Part shown: one piece after another, positions 1 through 64,000 of the stretch
How positions within the stretch are numbered: position 1 is the first letter of the stretch
Layout: each line of letters begins with the position of its first letter
The notes under the pieces: generated by a model
Database searches by the model: none
Seen by the model: only the letters and a program-made list of their open reading frames with translations
What the model was told of the DNA's origin: nothing
Made by a program: the position numbers and the translations under genes
NCBI GenBank assembly: GCA_017510335.1
Contig: JAFWNM010000029.1
Location: 98,445-162,444, forward strand
From: Paracoccaceae bacterium
Lineage (GTDB): Bacteria > Pseudomonadota > Alphaproteobacteria > Rhodobacterales > Rhodobacteraceae
Length of the DNA: 64,000 nt
Direction: 5' to 3'

Positions 1-1325
1 GCCTGCCCGATCTGTTTCTGGCCGGCGGTGACGGACCGGCCTTGTTGCTGCGCAACCATGGCGACATGGTGTTCGCACCGCAGGACACTGGCCTGCAGGG
101 TGTGACCGGCGCCTATCCGCTGGATATTGACGGCGACGGGGTTTTGGATCTGTTCGTGCTGCGCGTCGGGCCAAATGTGGTGTTGCGTGGTCTGGGGGAG
201 TGCCAGTTCGAGGACGCGACCGAAGCGCTTGGCATTGATGCGGGCACAGGCTGGTCCACAGCGTTCAGCGCGTGGTGGGAAGCAGGCGCAGACCGGCCCA
301 GTATGTTCGTTGGCAATTATGTCGACCGCGACGACCCCACTGGCCCGTTCTTTGCCTGCGATGACAACCAGTTGTTGCGCCCTGATGGCACGGGCTGGAT
401 ATCGGCGGCATTTGGCCCCGGGTTTTGCCCACTTTCGGCCCTGGCCGCGCGCGATGCCCGCGGCCGCATGACGCTGCGCCTGTCCAATGACCGGCATTAT
501 TATGTGCGCGGCGGCTATGAACAGATGTGGGATATTGCCGATGCGCGTTTTCTGGGGGCCGAGGATGGCTGGCCGGACCTGATGCTATGGGGAATGGGCA
601 TTGCCAGCCGCGACATAACCGGCAACGGGCTGGCGGATGTTTACCTAACCTCCATGGCTGACCAGATGCTGCAACTGGCCCAGCCGGACGGCACTTACAG
701 CACTGCCCCCTTCAGCATGGGCCACACCGCGCACCGCCCCTATATGGGCGACGATGGTCGCCCGTCCACAGGTTGGCATGCCCAATGGGGGGATGTGAAC
801 AACAACACACGCGCAGACCTGTTCATCGCCAAGGGCAATGTGGACCAGATGCCTGATCTGGCCATGGCCGACCCCAACAACCTGCTGCTGAACGGGGCGG
901 ATGGCACGTTTTCCGAAGCGGCGCATCTGGCCGGGCTGGCGGATTTCGCGCGTTCGCGCGGGGCAGCGCTTGTGGATCTGGACAGCGACGGGCGGCTTGA
1001 TCTGGTTGTTATCAACCGCCGCGCCCCTGCCCGCGTGTATCGTAACGTCACCGATGGGGTTGGCAACTGGCTGGCGGTTGCCTTGCGCCAAAGCGGGCCA
1101 AACCGCTTTGGCATTGGCGCGCGGGTGACCGTGGGCACGCAAACCGCCACGCAATGGCAAGACATCACACTTGGCGGGGGGCATGCAGGCGGGCAGCTTG
1201 TGCCGCTGCATTTCGGTCTGGGAAACGCCACACAAGCAGATGTGCATGTCCGGTGGCCCGACGGGCGCGAAACCCGCCACCAGATAAGGGATGCCAACCA
1301 GACTGTTACACTGCGCCCTGATTAG
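1..1325 (+). CDS. FG-GAP/VCBS repeat protein with C-terminal UnbV (ASPIC) domain, 5'-truncated by window edge
   Basis: The reading frame is open from the window edge (first full codon at base 3), so the start is missing. The visible part has repeated Asp-rich calcium-binding loops of FG-GAP type, for example LDIDGDGVLDLFV (about 120-160), DVNNNTRADLF (about 795-825) and DLDSDGRLDLVV (about 975-1010). The last 90 residues resemble the ASPIC/UnbV domain (RFGIGARVTVG, then HFGLG and WPDGRE). Such proteins form beta-propellers and are usually exported; no enzymatic role can be assigned. It faces the sugar-transport operon tail to tail and shows no functional link to it. Family assignment is firm, function unknown. 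Confidence 0.85.
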   Translation, partial: LPDLFLAGGDGPALLLRNHGDMVFAPQDTGLQGVTGAYPLDIDGDGVLDLFVLRVGPNVVLRGLGECQFEDATEALGIDAGTGWSTAFSAWWEAGADRPSMFVGNYVDRDDPTGPFFACDDNQLLRPDGTGWISAAFGPGFCPLSALAARDARGRMTLRLSNDRHYYVRGGYEQMWDIADARFLGAEDGWPDLMLWGMGIASRDITGNGLADVYLTSMADQMLQLAQPDGTYSTAPFSMGHTAHRPYMGDDGRPSTGWHAQWGDVNNNTRADLFIAKGNVDQMPDLAMADPNNLLLNGADGTFSEAAHLAGLADFARSRGAALVDLDSDGRLDLVVINRRAPARVYRNVTDGVGNWLAVALRQSGPNRFGIGARVTVGTQTATQWQDITLGGGHAGGQLVPLHFGLGNATQADVHVRWPDGRETRHQIRDANQTVTLRPD

Positions 1326-1347
1326 GGCACATCACAAAGCCGCCGAA

Positions 1348-1378
1348 GCGCTGCGTTGCGGTATTCAGCACGCAGCGC
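1348..1378. terminator. Inverted repeat between convergent genes
   Basis: A 9-bp stem, GCGCTGCGT (1348-1356) and ACGCAGCGC (1370-1378), encloses a 13-nt loop. It lies just after the FG-GAP gene and before the end of the convergent dehydrogenase gene. There is no clear T-run, so a terminator role is only inferred from position. Confidence 0.35.
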
Positions 1379-1482
1379 GTCAGCCTTTGGGCCTGCACTG
1401 GTTCTTCTGTTCCCCGAACACAAGCCCGCGCTGGAGCATGTTCAAGAAACTAAATCCGGTTCCCACTTCTGAGCGACATGCC

Positions 1483-2478
1483 CTAGATGTCGAGCCCGGC
1501 GATCATGCGTTCCAGCCGTTCCATGGCGCGCACGCCATCGGAAATGTCAGGAAAATCCCGCTTCGCACCTTGAAGCACTGCGCCCACATCGGCCAACAAG
1601 GCCCCGTAGCCCTTGTGGTCCTCATTTGCGGCAGCGGTGAAATTCGGCGTCCAGCTTAATGTATCGCTGGCCGGGTCCAATGTGGCAGCGGAATCATCGG
1701 CCTTGAAGGGTGGGTCACGATACAAGGCCACGTTGATGATATTGTCCACATGCAGGCGCGCATGATCACCCATGATACGGATCTCTTCCATCGGGGTGCC
1801 GCGCGACTGGACAGTGCCCATCACCACATTGCCGATCACCCCGCCTGCAGTGGTGAAGTTCAGATGCAGCAGCAGTTTTCCGGGCTGGGGGGAAATGCTG
1901 CGCACCTGCATGTCCCCGAAATCTTCGCCAGCGAACCACGGGATCAGGTCCATGTAGTGGACGCAGTGGTGCAGGAAGAAGCCGGTGTAATCGGGTTCAC
2001 CGGCGAAATAGGTGGGGGCCGTCATATACGCACCCGTAATCCCCAGAACCCGGCCAAACCCCCCATCTGCCAACACATTCTTGGCAATACGGTTGCCCGT
2101 GGAGTAGCGCTTCATGAACCCCACGATCACGGGTTTACCCGCCACGTCTGCGGCGCGCGCAATTTCGCGCGCGCCCCGGGCCGTGGCGGCGGGGGGTTTT
2201 TCCATGAATACCGGCAGCCCGCGCGCAAGCGCGGCCAGGGCCGCCGCATGATGCAGGTCCGGGCCAACAGCCATACCGATTGCGTCCAGCCCCGGTGTGG
2301 CAATCAGGTCGTGAAAATCCGAATGCAGCGCGGTAACACCGTATTCGGCCGCCACTTGTGCCATTGCGTCCCCGTCACGGTCGCACAGGGCCGCAATGCG
2401 CATGCCATTGCGCCCCATCTGTGGAAGCAGCATTTGCCGCGCGTGACGGCCACACCCGATCCATCCGATATTGATCAT
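1483..2478 (-). CDS. Gfo/Idh/MocA-family NAD(P)-dependent oxidoreductase
   Basis: 331 aa, the usual family size. The N-terminal Rossmann fold shows [13 protein letters not shown] (a GxGxxA-like dinucleotide loop, residues 4-16). The family hallmark [14 protein letters not shown] follows at about residues 92-105, where the Lys takes part in hydride transfer. The C-terminal half is the alpha/beta substrate domain with [14 protein letters not shown], containing the His/Asp pair. It is the last gene of the minus-strand sugar operon; its ATG overlaps the stop of the isomerase gene (ATGA). The context suggests oxidation of a sugar or polyol imported by the adjacent ABC transporter. The exact substrate is unknown. 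Confidence 0.9.
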
Positions 2479-3362
2479 TGGTCCACCTCTGCCAGGGCAA
2501 GCGCGTTGCGAATGACGCCCAGACCCGCGCGCAACTTGTCAGTCTCGTCCTCTTGGGGGGCACGCCAATGGGCAATGGGCAGGGCCACCCTGTCATCGGC
2601 GCGGCGGAAGGGTTCCAGCGCGATTGGGCCGTCATACCCCGCCTGATGCAGCGCCCGCATGACAGCGGGCCAGTCAATATGTCCAGTGCCCGCATGACCG
2701 CGATGGTTTTCATTCGCCTGAAAATGCACGATCCGGTCCCCGGCAAGGCGGATTGCATCAGGGATGGAGCGTTCTTCCATATTCATATGGAAAGTATCAA
2801 GCATGATACCCAGCCCGCTATCCCCCACCGCATCCACCACTTCAATGGCCTGTCGGGTTGTCGACACAATGTCGGTTTCAAACCGGTTCAACGGCTCCAG
2901 CCCGAACACCACGCCCGCATCGCGGGCAATGGGGGCCACCTGCGCCAGTCCGTCAATGGTGCGCGCAGCACGCGCGGCAATGTCATCATCGCTGCGCGGC
3001 ACCGGCGGACGGCCAGCGAAAACCATCGGTTCCCCGTAAAGCGGCCCGCCGATGATGGACGCGCCCAGTTGTGCGGCCACATCCACAGTGCGTTTCAGAT
3101 ACTCGATTCCCCCTTGCCGGTTCACCGCATCATCTGACGCGATGCTGCGCTGGGGGTTTACGCGCGCGGCCAGCACGACAAACAGCCCTGCATCTGCGGC
3201 GGCCGCCCTGACATCTGCCAGCGGCAGGTTGTCTTCGGGTTCGGGCACCAGTAGCTCGATGAAATCGAACCCGATATGGGCAGCCTTTGCAAAATAATGA
3301 AGATCCTGGCCGGTAAACGGTCGGGTGAACTGCATCGAAATGATGCCAACGGGGTTTTTCAC
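2475..3362 (-). CDS. Sugar phosphate isomerase/epimerase (AP-endonuclease-2 TIM barrel)
   Basis: 295 aa from a GTG start at 3362, preceded by the good ribosome site GGAAAGGAAATACA; an upstream in-frame extension reads through the permease gene and is rejected. The barrel carries metal-binding residues typical of the IolE/IolI/hydroxypyruvate-isomerase superfamily: GLEPLNRFE (Glu), [10 protein letters not shown] (Asp, His), GTGHIDW (His) and ALEPF (Glu). It overlaps the dehydrogenase start downstream and follows the permease genes, so it probably isomerises or epimerises the imported sugar or its oxidised product. The specific reaction cannot be read from the sequence. Confidence 0.88.
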
Positions 3363-3379
3363 TGTATTTCCTTTCCTTC

Positions 3380-4216
3380 TCAGCCTTTGACCGCGCCTTG
3401 CGTCAGCCCCGAGATCAGGCGTTTTTGCACCAACAGGAACAGGATTGTTGCTGGCAGGGCACCGACGATCCCCCCCGAAGTCAACAGGCCCCATTGCACT
3501 TCGTATTCGCCAATCAGGGTCTGAACGGCCACCGTGATGGGGCGCACGTTCCGGCCCCCAAGGGTCAGCGCATACAAATATTCGTTCCATGACGTGATGA
3601 AGATATAAATGCCGGTGGCAATGATACCGGGCAGGCATAGCGGCAGAATGACCCGGCGCAGCGCCTGCATTCTGGTGCAGCCATCGGTCATCGCGGCTTC
3701 GTCCAGCGATTTGGGAATGCCGTTCATGTAACTGACCATCATCCACACCGAAAACGGAATCGCCACAGTGGAATTGGCGATGATCAGCGCAAGATGCGTA
3801 TCAAGCAGGCCCAGAACCCGCATCAGTATGAACAGCGGCAGGATGAGCAACACCAACGGAAACATGTTGATCAGCAGGAATTGCACCATCAAGATACGCT
3901 TGCCCCGGAAATTGAACCGTGAAAACGCATAGGCCGCTGTTACCGACAGCGACAACCCCACCGCCACTGTGCCAAGTGCCACAATCAGACTGTCCAGCAT
4001 GTTGCCCGCAAACCCCACCGTGGCAAACAGCCGGGTGTAGTTTTCAATCGTTGCGTTCCAGATGGACGGGCCTTCGGTGAACAAGGTTGATTCCGGACTG
4101 ATCGAGGTGATGAACATCCACAAATATGGCCCCAGCGTGAAAGTCAGGATCACCAGCATGGGCAGATCAACTGTCAGGATGCGGCGCAGGGTTGAGCGTT
4201 TGCCAAGTGCCATCAC
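3380..4216 (-). CDS. Carbohydrate ABC transporter permease (MalG/UgpE type)
   Basis: 278 aa integral membrane protein with about six hydrophobic segments. Near residues 180-205 is the EAA loop, [20 protein letters not shown], which contacts the ATPase in binding-protein-dependent importers. The N-terminal region ([21 protein letters not shown]) is the first membrane span. The start ATG overlaps the stop of the partner permease (4213-4216), so the two subunits are translationally coupled. It forms the inner-membrane channel with the 4213-5124 product. The class is clear (MalG-like CUT1 family); the substrate is not. Confidence 0.93.
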
Positions 4217-5124
4217 TGCACCGCCTTTGCGGTGCGCCGCAGATAAACCAACACAATAACCATCAGCATCAGCGTAAACAGCGTGGCAATGGCTGATCCA
4301 TAGCCGAAATCCAGATTGGTGCGCGCCTTGATGAAGGCATATAGCGGCAAGGTATGGGTCGCATAGCCCGGCCCACCCCCTGTCATAACGAAAATCACGT
4401 CAAAACTGTTGGCAACCCAGATGGTGCGCAGTAGCACCGCCGTGACAACAACGCCGGAAATGCCCGGCAAGGTGATATGCCAGAACTGCCGCCAGGAACT
4501 TGCCCCGTCAATGCTTGCGGCCTCGTAATAGCTGCGCGGAATGGATTGCAGGCCAGCAAGGATCATGACAGCGAAGAACGGAAACCCCTGCCATGTCAGC
4601 GTCAGAATGATGGCGGCAAGTGCCGTGTCGGGGTTGGCCAGCCATGGGATGGCCCGCTGGATCAGCCCAACCCGCAACAAAAGCTCATTCGCGATGCCGT
4701 AGTTGCTGTCATAAATCCACACCCACATCAGCGCAATCACCACCGATGGCAGCGCCCATGGAATGATAACCAGCGCCCGCGCAACCGGACGCCACGGAAA
4801 TTGCTGGTTCAGCAAAAGCGCCGTGACCAGCCCAAGCAAAAGCTGCGCGGGGATGGTGGCCGCCATCCAGATGATGGTGTGGCGCAGGGATATCCAGAAC
4901 ACTTCGTCATTCAGGGCGGCGCGAAAATTCTTCAGGCCCACAAACTCGAACACGTTGGGGCGAAACAGCACATAATCATGCAGACTCATCCACACAGTCT
5001 GGACCATGGGAAAGAAGACGATGGCCAGCGTAACCAGAACTGCGGGCGACAGCATCGCATAGGGCAACACAATCCGCGAAAGCGGGCGGCGGTGGGGCCT
5101 GTCGGGGGGGTCTGCAAGGGTCAT
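4213..5124 (-). CDS. Carbohydrate ABC transporter permease (MalF/UgpA type)
   Basis: 303 aa from the ATG at 5124; a longer frame to 5172 has no ribosome site and adds a non-family N-terminus. It has six or more membrane spans starting with IVLPYAMLSPAVLVTLAIVF, a periplasmic stretch, and the EAA loop YEAASIDGASSWRQFWHITL at about residues 200-220. The protein is typical of the MalF-like subunit of CUT1 sugar importers without the large MalF P2 loop. It lies between the binding-protein gene and the second permease, consistent with one transcript. Confidence 0.93.
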   Translation of the reverse strand: MTLADPPDRPHRRPLSRIVLPYAMLSPAVLVTLAIVFFPMVQTVWMSLHDYVLFRPNVFEFVGLKNFRAALNDEVFWISLRHTIIWMAATIPAQLLLGLVTALLLNQQFPWRPVARALVIIPWALPSVVIALMWVWIYDSNYGIANELLLRVGLIQRAIPWLANPDTALAAIILTLTWQGFPFFAVMILAGLQSIPRSYYEAASIDGASSWRQFWHITLPGISGVVVTAVLLRTIWVANSFDVIFVMTGGGPGYATHTLPLYAFIKARTNLDFGYGSAIATLFTLMLMVIVLVYLRRTAKAVQ

Positions 5125-5199
5125 TTGCACTCTCTCAGGAAAGCGGGCAGCAAGGGAAAGACAGGGCACCAAGGGGCGCCCTGTCAGCGCATCAGACGA

Positions 5200-6414
5200 T
5201 CAGTTTGAAAACAGGTCGGAAATCTGTTTGTTCATCTGCTCGGCGCCAATGTCGCCAATCAAAACCCGCTGCATTGCTGTGGCCCAGACCGTGTTCACGA
5301 AATCAGACGTTTCGGGCACGTTTGGAAGCAATTCGGCATAAGGCAATGAATCCACCGTTGCCTGAACAAAGCGCGGCGGATGCAGCGACCAGGTTTCAGT
5401 GTCGGCCTTGACCACTGGCAATTGCCCCGTCGCTTCGTTGAACAGGGCGTTGTTGCCTGCGGATGACAGGAAGGAAATCCATTTCCACGCCGCTTCCTTG
5501 TCTTCGGCACTGGACAGGATCGCGGTGCTTTCATCGCCAAACGCCGTCCAGCGTCCGCCACCACATTCCGGCACAACAGTCGCCGAAACGTTGTCGCCCA
5601 ATGCCTCGACCATGCCATTGGCCGACCCGATATGGTGGATGGTCATTGCCGTGCGCCCGGCCTTGAACGTGCCGATGATTTCCTGAAACCCGTCATTCGG
5701 GGTTGAAGGCGGGAACACACCGTCTTCGCGGAACAGATCCGCCACAAATTGCGTGCCGGCAATGCCCGCTTCCGATGTCAGCCCCTCTGTCAGGCTTACG
5801 CCGTCGCGGCCAAGGGTGAAACTGCCCCAATGATCATGCCCGCCGCTGGCACCCCGGAAGCCGAACCCGTAAACATCGGTCTGCCCGTCACCATTGGTGT
5901 CGCGGGTCAGCGCGCGCGCCGCATCGCGGAATTCATCGCAGGTTTGCGGGACAGACAGGCCCAGCTCCTCGAACATGTCGGGGCGATAATACAGATACAA
6001 CACCACATATTGGACCGGCAGGTAATACGCCTGACCGTCTGAAGCGCGGGTCAGTTCCAGCAGATTGTCCTGAAGCCCGTCCTTGCCGTCCCATGCATCG
6101 ATCCATTCGCCAATGGGTTCCAGTGCGCCCATTTCCACCAGTCGGGGCTGTGCAAACATTTTGACCATTGCCGCGTCAGGGGCGCTGCCGCCAATGATTG
6201 CGGTATAAAGCTGGTCATAATAGCTGTTCCAGGGAATATTCTCGGCTTCGATCTTGATGCCGGGATTGGCGGCTTCAAACGCGGCAACCAGTTCATTCAT
6301 CGGATTGTCGGCATTGTCGAAATGATACCAGAACCGCACCGTGCTGTCGGCATGGGCCAGCCCTGCCGTCAGTGCCAGAACCGAAGCAAGCCCCAGTGTT
6401 TTCTTGAAAGTCAT
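5200..6414 (-). CDS. Extracellular solute-binding protein, sugar ABC transporter (family 1)
   Basis: 404 aa. Residues 1-22 form a signal peptide (basic MTFKK, hydrophobic LGLASVLALTAGLA, cleavage near HAD). The mature part begins STVRFWYHFDN and contains the NELVAAFEAANPGIKIE segment typical of UgpB/MalE-like (COG1653) proteins. It captures the substrate in the periplasm and delivers it to the two permeases downstream. The ribosome site is AGGGAGGAACGAC just before the ATG. It lies between the esterase-like gene and the permeases. Likely ligand: a mono- or oligosaccharide or polyol derivative, not resolvable from sequence. Confidence 0.93.
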   Translation of the reverse strand: MTFKKTLGLASVLALTAGLAHADSTVRFWYHFDNADNPMNELVAAFEAANPGIKIEAENIPWNSYYDQLYTAIIGGSAPDAAMVKMFAQPRLVEMGALEPIGEWIDAWDGKDGLQDNLLELTRASDGQAYYLPVQYVVLYLYYRPDMFEELGLSVPQTCDEFRDAARALTRDTNGDGQTDVYGFGFRGASGGHDHWGSFTLGRDGVSLTEGLTSEAGIAGTQFVADLFREDGVFPPSTPNDGFQEIIGTFKAGRTAMTIHHIGSANGMVEALGDNVSATVVPECGGGRWTAFGDESTAILSSAEDKEAAWKWISFLSSAGNNALFNEATGQLPVVKADTETWSLHPPRFVQATVDSLPYAELLPNVPETSDFVNTVWATAMQRVLIGDIGAEQMNKQISDLFSN

Positions 6415-6441
6415 GTCGTTCCTCCCTTGTTGTCGCCTTTG

Positions 6442-7353
6442 TCAGGCGCTCCTCCCACGAAAAACCTTGCCTGCCCGCGCAAACGCGTCGCGCGCCTCTG
6501 GCAGGTCAAGGCCCATCTGCATGAACCCGTGCACCACCCCGTCCACCCGGTCGAACGGGTCATCCCGCCCAAGCGCGCGCAGCCGCGCCACCAGATTTTC
6601 GCTGTCAGAGAAAAGCGGGTCGCAGGTGGCGGCATTCAGAAATAGCGGCGGCAACGCGGCAAGCGCCCCGTCATCGGCCAGCAAGGGCACAATCTGGGCA
6701 TTGGCGCGTATGTCATGCGGCGCATACCAATCCCAATAGCGCCGCATTTTCGCACGCGTCAGCCCCGGCCCTTCGGCATTGGCGGTATAGGACGGCGTTG
6801 TGAAATCAGCACCATACACACCATAAAACAGCAGCGCCTGGGCAGGCAGTTCGGTCCCTTCGGCAAGCAACCGCAGCATCGCGCATAACGCCAGATTGGC
6901 CCCTGCGCTGTCGCCTGCCATGGACCAGCGGCGCGCCGGGTCGCGCGCGTGCCAGGCGTCGGTCACGTCCTCCAACCCGGCGGGCCAGGGGTGTTCGGGC
7001 GATTTACGGTAGTCGAACGTCAGCACGGGACAGCCACATGCCAGCGCCAGCCGCCGCGCCGCACCTTCGTGGGTTGCGGGCGAACAAAAGGCCCAGCCCC
7101 CACCATGGACGTGCAAGATCGCATCGCGCCCGTTGTCATTATGGGGAACCACCCAGCGGGCTGGCATGCTGCCCGCAACCATGACAGTGCGCGCCTCGGC
7201 CATTTCGGGCAGGTTTTCATTCCAGCGCTGGTTTGCCAGCGCGGCCAGGGTTCGGCCCTGCTGCGGGTCCAGTGTTGTTGGGTCAACCAGCTCGGCATCT
7301 TCTTCGGCCAGCCGGGCCAACACGGCGCGCATGGTGTCGGTCAAGGCGTTCAT
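6442..7353 (-). CDS. Alpha/beta-hydrolase, hormone-sensitive-lipase (HSL) family esterase
   Basis: 303 aa. It has the HSL oxyanion motif HGGGWAF at about residues 85-91 and the nucleophile elbow GDSAGANLAL (Ser at about residue 148). A plausible Asp in CDPLFSD and His in VVHGFMQMG complete the triad. It is soluble, with no signal peptide. Its stop is close to the binding-protein gene, and its ATG overlaps the regulator stop (ATGA at 7350-7353). Within a sugar-uptake operon it may remove acyl groups or open a lactone of the imported compound; that role is inference. Confidence 0.88.
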   Translation of the reverse strand: MNALTDTMRAVLARLAEEDAELVDPTTLDPQQGRTLAALANQRWNENLPEMAEARTVMVAGSMPARWVVPHNDNGRDAILHVHGGGWAFCSPATHEGAARRLALACGCPVLTFDYRKSPEHPWPAGLEDVTDAWHARDPARRWSMAGDSAGANLALCAMLRLLAEGTELPAQALLFYGVYGADFTTPSYTANAEGPGLTRAKMRRYWDWYAPHDIRANAQIVPLLADDGALAALPPLFLNAATCDPLFSDSENLVARLRALGRDDPFDRVDGVVHGFMQMGLDLPEARDAFARAGKVFRGRSA

Positions 7354-8048
7354 TCCAGGGCCGTGCCTGTCAGGTCGGGGCCAAAATCCACAATGGTGGC
7401 AATATGATGGGCCAGCACATTGCGCAATTGTGCCACATCGCGCGCATCCAGTGCAGCAAGGATGGGAACATGCCGTTCAGCAGTTTCTTCCAGCGCGCGG
7501 TTGGGCCGGGAATTCAGGATCTTGAACCTGTGGTTGTGAATCAGGCACCGTGTCAGGATCGGCGCGACCAATGGCAGATCTGCCGTATCGAACAGGCGCG
7601 CATGGAAGGCCCGGTCATAGACTGACAGCAAATATTCATCACCATCGCGCGCCGCATTGCGCATGGCGTTCAAAAGGTCACCAAGATCCGCGCGCAAACG
7701 GTCATCGGCACGGGCAACCACGCGGTCCAGATGGTCACATTCCACTTCGCGGCGCAGGGACAAAAGCGCGCGGGCGTCATCTGCATGGCAGGGGGCAACA
7801 TGGGTGCCGCGGTTGGGCATCCGCTTCACCAGCCCTTCTTCATGCAACTGCATCAGGGCCTCGCGCACTGTGCCCTGACTGCACTGGAAACGCTGCGCAA
7901 GGTCCAGTTCTGTCAGCGCCTGTTCCGGCGGCAACACACCCAGCACGATTTCCTTCTGAAGTGCGACGAACACAACATGACTGCGCCGGCTTGACTGACG
8001 CGCAACAAGTTCCGTCACCGAGGGTATGCTGAAACTTTCAACGGCCAT
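7350..8048 (-). CDS. GntR-family transcriptional regulator (FadR/FCD subfamily)
   Basis: 232 aa from the ATG at 8048, preceded by AAAAAGGAGCGGCGCAGAT; an in-frame extension to 8231 would cross the divergent ATPase promoter and is rejected. The winged helix covers about residues 35-85 (LAQRFQCSQGTVREALMQL, then wing KRMPNRGTHV). The C-terminal all-helical FCD-like effector domain follows (LRREVECDHLDRVV; ALDARDVAQLRNVLAHHI). It heads the sugar operon and probably represses it and the divergent ATPase gene by binding the repeated half-sites at 8097-8126. Its effector is probably a sugar catabolite. Confidence 0.9.
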   Translation of the reverse strand: MAVESFSIPSVTELVARQSSRRSHVVFVALQKEIVLGVLPPEQALTELDLAQRFQCSQGTVREALMQLHEEGLVKRMPNRGTHVAPCHADDARALLSLRREVECDHLDRVVARADDRLRADLGDLLNAMRNAARDGDEYLLSVYDRAFHARLFDTADLPLVAPILTRCLIHNHRFKILNSRPNRALEETAERHVPILAALDARDVAQLRNVLAHHIATIVDFGPDLTGTALE

Positions 8049-8096
8049 ATCTGCGCCGCTCCTTTTTATTTGGGTCTGCTTTCGGGCTTGCCATAA

Positions 8097-8126
8097 ATTA
8101 TCAATAACGATAATCATCACATTATC
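8097..8126. promoter_or_regulatory. Candidate GntR operator: three alternating 6-bp half-sites
   Basis: ATTATC (8097-8102), GATAAT (8109-8114) and ATTATC (8121-8126) occur at exact 12-bp intervals in alternating orientation, forming two overlapping dyads. The 11-mer ATTATCAATAA also repeats directly at 8097 and 8121. The array lies between the divergent regulator (start 8048) and ATPase (start 8172). Assignment to the adjacent GntR protein is inferred from position and symmetry. Confidence 0.6.
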
Positions 8127-8171
8127 AATAATGCAAGCCCCTTTTTTCCGGGATCGCACAGGAGACGCACC

Positions 8172-9284
8172 ATGGCCGACATCAGCCTTAGTAAGATTGT
8201 GAAAAATTATGGCGAGGTTCGTGCGATCCATGGCGTGGACCTTGCCGTGAATGACGGCGAATTTGTCGCCTTTGTCGGCCCTTCGGGATGTGGCAAATCC
8301 ACCATGCTGCGCATGATTGCGGGGCTGGAGGAAATTTCAGGCGGCACGCTGTGTATCGGTGGTCGGGTGGTCAACGAAGTGGAACCGAGAGGGCGCGATG
8401 TCGCAATGGTGTTTCAGGATTACGCCCTATACCCCCATATGACGATCCGCGAAAATATCGGCTTCGGGCTGAAAATGCGTGGCTGGAAAGCGGCCGATAT
8501 TGCGCCCAAGGTCGAAGATGCCGCGCGCATTTTGCAAATCGGTGATTACCTTGACCGCAAACCGGGCCAGTTATCGGGCGGTCAACGACAGCGTGTCGCC
8601 ATGGGCCGCGCCATTGTGCGCGAACCATCGGTGTTTTTGTTCGATGAACCACTCAGCAACCTTGATGCCAAGCTGCGGGTCGAAATGCGCACACAGATCA
8701 AGCGGTTGCACGCCATGCTGGGCACAACGACAGTATATGTCACACATGACCAGACCGAAGCCATGACCCTGGCCGACCGCGTCGTGGTCCTGCGCGGCGG
8801 GCATATCGTGCAAGAAGGGCCGCCAATGGAACTGTATAGCCGACCGAACTGCCGGTTTGTGGGCGAATTCATCGGATCGCCCAAAATGAACATCCTGTCA
8901 GGGGTGCTTGACAAGGCCGGCGGTGCGCCGTGTTTGCGCGTGGGGGACGCTGTTCTTGCGATTGGCGATATCGATGCGCGGGACGGCGCGCAAATTGATA
9001 TGGGAATTCGCCCTGAACACCTGATCTGGGCGACTGCTGAAACCAGCAAGATCAGGCCGGTTGTCGAAGTGTTCGAGCCGCTGGGGTCGGATACAATGGC
9101 CATCTGCCACTTTGCGGGACACGAAATTTCGGCCCGTCTGGCACCGGACATTGCGCTGCAACGTGACCAGCCCATCTTCCTTTCCTATGATCCGGCCAAT
9201 CTGCATTACTTCGATGGCGAAAACGGGCAGCGGATCATGCCACAGCCCCATCCAGCGGCACAAACGCTTTCGGCAGGCGCATAA
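8172..9284 (+). CDS. ugpC: Sugar ABC transporter ATP-binding protein (MalK/UgpC type)
   Basis: 370 aa. Walker [10 protein letters not shown] is at about residues 36-44, the signature [14 protein letters not shown] at about 135-148, Walker [15 protein letters not shown] at about 155-168, and the switch His in [14 protein letters not shown]. The C-terminal third is the TOBE/MOP-like regulatory domain (IGIRPEHL-type segment [10 protein letters not shown]). The ribosome site is CAGGAGACGCACC. It energises the two permeases encoded divergently. Splitting the ATPase gene from the rest of the operon by a shared operator region is a common arrangement. The symbol refers to the family; the substrate is unproven. 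Confidence 0.9.
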
Positions 9285-9982
9285 ACGCGCGCCCCCCCTG
9301 CCCTGCTCGCGCGCGGCAGGTTTGATGCCACTGCAGGCGCCTGTGCGGTTCTGCGTCTTACAGGTGCAAACTGCGCAAGCGGTCCCTGCCCCTGCGTGTT
9401 TTCTTCTTCTAATCAGTATGTTGGTGACGGACTTAGAAACCCGGAAACTGGATTAAGCTTGCTGCATCGGCAGGGGGCGAAAACAGCTGAACGCAGCTCA
9501 GTATAATTGCTTCTTGCATACAACCCGAACAATGCCGCAATCATATGTGCATAATTCTGCGCTAATGCGCATTACTGCCGTAATTATGCCAAACTGCGTT
9601 GCACAAGCCCCCCTGCCCCGCCAAATGCACCGCGCCACATCAGCCGAATCCAGGCGTTTCTGGCGTTTCCAAGTCCCCCCTCAAACCAGAGTCGATTCGA
9701 ACGCGAGTATCCCCCGACCTGTTGGGGGTGTGCGAACCCTCACGCACAACATGTTGCAGGCTGCCGCCATAAATGGCACACAGTTTTCTTTAATTTCAGT
9801 ATGTTAAGTGAAAATTGCTATCACATCGCACCAATGCGACAGGCGCGCAGCACAACCACTGTTGAAAAAACTGTTGTCTGACAGGAAATTGCGTGTCATG
9901 AGTTCTGTTGTCGCAGTAACGCGAAAATCGCGCGGTTTGGCGACGAAACACAAACGACCCGCCAAGAGGTCACGAGGGCAGC
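9285..9982. other. Intergenic region upstream of repA, no credible gene
   Basis: About 700 bp with no convincing ORF. It holds several inverted repeats. These are CCTGCC/GGCAGG (9297-9320), just after the ATPase stop and possibly its terminator; the nested dyad at 9549-9589; CCCCC/GGGGG (9711-9728); TGTGCG/CGCACA (9729-9748); the 10-bp palindrome CAACATGTTG (9747-9756); and CGCGA-AAA-TCGCG (near 9922-9934). This density is consistent with the autoregulated repA promoter/operator zone of repABC plasmids. Promoter boxes cannot be fixed by eye. Confidence 0.55.
9549..9589. promoter_or_regulatory. Nested dyad upstream of repA (operator, centromere or origin element)
   Basis: The outer arms GCATAATT (9549-9556) and AATTATGC (9582-9589) surround the perfect 12-bp palindrome TAATGCGCATTA (9563-9574). 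The two symmetry centres differ by only half a base. Such a 41-bp AT-flanked dyad upstream of a partition operon is a good candidate for RepA/RepB binding, but no direct evidence is available. Confidence 0.5.
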
Positions 9983-11185
9983 ATGAATTCGACGTTGGAC
10001 ACGACACTCTCTGGCTCCATCGCGGCATCGATCGCGGCGAATGCGGCACGCCTATCCGAAGCATTGAACAACCATATGCGCAACAGCTTTCAACCCGAAA
10101 GCAGAAAAACGCTGCGCAAGTTTCACCCTGCGGAAGTGTCGGAACTGACGGGCATCAGCATGTCCAACCTTAGAACGCGGCATCAGGAAGGTGACTTTCC
10201 GGATGTGGAAACCGATTCCCGCGGCAGGCGCCTGTATTCTGCAGAAGACATCGACCAGATTCGCCATGTGATGGCGCGCACTGGCCGGAATGGCGAAACC
10301 TATTTGCCGGGCCACCGCGCGGGCGATGCGCTTCAGGTCATCTCTATCGTGAATTTCAAGGGCGGGTCCAGCAAGACAACCTCGGCCATCCATCTGGCGC
10401 AGCGCTATGCATTGCGCGGCTATCGTGTGCTGGCTGTGGACATGGACCCGCAGGCCAGCTTGACAACCATGTTCGGCTACAGGCCCGAAATCGAATTTTC
10501 CGAAGGCGGAACTGTCTATGACGCACTGAAGTATCAAGAACCTGTCCCCCTTAGCCAGGTTATTCGTAAAACCTATTTCCACAATCTGGATCTGGCACCA
10601 GCCGGACTGTTGTTGTCGGAATATGAAACCGAAACAGCTTATGCGCTTCAGCACAAGATTGACCCCCCCTTCACGCAGCGGCTGGCCATCGCGCTGGACG
10701 AGGTAGAACAGAACTACGATCTGGTCATCATTGATTGCCCCCCGCAGCTTGGGTTCACCACCATGACTGCGCTGCTTGCCTCAACAGGGCTGCTGATTAC
10801 CGTTGTTCCCAGCATGCTGGACGTGGCGTCCATGGCGCAATTCCTTGAAATGGCCGGGGAAACTGTTCAGACGCTGGAAGATGCAACAGGCCCGATCGAC
10901 TGGTCGTTTCTGAAATTTCTGATCGCGCGGTATGAACCCACAGATGTTCCGCAATCCCAGATGGCAGGTTTTCTGCGGTCTATCCTGCTTGATCAGGTTC
11001 TCAATACGCCCATGCTGAAATCAACAGCCATTTCAGATGCAGGCATGACGCAGCAGACAATTTACGAACTTGACCCCGGACAGGTTGTCAAGAAGACCCT
11101 TGACCGCATTTTGGAAAGCGTCAACGGCGTCGCTGATGAGTTTGAAAAGACAATACAATTGGCTTGGGGCAGAGAGGTTGACTGA
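9983..11185 (+). CDS. repA: RepABC plasmid partition ATPase RepA (ParA family)
   Basis: 400 aa, the normal RepA length. The N-terminal part (about residues 45-90) holds a MerR-like HTH (FHPAEVSELTGISMSNLRTR) used for autoregulation. The deviant Walker A, NFKGGSSKTTSAIHLA, is at about residues 126-140, and Walker B-like LVIIDCPPQLG at about 245. It segregates the replicon by ATP-driven movement of RepB-parS complexes. The ribosome site GAGGGCAGC precedes the ATG. The stop overlaps the repB start by one base (TGATG), the usual repAB coupling. Confidence 0.96.
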   Translation: MNSTLDTTLSGSIAASIAANAARLSEALNNHMRNSFQPESRKTLRKFHPAEVSELTGISMSNLRTRHQEGDFPDVETDSRGRRLYSAEDIDQIRHVMARTGRNGETYLPGHRAGDALQVISIVNFKGGSSKTTSAIHLAQRYALRGYRVLAVDMDPQASLTTMFGYRPEIEFSEGGTVYDALKYQEPVPLSQVIRKTYFHNLDLAPAGLLLSEYETETAYALQHKIDPPFTQRLAIALDEVEQNYDLVIIDCPPQLGFTTMTALLASTGLLITVVPSMLDVASMAQFLEMAGETVQTLEDATGPIDWSFLKFLIARYEPTDVPQSQMAGFLRSILLDQVLNTPMLKSTAISDAGMTQQTIYELDPGQVVKKTLDRILESVNGVADEFEKTIQLAWGREVD

Positions 11186-12147
11186 TGGCTCGTAGAAACC
11201 TGTTTCAGCCCCCTGCCCCACCGGAACCGAATTCCGACGCGGCCAGCAAGGACCAAAAGCCCCGTTTCCCGAATACGGGCGCAATGAGTGGTGTCAGATC
11301 AACCCTCAAGGATCTCTCCAGCAACGCTGTGAGGGATCTTTCCGTCGATGTGATCGAAGAAGCGGGGCCAAAAGACAGGCTGAACTTCAGCGACGCCGAT
11401 GTGGCCACCCTGGCCGAGAGCATACGCCAACATGGCCAGCAAGTGCCAATCATGGTGCGGCCCATCGCCAACAAGCCCGGGCATTACCAGATTGTCTATG
11501 GCCGCCGTCGGCTTCGGGCGCTGCAAACACTGGGCATCCCGGCAAAGGCGCTGGTGCGCAGCCTGTCTGATGAGGAGGCCATTCTTGCCCAAGGTCAGGA
11601 AAATTCCCAACGCCTTGACCCGAGTTTTGTCGAGAAAGCACTTTTTGCCGCCGAACTTATGGCCAATGGCTATGAACAGCCTGTCATCCTGGACGCGCTT
11701 GCCATCGATAAACCGATGCTGTCGCGCATGACAAAAGTTGCGCGCGCGATCCCAGAGTCGGTCATAAAAGCGATCGGTTCTGCGCATGGGGTCGGGCGCA
11801 GACGGTGGGAAGACTTGGCAGACAGGGCGCGGGACGCGAAAATCGACCTGGCGTCACTAATACAAGCGCTGCCGCTGGACGAGATATTGAATTCGGATGA
11901 TCGATTTGCCCGCGTCAGCGATGCGGTTGCCCAGAAGGGAAAATCGTCCGCGGCGCCCCCCCCTGCCCTATCGGTGAAATTGCCTGACGGGACACCACTT
12001 GCCGAAATCAAGGACACACCGCGCGCAGTAACGCTGCGGTTATCAAAGTCTGACCTGCCAGAATTTGCCCAGTGGCTGCGCGACAACGCAGCAACTGAGC
12101 TGACGCGCCTTTATCAGGCGTGGAAGTCCGAGCGTCCATCGGGCTGA
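11185..12147 (+). CDS. repB: RepABC plasmid partition protein RepB (ParB family)
   Basis: 320 aa. The ParB/Spo0J N-terminal nuclease-like domain covers about residues 65-155 (SIRQHGQQVPIMVRPI, YGRRRLRALQTLG, and the box II motif AQGQENSQRLDPSF). A central HTH region follows (ILDALAIDKPMLSRMTKVA). The C-terminal part (LSKSDLPEFAQWLRDNAATEL) is probably the dimerisation domain. It binds the centromere-like palindromes; the best candidates here are at 12427-12442 and 13483-13496. It is translationally coupled to repA. The family call is firm. Confidence 0.95.
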   Translation: MARRNLFQPPAPPEPNSDAASKDQKPRFPNTGAMSGVRSTLKDLSSNAVRDLSVDVIEEAGPKDRLNFSDADVATLAESIRQHGQQVPIMVRPIANKPGHYQIVYGRRRLRALQTLGIPAKALVRSLSDEEAILAQGQENSQRLDPSFVEKALFAAELMANGYEQPVILDALAIDKPMLSRMTKVARAIPESVIKAIGSAHGVGRRRWEDLADRARDAKIDLASLIQALPLDEILNSDDRFARVSDAVAQKGKSSAAPPPALSVKLPDGTPLAEIKDTPRAVTLRLSKSDLPEFAQWLRDNAATELTRLYQAWKSERPSG

Positions 12148-12376
12148 CCAACCACCACCAAGAGCAACATAACACAGGAGCACGACCAGCAGCCCAAAAA
12201 AGAAAGAGCCCCCCAAGGTCACCCCCGGAGAGCCCTATCTGTTCTTTGCACTTTCAGATTTAACAGCTTCTTCGCGCTAGTCAACAACAACCCGTTTGGT
12301 TGAATGATGATTCGTGGCCTTTTCCATGATTTTTGTGAAAACAGGCCCTTTCCCAACCGGTTGTCGTGAAAAAAAC
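12148..12376. ncRNA. repB-repC spacer: presumed incompatibility/counter-transcribed RNA region
   Basis: In characterised repABC replicons this spacer encodes a small antisense RNA that represses repC and determines incompatibility. Here the spacer shows hairpin potential: CAACC/GGTTG near 12286-12301, GGCCTTTTC with GAAAACAGGCC (about 12316-12347), and the palindrome CAACCGGTTG (12354-12363). On the minus strand a run of six T follows GGGGGGCTC (12196-12216), a possible antisense-RNA end. The RNA itself is inferred from family knowledge and its ends are not defined. Confidence 0.4.
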
Positions 12377-13471
12377 ATGGCATTCAGACAAGCAGCCGCC
12401 TCTGTTGGGGTGCGGGAACGCATGGCATTGTCCGCGGACAATTCTGTGCCGGAACGGCATATCATCATCAGCACCGTCCGCACCGCTGCGCCCTTGCTGG
12501 GGTTGAAAGCACCTGTGATCGCCACGCTTGATGCGATGCTGTCATGCCTGCCACCGAACAGGTCACACCATACGGTCTTTGCATCAAACGCCACGCTCGC
12601 GTTCCGGCGCAACGGCATATCGGACAGAACAATCCGTCGGCATGTCGCAATACTGCAAGACGCCGGGCTTCTTGTTCGTCGCGACAGCCCCAACAAAAAG
12701 CGTTTTACAAAGCACAGCAGGCAGGAAGGGAAAGCGCTTATGTTTGGCTTCGATCTGAGCTTGCTATTTGATCGTTTGCACGAAATTGCAACAATCGCTG
12801 CGCAAGCAACGCGGCAGGAAGAACACCTGAATTACCTGCGCACAAAAATCCGCGCAGCCGCGAATGAAGTTCTGCGGATATGGCCCGAAGATGAACGCGC
12901 GCGGGACACTTTGCGAAGCCTTCGCCGCAATCTCTCGCTCGCACAATGCGAGGAACTTTTGCAATCGCTTGTGGAGTCGGCAAGTTCAGACATTTTACCT
13001 ATGGAACAAACACCGGCCAGCACCACAAATCCGTCCGGCAATGACGGTCAAAATGTCCGGCACCATCATAAGGCAAATAAAGAAAATATTGATAAGCCTG
13101 TAAATACGAAAGCCAGCCCTAGCACCGCAACACCAGAAACAAACCCAATGTCGGTAGCAGAACTGATGGACACCTGCACCGAAGCCGCCCAGTTTGCATT
13201 GAATAGGCCACGAACATTCGAAGATGTAATCACCCATGCCCGAACGATGGCCCCGATGATAGGCATAGATTCTGTGAATTACATCACTGCGGAAAAGCGT
13301 CTTGGCCCGGTGGCTACAGCAATTACAGTTATCGCATTGATGCAAATACAAACCAAGATCAGGAAATTGGGCGCTTATTTCAGGGCAATTACACATGGAA
13401 GTAGAAGCCAGGACTTTGACCCAATGCGCCTTGTTCATCGCCTCCGCCGGGAAACCATGGCACCGACGTAG
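12377..13471 (+). CDS. repC: RepABC plasmid replication initiator RepC
   Basis: 364 aa from the ATG at 12377 (MAFRQAAAS); further in-frame starts lie at 12314 (GTG), 12326 and 12422, and none has a good ribosome site. The N-terminal winged-helix DNA-binding region includes FASNATLAFRRNGISDRTIRRH and LQDAGLLVRRDSPNKKRF (about residues 70-115). A low-complexity linker (about 215-260) leads to the conserved C-terminal segment ending KIRKLGAYFRAITHGS. RepC opens the origin, which in this family lies inside repC. The AT-rich linker DNA around 13060-13150 is a plausible origin segment. It is the third gene of the module and is complete. Confidence 0.92.
   Translation: MAFRQAAASVGVRERMALSADNSVPERHIIISTVRTAAPLLGLKAPVIATLDAMLSCLPPNRSHHTVFASNATLAFRRNGISDRTIRRHVAILQDAGLLVRRDSPNKKRFTKHSRQEGKALMFGFDLSLLFDRLHEIATIAAQATRQEEHLNYLRTKIRAAANEVLRIWPEDERARDTLRSLRRNLSLAQCEELLQSLVESASSDILPMEQTPASTTNPSGNDGQNVRHHHKANKENIDKPVNTKASPSTATPETNPMSVAELMDTCTEAAQFALNRPRTFEDVITHARTMAPMIGIDSVNYITAEKRLGPVATAITVIALMQIQTKIRKLGAYFRAITHGSRSQDFDPMRLVHRLRRETMAPT
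12427..12442. other. Perfect 16-bp palindrome, candidate parS copy 1
   Basis: ATTGTCCGCGGACAAT is perfectly palindromic and lies inside the first 25 codons of repC. Its 14-bp core recurs right after repC (13483-13496). RepABC centromere sites are short palindromes of this kind placed in or near the module. The match to RepB is inferred from recurrence and location. Confidence 0.65.
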
Positions 13472-13482
13472 CAAAACACTTA

Positions 13483-13496
13483 TTGTCCGCGGACAA
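13483..13496. other. Perfect 14-bp palindrome, candidate parS copy 2
   Basis: TTGTCCGCGGACAA starts 12 bases after the repC stop and repeats the core of the palindrome at 12427-12442. A degenerate copy lacking GT in the left arm (ATTCCGCGGACAAT) occurs at about 14369-14382 inside the next-but-one gene. Two exact copies bracketing repC support a centromere or incompatibility role. Confidence 0.65.
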
Positions 13497-13605
13497 AACA
13501 CGACTTATCTGAACAGCGGCGCTTGAATGCATGGCCAAAACAGGCAAATACAACCACGCAGCATTTCAAGCTTGTCTAACGAAGCACAGTAGAAAGGCGG
13601 ATTTT

Positions 13606-14064
13606 GTGACGATCTACGTTGATGCCGATGCCTGCCCGGTCAAGGATGAAGTTGCCCGCGTGGGCACACGCCACAAGGTGCGGATCAAAATTGTTTCAAA
13701 CGGCGGAATCCGGCCATCTGAAAATCCCTTGATCGACACTGTAATCGTGGACCATGGCCCTGACGAAGCGGATAGATGGATTGCCGAACATGCTGGCACG
13801 GGTGATGTAGTTGTTACCGCTGATATTCCCCTGGCAGCAAAATGTATCGCTGCAGGGGCACAAGTTCTGAAACACAATGGCGAAATCCTGAGCAATGCGA
13901 ATATCGGCAATATCCTTGCCACGCGCGATCTTATGTCAGACCTGCGTGCCGCTGATCCGTTTTTGCAGGGCAGGGGGCGCAGCTTTTCGAAGGCTGATCG
14001 ATCGCGTTTTCTTGATGCGCTTGACAAAGCCCTGATACGCGCGGCCCGCGAGCATAAGCTGTAG
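13606..14064 (+). CDS. YaiI/YqxD (DUF188, UPF0178) family protein
   Basis: 152 aa from a GTG at 13606 with AGAAAGGCGG upstream; this gives the canonical family N-terminus (V/M)[15 protein letters not shown]. An upstream ATG at 13531 would add 25 non-family residues. Other conserved segments are [39 protein letters not shown] and [16 protein letters not shown]. The acidic N-terminal motif and fold resemble PIN-like nucleases, but the biochemical role of the family is not established. It follows the replication module on the same strand with about 110 bp of spacer. Confidence 0.9.
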
Positions 14065-14097
14065 GGTGCAGGTTTTCCGCATCAGCCAACAGCAGCG

Positions 14098-16650
14098 TTA
14101 TTGCGCGCGGGCGCGTTCGCGTGCAACCGCCCACCCATTCAACCATGCAAGCCCGGCAAGTGTCAGGCCCAGCCCTAGGAACGCCCCGGCGCGCAATAAG
14201 CCGTCAAGTTCTGCCGCGTCAATCAGGAACGCTTTGGCGACGGCCAGACCCGCTAGGGAAAGCCCGATCTTGCGCAGGTCGGAACGGCCCTTCAGCAAAC
14301 CACCTGTCAGAACGACGACACCAGCCGCAAGTATAGCAAATGTATAGGCATATAACTCTGGTTGCGCGATTCCGCGGACAATGCGCAAGTCCTCGCCTTG
14401 CCACAACTGCCGCAACGCACTTCCACACCAGACGGCAGCCAATGCCCAGCCCGTCAGCTTAAGGGCCCGCCACACGGACAACCAGATAAGCAAACCAGCA
14501 GGCAAAAGATATGCCAGGATCAAATCATTAAAAACCGGCCAACCTGCGACTGGTCCAGAAAAAGGCCAATGGCCAAAGATAGGCGAAGTGGGATAAAGTG
14601 TGCTAAAACAAAGTGTTAACCCCCCCAATGCACCAGTAACCCATGCAATTCCACGCCGCAGACGCGGAAATACCGGCAAATGCGCGCGTTTGACCTGAAT
14701 CCATGCCAGAACGATCATGACACTCGCATGCAGACCCAATTGCGCATGTGGCCCTATACTGTCGGGCAACGCGCGGGCAATGAATATAGCCCCCGCGATA
14801 GCAGCACCTGCCACAAGCCCTGTTTCAACCACCAGCCTGGCGTGGCTGCGCAGCGCTACGTCGCGCAAACCTGAGTGTATCATCAATGCCAATGCCGGTC
14901 CTGCAAGTGTTGCCACAAGTGACGCCAGCATTTCGGCAAATGCGGCCTCGGACAGGTGCCACCCAATGCCCGGGGCCAGAACCAGCCGCCACAGCAATGC
15001 CATAGACGCCAGTATCTGGAACACCCCAAGTGCAGGAATATCGAAGCGCCGGTCCAGTGTCGCGGCTGCCACCATCAGCACAGCCAGCGCAATAGTCAGT
15101 GCGGCCTGGCCCAGCACCATCATCAAGCCAAGCGCAACGAACGCAAAAGCCACTGCTGCCGACGCCCCCAATCGTGGCCCTTGTCCAGCATCTTGCGCCG
15201 CGTAGCGCAGCGCCAGAACTGTGGCCAAGCCAGCAAGCGCCATAGCGTGCAACGCCCAGACATAGGGGCCCAGTATGCCCGCCGGCAGCCATGTTGTTTC
15301 GAGCGCGACAATCGCAGCACCGGGAAGGGCAAGGCCCGCCAGCGTAAAGGGGGCATGCCGCCCGGGGCGCTGTGCCTCGCCTCGCCAGATCAAGGCCCAG
15401 CCCGCGATGACGCCAAGGCCAAGTATCTGACTGACGTGAAGTGGCATGTCCGCTTCAGGGGCTTGTATCGCATGAAATGCATTGAAAACCGGGCCTGATA
15501 TTATGGCCTGCCAAACTAACCATAACGGCAGGGCCAGAACTGGTAACACCAACTGGTCGGCAAGCGCTGGCGCGCGCAAACACCAACGCGCAATCAGCAC
15601 GGCCAACAGCGCTATTCCAACAGGTCCAGCCATGCCCGGAACCAGAAGCGCCAGCGAAAGGGCTGCAACTGTGCTGGCGGCAAAACTGGCACGCACGCCC
15701 CGAACCGGCCTTGTGCGGCCCAAGGCGCGCGGGCCGTCAACCACTGGCATTATATACCCGAAGGGCAGGGTCATCGCTGCGCCTGCCACAATCAGTAACG
15801 CAATCGAAAACGCCAGTTCATCCGCGCCCGCCAACCGCCAGATGACCATTGCCGTGACCGGAAAAACAAGGGCCAGCCAACTGACCCAGCCCCACCGCCG
15901 TCTTGCATCAATACCCAGCCCAGCAAGTGCCAATAAGGCAAAGTAGCCAAACAGCACAGCGGGCGGCGTCCCCCCGCCACCAAGTGCAAAAGGCACGCCC
16001 GCGCCCGCAACAATTCCAAGTGCTGCCAGAATTGGCCCGTGTATCCAGCCCAACGCGATGGCCCCAAGCGCCAGCAACGCCAACGCAGCAAATGCCGTGC
16101 CGGGGGCTATCATGGCATACAGATGCAGCGCCGCAAGCACCGCGGCCATTGCGATGACAAGCCCTGCGCCTGACAGGGTTGCAGGCAGCATATCGCCCGC
16201 GAAAGGACGGCGGCGCAACCATTCCCCGGCCGCGCCAAGCAAGGCCCCCAGAAACAGCGCCAGAACAACGCGCGCCTGCGGTGTCAGAAGGCCCGTTTCC
16301 ACAGCATATTGCACCAGAAAAACGCCTGAAAGCACCAGCGTTACCCCTGCAGCGGGATAGACCCAGTTATCGCGCAACCAAAGCCCCAGTCGGGCAAACG
16401 CGCTGGTGGTGCGTTTGGGGCGTGTCGTTTTCGGCAGGCCCGGTACGGCGACAGCAGAAGGGGCGTCTTGCGTGGCGCTGGCAAGCGTTGCTGTGCCATC
16501 TGCGCTTGGGTCAGTGGGGCTGTCCGCCTGCTGAATCTGGACAGCCTTGCGCAGGGTCGCAACTTCGCGTTCCAGACGCGCTGCGCGCGTGCGTGTTGTC
16601 AACGCGACCCACAGCGCGACCGCGCCAATGACAAAACCGACAAGGTCCAT
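14098..16650 (-). CDS. Large DUF2339 polytopic membrane protein
   Basis: 850 aa from the ATG at 16650, which is preceded by TCAGGGGGTGGGCGTC; a start at 16692 has no such site. The N-terminus has one hydrophobic segment (LVGFVIGAVALWVAL) followed by a short coiled-coil-like stretch (RAARLEREVATLRKAVQIQQ) and a low-complexity linker. From about residue 90 there are some 25 closely spaced hydrophobic helices. This is the DUF2339 layout. It has no catalytic motif and no known function. It converges on the DUF188 gene with a 33-bp gap. Confidence 0.88.
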   Translation of the reverse strand: MDLVGFVIGAVALWVALTTRTRAARLEREVATLRKAVQIQQADSPTDPSADGTATLASATQDAPSAVAVPGLPKTTRPKRTTSAFARLGLWLRDNWVYPAAGVTLVLSGVFLVQYAVETGLLTPQARVVLALFLGALLGAAGEWLRRRPFAGDMLPATLSGAGLVIAMAAVLAALHLYAMIAPGTAFAALALLALGAIALGWIHGPILAALGIVAGAGVPFALGGGGTPPAVLFGYFALLALAGLGIDARRRWGWVSWLALVFPVTAMVIWRLAGADELAFSIALLIVAGAAMTLPFGYIMPVVDGPRALGRTRPVRGVRASFAASTVAALSLALLVPGMAGPVGIALLAVLIARWCLRAPALADQLVLPVLALPLWLVWQAIISGPVFNAFHAIQAPEADMPLHVSQILGLGVIAGWALIWRGEAQRPGRHAPFTLAGLALPGAAIVALETTWLPAGILGPYVWALHAMALAGLATVLALRYAAQDAGQGPRLGASAAVAFAFVALGLMMVLGQAALTIALAVLMVAAATLDRRFDIPALGVFQILASMALLWRLVLAPGIGWHLSEAAFAEMLASLVATLAGPALALMIHSGLRDVALRSHARLVVETGLVAGAAIAGAIFIARALPDSIGPHAQLGLHASVMIVLAWIQVKRAHLPVFPRLRRGIAWVTGALGGLTLCFSTLYPTSPIFGHWPFSGPVAGWPVFNDLILAYLLPAGLLIWLSVWRALKLTGWALAAVWCGSALRQLWQGEDLRIVRGIAQPELYAYTFAILAAGVVVLTGGLLKGRSDLRKIGLSLAGLAVAKAFLIDAAELDGLLRAGAFLGLGLTLAGLAWLNGWAVARERARAQ

Positions 16651-16771
16651 GACGCCCACCCCCTGACGCAGCCAGGTCGTGTGGCCACGCAATTGTCTGC
16701 ATGGCGCGCACCGTGGCCTATCTGCGGCCCGTGATCAAGCTTTGGCGCGGGTGAATGACGCGCGACCCCGC

Positions 16772-17227
16772 TTAGGTGTTGTGATACTTCGCATCAAGCG
16801 CGTCAATCGCCTCCACATTCCCAGCAGAACGCCCCGCGGGGTCAAATGTCTGCGCAAGATACGCATCGGCAATCGCTTTCGCCAGTTCCACGCCGACGAC
16901 ACGCGCCCCCATTGTGATGATCTGGGCGTTGTTTGACAGCGCCGCGCGTTCGGCGGAATAGGTATCATGACATTGTGCGGCGCGAATGCCCGGAACCTTG
17001 TTTGCAGATACGCAAACCCCGATTCCAGTGCCGCATACCAGAATGGCGCGGTCAAATTCGCCTGCCATCACCTTGGTTGCCACACGGTCCGACAGGTTTG
17101 CATAGAAGGGGTCTGCGCCTTGCGGTCCGTGGGACAGGTCAACAACGTCATGCTGGTCCTGTAGGTAGTCCGCCAGCATTTTGGCCAGCGTTTCGCCTGC
17201 ACTGTCACCGGCAATTGCTATTTTCAT
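16772..17227 (-). CDS. rpiB: RpiB/LacAB-family sugar-phosphate isomerase
   Basis: 151 aa, normal for RpiB. The N-terminus [12 protein letters not shown] holds the phosphate/base loop, [13 protein letters not shown] carries the catalytic Cys (about residue 65), and [19 protein letters not shown] the conserved His/Thr. It interconverts aldose and ketose phosphates (ribose-5-P/ribulose-5-P in classical RpiB). Because it sits beside a TpiA2-like gene, a DeoR regulator and a small transaldolase, a tetrulose-phosphate isomerase role as in EryI is equally possible. The ribosome site is AAGGAGCAGATC. It is the last gene of the three-gene minus-strand operon. Confidence 0.9.
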
Positions 17228-17239
17228 GATCTGCTCCTT

Positions 17240-18028
17240 TCAGGAATGTTCAGGATGCGGGGGCCTGTCCAGCGCCACAGCGCACCGGGCAAGGATGTCC
17301 AGATACCCGTCCGCGTTCCACGCGGCGCGGCCTATGAACAACCCGTCGATATGCGGGCGGGTAATCAGTTCGGCGCAATTCTCGGACGTAACGGAACCAC
17401 CATACAGACAGGCAACGCGCGCGCCACATAGGTCCGAGGCCAGTGCAGCAATCTCGGCCTGGCGGGCATCTGCATATTCTGCGCTTGCAGGGGTGCCACC
17501 TGCGCCAATTGCCCAGACAGGTTCATAGGCAAACAACATGGGGGCCTGTTTTTGTGTCTTGTTCAGTTTCGACAGGGCACCCCTGACTTGACGTGCCAGC
17601 ACTTCGGTGGCGCGGTCTGCATCCCTGTCTTGTGCGGTTTCCCCTATGCAGATAAGCGGCACCAGGCCGTGGCGGATTGCTGCCTGTGCTTTCAGGCCGA
17701 CAGTTTCATCTGTTTCGCCAAAATGGGTGCGACGCTCGGAATGGCCAAGCTCCACCATCTGTAGCCCGCAATCCACCAGCATGGGTGCCGAGATTTCGCC
17801 CGTCCATGCACCTGCGTCAGCCCAATGCATATTCTGCGCCCCGACCATGATATCGGTGTGTGCCAAGGCGTCGCGCACTTGTCGCACTGCCGTGAATGGC
17901 GGAATGATAAAACGCTGGATGTCACGCGTACCCGGGGCCTGTGCCAGCGTCCGCGCAAAAGCCATCGCATCGGGGAGGGTCTTGTTCATTTTCCAGCTTG
18001 TGCCGATCCATTTTCTTGCAGAACTCAT
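17240..18028 (-). CDS. Triosephosphate isomerase-family enzyme (TpiA2/tetrulose-phosphate isomerase-like)
   Basis: 262 aa TIM barrel with all catalytic residues: Lys in GTSWKMNKT (about 9-16), His in VELGHSERR (about 97-105) and Glu in YEPVWAIG (about 170-177), plus the phosphate loop YGGSV and GLFIGRAAW. The GTSWKMNK version of the first motif, rather than the GNWKMNG usual in glycolytic enzymes, and the neighbouring rpiB suggest a paralogue acting on tetrulose or ketose phosphates (EryH/LerI-like) rather than the main glycolytic enzyme. Its ATG overlaps the deoR stop (ATGA, 18025-18028). Confidence 0.85.
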   Translation of the reverse strand: MSSARKWIGTSWKMNKTLPDAMAFARTLAQAPGTRDIQRFIIPPFTAVRQVRDALAHTDIMVGAQNMHWADAGAWTGEISAPMLVDCGLQMVELGHSERRTHFGETDETVGLKAQAAIRHGLVPLICIGETAQDRDADRATEVLARQVRGALSKLNKTQKQAPMLFAYEPVWAIGAGGTPASAEYADARQAEIAALASDLCGARVACLYGGSVTSENCAELITRPHIDGLFIGRAAWNADGYLDILARCAVALDRPPHPEHS

Positions 18029-18816
18029 GTGTCATACTCCGGGATGGGGGCAGGGCAGGGGGCCAGGGTTATGGCTATGCCCGCGCGGTCCAGTTCGGTC
18101 ATGATGGCGGCATCGGGCAATTGGTCTGTGATGATCTCGTCAAATTCCGACAACCCTGCAAGGCGGTGCAATGCCGTGCGCCCGAACCGCGTGTGGTTGA
18201 CCAGCAAACACCGGCGCTGTGCGGCATCCATCATCGCGCGTTTGGCACGAATGACGGTTTCATCCATATGGAACACATCCAGCCCTGCCACTGCAGGCGC
18301 TGAAATGAACGCAATATCCGCGCGCAGGCGCGACAATGCCCCTTCTGTGACCATTCCGAAATAGGCATGGTATTTCAGTGAATAGACCCCACCCAAAGCA
18401 ATCAGTCCGAACCCCTGTTCAGCGCGGTGCTGGTCAATGATGGCCGCGTTATTGGTGATTACTGTCAACGGTCTGCACCCCAACAACCCCGCGCCCAGCA
18501 CGGCGGCCATCGACCCGTCATTGACCATGACCGTCATGCCCGGTTCTACAAGGGCCAGCGCGGCGGCGGCCATGGCGGCCTTGGCCTGCTGGCCCTGCTG
18601 CGCGCGATAGTGAAAATCGCTTTCAAACTGGGTGCCCGCTTCAATGGTTGCGCCGCCCCTGATCTTGCGCAGCAACCCCTGCGATTCCAGATCGTCCAGA
18701 TCGCGGTGAACGGTCATTTTGGACACTGCAAACCGTTCGGCAATAGTGTCCAGATCGACCGCGCCGTTGCGAACCAGAAGATCCATGATTGCTTGCCTGC
18801 GTTCGTCGCGTTTCAT
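18025..18816 (-). CDS. DeoR/GlpR-family transcriptional regulator
   Basis: 263 aa from the ATG at 18816 (AAAGGGTATGTG upstream; an adjacent GTG at 18819 is also possible). The N-terminal HTH is RRQAIMDLLVRNGAVDLDTI then FAVSKMTVHRDLDDLESQG (residues about 6-50), followed by the DeoR signature wing LLRKIRGGATI. The C-terminal DeoRC sugar-phosphate sensing domain contains VMVNDGSMAAVLG, LTVITNNAAI and AFISAPAVAGLDVFHMDE. It probably represses its own operon (tpiA-like, rpiB) and the divergent transaldolase, with a sugar phosphate as inducer. Confidence 0.9.
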   Translation of the reverse strand: MKRDERRQAIMDLLVRNGAVDLDTIAERFAVSKMTVHRDLDDLESQGLLRKIRGGATIEAGTQFESDFHYRAQQGQQAKAAMAAAALALVEPGMTVMVNDGSMAAVLGAGLLGCRPLTVITNNAAIIDQHRAEQGFGLIALGGVYSLKYHAYFGMVTEGALSRLRADIAFISAPAVAGLDVFHMDETVIRAKRAMMDAAQRRCLLVNHTRFGRTALHRLAGLSEFDEIITDQLPDAAIMTELDRAGIAITLAPCPAPIPEYDT

Positions 18817-18885
18817 CACATACCCTTTTGCAGTTATCGCTCATCTAACATGAAACTGGACATAATCAACAATCATAATGTTATT

Positions 18886-18904
18886 TTGTGATTTTTATTG
18901 TGAT
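18886..18904. promoter_or_regulatory. Candidate DeoR operator: direct repeat TTGTGAT
   Basis: TTGTGAT occurs at 18886-18892 and again at 18898-18904, 12 bp apart, in the very AT-rich segment between the divergent deoR (start 18816) and transaldolase (start 18975) genes. DeoR-family proteins often bind direct repeats; the link to this regulator is positional. Confidence 0.4.
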
Positions 18905-18974
18905 AAACAACAAGGCTATGTATGTTCGCGGTAACATCAATCACAAACTTCACGCTGAACAAGGGAACCCCTGC

Positions 18975-19628
18975 ATGAAATTCTTTGTCGATACTGCTGT
19001 CATCAGCGACATCCGGGAACTGAACGAGTATGGCTTGCTGGATGGTGTCACAACCAACCCGTCGCTGATTGCCAAATCGGGACGCGACTTCAAGGAAGTG
19101 ATTGCCGAAATCTGCGGGCTTGTTGACGGGCCTGTTTCTGCCGAAGTGGCCGCAATAGATTATGACGGTATGGTGGCCGAAGGCGCGCATCTGGCGAAGA
19201 TTGCTAAAAACGTGGTTATCAAACTGCCGCAGACGCTGGACGGGCTGAAGGCGTGCCGCCACTTCGCCGCGCAAGGCATCCGCACCAATGTGACCTTGTG
19301 TTTTTCCCCCAATCAGGCCCTGCTGGCCGCAAAAGCGGGCGCGACATATATTTCACCCTTCCTTGGCCGGTTGGATGATCTGGCGCTGGACGGGATGGAG
19401 CTGATCCGCGACATTCGCATAATTTACGACAATTACGGCTTTGAAACCCAGATATTGGCGGCATCGATCCGGTCCGCCAACCATGTGAAGGAAGCAGCCC
19501 TTGCCGGGGCCGATGTGGCGACCATTCCGCCTGCAGTCATCCGTAGCCTTGCAAACCATATGCTGACCGACAAGGGCCTGGAACAGTTCGCCAAGGATTG
19601 GGCAGCGACGGGCCAATCAATCCTGTAG
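18975..19628 (+). CDS. Small transaldolase / fructose-6-phosphate aldolase family (TalC/MipB type)
   Basis: 217 aa, starting at the family N-terminus [10 protein letters not shown]; an upstream in-frame ATG at 18888 adds junk over the operator. Class I aldolase barrel with Schiff-base Lys in NVVIKLPQT (residue 83), TTNPSL near 26-31 and the [11 protein letters not shown] segment. Residue 57 is Glu in VSAEV. True fructose-6-phosphate aldolases have Gln there, so transaldolase activity is the better guess. Divergent from deoR, it would hand three-carbon units to or from erythrose-4-P, linking the tpiA-like/rpiB products to central metabolism. Confidence 0.88.
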
Positions 19629-19719
19629 GGGTGGGCCCGGGCTGCGTATAAAAGGGCTTTCAGGGGAATAGAATGTCAGATACGGCGCTGCAAACGCCTG
19701 ATGTGGCGAACACCCTGAA

Positions 19720-20511
19720 ATGGACCAATCGACCATGCGCATCACTATTGACGTCACGCTTGATTACCGGCTGTCTGGCGAGGATACGGTCCTTCTGACA
19801 CTGGAAGCAGCCCAAACAGACGGACAGACCGTTCTGGACAGCGCCCTTGATATCGGGCCTGTCCCCCTGCACCGCCTGCCAGGTGAAGGGGGCGTGGGGG
19901 AACGGGTATGCGCCGTGGTCGATGGTGACAATCTGAAATTGCGCTATCACGCCAGTGTGCAGGTGTCGCGCCGTGACGTGGCGCTGGAACCGCTGGCGCA
20001 AATGCCGCTGGAGTCGCTGTCACCAGAGGTTCTGACTTATCTGCGCCCGTCGCGGTTTTGCCAGTCCGACCTGTTCACCCCCTTCGTGCAACGCCAGTTC
20101 GGCCATCTGGAAGGGGGGGCAAAAATTGCGGCAATGCGCGATTGGGTCGCGTCCGGGCTTGCCTATGTCATTGGCAGCTCAAACCCCGCAACCACAGCAA
20201 TTGACACATTTGTGGCGCGAGAAGGCGTTTGTCGGGACTTCACGCACCTGATGTGCAGCTTCGCGCGCGCGGCTGGCATTCCGGCGCGCTACATTTCGGT
20301 CTATGGTGCCGATGTCCAGCCACCGGATTTTCACGCCGTCGCGCAGGTCTGGCTGGATGGGGATTGGCATATTGTGGACGCAACCGGCATGGGGCGGGCC
20401 GGGGCGTTGGTGGTCATTGCCTGCGGGCGCGATGCCGCAGACGTGGCGTTCATGGAAACCACCAAGAATGCAATGCCGGTTGTCCAGAATATCCGTGTGA
20501 CCCAGGCCTGA
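19720..20511 (+). CDS. Transglutaminase-like domain protein
   Basis: 263 aa; start is the ATG at 19720 or the in-frame ATG at 19735, neither with a strong ribosome site. The first 100 residues form a beta-rich N-terminal region. The transglutaminase core covers about residues 130-240, with the catalytic triad visible as Cys in REGVCRDFTHLM, His in PDFHAVAQVWL and Asp in HIVDATGMG. Such proteins act as cysteine peptidases or amidases; the substrate is unknown. No signal peptide is evident. It stands alone between the transaldolase and a MetE-like gene. Confidence 0.88.
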   Translation: MDQSTMRITIDVTLDYRLSGEDTVLLTLEAAQTDGQTVLDSALDIGPVPLHRLPGEGGVGERVCAVVDGDNLKLRYHASVQVSRRDVALEPLAQMPLESLSPEVLTYLRPSRFCQSDLFTPFVQRQFGHLEGGAKIAAMRDWVASGLAYVIGSSNPATTAIDTFVAREGVCRDFTHLMCSFARAAGIPARYISVYGADVQPPDFHAVAQVWLDGDWHIVDATGMGRAGALVVIACGRDAADVAFMETTKNAMPVVQNIRVTQA

Positions 20512-20769
20512 AACCGGACTACAAGCGGGCCAGTGCGTGCGCGCGCCAGCGCCAGATGCTGTTGTTGTGCAGGATATTGACATGGTCGTGCAATCTATGC
20601 CTGTTAGGTTCTGCAAGGGTTGGCGCCGGTCTGCATGTCGCGGGCTGCAAGGCAAATAACCCTGACTGCAGGCACTGGTTTGGGGATAGACGCACGATCA
20701 AGGCTGGCGTTACACAAACGCCCCGCAACGTGGCCCATGAACCCCTACAAACAAAAGAAGGACGAAACC
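20512..20769. other. Non-coding leader upstream of the MetE-like gene
   Basis: About 258 bp without a supported gene. No SAM or cobalamin riboswitch consensus could be recognised by eye. It probably holds the promoter of the methyltransferase gene. Confidence 0.4.
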
Positions 20770-21873
20770 TTGACAACAACACCCACCCCGCCATTTCGCG
20801 CCGACCATGTCGGCAGTCTGCTGCGCCCCGCAGCCATAGCTGATGCCCGCAAGGCAGGCGTGACGGGTGCCGACCTGACCGCAATCGAAGATCGTGAAAT
20901 TCCGGCACTTGTGCGCATGCAGGAAGATGTCGGCCTGAAAGTGGTCACCGATGGCGAGGCGCGCCGCGCCTTCTGGCATTATGACTTTATGGGCATGCTG
21001 GACGGGCTGGACATCATTGAAACCGGCAGCGACGCGCTGGGGTTCAAAGGTGCGACCGTCAGTCAGGTGCCGCAAATTACCGCCCCGCTGGATTTCCCGT
21101 CCGATCACCCCATGCTGGAGCATTTCAGCAAACTGGCACAGATGACCAAGGTTTGCCCGAAAATCTCCATTCCCGGCCCGTCAGCGGTGCATTTCCGCGT
21201 GACGCCGGAAAACAACAAGCACGCGCCCTATGCTGATCAGGACCTGTTCATGTCCGACATTGCCGCGACCTATAAAAAGGCCGTGCATGCGTTTTATGCG
21301 GCAGGGTGCCGGTATCTGCAACTGGATGACATTTTCTTCGCGTATCTGGGCGACGAAAAACAGCGGGCAATTCGCGCCGCCATGGGCCAGGACCCTGACT
21401 GGCTGATTGAACGCTATGCCGGGATGCTGGAAGACGCCATCAAGGACCGCCCTGCCGATATGATCATCGGCATGCATATGTGCCGTGGCAATTTCCAGTC
21501 CACCTTTGTGGCGACGGGCGGCTATGATGCGGCAGCGGATGCAATCTTCAACCGCACCAGTGTTGACGTCTATTTCATGGAATATGACACCGACCGCGCA
21601 GGCGGGCTGGAACCGCTGGCACTGCTGCCCAAAGGCAAGAAGCGCGTTCTGCCCGGTTTCATCACCACCAAAACCGCCGAACTGGAAAGCATGGATTCCC
21701 TGCGCCGCCAGTTCGAAGCTGCGTCAAAATTCGTGGATATGGACCAGTTGGGGATTGCGCCGCAATGCGGTTTCGCCTCGACCGAGCATGGCAACAAGAT
21801 CACCGAAGATGACCAGAAGCGCAAACTGGAACTCGTGGTGAAGGTTGCGCATGATCTGTGGGGCGAAGCCTGA
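20770..21873 (+). CDS. Cobalamin-independent methionine synthase-like methyltransferase (MetE C-terminal domain, YxjG/YxjH type)
   Basis: 367 aa from a TTG at 20770 preceded by AGAAGGACGAAACC; an in-frame ATG at 20737 is an alternative. It corresponds to only the C-terminal barrel of MetE: FRADHVGSLLRP at the N-terminus, then zinc ligands His and Cys in IGMHMCRGN, Glu in YFMEYDTDRAG and Cys in APQCGFAS. Members transfer a methyl group to homocysteine or related thiols from a folate or other donor. The full-length MetE folate half is absent, so the methyl donor is uncertain. It is followed by a strong bidirectional terminator. Confidence 0.9.
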   Translation: MTTTPTPPFRADHVGSLLRPAAIADARKAGVTGADLTAIEDREIPALVRMQEDVGLKVVTDGEARRAFWHYDFMGMLDGLDIIETGSDALGFKGATVSQVPQITAPLDFPSDHPMLEHFSKLAQMTKVCPKISIPGPSAVHFRVTPENNKHAPYADQDLFMSDIAATYKKAVHAFYAAGCRYLQLDDIFFAYLGDEKQRAIRAAMGQDPDWLIERYAGMLEDAIKDRPADMIIGMHMCRGNFQSTFVATGGYDAAADAIFNRTSVDVYFMEYDTDRAGGLEPLALLPKGKKRVLPGFITTKTAELESMDSLRRQFEAASKFVDMDQLGIAPQCGFASTEHGNKITEDDQKRKLELVVKVAHDLWGEA

Positions 21874-21877
21874 GGCA

Positions 21878-21921
21878 CAGACAAAATGCGGCAGGCCAAC
21901 CGGCCTGCCGCATTTTGTCTG
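21878..21921. terminator. Bidirectional rho-independent terminator
   Basis: A perfect 20-bp stem (21878-21897 with 21902-21921) closes on the tetraloop AACC. The stem is GC-rich near the loop and has A-rich and T-rich outer parts (ACAAAATG / CATTTTGT), serving both the methyltransferase gene and the convergent OmpA gene ending at 21924. Confidence 0.85.
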
Positions 21922-21923
21922 TA

Positions 21924-23918
21924 TTACTGCATCAAAAGCGGTGTGATGCGGCGTATTGCAACGCGACGGTTGCGTTCTTCGGATTGCAGGGTCTGAATGC
22001 GAAGGTAGCGTTTGCCATACCCTTGCACGACCAGATTTTCCGGCGGTATGTCGAAAAACTCAGTCAGCGCCAGCGCTACGGATTCCGCGCGCCGGTCAGA
22101 CAGTGCCAAATTGAACGCGGCGGGGCCTGTGGCGTCTGTGTGACCTTCGATCAGGAAAATCTCGCGCGGGTTATCCGCCACCAGACGTTCCATCAACCGG
22201 CCCACTTGCAACAGTTTCGACGCTTCATCGGCGCGGACATTCGCGCGGTTGGTTTCAAACGTAATCGGGTCCGGGCTTAGCAGGGGCACAGTTTCGCGCA
22301 ATTCGCGGATCTCGCGGATTTGGCGCAGGGAAAAGCTGCGATCCAGCGCGCGCGCTTCCGCTTCGGCCTCGCGCAGCATGGCAATGGCCAGTTCGGGGTC
22401 AGTGCGCTGGGTCATGCGGAATTCGCGTGTGCGCAGCGGGGGCAGGGTGGTCATGTCAATTGTCGCAACCGGGCGGGTATCATCAACCAGTTCAATGATG
22501 GTCCCGTCAGGCAGCACCCGATCGCGGCGCAGCACACGCCCCGTTGCATCGCGGATGGTCAGAATTTGCGTGCCATCCAGACGTTCCCAGCGGGTGCGCG
22601 TTGATCCGTCGCTGTAGCGTTCAATGCGGCGGGTGGACCCGTCTTGCAGCAAGATCGCATCATCATCGCGCCAAAGCTGCAAGTCACCATCGCCTTGATC
22701 GACGACAACACGTTCATCGGACCGCGCTACGACGCGGTTTTGGTTGATGACCATCCCGACAGCCAGCGCCCCAAGGGCCACCAGCCCGGCGCGTTCCAGA
22801 TCGCGGCGGTTGCTGCTGCTGCGTTGGGTCTGGGCCTGCGCATCAGCGTCAAAATCCAGCGCCAGACGCGATTCAAAATCGTCGCGGCTGCTGCGTGTCT
22901 GGGCTGCGGTGATCTGCTCCTCGCTGATTTCGGGGGTGCTTTCGTCTGTGGTTTCGGCGGTTGCGTCGTCGTCACGGGCGGCCAGTGTGGTGGTAGGCTG
23001 TTCTGCGGTGTCGTCATCTGACGGGGTGTCATCTGTGCCCAGAACAGTGCCAAGAAGGCCAATTGCCGAAGAAACGCCGGGGTCTTCAAGCATACGGTCG
23101 ATTGCGGCCTGTTGATTGGCGTCCAGTTCCCTTGGGGTATCGGCGGGAATGACCACCTCTTCTTCCGGCACGTCCTCGATCACCAGTTCGGGGGCATCTT
23201 GCGCCATGTCTTCGGCTTCGGACAGCTGGCGCGCGCGCTCTGCTTCCAGGTCCTGTTGTGCCAAATCGGCGGTGTCATCTGCTTGTGGCGGTGCGCTTTC
23301 CTCTGGGGCGGCGTCTGCTTCAGCCTCTCCTTCGGTCTGTGCCTCCAATTCGGCTGCAAGCTGTGCGGCTTCTTCTTCTTCCTCTAGTGCGCGCTGCAAT
23401 GCTGCGGCTGTTTCTGCGGCATCATCCTGTTGCGGGTCTGCAGGCAGGTCTTCCGCCTCTGCTTGGTCTGGTTCTTCGGGGGGGGTGTCTTGTGGTGTGT
23501 CTTCCGGCAGGATGTCTTCTATCAGGTCGTCCACAATTTCGGGGGCGTCCTCAATCAGGCTGTCCAGCATTTCGGGGGCACTTATGTCTGGCTCGTCCAG
23601 CGCGGCCATCTCGTCATCAAGCTGTTGCAACAAGGCCTGTGCGCGCTCCGTATCTTCGGGCGTGGCGAAAACTGCATCAGGATCGTCAAACAATATGTCG
23701 CACTGCGCGGCAGTCATGTCTGCAGCGCAATCGCTGATGCTATCAAGAACCGGCCCGCAATCGTCGCCTTGCGGATTGGCCATGCACATTTGTGCAAGCG
23801 GGCTAAGCAGGGACAGATCTTCGTCTGTCACCATGCTGGATTGTGCCAAGGTCATGGTCGGCGGGGTCACCAGACACATGGTCAGGGCCGTGGTGGCGTA
23901 GAATTTTGCAAGGCGCAT
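21924..23918 (-). CDS. OmpA-family outer membrane protein with long acidic region
   Basis: 664 aa. Residues 1-25 are a signal peptide ending in LAQ. Four Cys in residues 44-75 may form disulfides. Residues about 80-370 are extremely Asp/Glu/Ala-rich and low in complexity (runs such as EEEEEAAQLAAEL). A short hydrophobic segment follows (AGLVALGALAVGMVI, about 390). The last 115 residues are the OmpA C-terminal peptidoglycan-binding domain (FETNRANVRADEASKL, IEGHTDATGP, LSDRRAESVALAL, GYGKRYL). It probably links envelope and cell wall. A 59-aa membrane-protein gene lies directly upstream on the same strand. Confidence 0.9.
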   Translation of the reverse strand: MRLAKFYATTALTMCLVTPPTMTLAQSSMVTDEDLSLLSPLAQMCMANPQGDDCGPVLDSISDCAADMTAAQCDILFDDPDAVFATPEDTERAQALLQQLDDEMAALDEPDISAPEMLDSLIEDAPEIVDDLIEDILPEDTPQDTPPEEPDQAEAEDLPADPQQDDAAETAAALQRALEEEEEAAQLAAELEAQTEGEAEADAAPEESAPPQADDTADLAQQDLEAERARQLSEAEDMAQDAPELVIEDVPEEEVVIPADTPRELDANQQAAIDRMLEDPGVSSAIGLLGTVLGTDDTPSDDDTAEQPTTTLAARDDDATAETTDESTPEISEEQITAAQTRSSRDDFESRLALDFDADAQAQTQRSSSNRRDLERAGLVALGALAVGMVINQNRVVARSDERVVVDQGDGDLQLWRDDDAILLQDGSTRRIERYSDGSTRTRWERLDGTQILTIRDATGRVLRRDRVLPDGTIIELVDDTRPVATIDMTTLPPLRTREFRMTQRTDPELAIAMLREAEAEARALDRSFSLRQIREIRELRETVPLLSPDPITFETNRANVRADEASKLLQVGRLMERLVADNPREIFLIEGHTDATGPAAFNLALSDRRAESVALALTEFFDIPPENLVVQGYGKRYLRIQTLQSEERNRRVAIRRITPLLMQ

Positions 23919-23968
23919 CTGAACTCTCTTTCAACAGGGACGGGAACTGGCACAAGCGTTGCGCCGAC

Positions 23969-24148
23969 TTAGTGACGATCCAGTGCCTCAACAGCGCCCT
24001 TGCCGGGACTGTCGGTTGCCAACGAGGATTTTGGCACGTTGGGGTCGTGGCGGCGTTGTTCTACCTTTCGTTTGCTGATTGCGGCAAAAACCACAACGCA
24101 AATCAGTGTGAACAGGGCAAGAAGTGCAAGCAGGGTTGTCGTTTCCAA
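23969..24148 (-). CDS. Small single-pass membrane protein, 59 aa
   Basis: An in-frame TTG start at 24148 is preceded by the strong ribosome site AGAAGGAGAAAGATT; the stop is TAA at 23969. The product has a short N-terminus (LETTT), one hydrophobic span of about 20 residues (LLALLALFTLICVVVFAAI), a basic stop-transfer patch (SKRKVEQRRH) and a polar tail. It sits 50 bp upstream of the OmpA-family gene on the same strand, so it is probably co-transcribed. No family is recognised. The ribosome site and membrane-protein composition argue that it is real. Confidence 0.6.
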   Translation of the reverse strand: METTTLLALLALFTLICVVVFAAISKRKVEQRRHDPNVPKSSLATDSPGKGAVEALDRH

Positions 24149-24574
24149 AATCTTTCTCCTTCTGGGGTCATTTCAGGAATGGGGCGGGCGATGGGGGTGC
24201 CCCATATCGGGGCGCCCCGTGGGCGTGCGCCATTGAGGTGGATAACCGTGACCATCGGCCCCTTGTTGGCCCGCCTTGCGGGGAGGAAAAGCGCAAGGCG
24301 GGCCAGTTGGTCTGAATGTATCGGGCGGGACAACCCGACTTCAGATCAGGGACGATATCATAACGCGCGCTTTCGGGATTGGTTCCCGCAGTGCGGCATA
24401 TTTCCAGTGTGCGGCGTGGCTGCAGCATTGGCGCAGCCACGCAGGCGGCAGAATAATCACAACCTGTTCAGGTCATCAAACCTTCGGGGAACCTGTTTGC
24501 CTTCGGGCCATTGTAATTCCTGTAACGCAACAACCAAAGGAGGCGCGTGCACACACCAGCGCGTAAAACAGCCC
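24149..24574. other. Intergenic region upstream of NepR-like gene
   Basis: No convincing gene. It contains a GC-rich near-palindrome around 24193-24222 (GGGGTGCCCC / GGGGCGCCCC). It also has a 10-bp-stem hairpin, GCGTGGCTGC (24414-24423) with GCAGCCACGC (24433-24442), and a GGAAC box at 24488-24492 that might be an EcfG-type -35 element, though no clear matching -10 was found. Confidence 0.4.
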
Positions 24575-24871
24575 ATGACCCAACCCGATACAGTCCTGAC
24601 GCGTTCGCCCGGCACGTTCCGGCAGATTGACGAGAATTTGAAACGCGCCTTTACCCCGGCAGACCCCGGCCCGCTGCCCGAAGACATTATGCGCCTGTTG
24701 TCGCAGCTTGATGGGCGTGAAGGGGGCGCTACAGATGTGGCTTCAACAGGCCCAGAACAACCGTCTGCGCGTGATGCAGCCAACCCATACGATCAAGATC
24801 CGCCAAGGTCACCTGGCGGGCATCTGCGCAATCTGCTTCAAAAATGCGCGTCTGTTCTGCGACAAAACTAG
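24575..24871 (+). CDS. NepR-like anti-sigma factor candidate
   Basis: 98 aa from the ATG at 24575. The segment FRQIDENLKRAFTPADPGPL and then PEDIMRLLSQLDGRE (residues about 15-50) matches the alphaproteobacterial NepR core (IDENL-R/K then two short helices). NepR holds the EcfG sigma factor inactive until PhyR releases it. The partner genes ecfG and phyR are not in this window. The last 47 codons overlap the 3' end of the convergent cardiolipin synthase gene by 143 bp and look non-family. AAAGGAGG lies about 32 bases upstream, too far for a normal ribosome site, so the start is uncertain. Confidence 0.55.
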   Translation: MTQPDTVLTRSPGTFRQIDENLKRAFTPADPGPLPEDIMRLLSQLDGREGGATDVASTGPEQPSARDAANPYDQDPPRSPGGHLRNLLQKCASVLRQN

Positions 24872-26021
24872 CGTCATAGACATTAAGATTGGCTTCGTCA
24901 TTCAACCGGAATGACCGTTCGTCAAAATTCGCAGAGCCGACAGAAACCCAGCATTCATCAATGATAACCAGCTTGGCGTGCAGAAATGTCGGGGCGTATT
25001 CATGAATTCTCACGCCACCTTCAATCAGCGCGCGCCATGACAACCGCGACACGCGCCGTACCAGATAGGAATCGGTGTTCTTGCCCGCAATCAGCAAATC
25101 GATTTCGACGCCGCGCGCGCGCGCTTCCAGCAACTGGGATATCGCGATCTTGTCTGGCACAAAATAGGGTGTCGAAATGCGAATATGGCGCTGCGCAGCG
25201 GCAAGCGCTGTCATCAACATCAGATGAATTTCATTGCGGCTGCCGGTATTGCTTTTGACCATCTGAATGTTGATGTCGCCAGTGGGGTGCAGGGGCGGGT
25301 AGAATTGCGGCCCGCGCAGCACTTCGCCGCTGGCTTCGACCCAGTTATGTGCGAAGGCGTTTTGCATCAGCGCCACCACTGGCCCTGTCACGCGGTAATG
25401 CGTGTCGCGCCATTCATCGGGGGTGCGTGCGTTGCCCTGCCACATATCGGCAATTCCCACCCCCCCGATAAAGCCTGTTTTGCCATCAACAACCAGAACC
25501 TTGCGATGAGTGCGGTTGTTCAGCCGTGTCAGGGTGCGCGGGCGCATGGGCCGGAACATGCGCAGCTTTATCCCGCCTTCGTGCATGCGGTCGATCAGGT
25601 CATCATCCATTGGCAGGCCACCGGCCCAGTCAATCAGCACGTTGACGATAACACCGGCCTGTGCGCGCGCAATCAGCGCGTCACAAAAACGGGTGGCGAC
25701 ACGTCCAGACCAATAAATATAGGTTTCAAACGTGATTGAGACTTGCGCGCGGTCAATTTCGGCCAGCATCGCGTCAAAAATTGCATCGCCGTTCAGCAGC
25801 GTCTGAATACTGTTGCCGCCCAAAATGGGGCTTCCATACAGCCCCGCCATATCGCGCGCGAATTGCGGGTCACAGGCCGGGGTGGCCGCAGGAACGGCCC
25901 GACGCAGTTCGCGCCGGTAAGGCATAAGGGCAATCACGAAAAACCAGAACAGGACCATTGCCAGCACACCGGCAATGGCTGCGCGTATCTTTCGGCGGAA
26001 GCGATGCGGCAGGCGGGGCAT
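24729..26021 (-). CDS. cls: Cardiolipin synthase / phospholipase D-family protein
   Basis: 430 aa. An N-terminal membrane anchor (AGVLAMVLFWFFVIALM, residues about 15-32) precedes two HKD catalytic motifs. These are HRKVLVVDGKTGFIGG at about residue 172 and HAKLVIIDECWVSVGSANFDERS at about 345, each with His-x-Lys-x4-Asp. Members condense two phosphatidylglycerols, or phosphatidylglycerol and phosphatidylethanolamine, to cardiolipin at the inner membrane. It is monocistronic, and its 3' end overlaps the NepR-like frame. Other PLD-superfamily transphosphatidylase activity cannot be excluded. Confidence 0.9.
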   Translation of the reverse strand: MPRLPHRFRRKIRAAIAGVLAMVLFWFFVIALMPYRRELRRAVPAATPACDPQFARDMAGLYGSPILGGNSIQTLLNGDAIFDAMLAEIDRAQVSITFETYIYWSGRVATRFCDALIARAQAGVIVNVLIDWAGGLPMDDDLIDRMHEGGIKLRMFRPMRPRTLTRLNNRTHRKVLVVDGKTGFIGGVGIADMWQGNARTPDEWRDTHYRVTGPVVALMQNAFAHNWVEASGEVLRGPQFYPPLHPTGDINIQMVKSNTGSRNEIHLMLMTALAAAQRHIRISTPYFVPDKIAISQLLEARARGVEIDLLIAGKNTDSYLVRRVSRLSWRALIEGGVRIHEYAPTFLHAKLVIIDECWVSVGSANFDERSFRLNDEANLNVYDASFVAEQTRIFEADCADARQVTLADLDRMGWLHHAQTVVLGLLKPHL

Positions 26022-26213
26022 GGGACTCTGTTTTCTGGAATCGTCACTGCGTAACGCCGGACTGGCGCTGTTGGTTCCCGTATTCTTGCCCTGTCAGCCA
26101 ATACACTGTTCGGAAGCGGGGATAAGATCATAAGAAATTGCTATACTGCGTGGCGCAGCCCGGCGCGGTATGGCAGGATCATATCATCTGGAACCCAGGA
26201 ACCGGGGGTGGGG

Positions 26214-27089
26214 ATGGAACATACCAAGCAAGTGGCCTTTATTGGATTTGGCGAAGCGGCGCGGGCCTTTGTGTCGGGGTGGGGGGGCGCGCATTCGGCG
26301 GGCATGGCTGCTTTTGATATCAAGACACAGGCGGATGTATCGCGCGTCGACATGTTGGCGCAGTATCGCGCGCATGGCGTGACGGGTGCCGAAGATGCGA
26401 GGGGCGCGCTGCACGGGGCAGGGCTGGTGTTCAGTCTGGTCACGGCGGATCAGGCATTGGCAGCAGCGCAAGCCGCAGCCCCCCATCTGGATGGCGGGGT
26501 ATTGTGGCTTGATTGTAATTCCTGTGCACCTGAAACCAAGGTCAAGGCCGCAAAAATCATCGAATCCGCGGGCGGGCGCTATGTGGATGTGGCCATCATG
26601 GCGCCGGTCCACCCCAAACGCCATCTGGTGCCAATGCTGGTTTCCGGTCCGCACGCCACCCCCGCCATGCACGCGCTGCACGCGCTGTCGATGCGTCCGC
26701 AGGTGGCGGGGGAACAGGTCGGGCAAGCGTCCTCTATCAAGATGCTGCGGTCTGTCATGATCAAGGGGTTGGAAGCGCTTAGCGCGGAGTGTTTCCTTGC
26801 CGCGCGGCGTGCCGGGGTGGAAGAACAGGTTCTGGCATCGCTTGAAGGGTCTGACCCGGATATCAACTGGCGGGCGCGGGCCAGTTATAACCTTGAACGG
26901 ATGGTGGTGCACGGCGCAAGGCGCGCATCCGAAATGCAAGAGGTGGCGGCCACAGTCGCGGCACTCGGGCTGCCCTGCGCCATGAGTGCGGCCTCGGCGC
27001 AGTGGCAGGCATATCTTTCGGCCCCTGCGGTGGACCCCGGCAGCGATGAGCTGATTGCACGCATGGACCGTATTCTGGCAGCGCTATGA
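26214..27089 (+). CDS. NAD(P)-dependent oxidoreductase, 6-phosphogluconate dehydrogenase-like (DUF1932 C-terminus)
   Basis: 291 aa from the ATG at 26214 (a GTG lies two codons earlier). The Rossmann motif is VAFIGFGEAARAFVSGW (about residues 7-23), followed by SLVTADQALAAA and LDCNSCAPETKVKAA, the position of the beta-hydroxyacid dehydrogenase substrate loop. The C-terminal helical part (SIKMLRSVMIKGLEALSAE, with Lys as likely catalytic residue) matches the DUF1932 dehydrogenase group. Its stop overlaps the start of a LysR-type regulator (ATGA, 27086-27089), implying that the regulator controls this or a linked pathway. Substrate unknown. Confidence 0.87.
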   Translation: MEHTKQVAFIGFGEAARAFVSGWGGAHSAGMAAFDIKTQADVSRVDMLAQYRAHGVTGAEDARGALHGAGLVFSLVTADQALAAAQAAAPHLDGGVLWLDCNSCAPETKVKAAKIIESAGGRYVDVAIMAPVHPKRHLVPMLVSGPHATPAMHALHALSMRPQVAGEQVGQASSIKMLRSVMIKGLEALSAECFLAARRAGVEEQVLASLEGSDPDINWRARASYNLERMVVHGARRASEMQEVAATVAALGLPCAMSAASAQWQAYLSAPAVDPGSDELIARMDRILAAL

Positions 27090-28279
27090 GTGCGCCAAAC
27101 CTTCGGCATTTGCGGGTCTTTCTTGCTGTGGCCGAACTGCGTTCACCCACTGCGGCCGCGCAGCGGTGTCGTGTTTCGCAACCCGCTGTCACACAGTCCC
27201 TGAACAAGCTGGAACAGGACATGGGCGGCGGGTTGTTCCAGCGCAGCCGTCAGGGCTTTTTCCTGACCGATCGCGGCCAGATATTCGAAACACGCATTCG
27301 CCGCGCCATGGACAGGTTGGACACGGCCCTACAGGACGTGGCCCCAAGACTGACAGTCACCGCGACATTTTCGCAGCTTCAGGCCCTTATCACAATGAGC
27401 GAGGCGCAGAACTTCACACTTGCCGCGCATAATCTGGGCCTTGCACAGCCAACTGTGCACCGCGCCGTCACCCAGATAGAACAAGCCGCAGGCCGCACCC
27501 TGTTTGAACGCACGTCCTTCGGGATGGTCCCGACGCGGCCCTGTCGCAAAATCGCGCAGGCCGCGCGTCTGGCCTTTGCGGAATTCGATCAGGCACAGGC
27601 GGATATTGCCGAATTTGACGGCCGCGATATTGGCCATATCGTGGTGGGGGCCTTGCCATTGTCGCGCACAGTTGTTCTGCCGGAAGCCGTGGCGCGGTTT
27701 CGTGCGCAACGACCGGGGCATCGTATCAAGATATATGACGGGCCATATGGGGAAATGCTGGCGGGCCTGCGTCGCGGGGATATTGACATCATCATCGGTG
27801 CCTTGCGCGACCCGCTGCCGATTGATGATGTGGTGCAGGAACCGCTGTTTCTTGACCGTCTGGCGTTTCTATGCGGTCCGTCCCATCCGTTGGCAAATGC
27901 AACCGCGCCACCGCTGGAAGTGCTGGCGCGCTATGGCTGGGTTGTCCCGCGCGCGGGCGTTCCTGCGCGGGCGCAGTTTGACGCGCTGTTTGCAGCGAAT
28001 GGCCTGCCTGTGCCCCACAGCCTTGTTGAATGCGGGTCCATCTTGCTGATGCGGGAGCTTTTGAACCGCAGCCCGCTTCTGGGCTGCATTTCCGCACAGC
28101 AGGCCGAAGCCGAACTGTCCCGTGGGCTTTTGGCCAGACTGCACACGGAAATTGAATTTCCCGGCCGGGCCATTGGCCTGACCTATCGTGCGGATTGGGT
28201 TCCGACAGCGGCACAGGGCCTGTTGCTGACCCTGTTACGGGACGCTGCACAGGCGACGGGCGCACCGCTGGCGATGTGA
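27086..28279 (+). CDS. LysR-type transcriptional regulator with two tandem HTH domains
   Basis: 397 aa, about 100 longer than ordinary LysR proteins. Residues 5-70 form a complete LysR winged helix (LRHLRVFLAVAELRSPTAAA, CRVSQPAVTQSLNKLEQDMG, LFQRSRQGFFLTDRG). Residues about 92-160 form a second one (FSQLQALITMSEAQNFTLAA, NLGLAQPTVHRAVTQIEQAAG, LFERTSFGMVPT). The periplasmic-binding-like effector domain follows (about 185-390; HIVVGALPLSR, DIIIGALRDPL). It overlaps the upstream oxidoreductase gene and is probably co-expressed with it. Tandem HTH architecture is rare in this family; the ligand is unknown. Confidence 0.9.
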   Translation: MSAPNLRHLRVFLAVAELRSPTAAAQRCRVSQPAVTQSLNKLEQDMGGGLFQRSRQGFFLTDRGQIFETRIRRAMDRLDTALQDVAPRLTVTATFSQLQALITMSEAQNFTLAAHNLGLAQPTVHRAVTQIEQAAGRTLFERTSFGMVPTRPCRKIAQAARLAFAEFDQAQADIAEFDGRDIGHIVVGALPLSRTVVLPEAVARFRAQRPGHRIKIYDGPYGEMLAGLRRGDIDIIIGALRDPLPIDDVVQEPLFLDRLAFLCGPSHPLANATAPPLEVLARYGWVVPRAGVPARAQFDALFAANGLPVPHSLVECGSILLMRELLNRSPLLGCISAQQAEAELSRGLLARLHTEIEFPGRAIGLTYRADWVPTAAQGLLLTLLRDAAQATGAPLAM

Positions 28280-28299
28280 CAAGTGGTGCCGCAGACGGG

Positions 28300-29622
28300 C
28301 TATCTGTAGCACTCGACCAGTTTGCGCAGGTTGACGCGCGCGCGCAATCTGGCCGCAAGCAGATACATGCCGCCAATCTTGCGGTGCAAGAATAGCGTGC
28401 TGGCAGGCGGCACATGCATCAGATCCCGATCTGTGCCCAAGGCCAGCCCCATATCGCGCAGCCGGTCCAGCAGGTCGGATGTGCCAAAGTCAAACGGGGT
28501 ATCGTGCCGCAGTGGCGCGATAGCGGTTTCAAACATGCGCTGGATCAGGTCTTGATGATGGGGCGCTGTGGCGGCGCCAAAATACCCGATATCCAGCATC
28601 GCGCGCCTGATGCGGTCCTGCCCGCCATCAAGCCCCGCATTCAGAAGGGCGCGAAAATCCGCAGCAAGCTGCGGGGAAATGCCCTGAACCGCGCCAAAAT
28701 CCAGCACCACAATGCGGCCAGTGGCCACCTGCACGCGAAAATTGGCGAAATTGGGGTCCGTCTGCATGGCCCCGAACACAAACAATTCGCGCAGCACCAG
28801 ATCCACCAGATGCATCGCTGCCCTGTCGCGGATATGTTGTGGGGCGTCTGCCAATGCCTCGACTGGGGCGCTTTCGATATAGCTCATGGCCAGAACGCGG
28901 GCGGTGCTCAGGTCGGGCTGGACCTGCGGCAGGACAAATCCATCCGATTGCGCCAGCAAATCCCCAAAGCGGCGCAGATTAGCGGCTTCGGCGGTATAAT
29001 CGGCTTCGGCATGCAATTGGCGTTTGGCGCTGTCCAGCAGGGGGGTAACGTCCATTCCCTTGGGCACCAGTCCCGTCATGCGCAGCAGCGCTGCAATATT
29101 GTTCACATCGCTGTCTATACTGGCCTGAATGCCGGGATACTGCACCTTGATGGCAATATCGCGCCCGTCCAGCGTGCGCGCGCGGTGAACCTGGCCTATG
29201 GACGCCGCCGCAAAGGGGCGCACGTCGAATTGCCCGAACCGCCCGCGCCAGCCTGTGCCCCATTCCGCATTCAGAACACCTTGCAGTTGCTTCGGGGGCA
29301 TGTGGCGCGCATCATCGCGCAAGGTGGCAAGAATGTCTGTCAGTTGGGGCGACAGGACAGTGCCTGCGTCCATCGACAGCATTTGTCCCAGTTTCAGCGC
29401 GGCACCGCGCATATGCGACAAACCGGCGGTCAAACGTCCCATATTAGCGGGTGTCAGCACCAGGTCGGGCAGGGCAGGGCGCTTGCCGCGGGCCAATTGG
29501 CTGACGCCGCTTGCGACCACACCCCCTGCAATGCCAGCCGTTATGCCCCCCAGATGCAGAAATCTGGAAGCGCGCGATGTCGGAACCGAAGCGCCATGCG
29601 GTGTCACAGGTTTGTTTGTCAC
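28300..29622 (-). CDS. ABC1/AarF/UbiB-family atypical kinase
   Basis: 440 aa from a GTG at 29622 with GGCAGGACTGAC upstream; longer frames to 29673 lack a ribosome site. Hallmarks are the KxGQ motif in AALKLGQMLSMD (about 75-86), the Ala-rich loop AAASIGQVHRA (about 135-145), AIKVQYPG with the invariant Lys (about 153-160) and the metal-binding IVVLDFGAVQG (about 300-310). UbiB-type proteins support quinone synthesis or membrane lipid handling through ATP binding. It starts with a hydrophobic glycine-rich stretch (GGITAGIAGGVVASG). It converges on the LysR gene; the family is certain, the client unknown. Confidence 0.88.
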   Translation of the reverse strand: MTNKPVTPHGASVPTSRASRFLHLGGITAGIAGGVVASGVSQLARGKRPALPDLVLTPANMGRLTAGLSHMRGAALKLGQMLSMDAGTVLSPQLTDILATLRDDARHMPPKQLQGVLNAEWGTGWRGRFGQFDVRPFAAASIGQVHRARTLDGRDIAIKVQYPGIQASIDSDVNNIAALLRMTGLVPKGMDVTPLLDSAKRQLHAEADYTAEAANLRRFGDLLAQSDGFVLPQVQPDLSTARVLAMSYIESAPVEALADAPQHIRDRAAMHLVDLVLRELFVFGAMQTDPNFANFRVQVATGRIVVLDFGAVQGISPQLAADFRALLNAGLDGGQDRIRRAMLDIGYFGAATAPHHQDLIQRMFETAIAPLRHDTPFDFGTSDLLDRLRDMGLALGTDRDLMHVPPASTLFLHRKIGGMYLLAARLRARVNLRKLVECYR

Positions 29623-29841
29623 GTCAGTCCTGCCAAAGTTGCCCATCCCGCAAGATGGGGCTGCAACCCGCATCGTCCAGTGATCAGGCGTGCGGGTGTT
29701 CCACTGCGCCCTTTCGTGGCGCGCAGCGCGCTATTGCTTAACCTGCCCGGTCAGGGCTACACTATCCCTGAGCAGGGAAGGGGCTGCGCCAGCGCTTGAC
29801 GCACATCTGACCCCGCATTTTGTTTATTGCCAGACAAGGTG

Positions 29842-30681
29842 ATGCGGCACTTGGATAAAAGTTTGTATCAGGGTTGCGGGTCCTGGCTGCGGCACGGGCT
29901 TCAGGCGCTTGGCCACGACATTGGACTGCGCGCGAACAGTATGAACATTGCGGCAACTGCGCAGACCTCAGCCCTGCATGAGGTATCTGAAAAGAAAGCC
30001 GTGGTGCCGGTGGATGACTTGCATCTGGCCTTGCTGAAGGGGGAACTGGCGCGCGCGCTTGAAATTTGTCGTGCGTTCAGGGCAGCGCAACGCCATGACA
30101 GGGCGGGTGTGTATGGCCGGTTGTTGTTGCCTGTCATCGCGCAGCTTGGCCGTGACTGGAGCGAGGACCGCGCCGGTTTCGAGGATGTGGCCTTCGCCTA
30201 CAGCCTTATGCACCGGATTATCGAAACCCTTGGCGAAAGCGACGCCCCCAAGTTGCGGGGGCAGGGGGGCTTGCACTTGGGGCGGGTCATCGTTGCTGTT
30301 GCGCCGGGGGATGCACATGATTTCGGCGCGCGCGTTCTGGTCAAGCATCTGCAGCTCCAGGGGTGGGATGCCCTGTTTGTCGACGGGTTCAGCACCAGGG
30401 AAATTATGCCCCTGCTTCAGGCTGGTCCGGTTGACGCGCTGGCTGTTTCTGTCAGCACCGATAGCGCTTTCATAGGTTTGGCAGATATGATAAATGAATG
30501 GCGTTGCGCCCAGGCGTCACAACACACGGAAGTGATTGTTGGCGGGGCGGCGATTGTGCCACCCTTCGGACATTACAATTTCTTGCAAGCAGATCAAGTT
30601 GGTCTGCGCATAAATGAAATGTCGGAGCATTTGCTAAGCCAAATGATGCATGGCCGATACGGCAGATGGAGTTTGTCATGA
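29842..30681 (+). CDS. PpaA/AerR-like cobalamin-binding regulator (second copy)
   Basis: 279 aa from the ATG at 29842 (AAGG just upstream; TTG at 29827 and ATG at 29941 are alternatives). The helical first domain (ALEICRAFRAAQRHDRAGVY, LLLPVIAQLGRDWSEDRAGF, EDVAFAYSLMHRIIE) aligns in pattern with the PpaA encoded at 49276. The second domain is a B12-binding fold with the canonical DxHxxG motif in APGDAHDFGARVL, where the His is the cobalt ligand, and VGGAAIVPP near the end. It overlaps a truncated PpsR-like gene, mirroring ppaA-ppsR. It is probably a light/cobalamin-sensing antirepressor for that partner or for PpsR. Confidence 0.75.
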   Translation: MRHLDKSLYQGCGSWLRHGLQALGHDIGLRANSMNIAATAQTSALHEVSEKKAVVPVDDLHLALLKGELARALEICRAFRAAQRHDRAGVYGRLLLPVIAQLGRDWSEDRAGFEDVAFAYSLMHRIIETLGESDAPKLRGQGGLHLGRVIVAVAPGDAHDFGARVLVKHLQLQGWDALFVDGFSTREIMPLLQAGPVDALAVSVSTDSAFIGLADMINEWRCAQASQHTEVIVGGAAIVPPFGHYNFLQADQVGLRINEMSEHLLSQMMHGRYGRWSLS

Positions 30682-31409
30682 CTACCCCCACGCGTGAAAT
30701 CGTTGCGTTTGAAAAGAACTTTTCAGAATTTGCGCCGTCTGTGTTGGGTCAGGTCGTCTTGGCGGCAAGTGACCTGTGCCTGATTGTGTCGCCCGAGCGC
30801 GTGATAGAGGATATTTTCCGCGGCGGCGCGCTGGAAGATTTGCGTGGCGACGATTGGGTGGGCAAGGACCTTCGCGCAATTGTCGGATCGGAAGTCTGGC
30901 ATAAACTGGACCTGCTGTGGACTGTGCAAGACGCAGAAGCGCCTGTCTGGCGCCATCTGAATTTTATTGACCCGAATGAGTCTGCGGGCGTGCCCCTGCT
31001 GGTGTGTCGGGTGGATGCCGGGGACGGGCGGTCGATTCTGGTGTGTCGTGACTTGCGGCCAGTGGTGCGCATGCAGCAGAAGTTCAATCGCGCCATGCTG
31101 GAGATGGAACAATCCTTCGAGGATATGCGCTGGAAGCAACAATTGGGGTCATCGGGTTTGCAAAGGCCCAAGGCAAAAGCGACAGCGCGCGGCCAGCAGG
31201 CAGGCGCGACTGTGGAAAAAGCGATGACCGAGATAGGACACCTGCCTTTGTCCGAAATCCTTGCCCAGACCGCGCGCGTTCTTGAAGACATGTGTATACG
31301 GCAGGCCTGTGAACAATGCGATTATGACCTGTCAAAAGCGGCTGAATTGTTGGGCGTAAGTTCCGATGACCTGGCCACGCGCATAACCTTTGAACCGAAG
31401 CGGGCCTGA
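30678..31409 (+). CDS. Truncated PpsR-like transcriptional regulator (one N-terminal domain, linker, HTH)
   Basis: 243 aa from the ATG at 30678, which overlaps the previous stop and has GGAG 8 bases upstream. Residues about 20-125 match the PpsR N-terminal PAS-like domain (DDWVGKDLRAIVGS; LRPVVRMQQKFNRAMLEMEQ against PpsR QRPVLEMQQMLLNAQ). The coiled linker follows. The two central PAS domains of PpsR are absent. The C-terminus (PLSEILAQTARVLEDMCIRQ, KAAELLGVSSDDLATRI) matches the Fis-type HTH of PpsR including its Cys, but the recognition helix differs. It may bind different DNA or form heterodimers with PpsR. No frameshift is visible. Confidence 0.75.
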   Translation: MTTPTREIVAFEKNFSEFAPSVLGQVVLAASDLCLIVSPERVIEDIFRGGALEDLRGDDWVGKDLRAIVGSEVWHKLDLLWTVQDAEAPVWRHLNFIDPNESAGVPLLVCRVDAGDGRSILVCRDLRPVVRMQQKFNRAMLEMEQSFEDMRWKQQLGSSGLQRPKAKATARGQQAGATVEKAMTEIGHLPLSEILAQTARVLEDMCIRQACEQCDYDLSKAAELLGVSSDDLATRITFEPKRA

Positions 31410-31414
31410 AACGG

Positions 31415-32758
31415 GTGTTGGCGCGTGCCTGTTCCCTGACTGGCAGAACCCTTGTCGCCAATGCGTTTCACGCGCCTGAATGCGGCAGTGTCGAGTATTT
31501 GCCCGGTATTGCAATTACGGTTGATGCAGATGGTCTGATCGAACGTCTATCCCGTGACATTCCGGATGATGCTGTTCGCCTGCCTGAGGGGCAGTACCTG
31601 CTGCCCGGGCTTGTTGATTTGCATGTTCATGCGCCCCAGTTTCCCCAACTGGGGTCCGCGCTTGACGCGCCGCTGGAAGATTGGCTGCAAACCTACACAT
31701 TTCCGCTGGAAGCAAAATATAGTGACACGGGTTTCGCCTGCGAAACCTATGATGCGCTGATTGATCACATGCTGCGCTGTGGCACCACGACCGCGTTGCA
31801 CTTTGCCACAATTCACTTGCCCGCAACCCGGATTCTGGCCGATATCTGTATCGAGAAGGGCCAGCGCGCCCTGATCGGCAAGGTCGCGATGGACCATCCT
31901 GATACCTGCCCCGAGTATTACCGCGATCCCGATGCCGACACGGCAATCACCCAAACCCGCGCGTTGATTGATTACATCAATGCCCATCCACACAATGGGG
32001 CAGGGCGGGTGTTGCCGGTCATCACCCCGCGTTTTGTTCCTGCCTGCACAGATGCCTGCCTGCATGGTCTGGGCCAGCTTGCTGCCGAAACCGGCACCCG
32101 TGTCCAGACCCATGTTTCCGAAAGCGACTGGGAACATGCCCATGTCCGCGCGCGCACCGGCATGAGCGACACCGAGGCACTGGACCACTTTGGTTTGTTG
32201 CGTGAACACACGGTTCTTGCCCATGCGAATTTCTTGTCAGCCGCAGATATGGACCTGATTGCCCTGCGTGACAGTGGCGTTGCGCATTGTCCTTGGTCCA
32301 ATATCTATTTCGCCAATGCCGTCTTTCCGTTGCGCGAAGCGCTGGCGCGGGGACTGCGCGTTGGTCTTGGCACCGATATTTCAGGTGGGCCGATCGGTAC
32401 CATATGGGAAGCCGCGCGCATGAGTGTGGCGGCATCGCGCCTGCTGGAAAGCGGCACGGACCCCGACCGCGCGCCGCATTTGCGTGGCCGTGCAGGGGCG
32501 CGTGTCAGTATCGAAACAGCATTTCACCTTGCCACGCGCGGCGGGGCAAAGGCGCTGGGTCTGAATGTCGGGGCATTTGTTCCGGGAATGCGGTTTGACG
32601 CCATCGCCATTGATCCTGCGGCACCGGCGGGCCAGATCGTCAGCATTGGTGATACGCCACCGCTGCAAATGCTGGAAAAAATCATCTATGGCGCCACCAA
32701 GGCCAATGTGGCCAGTGTCTGGACCGATGGCGTTTTGCGGGTGTCACCCGCGCCCTGA
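31415..32758 (+). CDS. guaD: Guanine deaminase
   Basis: 447 aa from a GTG at 31415, six bases after the preceding stop. Amidohydrolase barrel with metal motif LPGLVDLHVHAPQFPQLG (HxH at about residue 70), the guanine-deaminase-typical LEDWLQTYTFPLEAK, second His in QTHVSESDWE, HANF (His), and Asp in GLGTDISGGPIGT. It converts guanine to xanthine in purine salvage or catabolism. It is probably transcribed with the PpaA/PpsR-like pair, though a functional link is not obvious. A close relative such as another aminohydrolase is less likely given the conserved motifs. Confidence 0.9.
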   Translation: MLARACSLTGRTLVANAFHAPECGSVEYLPGIAITVDADGLIERLSRDIPDDAVRLPEGQYLLPGLVDLHVHAPQFPQLGSALDAPLEDWLQTYTFPLEAKYSDTGFACETYDALIDHMLRCGTTTALHFATIHLPATRILADICIEKGQRALIGKVAMDHPDTCPEYYRDPDADTAITQTRALIDYINAHPHNGAGRVLPVITPRFVPACTDACLHGLGQLAAETGTRVQTHVSESDWEHAHVRARTGMSDTEALDHFGLLREHTVLAHANFLSAADMDLIALRDSGVAHCPWSNIYFANAVFPLREALARGLRVGLGTDISGGPIGTIWEAARMSVAASRLLESGTDPDRAPHLRGRAGARVSIETAFHLATRGGAKALGLNVGAFVPGMRFDAIAIDPAAPAGQIVSIGDTPPLQMLEKIIYGATKANVASVWTDGVLRVSPAP

Positions 32759-32859
32759 ACAGGTAGCGCAAGGCCGAAACAGCTTAACCGCTTTTTCGGC
32801 TTCAAGAGTGTGTCGTGTTCACTCTCATTCACCGGGGCATGCTCTGATTTAACAATGCC

Positions 32860-32900
32860 GCATGTTGCTCAAAACCGGCAGCCGGTTTCGAGCAACATGC
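32860..32900. terminator. Large imperfect hairpin between convergent guaD and cytochrome gene
   Basis: GCATGTTGCTC (32860-32870) pairs with GAGCAACATGC (32890-32900) and AAACCGGC (32872-32879) with GCCGGTTT (32881-32888), separated by one A/C mismatch and a one-base loop. A weaker stem GCCGAAA/TTTTCGGC lies just upstream (about 32772-32800). There is no T-run; the element could be a terminator, an RNA-stabilising hairpin or a dispersed repeat. Confidence 0.5.
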
Positions 32901-32913
32901 GCGCGTTCTGGTG

Positions 32914-33375
32914 TCAGCTTTCGCCTTCGGCGTCTTCCTCAACCTCGGAAAACTGTGTCAGGAACGCGATGATATCGCGCGCCGTCGCTTCATCCCGAAC
33001 GCGGAAGGACATCTGGCTGCGTGCGCGGCGCTCATCAAGGGTTTCGCGCAGGAACGTGGTCGGGTCCAGCAAATAGGGCACAAGATCGTCTTCGGCCCAT
33101 ACAAGCCCGGCTGTGCCTGCGTCTACCAGGGATGCCCCATACCGGAACCCGTCAAGGCTGCCCGCCTGACGTCCGATAACGCCATAAAGGTTCGGGCCTG
33201 TGCGCATGTTGGGACGTCCGGCCAACACCTCGCCTGCGTCGTTGGTCACGTTGTGGCAGTTCTGGCACTGGCTGGTAAACGCTGCCTCGCCCGCGGCAGG
33301 ATCACCTGCGAAGGCAGGAAGCGCTGTCATGGCAAGGGCCATGGCGCCGAATGTCGCGTGAAGTAGCTTGGTCAT
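32914..33375 (-). CDS. cycA: Cytochrome c2-type periplasmic cytochrome c
   Basis: 153 aa from the ATG at 33375 (GGAGGACCCCATT upstream). Signal peptide of about 22 residues (LLHATFGAMALAMTALPAFA), then FTSQCQNCHNV with the CxxCH heme site and a later Met in SQMSFRVRD as probable sixth ligand. GPNLYGVIGR and the ARDIIAFLTQF helix are typical of class I cytochromes c2. It carries electrons from the cytochrome bc1 complex to the photosynthetic reaction centre. It lies directly downstream of hemA at the end of the bchF-hemA gene run, as in other Rhodobacterales. It ends in an acidic tail (EVEEDAEGES). Confidence 0.87.
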   Translation of the reverse strand: MTKLLHATFGAMALAMTALPAFAGDPAAGEAAFTSQCQNCHNVTNDAGEVLAGRPNMRTGPNLYGVIGRQAGSLDGFRYGASLVDAGTAGLVWAEDDLVPYLLDPTTFLRETLDERRARSQMSFRVRDEATARDIIAFLTQFSEVEEDAEGES

Positions 33376-33446
33376 AATGGGGTCCTCCCGGTTTGTCTGA
33401 ATTTCTGCTGACGACCTGATACGTTTGGCCAACGCTGCTGGATCAC

Positions 33447-34658
33447 TCAGGCAACAGCATGTGAAATGGCGCATTGTTTCCATAGCGCGGCAAGCGCCAT
33501 AACCAGATGGTCGATATCCGCATCGGTGTGCATCGGGCCGGGGGTTATGCGCAACCTTTCGGTGCCTTTGGGCACTGTGGGGTAGTTGATGGGCTGCACA
33601 TAGATACCCCAGTCATGCATCAAGATGTCCGAAATCATGCGGCATTTGACGGGATCGCCAATCATGACCGGGATGATATGACTGTCGTTTTGCATATGTG
33701 GAATACCTTGTGCATCCAGCCGTGCGCGCAATCGCGCGACGCGGTCGCGTTGTGCGGTGCGTTCTGTGTCGGACTGTTTGAGGTGCCGCACTGACGCAGT
33801 GGCGGCAGCGGCAACAGCTGGTGGCAGGGCAGTTGTGAAAATGAACCCGCTGGCAAAAGACCGGATGAAGTCGCACAGCGCGGTTGACCCGGTGATATAC
33901 CCGCCCACGACGCCAAATGCCTTGCCCAATGTCCCTTCAATCAGGGAAATACGATGCGCCAGCCCTTCGCGTTCGGAAATGCCCCCGCCATGGGCACCAT
34001 ACATGCCCACGGCATGTACCTCGTCCAGATAGGTCAGGGCACCATGCGCTTCCGCGACTTCCACAATCTCGCGCATTGGGGCAATGTCGCCATCCATGGA
34101 ATAGACCGATTCAAACGCCACAATCTTGGGTCTGTCACCCACGGCGTTCAGTTTGCGGTCCAGATCGCGCCAGTCATTGTGCTTCCAGATGACCTTGTCG
34201 GCGCGCGAATGGCGGATACCCTCAATCATGGATGCGTGGTTCTTTTCATCCGACAAGATGACGGCCCCCGGAATTTTGGCCCCCAATGTCGATAGCGCCG
34301 CCCAGTTCGACACATAGCCTGATGTAAACAGCAGCGCGGATTCCTTGCTGTGAAGCTGCGCAAGTTCTTCTTCCAGAATGCGGTGCAAATGGTTATTACC
34401 CGAAATATTGCGCGTGCCGCCCGCACCCGTGCCGCACCTGGCCACGGCGTCAACCATTGTCTGGATGACATCTGGATGCAGACCCATGCACAGATAGTCG
34501 TTCGAACACCAGACCGTGACCTCGTCTATGCTGGTGCCGTTGAAATGCCGGACTTTAGGGAAGGCGCCGCATTGACGTTCCACTTCGGCAAAGACGCGGT
34601 AGTTTCCTTCTGTGCGTAGCGCGTCAAGGGCGGTTTTGAAATGGGCGTCAAAATTCAT
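33447..34658 (-). CDS. hemA: 5-Aminolevulinate synthase
   Basis: 403 aa from the ATG at 34658 (GAGGGGACCCC upstream); an in-frame start at 34700 is less likely. PLP-dependent alpha-oxoamine synthase with [40 protein letters not shown], and the PLP Lys in [14 protein letters not shown] (about residue 248). It condenses glycine and succinyl-CoA to 5-aminolevulinate, the first committed step of heme and bacteriochlorophyll synthesis. Placement after puhE is typical of Rhodobacterales photosynthesis clusters; the genome may hold a second ALAS gene (hemT), which cannot be seen here. Confidence 0.95.
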
Positions 34659-34671
34659 GGGGTCCCCTCGG

Positions 34672-35472
34672 TCATATTTTGGGTTTTTGCGTGCCGGCAA
34701 CCGGGATCATCCAGCGCCAGAGTTTGTCATCGCGCACACACCAGACCATGAACCAGTGTTCCAGAAGGGCAAGTGCAGCAAGCATGGAAAGAAGCGTAAA
34801 GCCGATGATCCGGCCGTCATCGTCCAGGGTGGTCGCGTGCCACAGGCGGGCCAGAAAATAGCCTGTGCCAATCGTCAGAAGCGTGACGGAAAGCGGGAAG
34901 AAACCGCTGACCGGACTTTCACGAAAGTAGCTGGACAAATGCGCCAGCGGGCTGGGCAGAAAATCCGTGTTGATGCGTGGAACGCCCAGAAACAGGTTCA
35001 GTTTGGCAGAAATACGCGCCGCAAACAGCACAAGAAATGTCCAGAATGCAAACGGGTTCACACTGTCATAGGCGGCAACGGCCAACGCAACAAAAATCAC
35101 TGCCAGCGCGATTTCATGAAACGCCACTGTGCCAAATGCGGCGGAAAAGCGCGCCAGCGGGGCCAACCCCTGCGGGCAGGGGCGTGTATTTGGGCCAGTT
35201 ATGATGCCCGACAAGAACGCCAGTTCCACCCAGCCCCACAGCGCCAGCGCCGACAGGAATGCAAACCACACGCCTTGCGGGCTGCCATCAGCAAGGGTGC
35301 CATTCACGCCCAGAACACCGCCCACCAGCAACGGCAGGGACAGGATGACCGACCATAAATGCTGGCCCCGCCCACCCCTGTCGGCGGCATGCACGCGCCA
35401 CAGCAACAGCCCTGTGGTGGACCACCACAGGAACAGTGCGGCAAGTGCTGCAATCCAAGGGGTTTCGAACAT
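34672..35472 (-). CDS. puhE: PuhE, photosynthetic complex assembly membrane protein (DUF3623)
   Basis: 266 aa with about seven membrane helices, beginning [20 protein letters not shown]. The conserved core [20 protein letters not shown] and [20 protein letters not shown] is characteristic of the PuhE family. PuhE modulates bacteriochlorophyll production and reaction-centre/light-harvesting levels in Rhodobacter. It sits between acsF and hemA in the standard order, with 13 bp to hemA. The precise molecular role of the family remains unclear. Confidence 0.92.
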
Positions 35473-35528
35473 CTGCGGCTCCCGCCGGTAGGGGGTGAAG
35501 GTGCCGGGTCAGGCCCGGCACCAAGGGG

Positions 35529-36623
35529 TCAATAAACAGGTTCCATCCGCACAGATGCGGGTGGTGTCGTTTTCTTCACTGGAATCAGATATAGCGACGC
35601 GAAGGCCCGCGCGGCCTGCGCGGTGCCCGCCAGTTTGTGCAACCGGCCAGCCAGTCCGCCTTGTTTGGTGCCAGCATCCATCTTGCGGAATGCCGCTTCC
35701 ATGCGGCGCAGGTTGGGCAGCCAGCGCGGGTGGTCAATATCCAGTTCCACCGGAAACACCTGCCGCGCGATGGCCGATGTCTTGCGATAGACTTCCTGAT
35801 CATACCATTCGATGTCGACGCCAAGCGCCTTGTGGAATTCCGGGCGCGCATGGTCGCGCACATACATTGTGGAATACACCGCGGTCAGAAAGAACCGTAT
35901 CCACAGCTTGTTGGTGAAGCTTTCCGTCAGCTTGGGGTCTGTGCGCATCAGCAGGGCGAAAGCCTCGCCATGGCTGAATTCATCGTTGCACCATTCCTTG
36001 AACCATTTGAAAATCGGGTGGAAGCGCTGGTCGGGGTTTGCTTCAAGGTGCCGATAGATGGTGATGTAGCGCGCATACCCGATCTTTTCGGACAGATAGG
36101 TTGCATAATAAATGAATTTCGGCCGGAAATAGGTGTATTTCTTGGCCTTGGTCAAAAAGCCCAAATTCACCGCAACACCTGCTTCGCGCAGCGCATCATT
36201 GATGAACCCGGCATGGCGCGCTTCATCACGGGCCATGTAGTTGAACAGTTCGCAAATGTCCTTGTTGGTGCCGCGGCGTTTCATTTCCTTATACAGCACG
36301 CATCCCGAAAATTCTGCTGTGCAACTGGACACCAGAAAGTCGATGAATTCACGTTTCAGCGCGGGGTCCATTCCGTCCCAGTCGATCTGGTCCCAGTCTT
36401 CGTTTTTCTTGAAATGGCCCTTGTTGGGGTCCGATTTCATCTGGCTGATCAGCGTGTCCCATTCTTCGCGCACGGGGCTTACGTCGATACGGTCCATCTC
36501 GTCAAAGTCAGTGGTATAGAAACGCGGGTTCAGCAGGGTGGATTCCTGCGCCATGGCGTCGGTGTCGAACTTTTCCGCGATTTCCGCATGCAGTTCGTCA
36601 TGTGTGGTGGCATGTGCGTTCAT
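35529..36623 (-). CDS. acsF: Aerobic Mg-protoporphyrin IX monomethyl ester oxidative cyclase
   Basis: 364 aa. Ferritin-like di-iron oxygenase with metal motifs EFSGCVLYKEMKRR (Glu), ARDEARHAGFI (ExxH) and EWCNDEFSHGEAFAL (a second Glu/His pair). It forms isocyclic ring E of bacteriochlorophyll using O2, acting on Mg-protoporphyrin IX monomethyl ester. Its ATG overlaps the stop of the small bciE-like gene (36620-36623). It coexists with the anaerobic cyclase gene bchE (51706), giving two oxygen-dependent choices for the same step. Confidence 0.96.
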   Translation of the reverse strand: MNAHATTHDELHAEIAEKFDTDAMAQESTLLNPRFYTTDFDEMDRIDVSPVREEWDTLISQMKSDPNKGHFKKNEDWDQIDWDGMDPALKREFIDFLVSSCTAEFSGCVLYKEMKRRGTNKDICELFNYMARDEARHAGFINDALREAGVAVNLGFLTKAKKYTYFRPKFIYYATYLSEKIGYARYITIYRHLEANPDQRFHPIFKWFKEWCNDEFSHGEAFALLMRTDPKLTESFTNKLWIRFFLTAVYSTMYVRDHARPEFHKALGVDIEWYDQEVYRKTSAIARQVFPVELDIDHPRWLPNLRRMEAAFRKMDAGTKQGGLAGRLHKLAGTAQAARAFASLYLIPVKKTTPPASVRMEPVY

Positions 36624-36916
36624 ACGCTCATCTCCTCTGAGAAAGAGAATTCACAAAGTTCCATGAATTCGAAGTCACCTGTCAGGCGTGTCCAGGCACG
36701 TTCCAGCGCGTTGGCGCGGGTGATCGTCGCGATGCGGTCCTCGACGATCAACTCGCCCCAGGCGGCCAGAACGGGCGGGCCCTGGACCTGCACCTCGTCG
36801 CCGGGATGGACAACAGACCCATCGTTGAAGCGTACATGCGCGTGCAGGGCTTCAAAGCGGTGGCTGACTTCGACAGTGCAAGGCACCTTTTCGACTTTCC
36901 GAGAGAAGAGTGACAT
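36620..36916 (-). CDS. bciE: Small AcsF-partner protein, BciE-like
   Basis: 98 aa, no membrane segment. It begins MSLFSRKVEKVPCTVEV and contains VRFNDGSVVHPGDEVQVQG and an aromatic/acidic C-terminus (GDFEFMELCEFSFSEE). In Rhodobacter sphaeroides a small protein encoded at this position, directly before acsF, is the BciE subunit needed for the alphaproteobacterial oxygen-dependent cyclase. Position, size and coupling to acsF (ATGA overlap) support that assignment; identity was judged from context and general resemblance, not alignment. Ribosome site: AAGGGAACATCAA. Confidence 0.7.
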   Translation of the reverse strand: MSLFSRKVEKVPCTVEVSHRFEALHAHVRFNDGSVVHPGDEVQVQGPPVLAAWGELIVEDRIATITRANALERAWTRLTGDFEFMELCEFSFSEEMSV

Positions 36917-36942
36917 TTGATGTTCCCTTTTTTGGCGTTTTT

Positions 36943-37422
36943 TTAATTGTTCAGCAGTGTAAGCAGCCGTTCGAACGCGGCCTTGTTATCTGCGCCGAAC
37001 ACATCCAGTTCGACGCGGTAATTTGTGTGATCGTCAATCGCGCTCATGCGGCCATTTTCATAGGCGACAATGCGCAAGGGCAGCGTCGCATCAACGCCGT
37101 AACGGTGGCGCGCGGTCTGCAAGCCGTTTTGCACCACTGTGACGAAACCGCCGTGGTCCAGCCGGTCGATATGCGTGCCATCGGCGGCTTGCACCGTGAC
37201 GGCCTGTGCCGTGCCAGCCACCAGACGAAGCTGCCATTCCTGCACAATGGCCCCGTTATCAGGAATCGCAGCCGGCGCCCGCCCTGACAATGTGGCAAAG
37301 CCCACCAGCGCGAGTGTCAGAAACGCCAGCGCAAACATGGCGCGCACCAGACCCACTGGGATCATGTCGTTATTGTCATCGCGCTTGAAGCCTGGGGTGA
37401 AAGGTTCGGGGGTATGTGTCAT
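36943..37422 (-). CDS. puhC: PuhC, reaction-centre assembly protein
   Basis: 159 aa from the ATG at 37422, which has GAGGACGCC directly upstream; a second start at 37437 overlaps the puhB stop and would add five residues. One N-terminal membrane anchor (VRAMFALAFLTLALVGFATL) precedes a periplasmic domain with GVDATLPLRIVAYENGRMSA and HTNYRVELDVFG. PuhC is needed for normal levels of the RC/LH1 core complex. Located between puhB and bciE-like in the conserved order. Confidence 0.88.
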   Translation of the reverse strand: MTHTPEPFTPGFKRDDNNDMIPVGLVRAMFALAFLTLALVGFATLSGRAPAAIPDNGAIVQEWQLRLVAGTAQAVTVQAADGTHIDRLDHGGFVTVVQNGLQTARHRYGVDATLPLRIVAYENGRMSAIDDHTNYRVELDVFGADNKAAFERLLTLLNN

Positions 37423-37433
37423 GGCGTCCTCGC

Positions 37434-38075
37434 TCATTCAGCCGCGACAAGATTGCCGGCGGGGGCGGGCGCGCGGCGTTCCACAACAGGTTGCGACACG
37501 CGCGCCTCTGCGGCATCGGCCAGCAGTTTGGCCACGCGCGCGGCATCTGGAATGCAGCGCAAGGCGGGTTTGGTCACGCGGACATGACCGGGGCGGCAAT
37601 GGGGCCACAGCACAAGATAAGAAAACTTCGTCTCGCCCAGTGTTTCCATGGCGACTGTGCCACTGCCGGATTTGCGCAAATCCAGATTGGCTTGCGCGAT
37701 CTGGCGGAAGGGCAGGTTCAGGGTGACCGTCAGCGCGGCACCAATACGCATGGCCACGCGCGCGGTTGTTATGGTGTAGACCGTGCTGCGCGCCTGCACC
37801 ACGGCCAGTGCCAGCACCACCCCCACCGCAGCCGCCCATAGCAGCGCATAGGGCAGCCCGAAGGCAAACGCCCCTGCGGCCCCCGCATCGGCTGCGCCTA
37901 CGCCAGCGCGCCACAGCACAATCAGCGCGAAATAGGCATTGATCCAGTTCAGCTTATAGGCTTCGCGCGCCAACGCGAATGTGTCGGGCCGGCCCTGCCA
38001 CAGGATTTGTTCATGTGCCGGTGGCCGTTCTGGCAGGCCCTTCACGGGTTCAAAGGCGAAATCATCATGTGACAT
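37434..38075 (-). CDS. puhB: PuhB, reaction-centre assembly factor
   Basis: 213 aa. The N-terminal motif EQILWQGRPDTFALAREAY (about residues 23-41) is typical of PuhB. It is followed by three hydrophobic segments (NAYFALIVLWRAG, GAAGAFAFGLPYALLW, AAVGVVLALAVVQA) and a bPH-like domain (VYTITTARVAMRIGAALTVTLNLPF). PuhB assists insertion or dimerisation of reaction-centre subunits in the inner membrane. Its stop overlaps or abuts the puhC start, and puhA lies 42 bp upstream. Confidence 0.93.
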   Translation of the reverse strand: MSHDDFAFEPVKGLPERPPAHEQILWQGRPDTFALAREAYKLNWINAYFALIVLWRAGVGAADAGAAGAFAFGLPYALLWAAAVGVVLALAVVQARSTVYTITTARVAMRIGAALTVTLNLPFRQIAQANLDLRKSGSGTVAMETLGETKFSYLVLWPHCRPGHVRVTKPALRCIPDAARVAKLLADAAEARVSQPVVERRAPAPAGNLVAAE

Positions 38076-38117
38076 GGGACGGTTCCTTATTATTATAGAT
38101 GTGTCTGTGCCGCGCCC

Positions 38118-38912
38118 TTATGCGGGCTGCGCCAGAATTTTCTTGACCGCCGACCATTGCGACACGCGCTTGTCATTGGTGTAAAGATAGCCGCCAGCAA
38201 CAAAGCCAGAGATCTTGTCCTCTTCCAGTTTGGTGATCTGCGCGTCTGATGCGATGACGGGAATATCCTTGAAACTCTCGGAATCCAGCGCATTGACGAC
38301 CACGCGGTTTTGCTTGATGCGCACCATTGGCATGGGCACCAGCCGCTTGCCGCCGTCGTGCAGCGTGACTTCCAGATAGCGCACCATTTGTTCGGGCACG
38401 TCCACCCACATGTCGCTGACATTGCCCGGCGATTGCATGTCATGGCACATGACCTTCAATCCGCGCGGGTCACGGCCTGCGGCAACTGCAAAATCGCCAA
38501 CTTTGGCCATGGGCTGAATCTTGGCATGACCGTGGCCATCCAGTTCGGGTTCATCGCGGCGCATGGCGTATGCAGCCGGGCCAACCCCGTCATTCAATGC
38601 GTTGCCCGTGGGCGCAAACGGAAAGCCGCCCGAAACCGCCGTGGGTGCCAGCGCCAGTTCGCGCGCCTCGCGTTCCGCATTCGGGGCATCATAGGTGCCC
38701 CGCCCATGGGGCAGGGTGAATGTCTTGGGGTCTGGCACGGGCAGCAGCGAATTGGCATGGCTGCCGTCATCGTTTTCCAGCGGGTAACCTTCGCGCATAT
38801 TCTCGCGCTGGATGTAGTAGATCAGCCCGGCAAAGAAGATCCAGAACATGTATAGCGCAACCAGCGCCAGATCGAAATTGCCGAAGAATATCCAGCCATA
38901 AGGGGTATCCAT
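38118..38912 (-). CDS. puhA: Photosynthetic reaction centre H subunit
   Basis: 264 aa. A single N-terminal membrane helix ([23 protein letters not shown], residues about 13-35) is followed by the cytoplasmic PRC-barrel domain ([52 protein letters not shown]). The H subunit caps the L/M core on the cytoplasmic side and tunes proton and electron transfer to QB. The length matches known PuhA. It follows lhaA with an 18-bp gap, the standard arrangement. The L and M genes (puf operon) are outside this window. Confidence 0.97.
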
Positions 38913-38930
38913 AATTTATCCTCCGATATG

Positions 38931-40364
38931 TCAGGTCGGGAAATCGGCAAGGCCGATCCGCGAGCTGCGGGTTTGGGATGTGTCAAGAATTCGGGTGCGC
39001 ACCAACGGACCCAGAATGATAAGCGTCAGAAACAGAAGGCCGATTTCGACATGGTAGACCACTGAATAGCCAATATCGGGAGTCATCAGACCAGCGCCCA
39101 GATGGCCCGCATTTGCCAGGCCCTGAACACTGTCGCGAATGCCGCCACCAAGCGCCACGGCCAGCCCCGCCGCTGTGGCCTGCGCCGCGCCCCATGCGCC
39201 AAGCGCCAGCCCGCCGCCGACAACCCCGCGCTTGGGCATGTCCATCGCGGCGGTCAGGGTCGCAACGGCAAACAGCCCCATGCCAAGCCCGATGCCGAAA
39301 GCCCCGCCGTAAAACAGCCCGCCAGACCCAAGGGGGGCCGCGAAGATCACTGCTGAAAACGCGACGATCCCAATCAGAATACCGCGGGCGGCCATACGAA
39401 AATGGTCGGTGCCCTGTCCCAGCCAGCGCGCGGCCAGCCAGAACCCGACCAGCGCGCCGCAGGCCCACACGGCTGTCAGCGTTGTGGTGGCGGCCACCGA
39501 CAGGCCCATGATTTCGCCACCATAAGGTTCCAGCAGCACATCTTGCATATTGAACGCCAGCCCGCCCACAAACACCACGGCCAGCAAACGCCCGGCCTGC
39601 CCGCCGCCCATGTAATCGGCCCATGCCTCGCGGAAGCTGGGGCGCGGGGCTGCGCGTTCTTCGCGCGTCATGGGGCGGACCTTTTCCTGTTTCCACAGCG
39701 CGACGATATTCAGCGCCAGCGTTGCAACAGCGCAGCCCTGCACCACGCGGATCAGCTGCAATTCGTTGAAATCGCGCAACAGCCAGCCCACGATCAGCGC
39801 AGAAATCGCCATACCCGCAAGAAATGTCACATACAAAAGCGCGACCACGCGCGGGCGGGTGTCGCAATCCGCACGGTCCGCCGCCAGCGCAATGCCAGCG
39901 GTCTGGGTCATATGCAGGCCCAGTCCTGTCATCAGGAATGCCAATGCGGCCAGAACTTCGCCTGCGAAGGGCACGTCATGGACATTGTCGCCAGACAGCA
40001 CGATCAGCGCGAAAGGCATGACCGCCAGACCGCCGAACTGCCATAATGTTCCGAACCACAAGAACGGAATGCGCTTCCACCCTATGGCAGACCGGTAAGT
40101 GTCGGATTTGAACCCCAGCAGCGCCCGGAACGGTGCAATCAGCACCGGCAGCGCAATCATGATGGCCACAATACTGGCCGCCAGCGACATTTCCACGATC
40201 ATCACGCGGTTCAACGTGCCCAGCAGCACGGTTGCCATACCAACCGACACCTGAAACAGACTTAGCCGCAGGATCTGGCGCAGCGGCAGCCCTTCGGACG
40301 CGGCATCGGCAAAGGGCAGCCAATTGGCGTTCAGCGTGCGGAACATGGATTTGGGAATGATCAT
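38931..40364 (-). CDS. lhaA: LhaA, light-harvesting 1 assembly protein (PucC family, MFS-like)
   Basis: 477 aa from the ATG at 40364, overlapping the bchM stop (ATGA). About 12 membrane helices, with PucC-family landmarks RLSLFQVSVGMATVLLGTLN, LIAPFRALLGFKSDTY, WKRIPFLWFGTLWQFGGLAVMP and DVLLEPYGGEIMG. LhaA helps insert LH1 polypeptides or deliver pigment. The puhA gene directly downstream fits coordinated RC-LH1 assembly. A second PucC-type gene lies at 54960. Confidence 0.95.
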   Translation of the reverse strand: MIIPKSMFRTLNANWLPFADAASEGLPLRQILRLSLFQVSVGMATVLLGTLNRVMIVEMSLAASIVAIMIALPVLIAPFRALLGFKSDTYRSAIGWKRIPFLWFGTLWQFGGLAVMPFALIVLSGDNVHDVPFAGEVLAALAFLMTGLGLHMTQTAGIALAADRADCDTRPRVVALLYVTFLAGMAISALIVGWLLRDFNELQLIRVVQGCAVATLALNIVALWKQEKVRPMTREERAAPRPSFREAWADYMGGGQAGRLLAVVFVGGLAFNMQDVLLEPYGGEIMGLSVAATTTLTAVWACGALVGFWLAARWLGQGTDHFRMAARGILIGIVAFSAVIFAAPLGSGGLFYGGAFGIGLGMGLFAVATLTAAMDMPKRGVVGGGLALGAWGAAQATAAGLAVALGGGIRDSVQGLANAGHLGAGLMTPDIGYSVVYHVEIGLLFLTLIILGPLVRTRILDTSQTRSSRIGLADFPT

Positions 40365-41037
40365 GCCGTCACCTTCAAACACTCCGAGATATAAAACCCC
40401 CGCGACACCCGCCCGACCCGTGACAGGCCGGCCACGTTCATGCGCCGCCAGTCATGCGGTATCATGCTGGGGGATCTGTCGGCGCGCGGCATCATCTGGC
40501 CGGCATGCCACATGGCCATCAGCAAGGGCGTGCGCGGCGCGACAGTAAACACCACTGACCCCGCACGCGCCGATAAATTATCCAGCGCGGCTTCAAGATC
40601 TGGGCGCGTGTAATAGATCAGGCTGTCCATGGCGATGACATGGTCAAACCGCCCCAGATCTGGGGCCAGCATATCGCCCGCGCGAAAATCCAGCTGCGCG
40701 GCCAGCCCCTCAGGCAGGCGCGCGCGCGCTATCTCGACCAGCTTTGGCGAAATATCAATCGCGGTGACATGCGCCCCGCGCGCGGCCAGTTCGGCACTCG
40801 CTGCGCCCGTACCACAGCCTGCATCCAGCACCCGCGCCCCGCGCAGGTCCGCAGGCAGCTGCGCCAGCATCAGCGCGCGCATCGCATCGCGCCCCTCGCG
40901 CACGGTCTGGCGAATACGCGACACCGGCGCATCCGATGTCAGCCGTTCCCACACGCGGGTTGCCGTTGCGTCAAAATAATGCGCAACCCGTGTGCGGGTG
41001 TCGTCATAGCTGGAAGGGGGCGGGGTCAGGTCGCGCA

Positions 41038-41038
<1 letters not shown>
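40361..41038 (-). CDS. bchM: Magnesium-protoporphyrin O-methyltransferase
   Basis: 225 aa. The SAM-binding motif I is VLDAGCGTGAASAELAARG (about residues 65-83), followed by VTAIDISPKLVEIAR and the later FDHVIAMDSLIYY. It methylates Mg-protoporphyrin IX at the C13 propionate using S-adenosylmethionine. Its start overlaps the bchL stop (TGATG) and its stop overlaps the lhaA start, so translation of the three is coupled. Size and motifs fit the family. Confidence 0.96.
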
Positions 41039-41946
<908 letters not shown>

Positions 41947-41956
41947 TCATTCTGGT

Positions 41957-42005
41957 AAAAATATCCCGGGGGGTGGCGGCGCAGCCGCCGGGGGGCTGGC
42001 CCCCC
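41957..42005 (-). terminator. Structured bchH-bchL spacer: two GC hairpins followed by a T-run
   Basis: Read on the minus strand after the bchH stop: GGGGGG-CCAG-CCCCCC (42005-41990), then GGCGGC-TGC-GCCGCC (41989-41975), then CCCCCCGGGATATTTTT ending at 41957. This has the form of an intrinsic terminator/attenuator within the operon. A related ATATGAGTATTTTTGGC string occurs near the bchN-bchB gap (about 47160-47177). Confidence 0.55.
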
Positions 42006-42043
42006 ATTGCCCTTTGCGGGAATGGCGATGCGGGCGGGGCTGC

Positions 42044-45000
42044 TCATTCTGCGGCAATCCCTTCCACGCGGTCTTCGATTTCGTCAGCGGCGTCATGCAA
42101 GGCCGCCAGTGTGGCGGCATCCGGCTGCCAGTAATCGCGTTCGCTGGCCTCTATCAGGCGACCGGCAAGGCGGGCGCTGGCTTGCGGGTTCATGGCGGCC
42201 AGACGCCTGCGCATCACTTCATCCAGAACGAATGTCTCGGACAGGCGCTGATAGACCCACGGCTCCACTGTGCCAGTGGTGGCCGACCAGCCCAAGGTGT
42301 TGGTCACATGCGCTTCGATCTGGCGCACGCCTTCGGATTTATGCACCAAAAGCGCTTCATAGAATTTGGGGTTCAGGCTGCGCGAACGTGTTTCCAGCGC
42401 GATCTGGTCGCGCAGGGTGCGCACCTTGCCGCTGCCTTTGGTCTGGTCCCCGATATAGACAGGCGTATCCGTGCCTCCGCGCGCGCGTTTGATGGCACGT
42501 GCAATGCCGCCCAGTGTGTCGAAATAATGGTCCACCGTGGTGACACCCAGTTCGACGGATTCAAGGTTCTGATAGGCCAGATCGACGGTTTTCAACGTGG
42601 CTTTCAGCAATTCCGGTTGCGCGGCTGCCTTGCCATTCACCCCATAGGCAAAACCCTTGCGCGCCTGATAGGCATCGGCCAATTCGTCTTCGTGGCCGAA
42701 GGCGGAACTGTCCACAAGCTGGTTGACGTTGGACCCATAGGCCCCTTCCGCATTGGAAAACACGCGCAGGGCGGCGGTTTCCATATCAATGCCCAGTTCT
42801 GCCGCTGTGGCGCGGGCATTGGCGCGAATGAAGTTCTGTGCGTCATGTTCATCGGCCATGGCCGCTTTCAGCGCGGCTTCGGCCAGCAGGCGGGTTTGCA
42901 GCGGCAGCAGGTCGCGGAAAATGCCCGACAGGGTCATCACCACGTCAATGCGCGGGCGTCCCAGTTCCGACAGCGGGATCAGGTCGGCGCCGGACAGGCG
43001 GCCATATGCGTCAAAACGCGGGCGTGCGCCCATCAGCGCAAGGGCCTGTGCGATTGGCCCGCCATCCGATTTTATGTTGTCCGACCCCCACAGCACCATC
43101 GCCACCGAACGCGGGATACGGCGATGGGCATCGATCAGCTTTTGCGCCTGAATGGCACCTTCGCGCAGGGCAAAAGCTGTGGGCATGCGGAACGGGTCAA
43201 AGGCGTGGATATTGCGCCCCGTTGGCACAATTTGGGGCGCGCGGATCAGGTCACCGCCCGGAACAGGGGCAATATACCCTGCGCCAAGCGCGTGCAGCAG
43301 TCCCCGCATTTCGTGATCGCCTGCAAGGTCGGCATCCATTTGGGCGCGGGTGGCGTCATCTGCATCCACCATGGCCAGCAGGCGGGCGCGGGCAGGGGCG
43401 TCCAGTGCGCGGCCCATGATGTGCAGACCTTCGGGGATCAAGGCGTCCTCGACTTCCAGCAGCTTCAGCCATAGTGCTTCGGGCGGCCCGCTCAGGTCCA
43501 GTGCTGCGGCCTGTTCGGCAATCAGCGCGTCCAGCTCGGTGCGTGTTCTATCGTCGGTGCTGCGCCAGCGGTGCAGGCTGTCTTTCAGGTCTTGCAACCC
43601 TTTATACAGGCCGGCTGCAGCAACCGGGGGCGTCAGATGGGTGACTGTCACGGCCCCCGAACGACGCTTGGCCAGACTGGCCTCGGACGGGTTGTTTGCG
43701 GCATACAGGTAGATATTGGGCAGGTTGCCAATCAGCCGGTCCGGCCAGCAGGCGCGCGCCACTCCGGCCTGTTTGCCGGGCATGAATTCCAGTGCGCCAT
43801 GCATTCCGAAATGCAACACGGCATCGGCGTTGAACTGGTTGCGCAGCCACAGATAGAAGGTCGCAAAGGCATGTGTCGGTGCAAACCCCTTCTCGAACAG
43901 CAGGCGCATCGGGTCGCCTTCATAGCCGAAAACGGGTTGAATGCCGACAAAGACATTGCCGAATTGCGCGCCCAGCACAAAGACATTGCGCCCGTCCGTT
44001 TGCGCGCGCCCTGGCGCGGGTCCCCAGATGGCCTCGATCTCGTCCAGCCATGGGGTATTTGCGACAATCTGGTCCGCGCTGACATGGGCGCATACATTTG
44101 CGGGCTGGCCGTAGCGCTGTGCGTTGCCGTCCAGAACCATGGAACGCAGCGCGTCCACGCTGTCGGGCGGTGTCAGGTCATAGCCGTCGCGGGCCATGGC
44201 ATGCAAGGTGTTGAACAGGCTTTCGAATACTGACAGATACGCCGCCGTGCCCACAGCGCCCGCATTGGGGGGGAAGCCATACAGAACAATCGCCACTTTG
44301 CGATTTGCAACGTCGCTGCGGCGCAGGCGGACCATGCGCGCGGTCTTGTCTGCAAGGGCCGCAATGCGTTCGGGGCAAGGGGCCATGGCCTTTGCGGTGG
44401 TGTCGGCACAGGGCATGCAACCGGGCGTGCAGCCGTTGCAGCCGTCAGGGCCATGGCGCCCGGCAAATACTGTGGGGCAGGTCGCGCCGTCAATTTCCGG
44501 CAGCGCAATCAGCATGGTGGTTTCCACTGGCCCCAGCCCCCCGCCAGAGGACGCCCATTGACCAAGTGTCTGGAATTCCAGCGGATGGGCGACCATATAG
44601 GGCACGTCCAGCTTCTTGAGCACAGACACGGCTGCGGGGCTGTCATTATAGGCAGGCCCGCCCACAAGGCTGAACCCGGTCAAGGACAAAAGTGTGTCAA
44701 CGCGCCCTTGATGGAACGCCTCGATCGCGGGGCGCCCGTCCAGCCCGCCAGCAAAGGCGGCAATGACATTCAGCCCCTGCGCTTCCAGCGCGCGGATCAC
44801 GGCGTCATAATGTGCCGTGTCGGACGCCAGAATATAGGACCGCATCAGCAGCAACCCGACAGTGCCGCGCGCGTCCGTGCGGTGGGGCAGTGCAGCGGGG
44901 TCGGTGGTCATGCGTGCAGGCAGATCGGGGTGATACAGGCCCAGTTCGGGGTAATCGATGGGCGCTTTTGCGGTAATGCCCGTCCATTCCGGCCGCGTGG

Positions 45001-45595
45001 CATAGCGCGAGATCAAAAAGCGCATCATGGATTCAACATTGTCGTCCGACCCGCCAAGCCAGTATTGCATGGACAAAAACCACGCGCGCAGATCCTGCGC
45101 CTTGCCGGGGATGAACCGCAGGATTTTCGGCAGGCGGCGCAGCAAGGTCATTTGCTTTTCGCCTGATGCGGGTTTGCCCTTGTCGCCGCCACCGCGCAGT
45201 TTTTTCATGATCTTGGCCAGGCCGGTGGCGGGCTTGGACATGTCCAGATCGCCCATTTTCGTCAGTTTCACGATCTGGGGGTCGGCGATGACGCCGACAA
45301 ACGCATCGCAGCGCGCCCGCGCAGCCTGAAGTTCGGGCAGGCAGGCGGTGACATGTTCTTCGATGAACAGCAGGTTTGCCACGACAATATCGGCAGCGTT
45401 TATGGCAGCTTTTGCACGCGCCAGCGCGTCAGGGTCTTCGGCCCATTCGGCGGCGGCGTGAATGGACACTTCCAGCCCCGGAAAATCAGCGCGCAGGCGC
45501 GGCAGCACACGTTCGGCAGGACCAGCGGCATGCGCGTCCAGCGTAACAACAACGAAACGATAGGGCAGCGGTTGGATTTGTTGACTATCGAGCAT
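42044..45595 (-). CDS. bchH: Magnesium chelatase subunit H
   Basis: 1183 aa, normal length. The N-terminus ([20 protein letters not shown]) and the long CobN/BchH domain are complete, with motifs [35 protein letters not shown] (split by eye into HPLEFQ and LPEIDG), [34 protein letters not shown] and [14 protein letters not shown] near the C-terminus. It binds protoporphyrin IX and, with BchI/BchD (62007 onward), inserts Mg2+. A Cys-rich stretch, [14 protein letters not shown] (around residue 395), may bind a cluster or metal. Its start overlaps the bchB end by 11 bp. Confidence 0.97.
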
Positions 45596-47147
45596 AATGT
45601 GCCTTCGCCTCGTATAGGGTGTCTATAGAGATTTCGCGCAGGCCCTTTTCAAACGCGAAGCTTTCGGTGTTGCGCCGTGCCTTGCCGCGCACAAAGAAGG
45701 GAATTTTTTTCAGTTCGCGTTCTGCACAGGACAGCCAGACGATGTTTTCCAAGGACAGGGGGGCGGATGGCGGGGGCATCGAGCCCCCTTCATCCGCGGC
45801 CGCAGGGGCGGCGGGCGTGCTGTGGGGCAGGGGTTGCGCCTTTGCCCCGTGGTGGGACGGCCCTGCCGCATCGTGGAATTCGAAATCATCGCGGAACATG
45901 TGCAGCAGGTGTTCTTCCAGCCCCATGACCAAGGGGTGAACCCAGGTGTCAAACAGCACATTCGCGCCTTCAAACCCCATTTGCGGCGAGTAGCGCGCGG
46001 GGAAGTCCTGCACATGCACTGGTGCGGAAATGACCGCGCAGGGAATGCCAAGGCGTTTGCCTATATGGCGTTCCATCTGGGTGCCAAGGATCATTTCGGG
46101 GGAAGCGGCCTCGATTGCGGCCTCTACCTCCAGATAATCATCGGTGATCAGGGCTTCCAGGCCGAACTCACGGGCAAGCGTGCGCAGGGGGCGGGCCTGT
46201 TCGCGGTTGTAGCAGCCCATACCGCACACATCAAAACCCATTTCATCGCGCGCGACCCGTGCTGCGGCCATGACATGGGTGCCATCGCCAAACAAGAACA
46301 CGCGCTTGCCGGTCAGGTAGGTTGAATCGACCGACGCCGCCCACCAGGGCTGGCGCAGGCGTGTCTCGTCCACGGGCAGGGTGCTGCCGGACAAGGCGCG
46401 CACTTCGTTGATGAAGGCGCGGGTGGCACGGGCGCCGATGGGAATGGTTTTGGTATAGGGCTGTCCCAGTTCCTTTTCACACCAACGCGCAGCGGATTCC
46501 GCAGTTTCAGGATATAGCAGCACGTTGAAATGCGCGGCCCCCATGCGTTGGATGTCGGCAGGGCTGGCCCCCATGGGGGCTGCGACATTCACCTGTATGC
46601 CCAGTTCCGACAGCAGGCCGGTGATTTCCGCCAGATCGTCGCGATGACGAAAGCCAAGCGCGGTCGGGCCGAGAATGTTGCAGGTGACGCGCGCGGTGCG
46701 GGCCATGGGCCGGGCCAGGGCGCGGCAGATTTGCAAGAAGGCCTCATCCGCGCCGAAATTTTCCTTGCGCTGATAGCTGGGCAGGTCCAGTGCGATAACG
46801 GGTACCGAAAGGCCCATGGTTTCGGCCAGACCGCCGGGGTCATCCTGGATAAGTTCGGCGGTGCAGGATGCGGCCACCATGATGGCCTGTGGCTGGAACC
46901 TGTCATGGGTGTCCTGACAGGCGGATTTGAACAGACCTGCCGTGTCCGCGCCCAGATCACGGGCCTGGAAGGTGGTGTAGCTGACGGGCGGGCGGTGGTT
47001 GCGCCGTTCGATCATGGTGAACAGCAAATCGGCATAGGTGTCGCCCTGCGGCGCATGCAACACCATATGCAATCCGGTCATGCCGGTGGCGACACGCATT
47101 GCACCAACATGGGGGGGACCTTCATATGTCCAGACGGCCAGTTTCAT
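45585..47147 (-). CDS. bchB: Dark-operative protochlorophyllide reductase subunit B
   Basis: 520 aa from the ATG at 47147 giving the family N-terminus [19 protein letters not shown]; an upstream frame to 47366 overlaps bchN and is rejected. Nitrogenase component-1-like with [37 protein letters not shown] and [15 protein letters not shown]. The C-terminal protochlorophyllide-binding helical domain ([20 protein letters not shown]) follows a Pro/Ala-rich linker (residues about 425-455). With BchN it forms the catalytic heterotetramer that reduces ring D of protochlorophyllide. Confidence 0.97.
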
Positions 47148-47193
47148 GTCTGGTGTCCTGATATGAGTATTTTTGGCAAGATGAAGATGGTGG

Positions 47194-48941
<1,748 letters not shown>

Positions 48942-48996
48942 GATTGCATCCTTTGTTTGATTCCCATGTGAAATCTTAACGCGATAGCCAATTATG

Positions 48997-49014
48997 TGTC
49001 AATTAAAACTTACA
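48997..49014. promoter_or_regulatory. PpsR/CrtJ box upstream of bchF
   Basis: TGT-N12-ACA with sequence TGTCAATTAAAACTTACA; the symmetry extends outward to TGTGT/ACACA (48995-49016). This matches the known PpsR target pattern. It is 56 bp upstream of the bchF start and likely controls the bchF-hemA run. Confidence 0.8.
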
Positions 49015-49135
49015 CATTGCTGCACATGTTAGGTGACACTCTGTATGTGGATGATCATATGGGGCGGTAATAAGTATAAGAAAAACAACAAAAATATAGG
49101 AAAGCGCTGCCTGCTGGCCTGCTGTGGCTGCATGT

Positions 49136-49153
49136 TGTAAGTTTAATTTGACA
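49136..49153. promoter_or_regulatory. PpsR/CrtJ box upstream of ppaA
   Basis: TGTAAGTTTAATTTGACA fits TGT-N12-ACA. It lies 122 bp downstream of the bchF-side box and before ppaA. The pair in one divergent region may allow cooperative or looped binding and autoregulation of ppaA-ppsR. Confidence 0.75.
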
Positions 49154-49275
49154 ATCTGCGCGCAAGCTGTGACACTGGAGTTGCTTATTATCTACATTCA
49201 AGGCCATTGCTTTTTGTGCGTCGTCCGGGGGTCTGGCTTGCGCGCGTGGTTTTGGAATCTGCCGGGGGGGCAGAG

Positions 49276-50073
49276 ATGGAAGGACTTCGTTTAGCGCATT
49301 TCGAGGATATGACTTCGGGACAGGCCGTGGTGCGCCAGTTCGCCCTTCGGGTGGTGTCAGAGCTAGTCCAGAAATCCGGCGTGGAATCCGGTGACCCGGA
49401 TCGCGACCTGCTTAGTCTGATGGTCAGGCTGTCCAAAAGTGCCGATCCCGGCATGTTCGCAGCCGTCTATGACGAGATGAAACGCAGGCGCATTTCGGCA
49501 GAGCAGATCGTCGACATATACCTGCCCGCCGCCATATCCAAGCTGGGCAACAGCTGGCATGAAGGCGAGCTGGACATATTTCAGGCAACACTTGCCATGG
49601 CGCGTCTGCAATCATTGTTGCGTGAAATTGCGCTGGCGTGGTTTGCGGACCGTTCCGGGGATTGCCATGACGGGCGCGTGTTCCTGGTTCTGCCATCAGG
49701 CGAACAGCACAGTTTGGGCGCGATGGTCGCTGCCAACCAGATGCGCCGGCTGGGAATTTCCGTGCGGGTCAGTTTGCTGCCCACCGCGCGCTCGATCGAG
49801 GACGAGCTGTCAGAACACCGGTTTCATGCGGTTTTCATATCGGCATCAAACCGCTCATCCTTGACGCCCTGTGTTGAACTCGTGAGAACGATTCGGGCGC
49901 ATTCCGGCAAAGATTTGCCGGTGGCGCTGGGGGGCGCATTGGTGACATTGTTACAAAAAGACATGAGCTTAAAGCATATCGCTGCAACGGTGGGCGCAAA
50001 TATAGCCACCACACAGATATCAGAGGCTTTAACTTTCTGTGGTTTGGCCATAAATCACAATAATGTCGGGTAA
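49276..50073 (+). CDS. ppaA: PpaA/AerR cobalamin-binding antirepressor of PpsR
   Basis: 265 aa from the ATG at 49276; a TTG at 49207 would add 23 residues of doubtful value. The helical domain (MFAAVYDEMKRRRISAEQIV, YLPAAISKLGNSWHEGELDI) is followed by a B12-binding fold. The motif SGEQHSLGAMVAANQMRRLG supplies the axial His in the ExHxxG position, and VALGGALVTLL lies near the end. In Rhodobacter, PpaA/AerR bind cobalamin and relieve repression by PpsR/CrtJ according to light and oxygen. It is followed by ppsR after 63 bp, the canonical arrangement. A divergent paralogue pair is at 29842-31409. Confidence 0.9.
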   Translation: MEGLRLAHFEDMTSGQAVVRQFALRVVSELVQKSGVESGDPDRDLLSLMVRLSKSADPGMFAAVYDEMKRRRISAEQIVDIYLPAAISKLGNSWHEGELDIFQATLAMARLQSLLREIALAWFADRSGDCHDGRVFLVLPSGEQHSLGAMVAANQMRRLGISVRVSLLPTARSIEDELSEHRFHAVFISASNRSSLTPCVELVRTIRAHSGKDLPVALGGALVTLLQKDMSLKHIAATVGANIATTQISEALTFCGLAINHNNVG

Positions 50074-50136
50074 CTGATATAATATTAAGTCCGTGCTACT
50101 ATGAATGGCCGGATATCAGGAAGGAGCAGGTTTACT

Positions 50137-51564
50137 GTGTCTAATGATGGCGCCAGATTCCTTGAAAGTGGCTCGGTGCCCGTGTTCGGTGGGGATTTCT
50201 TTTCTGCTGTTCTGACCAGTCTTGCCGATATTTCATTCCTCATCTCTGACGAAGCTATTGTGAAGGTGGTTCATGTCAAGGCTGATGCCGCAAGTTTTGA
50301 CGGGGCGTCGCGCTGGGTGGGCGAGGACTTTGTTACGCTGCTGGAGTCTGAAAGCGTTCCAAAGTTTCAGGAACGACTGTCAGACCTGATTGGCCGCGCC
50401 CGCAAGGGTGAAGCAGTGCCATCGCGCTGGGTGGAGCTGGTGCATGTGGTCAAGCCCGGCCAGACTGTTCCTGTGCGCTATGTCATGCACTGGATTGAAG
50501 AAAGCGGCGAAATCCTGTTGCTGGGAACAGACCAGCGCCCGGTTCTGGAAATGCAACAGATGTTGTTGAACGCCCAGATCGCGCTGGAGCGTGATTACGA
50601 GGCCCAGCGGGAAATCGACACGCGATATCGCCTGTTGATGGATTTTACCACCGATGCGGTGGTTCTTGTTTCTGCCATGTCCGGGCAGATTGTGGATATA
50701 AACCACAATGCGGCGTCCTTGCTGGGGCGGGGGCGCGCAGATCTTATCAAGCGGCCCTTTTCCGACCAGTTTGTTGGGCGCGGCAAGGATGAATTGATGG
50801 CCGCGCTTGATATTCCCTCCTCCATGGATGCCTCTCCCGCCATAGAGGTAGAGGTCAAGGCAGAATCGCGCCGCCTGTTGCTGACCCCCAAGATTTTCCG
50901 CGCCGCCGGTGAGCAGCTGGCCATGGTGCGCCTGAGTGACGTTGCGCAAGGGTCGTCTGCGGATGGGCGGCTGTTGACCAACCTGCGCCAGCTGTTCCAT
51001 CGCGGGGTGGATGCGATTGTATTCACCGACAAGGAAGGCTTGATTCTTGCGGCCAGCGAAACATTCCTGAACCTGACCGACGCGCCGGGCCTTACGGCAG
51101 TGCGCGGGCGGTCGATGGCGGATTTTTTAAGCCGGGGCATGGTCGACCTGAAGGTGTTGCTGGACAACGCCCGCCGCGCAGGCCAGCTGCGCATGTATTC
51201 GACCAAGCTGAAGACAGATTTTGACGCGCGCGTGACTGTCGAAATATCGGCAACATGGCTGGATGACCGCGTTGATCCGGTTCTGGCGCTGATTATCCGC
51301 AATGCGTCGAACGCGGCGGCGCTGCGCGCCGACAATGCAACCCCCGAAGCGAATATGCGCGGGGTGATGGAACTTGTCGGGTCTTCGACCCTGAAGGACA
51401 TTGTGTCAGAAACCACCAATGTCATCGAGAAAATCTGTATCGAAACCGCCATTGAACTGACGCGCAACAATCGTGTTGCTGCTGCCGAAATGCTGGGTCT
51501 GTCGCGCCAGTCGCTTTATGTGAAGCTGCGGAAATATGGCATTCTTAGCCGTGACGAAGGTTAG
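50137..51564 (+). CDS. ppsR: PpsR/CrtJ, redox-responsive repressor of photosynthesis genes
   Basis: 475 aa from a GTG at 50137 with AAGGAG 10 bases upstream; an ATG at 50101 is a weaker choice. Domain order: N-terminal PAS-like domain (about 15-125), helical Q-linker (MQQMLLNAQIALERDYEAQR), PAS1 (YRLLMDFTTDAVVLVSAMSG), PAS2 (FHRGVDAIVFTDKEGLILAA) and Fis-type HTH (AAAEMLGLSRQSLYVKLRKY). It binds TGT-N12-ACA palindromes aerobically to repress bch, crt and puc genes. The only cysteine is in the HTH helix (EKICIE); the second, redox-active Cys described in R. sphaeroides PpsR has no counterpart. Confidence 0.96.
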   Translation: MSNDGARFLESGSVPVFGGDFFSAVLTSLADISFLISDEAIVKVVHVKADAASFDGASRWVGEDFVTLLESESVPKFQERLSDLIGRARKGEAVPSRWVELVHVVKPGQTVPVRYVMHWIEESGEILLLGTDQRPVLEMQQMLLNAQIALERDYEAQREIDTRYRLLMDFTTDAVVLVSAMSGQIVDINHNAASLLGRGRADLIKRPFSDQFVGRGKDELMAALDIPSSMDASPAIEVEVKAESRRLLLTPKIFRAAGEQLAMVRLSDVAQGSSADGRLLTNLRQLFHRGVDAIVFTDKEGLILAASETFLNLTDAPGLTAVRGRSMADFLSRGMVDLKVLLDNARRAGQLRMYSTKLKTDFDARVTVEISATWLDDRVDPVLALIIRNASNAAALRADNATPEANMRGVMELVGSSTLKDIVSETTNVIEKICIETAIELTRNNRVAAAEMLGLSRQSLYVKLRKYGILSRDEG

Positions 51565-51647
51565 GGCCGTTGCCGAAACACTTTGGGTTTTCTGAACGTC
51601 CCAACAAAGCCGCAGATTTTCCGGTATTTTTCGTCCTGATTGATCTG

Positions 51648-51665
51648 TGTCAATATAAATAGACG
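51648..51665. promoter_or_regulatory. Imperfect PpsR box, distal, bchE promoter
   Basis: TGT-N12-ACG (one mismatch in the right arm), seven bases before a perfect box. Tandem boxes spaced about 7-8 bp are the usual arrangement for cooperative PpsR/CrtJ binding. Confidence 0.6.
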
Positions 51666-51672
51666 TAAACAC

Positions 51673-51690
51673 TGTCAACCTAAGTTTACA
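51673..51690. promoter_or_regulatory. PpsR/CrtJ box, proximal, bchE promoter
   Basis: TGTCAACCTAAGTTTACA is a perfect TGT-N12-ACA site 15 bp before the bchE start. The ribosome site TGGAGG follows at about 51695. Confidence 0.8.
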
Positions 51691-51705
51691 TAACTGGAGG
51701 TTGAC

Positions 51706-53409
51706 ATGCGAATCGTGTTCGTTCACCCGAACTATCATTCCGGCGGCGCAGAGATTGCTGGCAACTGGCCCCCCGCCTGGGTTGCGTATCTGACAGGGTC
51801 GCTACGGGCGGCGGGCTTTGATGATATTCATTTCATCGATGCCATGACAAATCATATCGACAATGACACGCTTCGTGCACGTCTGGCGGAACTGAAGCCT
51901 GATGTTGTGGGCACAACCGCCATCACACCCGCGATCTATATGGCCGAGGAGGTGTTGCGCATCGCGCAAGATGTGGCCCCGCAGGCCGTCAGGGTGCTGG
52001 GCGGGATTCACGCGACATTCATGTATCGTCAGGTCCTGAGCGAGGCGCCATGGATCGATGTGATTGTGCGCGGCGAGGGCGAGGAGATTGTCGTAAACCT
52101 GATGCAGGCCATTGAACAAGGGCGCTGGCCTGCCGACCGGCGCAAAATACACGGGCTGGCCTTCACGGAAGGCACGGAAATTGTGGCCACGCAGGCTGCA
52201 TCGACAGTCAAAAATCTGGACGGAATCAAGCCGGACTGGTCAATTCTGGAATGGGACAAATATATCTATGTGCCGCTGAACCGGCGTGTGGCCATTCCAA
52301 ATATGGCGCGTGGCTGCCCCTTTACCTGTTCATTCTGCAGCCAGTGGAAATTCTGGCGCGACTACCGTGTGCGCGACCCCATAAAGGTGGTGGACGAGAT
52401 AGAGGATCTGGTCGAAAACCACGGTGTGGGCTTCTTTATTCTGGCCGATGAAGAACCCACCATAAACCGCCGCAAATTCGTGGAGTTTTGCGAGGAACTG
52501 ATCCGCCGCGACCTGCCGGACCGTGTGCAATGGGGCATCAATACTCGCGTGACCGACATCATGCGCGACCGCGAATTGCTGGCGCTGTATCGCAAGGCGG
52601 GGCTGGTCCATGTCAGTCTTGGCACCGAAGCCGCCGCCCAGTTGAAGCTGGACCAGTTCAACAAGGAAACCACAGTCGCTGAAAACAAGGAAGCCATCCG
52701 CCTGCTGCGCGAAGCCGATATTTTTGTGGAAGCGCAGTTCATCGTCGGGCTGGATAATGAAACCCCCGAAACGCTGGAAGAAACCTATCAGATGGCGTGG
52801 GACTGGCAGCCCGATCTGGCCAACTGGGCCATGTATACGCCCTGGCCCTTCACGCCGCTGTTTCAGGAATTGCGCGACCAGGTCGAGGTGTTCGACTATT
52901 CCAAGTATAATTTCGTCACCCCCATCATGAAACCCGCCGCCATGACGCGCGGGGAATTGCTTGACGGGGTGATGAAGAATTACCGCCGCTTCTACATGAA
53001 GAAAGCCCTGTTTCATTACCCTTGGCGCGGAACAGGGTATCGGCGGCGCTATCTGCTGGGCTGCCTGAAGGCGTTCTTGAAGGCGGGTGTCGGGCGCACA
53101 TTCTATGATCTGGGCAAGGCCGGGTATTGGGGGCCGCAGTCCAAGGACAAGGTTGATTTCCAGTTCGACATGACCCGCACCATTGCGGATGCGCAAGTCG
53201 CCGATTGGCAGGCCAGCGCAGACGTGAAGGCCAAGGCAGAGGAACGCCGCGCGGCCTTGCGCGCCCAAGGCAAGGACCGCGCTGCCGAACGCCTGGCCGT
53301 CAAGGCCTGTGGTGGCGGCACCGAGCAGATGGAAGATAGCGCCGGTCCGTCTGGGCGCGCCTTCAAAATGCCCAATGGGGCGACTGTTTCCCCGCAAGCG
53401 GTGGAGTAG
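51706..53409 (+). CDS. bchE: Anaerobic Mg-protoporphyrin IX monomethyl ester cyclase (radical SAM, B12)
   Basis: 567 aa. The N-terminal B12-binding-like domain begins [20 protein letters not shown] (residues 4-23). The radical SAM cluster motif [11 protein letters not shown] is at about residues 204-214, followed by [12 protein letters not shown] and [16 protein letters not shown]. It makes ring E without oxygen, with the ketone oxygen coming from water, and replaces AcsF under anoxia. Two PpsR-type boxes precede it. It probably forms a transcript with bchJ and bchG onward. The C-terminal 60 residues are variable and Ala-rich. Confidence 0.96.
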
Positions 53410-53415
53410 TTGGTC

Positions 53416-54003
53416 ATGACCGCGCACGCCCGTATTGGTCCGAATGCGGTTTTGCAGCACCTTCCGGTGCTGGATGCGGAACTTGGGGTGGCGTGGCGGG
53501 GGGCGTTGTTGCATCTGGCAGATGTCAGGGAACCCCCGGCCACCGCCGGAATGCTGGATGAAGTCGCCGTTGCCCGCCTGCACCATGCTGTGCGCCTGTT
53601 CGTGCCCGACCGGGCCGCCGCCATTCAGCGCGCGGCAGGGCTGGCAACAGGGGAATACATACTGGCCAACCGCATTCCGCGCGCGGCGCAAATGCTGATT
53701 CGGGCTTTGCCTGCGCCTTTGGGGGCGCGGGTGCTGTCTGCGGCCATTGCGCGCCATTCATGGACATTCGCGGGGTCAGGCCGGTTTCGCGTGCGCGGGC
53801 ATGCGCCGTTGTGTTTTGAAATTGCAGATAACCCACTGGCGCAGCGCGCTTCTGATCATCCGGTATGTGACTGGCATTCGGCTGTGTTTGAACGGTTGTT
53901 TTCCGCATTGGTCTGGCCTGATGCCCGCGTGGCCGAGGTAAGCTGCTGCGCCACTGGCGCGCCAAGCTGTCGTTTCATCATTGCGCCGCACGGGTGCAAA
54001 TAA
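53416..54003 (+). CDS. bchJ: BchJ, V4R-domain protein linked to divinyl protochlorophyllide reduction
   Basis: 195 aa from the ATG at 53416 with GGAG upstream, 6 bp after bchE. It contains a V4R (4-vinyl reductase) domain: LATGEYILANRIPRAAQML, AGSGRFRVRGHAPLCFEIADNP and the Cys-rich end AEVSCCATGAPSCRF. BchJ was first proposed as a C8-vinyl reductase; it is now better viewed as an accessory factor that affects substrate supply in this step. Its position between bchE and bchG is standard for Rhodobacter-type clusters. Confidence 0.92.
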   Translation: MTAHARIGPNAVLQHLPVLDAELGVAWRGALLHLADVREPPATAGMLDEVAVARLHHAVRLFVPDRAAAIQRAAGLATGEYILANRIPRAAQMLIRALPAPLGARVLSAAIARHSWTFAGSGRFRVRGHAPLCFEIADNPLAQRASDHPVCDWHSAVFERLFSALVWPDARVAEVSCCATGAPSCRFIIAPHGCK

Positions 54004-54022
54004 CACTTGATGCAAATGAATA

Positions 54023-54040
54023 TGTCAGGCAAAGTTTACA
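54023..54040. promoter_or_regulatory. PpsR/CrtJ-type box immediately before bchG
   Basis: TGTCAGGCAAAGTTTACA fits TGT-N12-ACA and shares the TTTACA arm with the bchE and crtI boxes. It ends only two bases before the bchG ATG, so it would overlap the ribosome-binding zone; no Shine-Dalgarno sequence is visible there. Confidence 0.6.
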
Positions 54041-54042
54041 GT

Positions 54043-54963
54043 ATGAGCGAAACGAGTCTAGACACCCCCACAGCAGGCCCGTCAGGGCAGGGCGCCTTGC
54101 CCAAACCCGCCGCCATGCTGGAACTTATCAAACCCGTCACATGGTTCCCGCCGATGTGGGCCTATGTGTGTGGTATCATTTCTGTGGGGGTCTGGCCGGA
54201 CAGTTGGGCGCTGGTGGTGCTGGGCGTGGCCTTGGCCGGTCCCATTGTCTGCGGCATGTCGCAGGCCGCCAATGACTGGTGCGACCGCCATGTGGATGCC
54301 ATTAACGAACCTGACCGCCCCATCCCGTCGGGGCGTATTCCGGGCCGCTGGGGGTTGTATATCGCGTTGGCAATGACTGTGCTTGCGTTGGCTGTGGGCT
54401 GGCAGTTGGGGCCTTGGGGGTTCGGGGCAACAGTGGTCGGCGTGCTGGCGGCATGGGCCTATTCCGCCGAACCTGTGCGGGCGAAACGGTCAGGCTGGTG
54501 GGGGCCGGGGCTTGTGGGCCTAAGCTATGAAGCGCTGCCGTGGTTCACGGGCGCCGCCGTCATCGCGGCCGGTGCCCCACGGTTCGAGATTGTGGTGATT
54601 GCGGTTCTGTATGGTCTGGGCGCGCATGGCATCATGACAATCAATGATTTCAAAGCCATCGAAGGGGACCGCCAGATGGGCCTTCGGTCCCTGCCGGTGA
54701 CATTGGGGCCAGTGGACGCCGCGACTGTTGCGGGCACGGTCATGGTGCTGGCGCAACTGGTCGTTGTGGTTTTGTTGCTGATCTGGGGCGCGCCGGTGCA
54801 TGCAGGGGCAATCGCGCTTGGCATTGGTGTTCAGATATGGGCGTTGGGGCGTTGGCGGCAAGACCCCGCGCGCCTTGCGCCATGGTTCAACGGCACAGGG
54901 GTTGGCCCTTATGTGCTGGGCATGATGGTTGCGGCCTTTGCGCTGCGGGGGCTGGGCGCATGA
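54043..54963 (+). CDS. bchG: Bacteriochlorophyll a synthase (geranylgeranyl/phytyl transferase)
   Basis: 306 aa from the ATG at 54043, which leaves about 27 residues before the conserved LIKPVTWFPPMWAYVCG. UbiA-type prenyltransferase with about eight membrane helices and two Asp motifs: NDWCDRHVDAINEPDRPIPS (first) and NDFKAIEGDRQMGLRSLPV (second). It esterifies bacteriochlorophyllide a with geranylgeranyl or phytyl diphosphate in the membrane. Its stop overlaps the start of the pucC-like gene (ATGA, 54960-54963). Longer starts at 54007 or nearby lie across the PpsR-type box and seem unlikely. Confidence 0.95.
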   Translation: MSETSLDTPTAGPSGQGALPKPAAMLELIKPVTWFPPMWAYVCGIISVGVWPDSWALVVLGVALAGPIVCGMSQAANDWCDRHVDAINEPDRPIPSGRIPGRWGLYIALAMTVLALAVGWQLGPWGFGATVVGVLAAWAYSAEPVRAKRSGWWGPGLVGLSYEALPWFTGAAVIAAGAPRFEIVVIAVLYGLGAHGIMTINDFKAIEGDRQMGLRSLPVTLGPVDAATVAGTVMVLAQLVVVVLLLIWGAPVHAGAIALGIGVQIWALGRWRQDPARLAPWFNGTGVGPYVLGMMVAAFALRGLGA

Positions 54964-56231
54964 CATTAAGCTGGGTTCAGATCTTCCGCCTTGGGCTGGT
55001 CCAAGCCTGTCTGGGCGCGATTGTGGTGCTGATGACCTCCACCCTGAACCGCCTGATGGTGGTGGAACTGGCGCTGCCTGTTGTGCTGCCCGGCGCGCTG
55101 GTTGCCTTGCATTATGGTGTGCAGATCACGCGGCCCAATTGGGGCCATCTGGCCGACCAGGGGGGCAACCGCACACGCTGGATTATCGCGGGCATGGGTT
55201 TGCTGGCGCTTGGGGGCCTTGGCGCAACACTGGCCATTCCTGTGCTGGAAACCAGTTTCGCGCTGGGGCTGGCGCTTTCAGTGCTGGCCTATGCGGTTAT
55301 CGGGCTGGGGGTGGGCGCATCGGGCACATCGCTGCTGGCGCTTCTGGCCACGGCCACGGCGGAACACAGACGCCCTGCCGCAGCAACAATCACATGGTTG
55401 ATGATGATTGCGGGCATTGCGCTGACGGCCATAACCGCAGGCCGGTTTCTGGACCCCTACAGCCATGGGCGCCTGCTGATAGTTGTTGCGGTTATCTGTT
55501 CGGGGGCTGTTGCCCTGACGGTGCTGGCGGTCTGGGGCATTGAACGGCGGGTAATCGCCCGCGCGGCCCCCGCGCCGCAACGCTTCCGTGACGGTATGCG
55601 CGACATCTGGGCCGACCGCCGCGCGCGGCATTTCACATTCTTCGTGTTCCTGTCGATGACGGCGTATTTCATGCAGGAACTGATCCTTGAACCCTATGCC
55701 GGGCTGGTATTCGGGTTCACGCCCGGGCAGTCCACGCAAATGTCGGGCGCGCAGAATGGGGGCGTTTTTCTGGGCATGGTGCTGGTTGGCGTGGCCGCGT
55801 CCGGCTTGCGGGTGGGGTCACTGCGGCTGTGGGTGGTCAGCGGGTGCATGGGGTCCGCGCTGGTGCTTGTGGTCATTGCAGGCGCAAGCCTGTGGGCGCT
55901 GCCCTTGGTGCCGCTTGTCGTTGCGTTGGGGTTTTTCAACGGGATGTTCGCGGTCGCCGCAATCGGGTCGATGATGCAGCTTGCCGGCGAAGGGACAGAC
56001 AAGCGCGAAGGCACCCGTGTTGGCCTTTGGGGCGCATCGCAGGCCATTGCGGCGGGGTTTGGTGGCTTGACCGGGGCCGCATTGGTGGACCTGGCGCGCG
56101 GCGTGCTGCCGGTTGCTGACGCGTTCGGGGCTGTTTTTCTGGTGCAGGCGGCAATTTTCACAGGCGCTGCGGGGTTGGCTGCGCGTATCATGGCCGCGCG
56201 GGACGCGGCGCAACTGGTTCCGGGGGAATAA
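54960..56231 (+). CDS. PucC/BCD-family MFS-like pigment-complex assembly protein between bchG and bchP
   Basis: 423 aa with about 12 membrane helices. PucC-family landmarks are RLGLVQACLGAIVVLMTSTLN, VALHYGVQITRPNWGHLADQ, MQELILEPYAGLVFGFTPG and RVGLWGASQAIAAGFGG. Rhodobacter clusters have such a gene (orf428-type) at this position. Family members support light-harvesting complex assembly or bacteriochlorophyll delivery. Its role here is probably linked to BchG/BchP products. It is shorter than the LhaA encoded at 38931. It starts with overlap to bchG and ends 3 bp before bchP. Confidence 0.9.
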   Translation: MTLSWVQIFRLGLVQACLGAIVVLMTSTLNRLMVVELALPVVLPGALVALHYGVQITRPNWGHLADQGGNRTRWIIAGMGLLALGGLGATLAIPVLETSFALGLALSVLAYAVIGLGVGASGTSLLALLATATAEHRRPAAATITWLMMIAGIALTAITAGRFLDPYSHGRLLIVVAVICSGAVALTVLAVWGIERRVIARAAPAPQRFRDGMRDIWADRRARHFTFFVFLSMTAYFMQELILEPYAGLVFGFTPGQSTQMSGAQNGGVFLGMVLVGVAASGLRVGSLRLWVVSGCMGSALVLVVIAGASLWALPLVPLVVALGFFNGMFAVAAIGSMMQLAGEGTDKREGTRVGLWGASQAIAAGFGGLTGAALVDLARGVLPVADAFGAVFLVQAAIFTGAAGLAARIMAARDAAQLVPGE

Positions 56232-56234
56232 GCT

Positions 56235-57416
56235 ATGGAGTATGACGTGTTTGTTGTGGGCGGTGGCCCGTCCGGGGCCACAGCAGCCGATGATCTGGCG
56301 CGCGCCGGCCATAAGGTGGCGCTGCTGGACAGGGCCGGGCGCATCAAACCCTGTGGCGGGGCGATACCCCCGCGCGCAATCGCGGATTTTGACATTCCCA
56401 TGTCACAGCTTGTTGCCCAGATCACCACGGCGCGCATGATCTCGCCCACAGGGCGGGCGGTGGATATTCCCATTGAAAACGGGTTTGTCGGCATGGTGGA
56501 TAGGGAGGATTTTGACGAATTCCTACGCGCCCGCGCAGTGGAAAACGGCGCCACACGCCTGACAGGAACCTATCTGCGCATTGAACGCGACAAGGACGGC
56601 ACGCATGTCGTCTGGCGCGAGAAGGACGGCGGTGCAGAGAGACGCAGCGCCACGCGGCTGGTCATCGGCGCGGATGGCGCGCGGTCCAACGTGGCGCGCG
56701 CCGAGGTGCCGGGCGGCGACAAAATTCCCTATGTGATTGCCTATCACGAAATCATAAAGGCCCCGCCCGCCAATGACCGCTATGACCCTGACCGCTGCGA
56801 TGTCATCTATGACGGGCGCATCAGTTCGGATTTTTACGGCTGGGTGTTCCCGCACGGCAAACATGCCAGCGTGGGGATGGGCACTGAAATTAACGGCGCC
56901 GACCTGAAGAAAGCAACAGCCGATCTGCGCGCCATGGCGGGCCTGTCCGGGTGCGAAACCATCCGGCGCGAAGGCGCGCCCATCCCGCTGCGCCCGATGG
57001 ACCGTTGGGACAATGGCCGTGATGTGGTGCTGGCAGGCGACGCCGCAGGGGTGGTTGCCCCCAGTTCGGGCGAGGGGATATATTACGCCATGGTCGGCGG
57101 GCGCGTGGCCGCAACTGCGGCACAGGCTGCGCTGGCCAGTGGCCGCCCGCGTGATCTGGCACTTGCGCGCAAGCTGTTCATGCGCGACCACAAGACTGTG
57201 TTCAAGGTCTTGCGGTCCATGCAGGATGCCTATTACAAATCCGACGACCGGCGCGAACGCTTTGTCAGCCTGTGCCATGACATTGATGTGCAGCGCCTGA
57301 CATTCGAGGCATATATGAACAAGAAACTGGTGGCCGCGCGCCCGCTGGCGCATCTGAAGATCGGGGTGAAGAACCTGTTGCACCTGTCGGGCCTGGTGCG
57401 CCCCGGATTCACATGA
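56235..57416 (+). CDS. bchP: Geranylgeranyl-bacteriochlorophyll reductase
   Basis: 393 aa FAD enzyme. The dinucleotide motif DVFVVGGGPSGATAADDLAR is at residues 4-23, RIKPCGGAIPPRAI at about 36-49 (typical of ChlP/BchP), and VVLAGDAAGVVAPSSGEGIYY at about 262-282. It reduces the geranylgeranyl tail in three steps to phytyl. It precedes idi with a 4-bp overlap (57413-57416), so tail reduction and isoprenoid supply are co-expressed. Confidence 0.96.
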   Translation: MEYDVFVVGGGPSGATAADDLARAGHKVALLDRAGRIKPCGGAIPPRAIADFDIPMSQLVAQITTARMISPTGRAVDIPIENGFVGMVDREDFDEFLRARAVENGATRLTGTYLRIERDKDGTHVVWREKDGGAERRSATRLVIGADGARSNVARAEVPGGDKIPYVIAYHEIIKAPPANDRYDPDRCDVIYDGRISSDFYGWVFPHGKHASVGMGTEINGADLKKATADLRAMAGLSGCETIRREGAPIPLRPMDRWDNGRDVVLAGDAAGVVAPSSGEGIYYAMVGGRVAATAAQAALASGRPRDLALARKLFMRDHKTVFKVLRSMQDAYYKSDDRRERFVSLCHDIDVQRLTFEAYMNKKLVAARPLAHLKIGVKNLLHLSGLVRPGFT

Positions 57417-57958
57417 GCGGCGCGCTGATCCCTGCATGGGAAAACGGGCAGCTTGTCCCTGTCGACAAACTGGAAGTTCATAAGCGCGGCCTGAAGCACA
57501 AGGCGATTTCGGTCTTTGTGACCGAAGGGGACCGTGTCTTGCTGCAGCGCCGTGCCATGGGGAAATACCACACCCCCGGCCTGTGGGCCAATACTTGCTG
57601 CACCCATCCGCATTGGGACGAGGATGACCTGACCTGCGCGATGCGCCGCCTGCAAGAGGAGTTGGGCATTACCGGACTGCCCCTGACGCATGCTGCGGAA
57701 ATCGAATATTGCGCCGATGTTGGCGGGGGGCTTGTGGAACATGAACTTGTGCAGGTGTTCACCGCGCGCGCGATGGCTGACCTGAAAATTGTTCCTGATC
57801 CCGACGAAGTGTCCGCGACCGACTGGATAAGCCTGCCAGCCCTTGTTGCGGTTATGGACCGCGTCCCCGACAGGTTCACACCATGGCTGAAGATCTACTT
57901 GCGTGATCACGCGGACCGAATTTTCGCACCGATGCGAGAGGGGGCGGACACCCGCTAG
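57413..57958 (+). CDS. idi: Isopentenyl-diphosphate delta-isomerase (type 1)
   Basis: 181 aa Nudix-fold protein. The catalytic Cys is in WANTCCTHPHW (about residues 59-69) and the Glu in YCADVGGGLVEHELVQVF. The Nudix-like helix MRRLQEELGI binds metal. It interconverts isopentenyl and dimethylallyl diphosphate, feeding both the carotenoid and phytol-tail branches. It ends the bchE-bchJ-bchG-pucC-bchP run; its TAG stop lies inside a 20-bp palindrome shared with the convergent tspO gene. Confidence 0.95.
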   Translation: MSGALIPAWENGQLVPVDKLEVHKRGLKHKAISVFVTEGDRVLLQRRAMGKYHTPGLWANTCCTHPHWDEDDLTCAMRRLQEELGITGLPLTHAAEIEYCADVGGGLVEHELVQVFTARAMADLKIVPDPDEVSATDWISLPALVAVMDRVPDRFTPWLKIYLRDHADRIFAPMREGADTR

Positions 57959-57966
57959 CGGGTGTC
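57947..57966. terminator. 20-bp perfect palindrome between convergent idi and tspO
   Basis: GACACCCGCT/AGCGGGTGTC is perfectly symmetric and includes the idi stop codon. In either direction it would form a GC-rich hairpin at the end of a gene, consistent with a compact bidirectional terminator, although no T-run follows. Confidence 0.55.
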
Positions 57967-57979
57967 GCAACAGACGAGT

Positions 57980-58438
57980 TCAGGCAAATTGCGGATTGCG
58001 CCGCAAGACTGATGCGTTCAACGCGCCCGCGATCGTCACCCAAAGCAGATAGGGCGCCATCAATGCGCCCGCAATTGTGTCGAACATCCAGAAACTTATC
58101 AGGGTGGCGGCCACTGACAGCCACAAAAAGCCCAAAATGACAAGCGCTGCGCGCATGCGTTTCAGGCCGAAAAAGACTGGCGACCACAATGTGTTGAATG
58201 CAATCTGAAGCGCCCAGAAAGCAAGCGCCTGCTGCGTGCCCGCGATAAGCCCGATGCGCATGGCGGCGTAGGACATGGCCAGATAAACACTGGTCCAGAC
58301 CAGCGGAAACACAAACCCAGGCGGTGTCCAGCGCGGTTTATCCAGATCATCGTACCATTTCCCCGGCTCGAACATGGCGCCTGTTGTCGCTGCGGCAGCG
58401 GTCGCGGACAGAAATGTCAGAAAAAGTAGCCAGTCCAT
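57980..58438 (-). CDS. tspO: TspO/MBR tryptophan-rich sensory protein
   Basis: 152 aa with five membrane helices. It carries the TspO signature PGKWYDDLDKPRWTPPGFVFPLVWTSVY (seen as GKWYDDLDKPRWTPP then VFPLVWT) and ALAFWALQIAFNTLWSPVFFG. TspO binds porphyrins and cholesterol-like ligands in the outer or intracytoplasmic membrane and modulates PpsR-controlled gene expression in Rhodobacter. It is the last gene of the crtI-crtB-tspO run, as in R. sphaeroides and R. capsulatus. Confidence 0.95.
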   Translation of the reverse strand: MDWLLFLTFLSATAAAATTGAMFEPGKWYDDLDKPRWTPPGFVFPLVWTSVYLAMSYAAMRIGLIAGTQQALAFWALQIAFNTLWSPVFFGLKRMRAALVILGFLWLSVAATLISFWMFDTIAGALMAPYLLWVTIAGALNASVLRRNPQFA

Positions 58439-58500
58439 GATTGGGTTATCCTTTTGCCACAGCTGCGATTGTGGTTGCGCCGTTGGTTTGACCTAAAGGA

Positions 58501-58517
58501 GCATCCGTTCCGGATGC
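58501..58517. terminator. Hairpin in crtB-tspO spacer
   Basis: GCATCCG-TTC-CGGATGC forms a 7-bp stem with a 3-nt loop between crtB (ends 58579) and tspO (starts 58438). On the minus strand it is followed by TCCTTTAGG, a weak U-rich end, so it may cause partial termination or act as a 3' stabiliser. Confidence 0.4.
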
Positions 58518-58578
58518 AAGCCTTTACTTGGGCGCCCTTGCGGGCGCGGCGGGGGCTGGTGGCAGGGTTGCACGCAAA

Positions 58579-59631
58579 TTATGCGCTGCGCCGGGACATG
58601 TCCCTATAGGACTGGCGTGCAGAAATATCGCGGGCGCGCAGGCGGGCCATGGCGTCGATCAGGGTCTGGGACCGGTTGCTCAGGTCTGTGTCACGGCTGG
58701 CGGCATCGACCAGAAAGCGGGTTTCGGGCAGGGGGCGGGCGTGCAATGTGGCCGCTTGCGGTTGAACGACGCTAAGCGCTGCCTGTGCTGCGGACAATGA
58801 CAGCCAGCCAAGTTTTTGACGGTTGTTTGTATAGGCGCGGCGCGTGATGCTGTCATGGCCCTGTGCGCGGATGGACCCCCCGATGCCGCAATAGATATGG
58901 CGCGCCGCAAATATGCCCGGACGGCAAGCCAGTGGCAGCGCCGAGATACCCGCACTGGCGCGCTGATACAGGCGGTCGGCTTCTTGCAGAAGCTGTGCGG
59001 TCATGGCGCGTATTTCTGGGCGCGGTGCGGGGGCGCGCAAAAAGCTTTCGGGGCAAAGGCGGGCGTCGTCAAACCATGCAAGCGGCAGATACAGCCGCCC
59101 GTTGCGCGCATCCTCGCCTATGTCGCGGGCAATATTGGTCAGTTGCATCGCCACACCCAGATCGCAGGCGCGCGCCAGCCTGTCGCGGTCGCGCACGCCC
59201 ATCAGCACGCACATCATTGCCCCCACAACAGCGGCAACGCGGGCAGCATAATCCACCAGTTCCGAGAATGTGTTGAACCTTCGCCCTTCGGCGTCCCATG
59301 CCAGCCCTTCAAGCAGGGCATCGGGCAGGGCGCGCGGCAATTCATGCTGCACCACCATTGCGGCGAATGCGCGGTCTATGGGCGCGTCATGGGGCGTGCC
59401 CGCATAGGCGCGGTCCAGCCGGTCTTGCAACTGCAACACGGCGCGCACCGGATCAAGCCCTTCATCCACAGCATCATCCGCGACGCGGCAAAACGCATAG
59501 AGCACCAGCGCGGGGTCGCGCAGGCTGGTCGGCAACAAGCGCGAGGCCGCGTGAAAACTACGCGATCCGGTGCGAATGGCGGCGCGGCAGGCGTCCATAT
59601 CGGGCGCGGTGATATAGGATGTGGCGGTCAT
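58579..59631 (-). CDS. crtB: Phytoene synthase
   Basis: 350 aa. The two Asp-rich squalene/phytoene synthase motifs are AFCRVADDAVDEGLD (about residues 47-61) and LTNIARDIGEDARNGRLYLP (about 165-184). SRSFHAASRLLP lies near the N-terminus. It condenses two geranylgeranyl diphosphates to 15-cis-phytoene. Its ATG overlaps the crtI stop (59628-59631), so CrtI and CrtB are coupled. The C-terminal extension after about residue 290 is less conserved. Confidence 0.95.
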   Translation of the reverse strand: MTATSYITAPDMDACRAAIRTGSRSFHAASRLLPTSLRDPALVLYAFCRVADDAVDEGLDPVRAVLQLQDRLDRAYAGTPHDAPIDRAFAAMVVQHELPRALPDALLEGLAWDAEGRRFNTFSELVDYAARVAAVVGAMMCVLMGVRDRDRLARACDLGVAMQLTNIARDIGEDARNGRLYLPLAWFDDARLCPESFLRAPAPRPEIRAMTAQLLQEADRLYQRASAGISALPLACRPGIFAARHIYCGIGGSIRAQGHDSITRRAYTNNRQKLGWLSLSAAQAALSVVQPQAATLHARPLPETRFLVDAASRDTDLSNRSQTLIDAMARLRARDISARQSYRDMSRRSA

Positions 59632-61169
59632 TCGGCGGCCATCGGCAGGGCGGGGGTCAGGGTCGGGGCGGCATCTGGCACCACCTGCGCAAGCACTTCG
59701 GCGCTGCTGATCACCCCGGGCAGCCCCGCGCCAGGATGCGTGCCCGCCCCCGCGAGATACAGGCCCGGCAGTTCTTCGGACACATTATGCGGCCTGAACC
59801 ACGCACTTTGCAAAATACGCGGTTCAATCGAAAACCCCGCCCCAAGCGGCGACAGGTAGCGGTTGCGGAAGGTTTCGGGCGTGAACACAAGGCTTTCGCT
59901 GACATGTTCCGCGAGGCCCGGCAAAAGGCGGTCTTCCAGCATGGCCAGCATTTTGAGGCGGTAGGGTTCACTTTCCTGCGCCCAGTCCACCCCGTTGTCA
60001 TGTCCCAGATGGGGCACGGGGCTAAGCACATAAAAGGTGTCATCGCCATCGGGGGCAACTGACGGATCTGTGACTGACGGACGATGGACATACAGACTCA
60101 TGTCGTCGCACAGATGGCCGCGAATGAAGATATCCTTGATATGGTGGCGGTAGCGCGGGCCGACGACGATAGTATGATGGCCCACATCGCGCCACATATC
60201 CCGTGTGCCGCGTGTGCCGAAATACCACACAAACAGGCCCATCGACCAGCGGCGGCTATCCAGTTTTGCATCTGTCCAGCGCTTGCGCGGACGGTTGCGC
60301 AACAGGCGCGAATAGGTATGTCCGGCATCGGCATTCGATACAACGATATCGGAACGAAGCGCCTTGCCCCCCACCAGGCGCACCCCTGCCGCGCGACCGT
60401 TTTCGACGATAATTTCGTCAATTTCGGTGTTCAGGTGAAGACTGCCGCCCTGTTGGCGCACAACATTCGCCATGGCGGTGGCAATCGCTTGCACACCCCC
60501 CATGGCGTAATGCACCCCAAAGGACTTTTCCAGATGGCTGACCAGGATATACATCGATGTCACGCGAAACGGATCGCCGCCAATGAACAGCGGATGGAAT
60601 GACAGCGCAAAACGCAGCCGCGGATCGCGCACACGCATGGCGGCATGGGCATATACCGACCTGTCAGCGCGCAGCCACACAAAGCGGGGCAATGCCTTGA
60701 TCAGGTCCCACAATTGATGCATGGGGCGGCGGCCCAGGTCCTCGTATCCGAACCAGTAGCGGTCATGCGCATCGTTCAGGAATTTGCGATAGCCCGGCAA
60801 GTCGTCGGGCGACAGGCGCGCGACCTCTGCCTCCATGGTGTCACTGTCCTGATAGGCCGCGAATTTCGACCCGTCCGGCCAGCGAATTTCATAGAACGGG
60901 GTCATCGGCTTCAGCGTCACGTCGCGGTCGAAATCGCGCCCGCAGGCGGCCCAAAGGTCGCGCAGCCCTTGCGGCACGGTCACAATGGTCGGCCCAAGGT
61001 CAAATCTGTGCCCGCCCTGCGTGATGGAGGACCCGCGCCCGCCGGGTTGGTCCAGCCGGTCAATCACGCTGACGCGATAACCCTTGGCCCCCAGCCGCAT
61101 GGCCGAAGCCAACCCGCCCAATCCCGCGCCAATCACGATGGCATGATGCGGTGCGTCAGAATCAGACAT
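59628..61169 (-). CDS. crtI: Phytoene desaturase
   Basis: 513 aa. The FAD-binding motif AIVIGAGLGGLASAMRLGAKG is at about residues 9-29 (seen as IVIGAGLGGLASAMRL). It is followed by DQPGGRGSSITQGGHRFDLG, and the C-terminal signature is LYLAGAGTHPGAGLPGVISS. In Rhodobacter-type pathways it introduces three double bases into phytoene to give neurosporene, the precursor of spheroidene. Its promoter region carries a perfect PpsR-type box 50 bp upstream of the start, shared with the divergent crtA. Confidence 0.95.
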   Translation of the reverse strand: MSDSDAPHHAIVIGAGLGGLASAMRLGAKGYRVSVIDRLDQPGGRGSSITQGGHRFDLGPTIVTVPQGLRDLWAACGRDFDRDVTLKPMTPFYEIRWPDGSKFAAYQDSDTMEAEVARLSPDDLPGYRKFLNDAHDRYWFGYEDLGRRPMHQLWDLIKALPRFVWLRADRSVYAHAAMRVRDPRLRFALSFHPLFIGGDPFRVTSMYILVSHLEKSFGVHYAMGGVQAIATAMANVVRQQGGSLHLNTEIDEIIVENGRAAGVRLVGGKALRSDIVVSNADAGHTYSRLLRNRPRKRWTDAKLDSRRWSMGLFVWYFGTRGTRDMWRDVGHHTIVVGPRYRHHIKDIFIRGHLCDDMSLYVHRPSVTDPSVAPDGDDTFYVLSPVPHLGHDNGVDWAQESEPYRLKMLAMLEDRLLPGLAEHVSESLVFTPETFRNRYLSPLGAGFSIEPRILQSAWFRPHNVSEELPGLYLAGAGTHPGAGLPGVISSAEVLAQVVPDAAPTLTPALPMAAE

Positions 61170-61218
61170 GTGCGTTTCCCGTTCTTTGGTGTTGATGTCA
61201 GCTTACACAGATGCAATG

Positions 61219-61236
61219 TGTCAATCAAGGTTTACA
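61219..61236. promoter_or_regulatory. PpsR/CrtJ box between crtI and crtA
   Basis: TGTCAATCAAGGTTTACA is a perfect TGT-N12-ACA site located 50 bp upstream of crtI and 67 bp upstream of crtA. Divergent crtA/crtI promoters are known PpsR targets. Confidence 0.8.
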
Positions 61237-61265
61237 TTCTTATTCTTTACAGTCGGGCCGGAATG

Positions 61266-61283
61266 TGACAACCTAAGTTTACA
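61266..61283. promoter_or_regulatory. Near-consensus PpsR box proximal to crtA
   Basis: TGA-N12-ACA (one mismatch in the left arm) with the core CAACCTAAGTTTACA identical to the proximal bchE box. It lies 20 bp before crtA and 29 bp from the perfect box. Confidence 0.6.
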
Positions 61284-61302
61284 CTTGTGGACGGGAATCG
61301 CC

Positions 61303-62010
61303 ATGCAGACCATCACGCTCAGCCTGTTCCGGTTCGACCGGCCAGCCGCACGGCTTTGGGTTCTGGGCCAGATGGTGGCGGCGCGGGTCGCGCTGGCCCG
61401 CCAGCCGGGGCTGGAATTCTGGAAGATTTGCGGTTCTGGCACCGGGCAGGGGTTCACCCCGCGCCCCAATTGGGGCGTCTGGGCCATTCTGGGGGTCTGG
61501 GGCACGCAACAGGCCGCCCAACAGGGCCATAGCCATGGGGCATGGGCGCGTTGGCGCGCGCGTGCTGATGAAACTTATACACTGTTTCTGGAACCTTATT
61601 CGGCGCGCGGGCGCTGGTCCGGTCAGGCGCCCTTCCGTCCCGAAGGGGGGGCGGATGGCCCTGTTGCCGCGCTGACGCGTGCGACCTTGCGCCCCGCGCG
61701 GGCGCTGCGGTTCTGGGGGCAGGTGCCTGATATTTCCGCCAAGGTCGGCACTGACCCCAATGTGATGTTCAAGATTGGCATCGGGGAAATGCCGCTGCTG
61801 CGTCAGGTCACGTTTTCGGTCTGGCCGGACGCTGACAGCATGGCCGAATTTGCCCGCCGTGGCCCCCATCAACAGGCCATCCGTGCCGTGCGGGCCGAGC
61901 GGTGGTTTTCCGAAGAACTTTATGCCCGTTTCCGCATTTCCGCGCGTCAGGGCACATGGCAGGGCCGCGACCCGCTGGACCCCGCCCCAACTATACAGGA
62001 GGCCGCATGA
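61303..62010 (+). CDS. crtA: Spheroidene monooxygenase
   Basis: 235 aa from the ATG at 61303; an ORF extension to 61168 would cross both PpsR-type boxes. Landmarks are ITLSLFRFDRPAARLWVLGQ, FWKICGSGTGQGFTPRPNWG, and FKIGIGEMPLLRQVTFSVWP with the conserved FARRGPHQQAIR. It oxidises spheroidene to spheroidenone in the presence of oxygen, giving the pink colour of aerobic cells. The stop overlaps the bchI start (ATGA), as in Rhodobacter crtA-bchI-bchD. Confidence 0.95.
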   Translation: MQTITLSLFRFDRPAARLWVLGQMVAARVALARQPGLEFWKICGSGTGQGFTPRPNWGVWAILGVWGTQQAAQQGHSHGAWARWRARADETYTLFLEPYSARGRWSGQAPFRPEGGADGPVAALTRATLRPARALRFWGQVPDISAKVGTDPNVMFKIGIGEMPLLRQVTFSVWPDADSMAEFARRGPHQQAIRAVRAERWFSEELYARFRISARQGTWQGRDPLDPAPTIQEAA

Positions 62011-63008
62011 CGCCTTTCCCCTTCTCTGCCATTGTCGGGCAGGACGAAATGAAAACCGCAATGATCCTGACCGCGATCGATCCACGGATCGGGGGCGTTC
62101 TGGTGTTTGGCGACCGTGGCACCGGCAAATCCACGGCAGTGCGCGCGCTGGCCGCGTTGCTGCCGCCCATCAACATGGTGGCTGGCTGCCCCTGCAATTC
62201 CGCCACGCTGGCTGATTGCCCCGACTGGGCAGGTATCACACAGGCACAGATTGTCACGCGCCCCACGCCAGTTGTCGATATGCCCCTTGGCGTTTCTGAG
62301 GATCGCGTAACAGGCGCATTGGACATTGAACGCGCCCTGACGCGTGGTGAAAAGGCGTTTCAGGCGGGGCTTTTGGCGCGGGCCAATCGGGGATACCTGT
62401 ATATTGACGAAGTGAACCTGCTTGAAGATCACATCGTCGATTTGCTGCTGGATGTCGCGCAGTCGGGCGAAAATGTTGTCGAACGCGAAGGGTTGTCCAT
62501 TCGTCACCCCGCGCGCTTCGTTCTGGTGGGGTCTGGCAACCCCGAAGAAGGCGAATTGCGCCCGCAATTGCTGGACCGTTTCGGCCTGTCGGTCGAGGTA
62601 TGCAGCCCGCGCGACATTGACACCCGCGTAGAAGTGATGCGCCGCCGCGACGCTTATGAAAACGACCATGCGGCCTTCATGGCCCATTGGCAGGAACAGG
62701 ATGCGCAATTGCGCGCGCAAATTCTGACAGCGCGCGCCGCACTTGCGGGCGTTCAGGTGTCGAATGTGGCCCTGCATGATTGCGCATCGGTGTGTCTGGC
62801 GCTTGGGTCGGACGGGTTGCGCGGGGAACTGACGTTGCTTGCCGCTGCGCGCGCAATTGCGGCCTTCTCAGGGGCAGACACTGTGACACGCGCGCATATC
62901 CGCGACGCTGCCCCCATGGCCTTGCGCCACCGTTTGCGCCGCGACCCATTGGACGAGGCCGGCACAGGTGCCCGCGTCGCCCGCCAACTGGCAGAGGTGC
63001 TGCCCTGA
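62007..63008 (+). CDS. bchI: Magnesium chelatase ATPase subunit I
   Basis: 333 aa from the ATG at 62007. AAA+ ATPase: IVGQDEMKTAMILTAIDP at the N-terminus, Walker A VFGDRGTGKSTAVRAL (about 34-49), Walker B GYLYIDEVNLLEDHIVD (about 130-146), sensor 1 LVGSGNPEEGELRPQLLDRF and an Arg in RLRRDPLDEAGTGARV. It forms a hexameric ring with BchD that drives Mg2+ insertion by BchH. Ribosome site AGGAGGCC. It is followed by bchD. Confidence 0.97.
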   Translation: MTPFPFSAIVGQDEMKTAMILTAIDPRIGGVLVFGDRGTGKSTAVRALAALLPPINMVAGCPCNSATLADCPDWAGITQAQIVTRPTPVVDMPLGVSEDRVTGALDIERALTRGEKAFQAGLLARANRGYLYIDEVNLLEDHIVDLLLDVAQSGENVVEREGLSIRHPARFVLVGSGNPEEGELRPQLLDRFGLSVEVCSPRDIDTRVEVMRRRDAYENDHAAFMAHWQEQDAQLRAQILTARAALAGVQVSNVALHDCASVCLALGSDGLRGELTLLAAARAIAAFSGADTVTRAHIRDAAPMALRHRLRRDPLDEAGTGARVARQLAEVLP

Positions 63009-63064
63009 CACCCTTTGACGACACCAGCGGTTCCCCCGACCGCCGCGGGCAGGCGCCTGATCCC

Positions 63065-64000
63065 ATGTCGGACCCGTGGGCGCGTGTCACTGTCGCGCTG
63101 ACCATGCTGGCGGTGGACCCTGCGGGCCTGCGCGGGCTGTGGTTGCGCGCGCGGGCAGGGCCGGTGCGGGCGCGTGTCCAGGACGCGCTGGCGGCATTCA
63201 TGCCGCGTAAACTGCACCCCAATATCAGCGATGATGCGCTGTTCGGCGGGCTGGATCTGGCGGCCACGCTGGCCACCGGGGCCATGCAGCACCACGCTGG
63301 TATTTTGGGTGGCGGGGGCATGGTTGCCCTGACGATGGCCGAACGCTGCCCGCCGGCGCTTGCTGTCCGGCTGGGGCAAGCCCTTGATATGTCGCCGGAC
63401 CTTTCGCTGATTGCGCTGGACGAGGCCGCGCAGGACGGCGAAGGGTTGGCCCCAGCCTTATGCGAACGCCTCGGGCTGTTTCTGGACCTGGATGGGCTTG
63501 CATGGTCGGATACCGCGCCCTTCCACCTTGATATGGACCAGATCGCACTGGCGCGCGCGCGCCTGCAGCAGGTGCATGTTTCTGATGACGCGCGCATTCA
63601 GGTGACGGGCGTTGCCGCCGCGCTTGGCATTGACACGTTGCGCGCGCCCTTGCTGACACTTGCTTGCGCGCGGGCGCATGCCGCGTGGCGGGGTGCCACA
63701 TTGGTGGATGCGCAGGATCTGGCGCTTGCTGTCGGGTTGGTGCTGGCCCACCGGGCCAGGGCAGTGCCGGATGCGCCCGCCCCCGAAGACCAAGCCCCGC
63801 CCCCGCCGCCGCCATCAGATGATGCAGCGCAAACCCCGCCCGACACGGACAATGCGCAGGACATTCCCGACGATCTGCTGGTCGAGGCCGCGCGCGCCGC
63901 CCTGCCTGCGGGCGTGCTGGCGCAGCTGCACGCCGGGCGCGTTGCGCGGGCGGCACAGGGCCAGTCCAATGGTGGTGCGGTGCGCAAGTCCAAACGCCGC
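63065..64000 (+). CDS. bchD: Magnesium chelatase subunit D, 3'-truncated by window end
   Basis: 312 codons are visible from the ATG at 63065; the frame is open to the window edge, so the integrin-like (VWA) domain is not seen. The N-terminal AAA-like domain lacks a Walker A motif, as is normal for BchD (ALTMLAVDPAGLRGLWLRA, AALGIDTLRAPLLTLACARAHAA). An acidic/proline-rich linker follows (PAPEDQAPPPPPPSDDA, residues about 240-270), then DIPDDLLVEAARAALPAGVL. It acts as the platform joining BchI to BchH. There is 56 bp to bchI. Confidence 0.94.
   Translation, partial: MSDPWARVTVALTMLAVDPAGLRGLWLRARAGPVRARVQDALAAFMPRKLHPNISDDALFGGLDLAATLATGAMQHHAGILGGGGMVALTMAERCPPALAVRLGQALDMSPDLSLIALDEAAQDGEGLAPALCERLGLFLDLDGLAWSDTAPFHLDMDQIALARARLQQVHVSDDARIQVTGVAAALGIDTLRAPLLTLACARAHAAWRGATLVDAQDLALAVGLVLAHRARAVPDAPAPEDQAPPPPPPSDDAAQTPPDTDNAQDIPDDLLVEAARAALPAGVLAQLHAGRVARAAQGQSNGGAVRKSKRR

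Follow-up and report, generated by a model that had tools for sequence, protein, structure and literature searches.

Two adjacent genes in the 64,000-nt stretch of Paracoccaceae DNA analysed here (the window) are a conserved two-gene module. The first gene, P1, encodes an AerR/PpaA-like protein with a cobalamin-type domain. The second, P2, encodes a PpsR-like protein reduced to the N-domain, the Q-linker and the helix–turn–helix (HTH). Some relatives of Roseinatronobacter among the purple bacteria have this pair in addition to the regular PpaA–PpsR switch. PpsR/CrtJ with AerR/PpaA is the textbook repressor–antirepressor switch of purple bacteria. The reading we favour, with a probability of roughly 0.4 and based on sequence comparison, is that P2 acts as a decoy that pairs with PpsR and weakens repression, with P1 gating it by B12 and light. 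More tentatively still, the pair may be a natural bacterial Id-type regulator, that is, a PpsR without PAS domains and DNA-reading residues that is dominant-negative and cobalamin-switched and gives photosynthesis a second, parallel B12/light input.

The two genes, their proteins and their surroundings

P1 (29842..30681, forward strand) runs from ATG 29842 to TGA 30681 and encodes 279 aa; an alternative start, TTG at 29827, gives 284 aa. PF02310 scored 35.4 bits on the protein (cut-off 32.1), and PF02607 barely passed (23.4 bits, cut-off 23). When P1 and its relatives were searched as a profile, the top solved structure was AerR of R. capsulatus (7te2, E 5.3e-9). The predicted structure had a mean pLDDT of 67, with residues 1–53 uncertain, and its Foldseek matches were CarH-type, photocobilin, AerR, AppA-SCHIC and corrinoid-protein structures. 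The helical cap (residues 57–131; 30010..30234, forward strand) was placed using PF02607, the model helices and row counts. The DxHxxG motif (D157, H159 and G162; 30310..30327, forward strand) reads D157-A-H159-D-F-G162 in P1. In the alignment of 21 P1 sequences, its H and G are found in all 21 and its D in 19. A PpaA/AerR-like protein with a B12-type fold and this motif is what the original prediction had described, and these matches bear it out. P1 is predicted to bind cobalamin, with H159 as the predicted lower cobalt ligand.

The N-terminus of P1 carries a C12-x-x-W15 motif (29875..29886, forward strand; from the P1 alignment), with Cys in 19 and Trp in 20 of the 21 sequences (one is gapped). 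No CxxW was found at the equivalent columns of 55 PpaA sequences, where the N-terminal alignment is unsure, and a pairwise alignment of P1 with the resident PpaA (27% identity) sets W15 opposite a PpaA Trp. The motif falls in the part of the protein that in LAerR contains the upper-ligand His10, and may serve as an upper ligand or as a docking helix. The AerR-type partner-contact helix, with positions taken from PMC9144470, lies inside the cap (30010..30234, forward strand) and contains A117, S121 and H124. These residues are found in 17, 17 and 19 of the 21 P1 sequences, respectively; the same positions in the 55 PpaA sequences are T or S (54), A or S (53) and Q (51).

The P2 gene (30678..31409, forward strand) overlaps the P1 stop as ATGA. 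Its likely start is ATG 30678 (243 aa), and a GGAG ribosome-binding-like site is seen 6 nt upstream in the sequence (30668..30671, forward strand). An alternative in-frame ATG at 30666 gives 247 aa, and P2 residues are numbered from it here. TIGR02040 (PpsR-CrtJ) scored 69 bits on P2, below its curated cut-off of 275.4; two stretches pass in this model, the best covering model positions 4–129 of 442. A PDB sequence search matched P2 to PpsR (4hh3/4hh2), and the top seven Foldseek matches of its model against the PDB were all PpsR.

The P2 model (pLDDT 79) consists of a PAS-like N-domain, a helix at residues 131–161 and an HTH at residues 195–239. Model and alignments place the N-domain at 30735..31052 (forward strand), including the signature WRHLNF (residues 95–100). 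The helix is the Q-linker (residues 131–161; 31056..31148, forward strand), with the letters RPVVRMQQ. In place of PAS1–PAS2 there is a variable tether of ~33 residues (31149..31247, forward strand), recognised by low pLDDT and variable alignment; neither PAS domain was found in P2 by profile, model or alignment. The Fis-type HTH (31248..31385, forward strand) was assigned by PF02954 (HTH_8) and by counts against 80 PpsR sequences. Alignment places its Cys codon at 31293–31295 and its recognition helix, SSDDLATRI against SRQSLYVKL in PpsR, at 31359–31385 (both forward strand). The original prediction had read P2 as keeping the PpsR N-domain, an RPVxxMQQ linker and the Fis-type HTH while lacking both central PAS domains, and on each point our results agree with it. 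The HTH_8 match is borderline, at 21.5 bits on P2 alone (cut-off 22) and 24.4 bits, above the cut-off, in the whole-genome search. A Pfam DUF6456 match to P2 was dismissed (16.4 bits, cut-off 26.3).

Upstream of P1 lies an ABC1/UbiB-type kinase gene (28300–29673, reverse strand). Reading by eye, we found a sigma70-like promoter candidate, TTGCTT-N18-TACACT, before P1 (29734..29763, forward strand); genomes G421 and G426 have TTGCCT-N18-TACAGT at the same spot. The amidohydrolase gene starting 5 bp after P2 (31415–32758), which we take to be guanine-deaminase-like, was rejected as an operon partner, because L098 and L099 gave no match to it at that position. Next come a cytochrome c-like gene, which has a CQNCH motif and matches no Pfam family at 1e-4, and hemA of the photosynthesis cluster. 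The gene at the equivalent place in Roseinatronobacter sp. S2 is also named hemA.

The full-length PpaA–PpsR pair lies 18 kb from P1–P2. It consists of PpaA (49207..50073, forward strand) and PpsR (50101..51564, forward strand; TIGR02040, 420.7 bits), the proposed partner and target of P2. The pattern TGT-N12-ACA has 23 matches in the whole window. The 260 bp before the P1 start contained none in the window or in eight relatives, and one lay inside P1 of G412; a PpsR site upstream of P1 was therefore rejected. Six matches look like PpsR sites, with halves of the TTTACA, TTACA or TGTCAA type: two before ppaA (48997 and 49136), one before bchE (51673), one at 54023 and two between crtI and bchI (61190 and 61219). 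Reaction-centre L/M-type genes (PF00124) were found on another contig (G000:C37:13565-15215), and the photosynthesis genes of this genome are either split or separated by assembly breaks. Elsewhere in the same genome, HTH_8 matched a 202-aa open frame (G000:C27:20254-20343, L107).

Distribution, selection and origin of the pair

The protein search yielded 36 P2 matches, 35 of them besides the window's own, and 13 P1 matches including the window's own. Complete P2 was present in nine of the 38 genomes of the window's genus, and a P2 piece was found at a contig end in G405. P1 lies upstream of P2 in all nine (cut by the contig end in G415); G425 has a P1 piece at a contig end, and the eleventh genus match of P1, in G409, is that genome's PpaA. 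All nine genomes also hold PpaA and PpsR elsewhere (PpsR is cut by the contig end in G415). Three other genomes of the genus that lack PpsR (G394, G424 and G429) are also without P2, and no PpsR was found in G405, a genome 71% complete. Weak PpaA-like matches that are neither P1 nor PpaA, in frames of 284–347 aa, were seen in nine genus genomes (G410, G428, G398, G399, G397, G406, G396, G400 and G427).

At least three of 394 genomes in the family sample (the window's, G333 and G182) encode a short protein matching both PpsR ends, counted among the matches listed and the best seven candidates per genome, so that weaker ones could have escaped. The order sample (390 genomes, overlapping the family sample) adds G406 and G435 (E 1e-13). 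The 14 other matches in the class sample (385 genomes, E 1e-13) are all in frames of at least 478 aa. A synteny search had been proposed in the original prediction, and relatives do carry the pair: besides the nine genus genomes, distant versions occur in two further genera, giving relatives in three genera in total. G333, G435 and G182 have PpsR as well as reaction-centre genes.

The location of the pair varied. The edge of the photosynthesis cluster, where the pair had been placed, is its position in the window, G421 and G426 (three of 10 genus loci) and not at the other seven. Five loci are at yitT/typA, three with both genes as neighbours and two, located at contig ends, with yitT; no photosynthesis cluster gene was matched in the flanks analysed. 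The remaining two are G412, elsewhere, and G398, where a transposase gene lies between P1 and P2. This IS1595-type gene (L101 10293–11279) is on the opposite strand, and both P1 and P2 stay open. The distant G182 pair is inside the photosynthesis cluster, with the bchI side on one flank and the cytochrome c–hemA end on the other. Around the distant G333 pair (L105) there are IS-like genes, and long reading frames are few. Roseinatronobacter sp. S2 carries both pairs, together with this part of the cluster, on a 613-kb replicon (NZ_CP121115.1, L173) typed as non-mobilizable, where P1 is annotated as "cobalamin-dependent protein" (P8S53_RS17040) and P2 as "hypothetical protein" (P8S53_RS17045). 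Spread of the pair by plasmids was rejected, as this replicon was the single such record.

P1 and P2 are under purifying selection. The dN/dS ratio was 0.22 for P1 and 0.15 for P2 between G421 and G426, and 0.27 for P2 between G415 and G417; these three comparisons (0.15–0.27) had dS < 0.3, and the more distant computable pairs gave 0.14–0.46. Together with the 35 further protein matches and the conserved adjacency, the ratios argue that the module is more than a chance arrangement. Across 28 pairs from eight genomes, P1 and P2 distances were correlated at r 0.95 and P2 and PpsR distances at r 0.69. G398 and G410, for example, share 83% in PpsR and 39% in P2.

In a tree of the N-Q and HTH parts (108 rows, 29 P2 and 79 PpsR), all 29 P2 are on one side of a branch, outside the 79 PpsR, and this branch is long; P0036 and G182 have very long branches of their own. 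Every P2 row, close or distant, has the N-domain signature WRHLNF, where the resident PpsR reads RWVEL. WRHLNF is nearer to WR[QH][VL]NH, which is seen mostly in PpsR from outside the family; the family PpsR rows L021, L024, L034 and L110 have letters similar to it. The separate long branch gives no support to the description of the pair as duplicated, and the signature speaks against it, yet forcing 27 close P2 and 17 genus PpsR into one clade costs 16.8 log units with a p-AU of 0.115, in a test that omits the two longest P2 rows. P2 could thus still derive from a resident PpsR.

DNA face, Q-linker and the possible action of P2

The HTH was compared between 41 close P2 sequences (some near-identical) and 80 PpsR sequences; the two distant P2, of G333 (row P0036) and of G182, were set apart, and the cut PpsR row L132 was omitted. 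The core residues E207, C210, A214, A226, L229 and L236 are invariant among the 41 close P2. For C210, the PpsR count is 60 of 80, and we infer from the alignment that it is equivalent to C420 of CrtJ. The positions that we take, from the Fis fold, to be DNA contacts are replaced. R222, R233, Q234 and Y237 occur in 80/80 PpsR, S235 in 79/80 and R241 in 73/80, and none of the six occurs in any close P2, where position 234 is Asp in 41 and position 235 is Glu or Asp in 40. N221, K239 and K/R242 are common in PpsR (73–80 of 80); N221 is found in four close P2, and the other two in none (Arg at 239 in 41, F242 in 36). The mean net charge of residues 219–243 is −2.95 in close P2 (−4 to 0) versus +4.12 in PpsR (2 to 5). 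The changed recognition helix noted in the original prediction therefore belongs to a DNA face replaced in 41 of 41 close relatives. The new helix is itself conserved, with D234, L236 and R239 in all 41. Among the distant rows, P0036/G333 retain R233 and a basic recognition helix, and G182 has neither acidic residue at 234 and 235.

A conserved but altered helix is also what a homodimeric factor with a new DNA specificity would have, controlling another regulon with P1 as its private B12/light co-regulator and PpsR uninvolved. Besides the constancy of R239 (41/41) and F242 (36/41), this alternative draws on the closer co-divergence of P2 with P1 than with PpsR, on the five yitT/typA loci, on the HTH_8 score above the cut-off in the whole-genome search and on the basic helix of P0036/G333. 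We consider it somewhat unlikely. In none of the 41 close P2 does the DNA half have a net charge above zero, the acidic residues stand where PpsR has Gln and Ser in the helix (although the one at 235 may serve as a helix cap), and on P2 alone HTH_8 falls just under its cut-off.

The other conserved part of P2 is the region through which PpsR meets itself and its partners. The dimer of R. sphaeroides PpsR depends centrally on the N-domain and Q-linker, its tetramer forms by docking of PAS2 on the Q-linker, and AppA docks on the same Q-linker helix (PMC3949515). The AerR site on the CrtJ Q-linker, comprising Q133, L136, Q140, E144, Y147 and R151, is a model (PMC9144470), and in D. shibae, PpaA–PpsR contact is described as requiring B12 (PMC10890935). 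Among the 41 close P2, the Q133-equivalent is kept in all and the E144-equivalent, as Glu, in 32. The L136 position is Phe in 39, the Q140-equivalent is Met, Leu, Ile or Val in 41 and never Gln, and the Y147 and R151 positions are variable. Partner surfaces are changed in both P1 and P2, as would be expected if P1 serves P2.

This surface could also make P2 a sink for PpaA, in which its Q-linker would hold PpaA away from PpsR and strengthen repression, with P1 competing for the site. The Q-linker being the AppA docking site and the modelled AerR site is consistent with such a role, as are the largely kept Q133- and E144-equivalents. We regard it as improbable because P1 mostly has A117/S121/H124 where PpaA has T or S, A or S, and Q, because P2 has no Q140 and mostly Phe at L136, so that the pair looks to have moved away from PpaA–PpsR, and because a sink leaves the conserved HTH remnant unexplained. 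It is very improbable that the module arose recently from the resident PpaA–PpsR by duplication with internal deletion and is drifting to loss, given the purifying selection in the closest and in the other computable pairs, the relatives in three genera, the absence of WRHLNF from the resident PpsR and the several different loci, even though the AU test did not reject a clade of P2 with genus PpsR.

We therefore favour heterodimers with PpsR over the two other roles that had been suggested, titration of PpaA and control of a new regulon. A protein with the N-domain and Q-linker of PpsR and without its DNA-contact residues is a plausible decoy of PpsR. P2 would dimerise through its N-domain, Q-linker and HTH helices. 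P2–PpsR heterodimers would read operators poorly and, with PAS2 missing on one side, would tetramerise poorly. P1 would dock on the P2 Q-linker in the way the AppA SCHIC domain docks on PpsR, and in one of its cobalamin states it would release or withhold P2. The pair would resemble a dominant-negative partner of the Id type that has a sensor of its own.

Several observations support a decoy. The HTH core is kept and its DNA face lost across 41 close P2 and 80 PpsR, the genes are under purifying selection (dN/dS 0.15–0.27), and P1 and P2 diverge together (r 0.95). PpsR is also present in the nine P2 genomes of the genus and in G333, G435 and G182. The Q133- and E144-equivalents are kept in a region that serves the PpsR dimer, docks AppA and is the modelled site for AerR (PMC3949515, PMC9144470). 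Other observations weigh against it. The smallest dimeric PpsR construct found in PMC3949515 is N-Q-PAS1, so that N-Q alone may dimerise weakly. P2 distances track PpsR moderately (r 0.69), the Q-linker face is half kept, and a dedicated P1 makes a self-contained P1–P2 switch without PpsR possible. The basic recognition helix of P0036/G333, the seven of 10 genus loci off the cluster edge, and the P2 piece in G405, where no PpsR was found, also count against a decoy.

If true, the decoy reading shows how a repressor–antirepressor switch can turn into a decoy. P1–P2 would offer a minimal natural N-Q-HTH construct with which to find out which parts of PpsR are sufficient for partner choice and AerR docking. 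As the genes are present in a sequenced isolate, Roseinatronobacter sp. S2, they are directly testable.

Comparison with known systems

P2 resembles PpsR/CrtJ (TIGR02040; R. sphaeroides 4hh2, 4hh3 and 4l9g) in its N-domain, its RPVxxMQ Q-linker and its Fis-type HTH, in an HTH cysteine that aligns with [KR][IML]CIE and was taken as the CrtJ C420 type, and in the position of its gene downstream of an AerR-like gene. It differs in lacking PAS1 and PAS2, in being about half as long (69 of 275.4 bits), and in having acidic or neutral DNA-face residues and a recognition helix that departs from SRQSLY.KL. Truncated H-NS homologues such as H-NST, which have the oligomerisation part without working DNA reading, antagonise the full-length protein; H-NST is unrelated to P2, and the likeness is in the way of working.

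P1 shares with AerR/PpaA (7te2) a helical cap followed by a cobalamin-type Rossmann domain with the His ligand in [DE]xHxxG. Like AerR/PpaA, it has no DNA-binding domain and is encoded directly upstream of a PpsR-type gene, in this case P2 and not a full PpsR. It differs in having mostly D[AT]HxFG versus the EQHTLG common in PpaA, a conserved CxxW N-terminus and a contact helix with mostly A/S/H. Membership of P1 in CarH was rejected: it has no MerR-type domain, NF052513 gave 29.4 of 400 bits, and for the CarH signature, which we take to be W-x9-EH, no EH was found at +10/+11 from W106 in the P1 rows looked at.

In the texts and extracts of the open-licence literature searched, we found neither a natural PpsR lacking PAS domains nor a P1–P2 pair described. 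The gene table of the D. shibae cluster lists one ppsR and one ppaA (PMC6052148). Genomes with two PpsR-type genes also occur in R. palustris (from a title cited in PMC10949492) and in Bradyrhizobium, where the second copies (~457 aa) keep SRQSLY; unlike the reduced P2, these second PpsR are full-length. HP1 of R. rubrum is described as a PpaA/AerR-like regulator that has diverged and that affects more than photosynthesis (PMC10734443); it lost the cobalamin domain and sits beside ppsR, whereas P1 keeps the domain and adjoins a reduced PpsR. The AppA SCHIC domain, which binds haem within a flavin photoreceptor protein (PMC9144470, PMC6199135), has the same fold as P1 (Foldseek) and the same proposed docking site on a PpsR Q-linker; P1 differs from it in having no flavin domain (Pfam) and in retaining the cobalamin motif.
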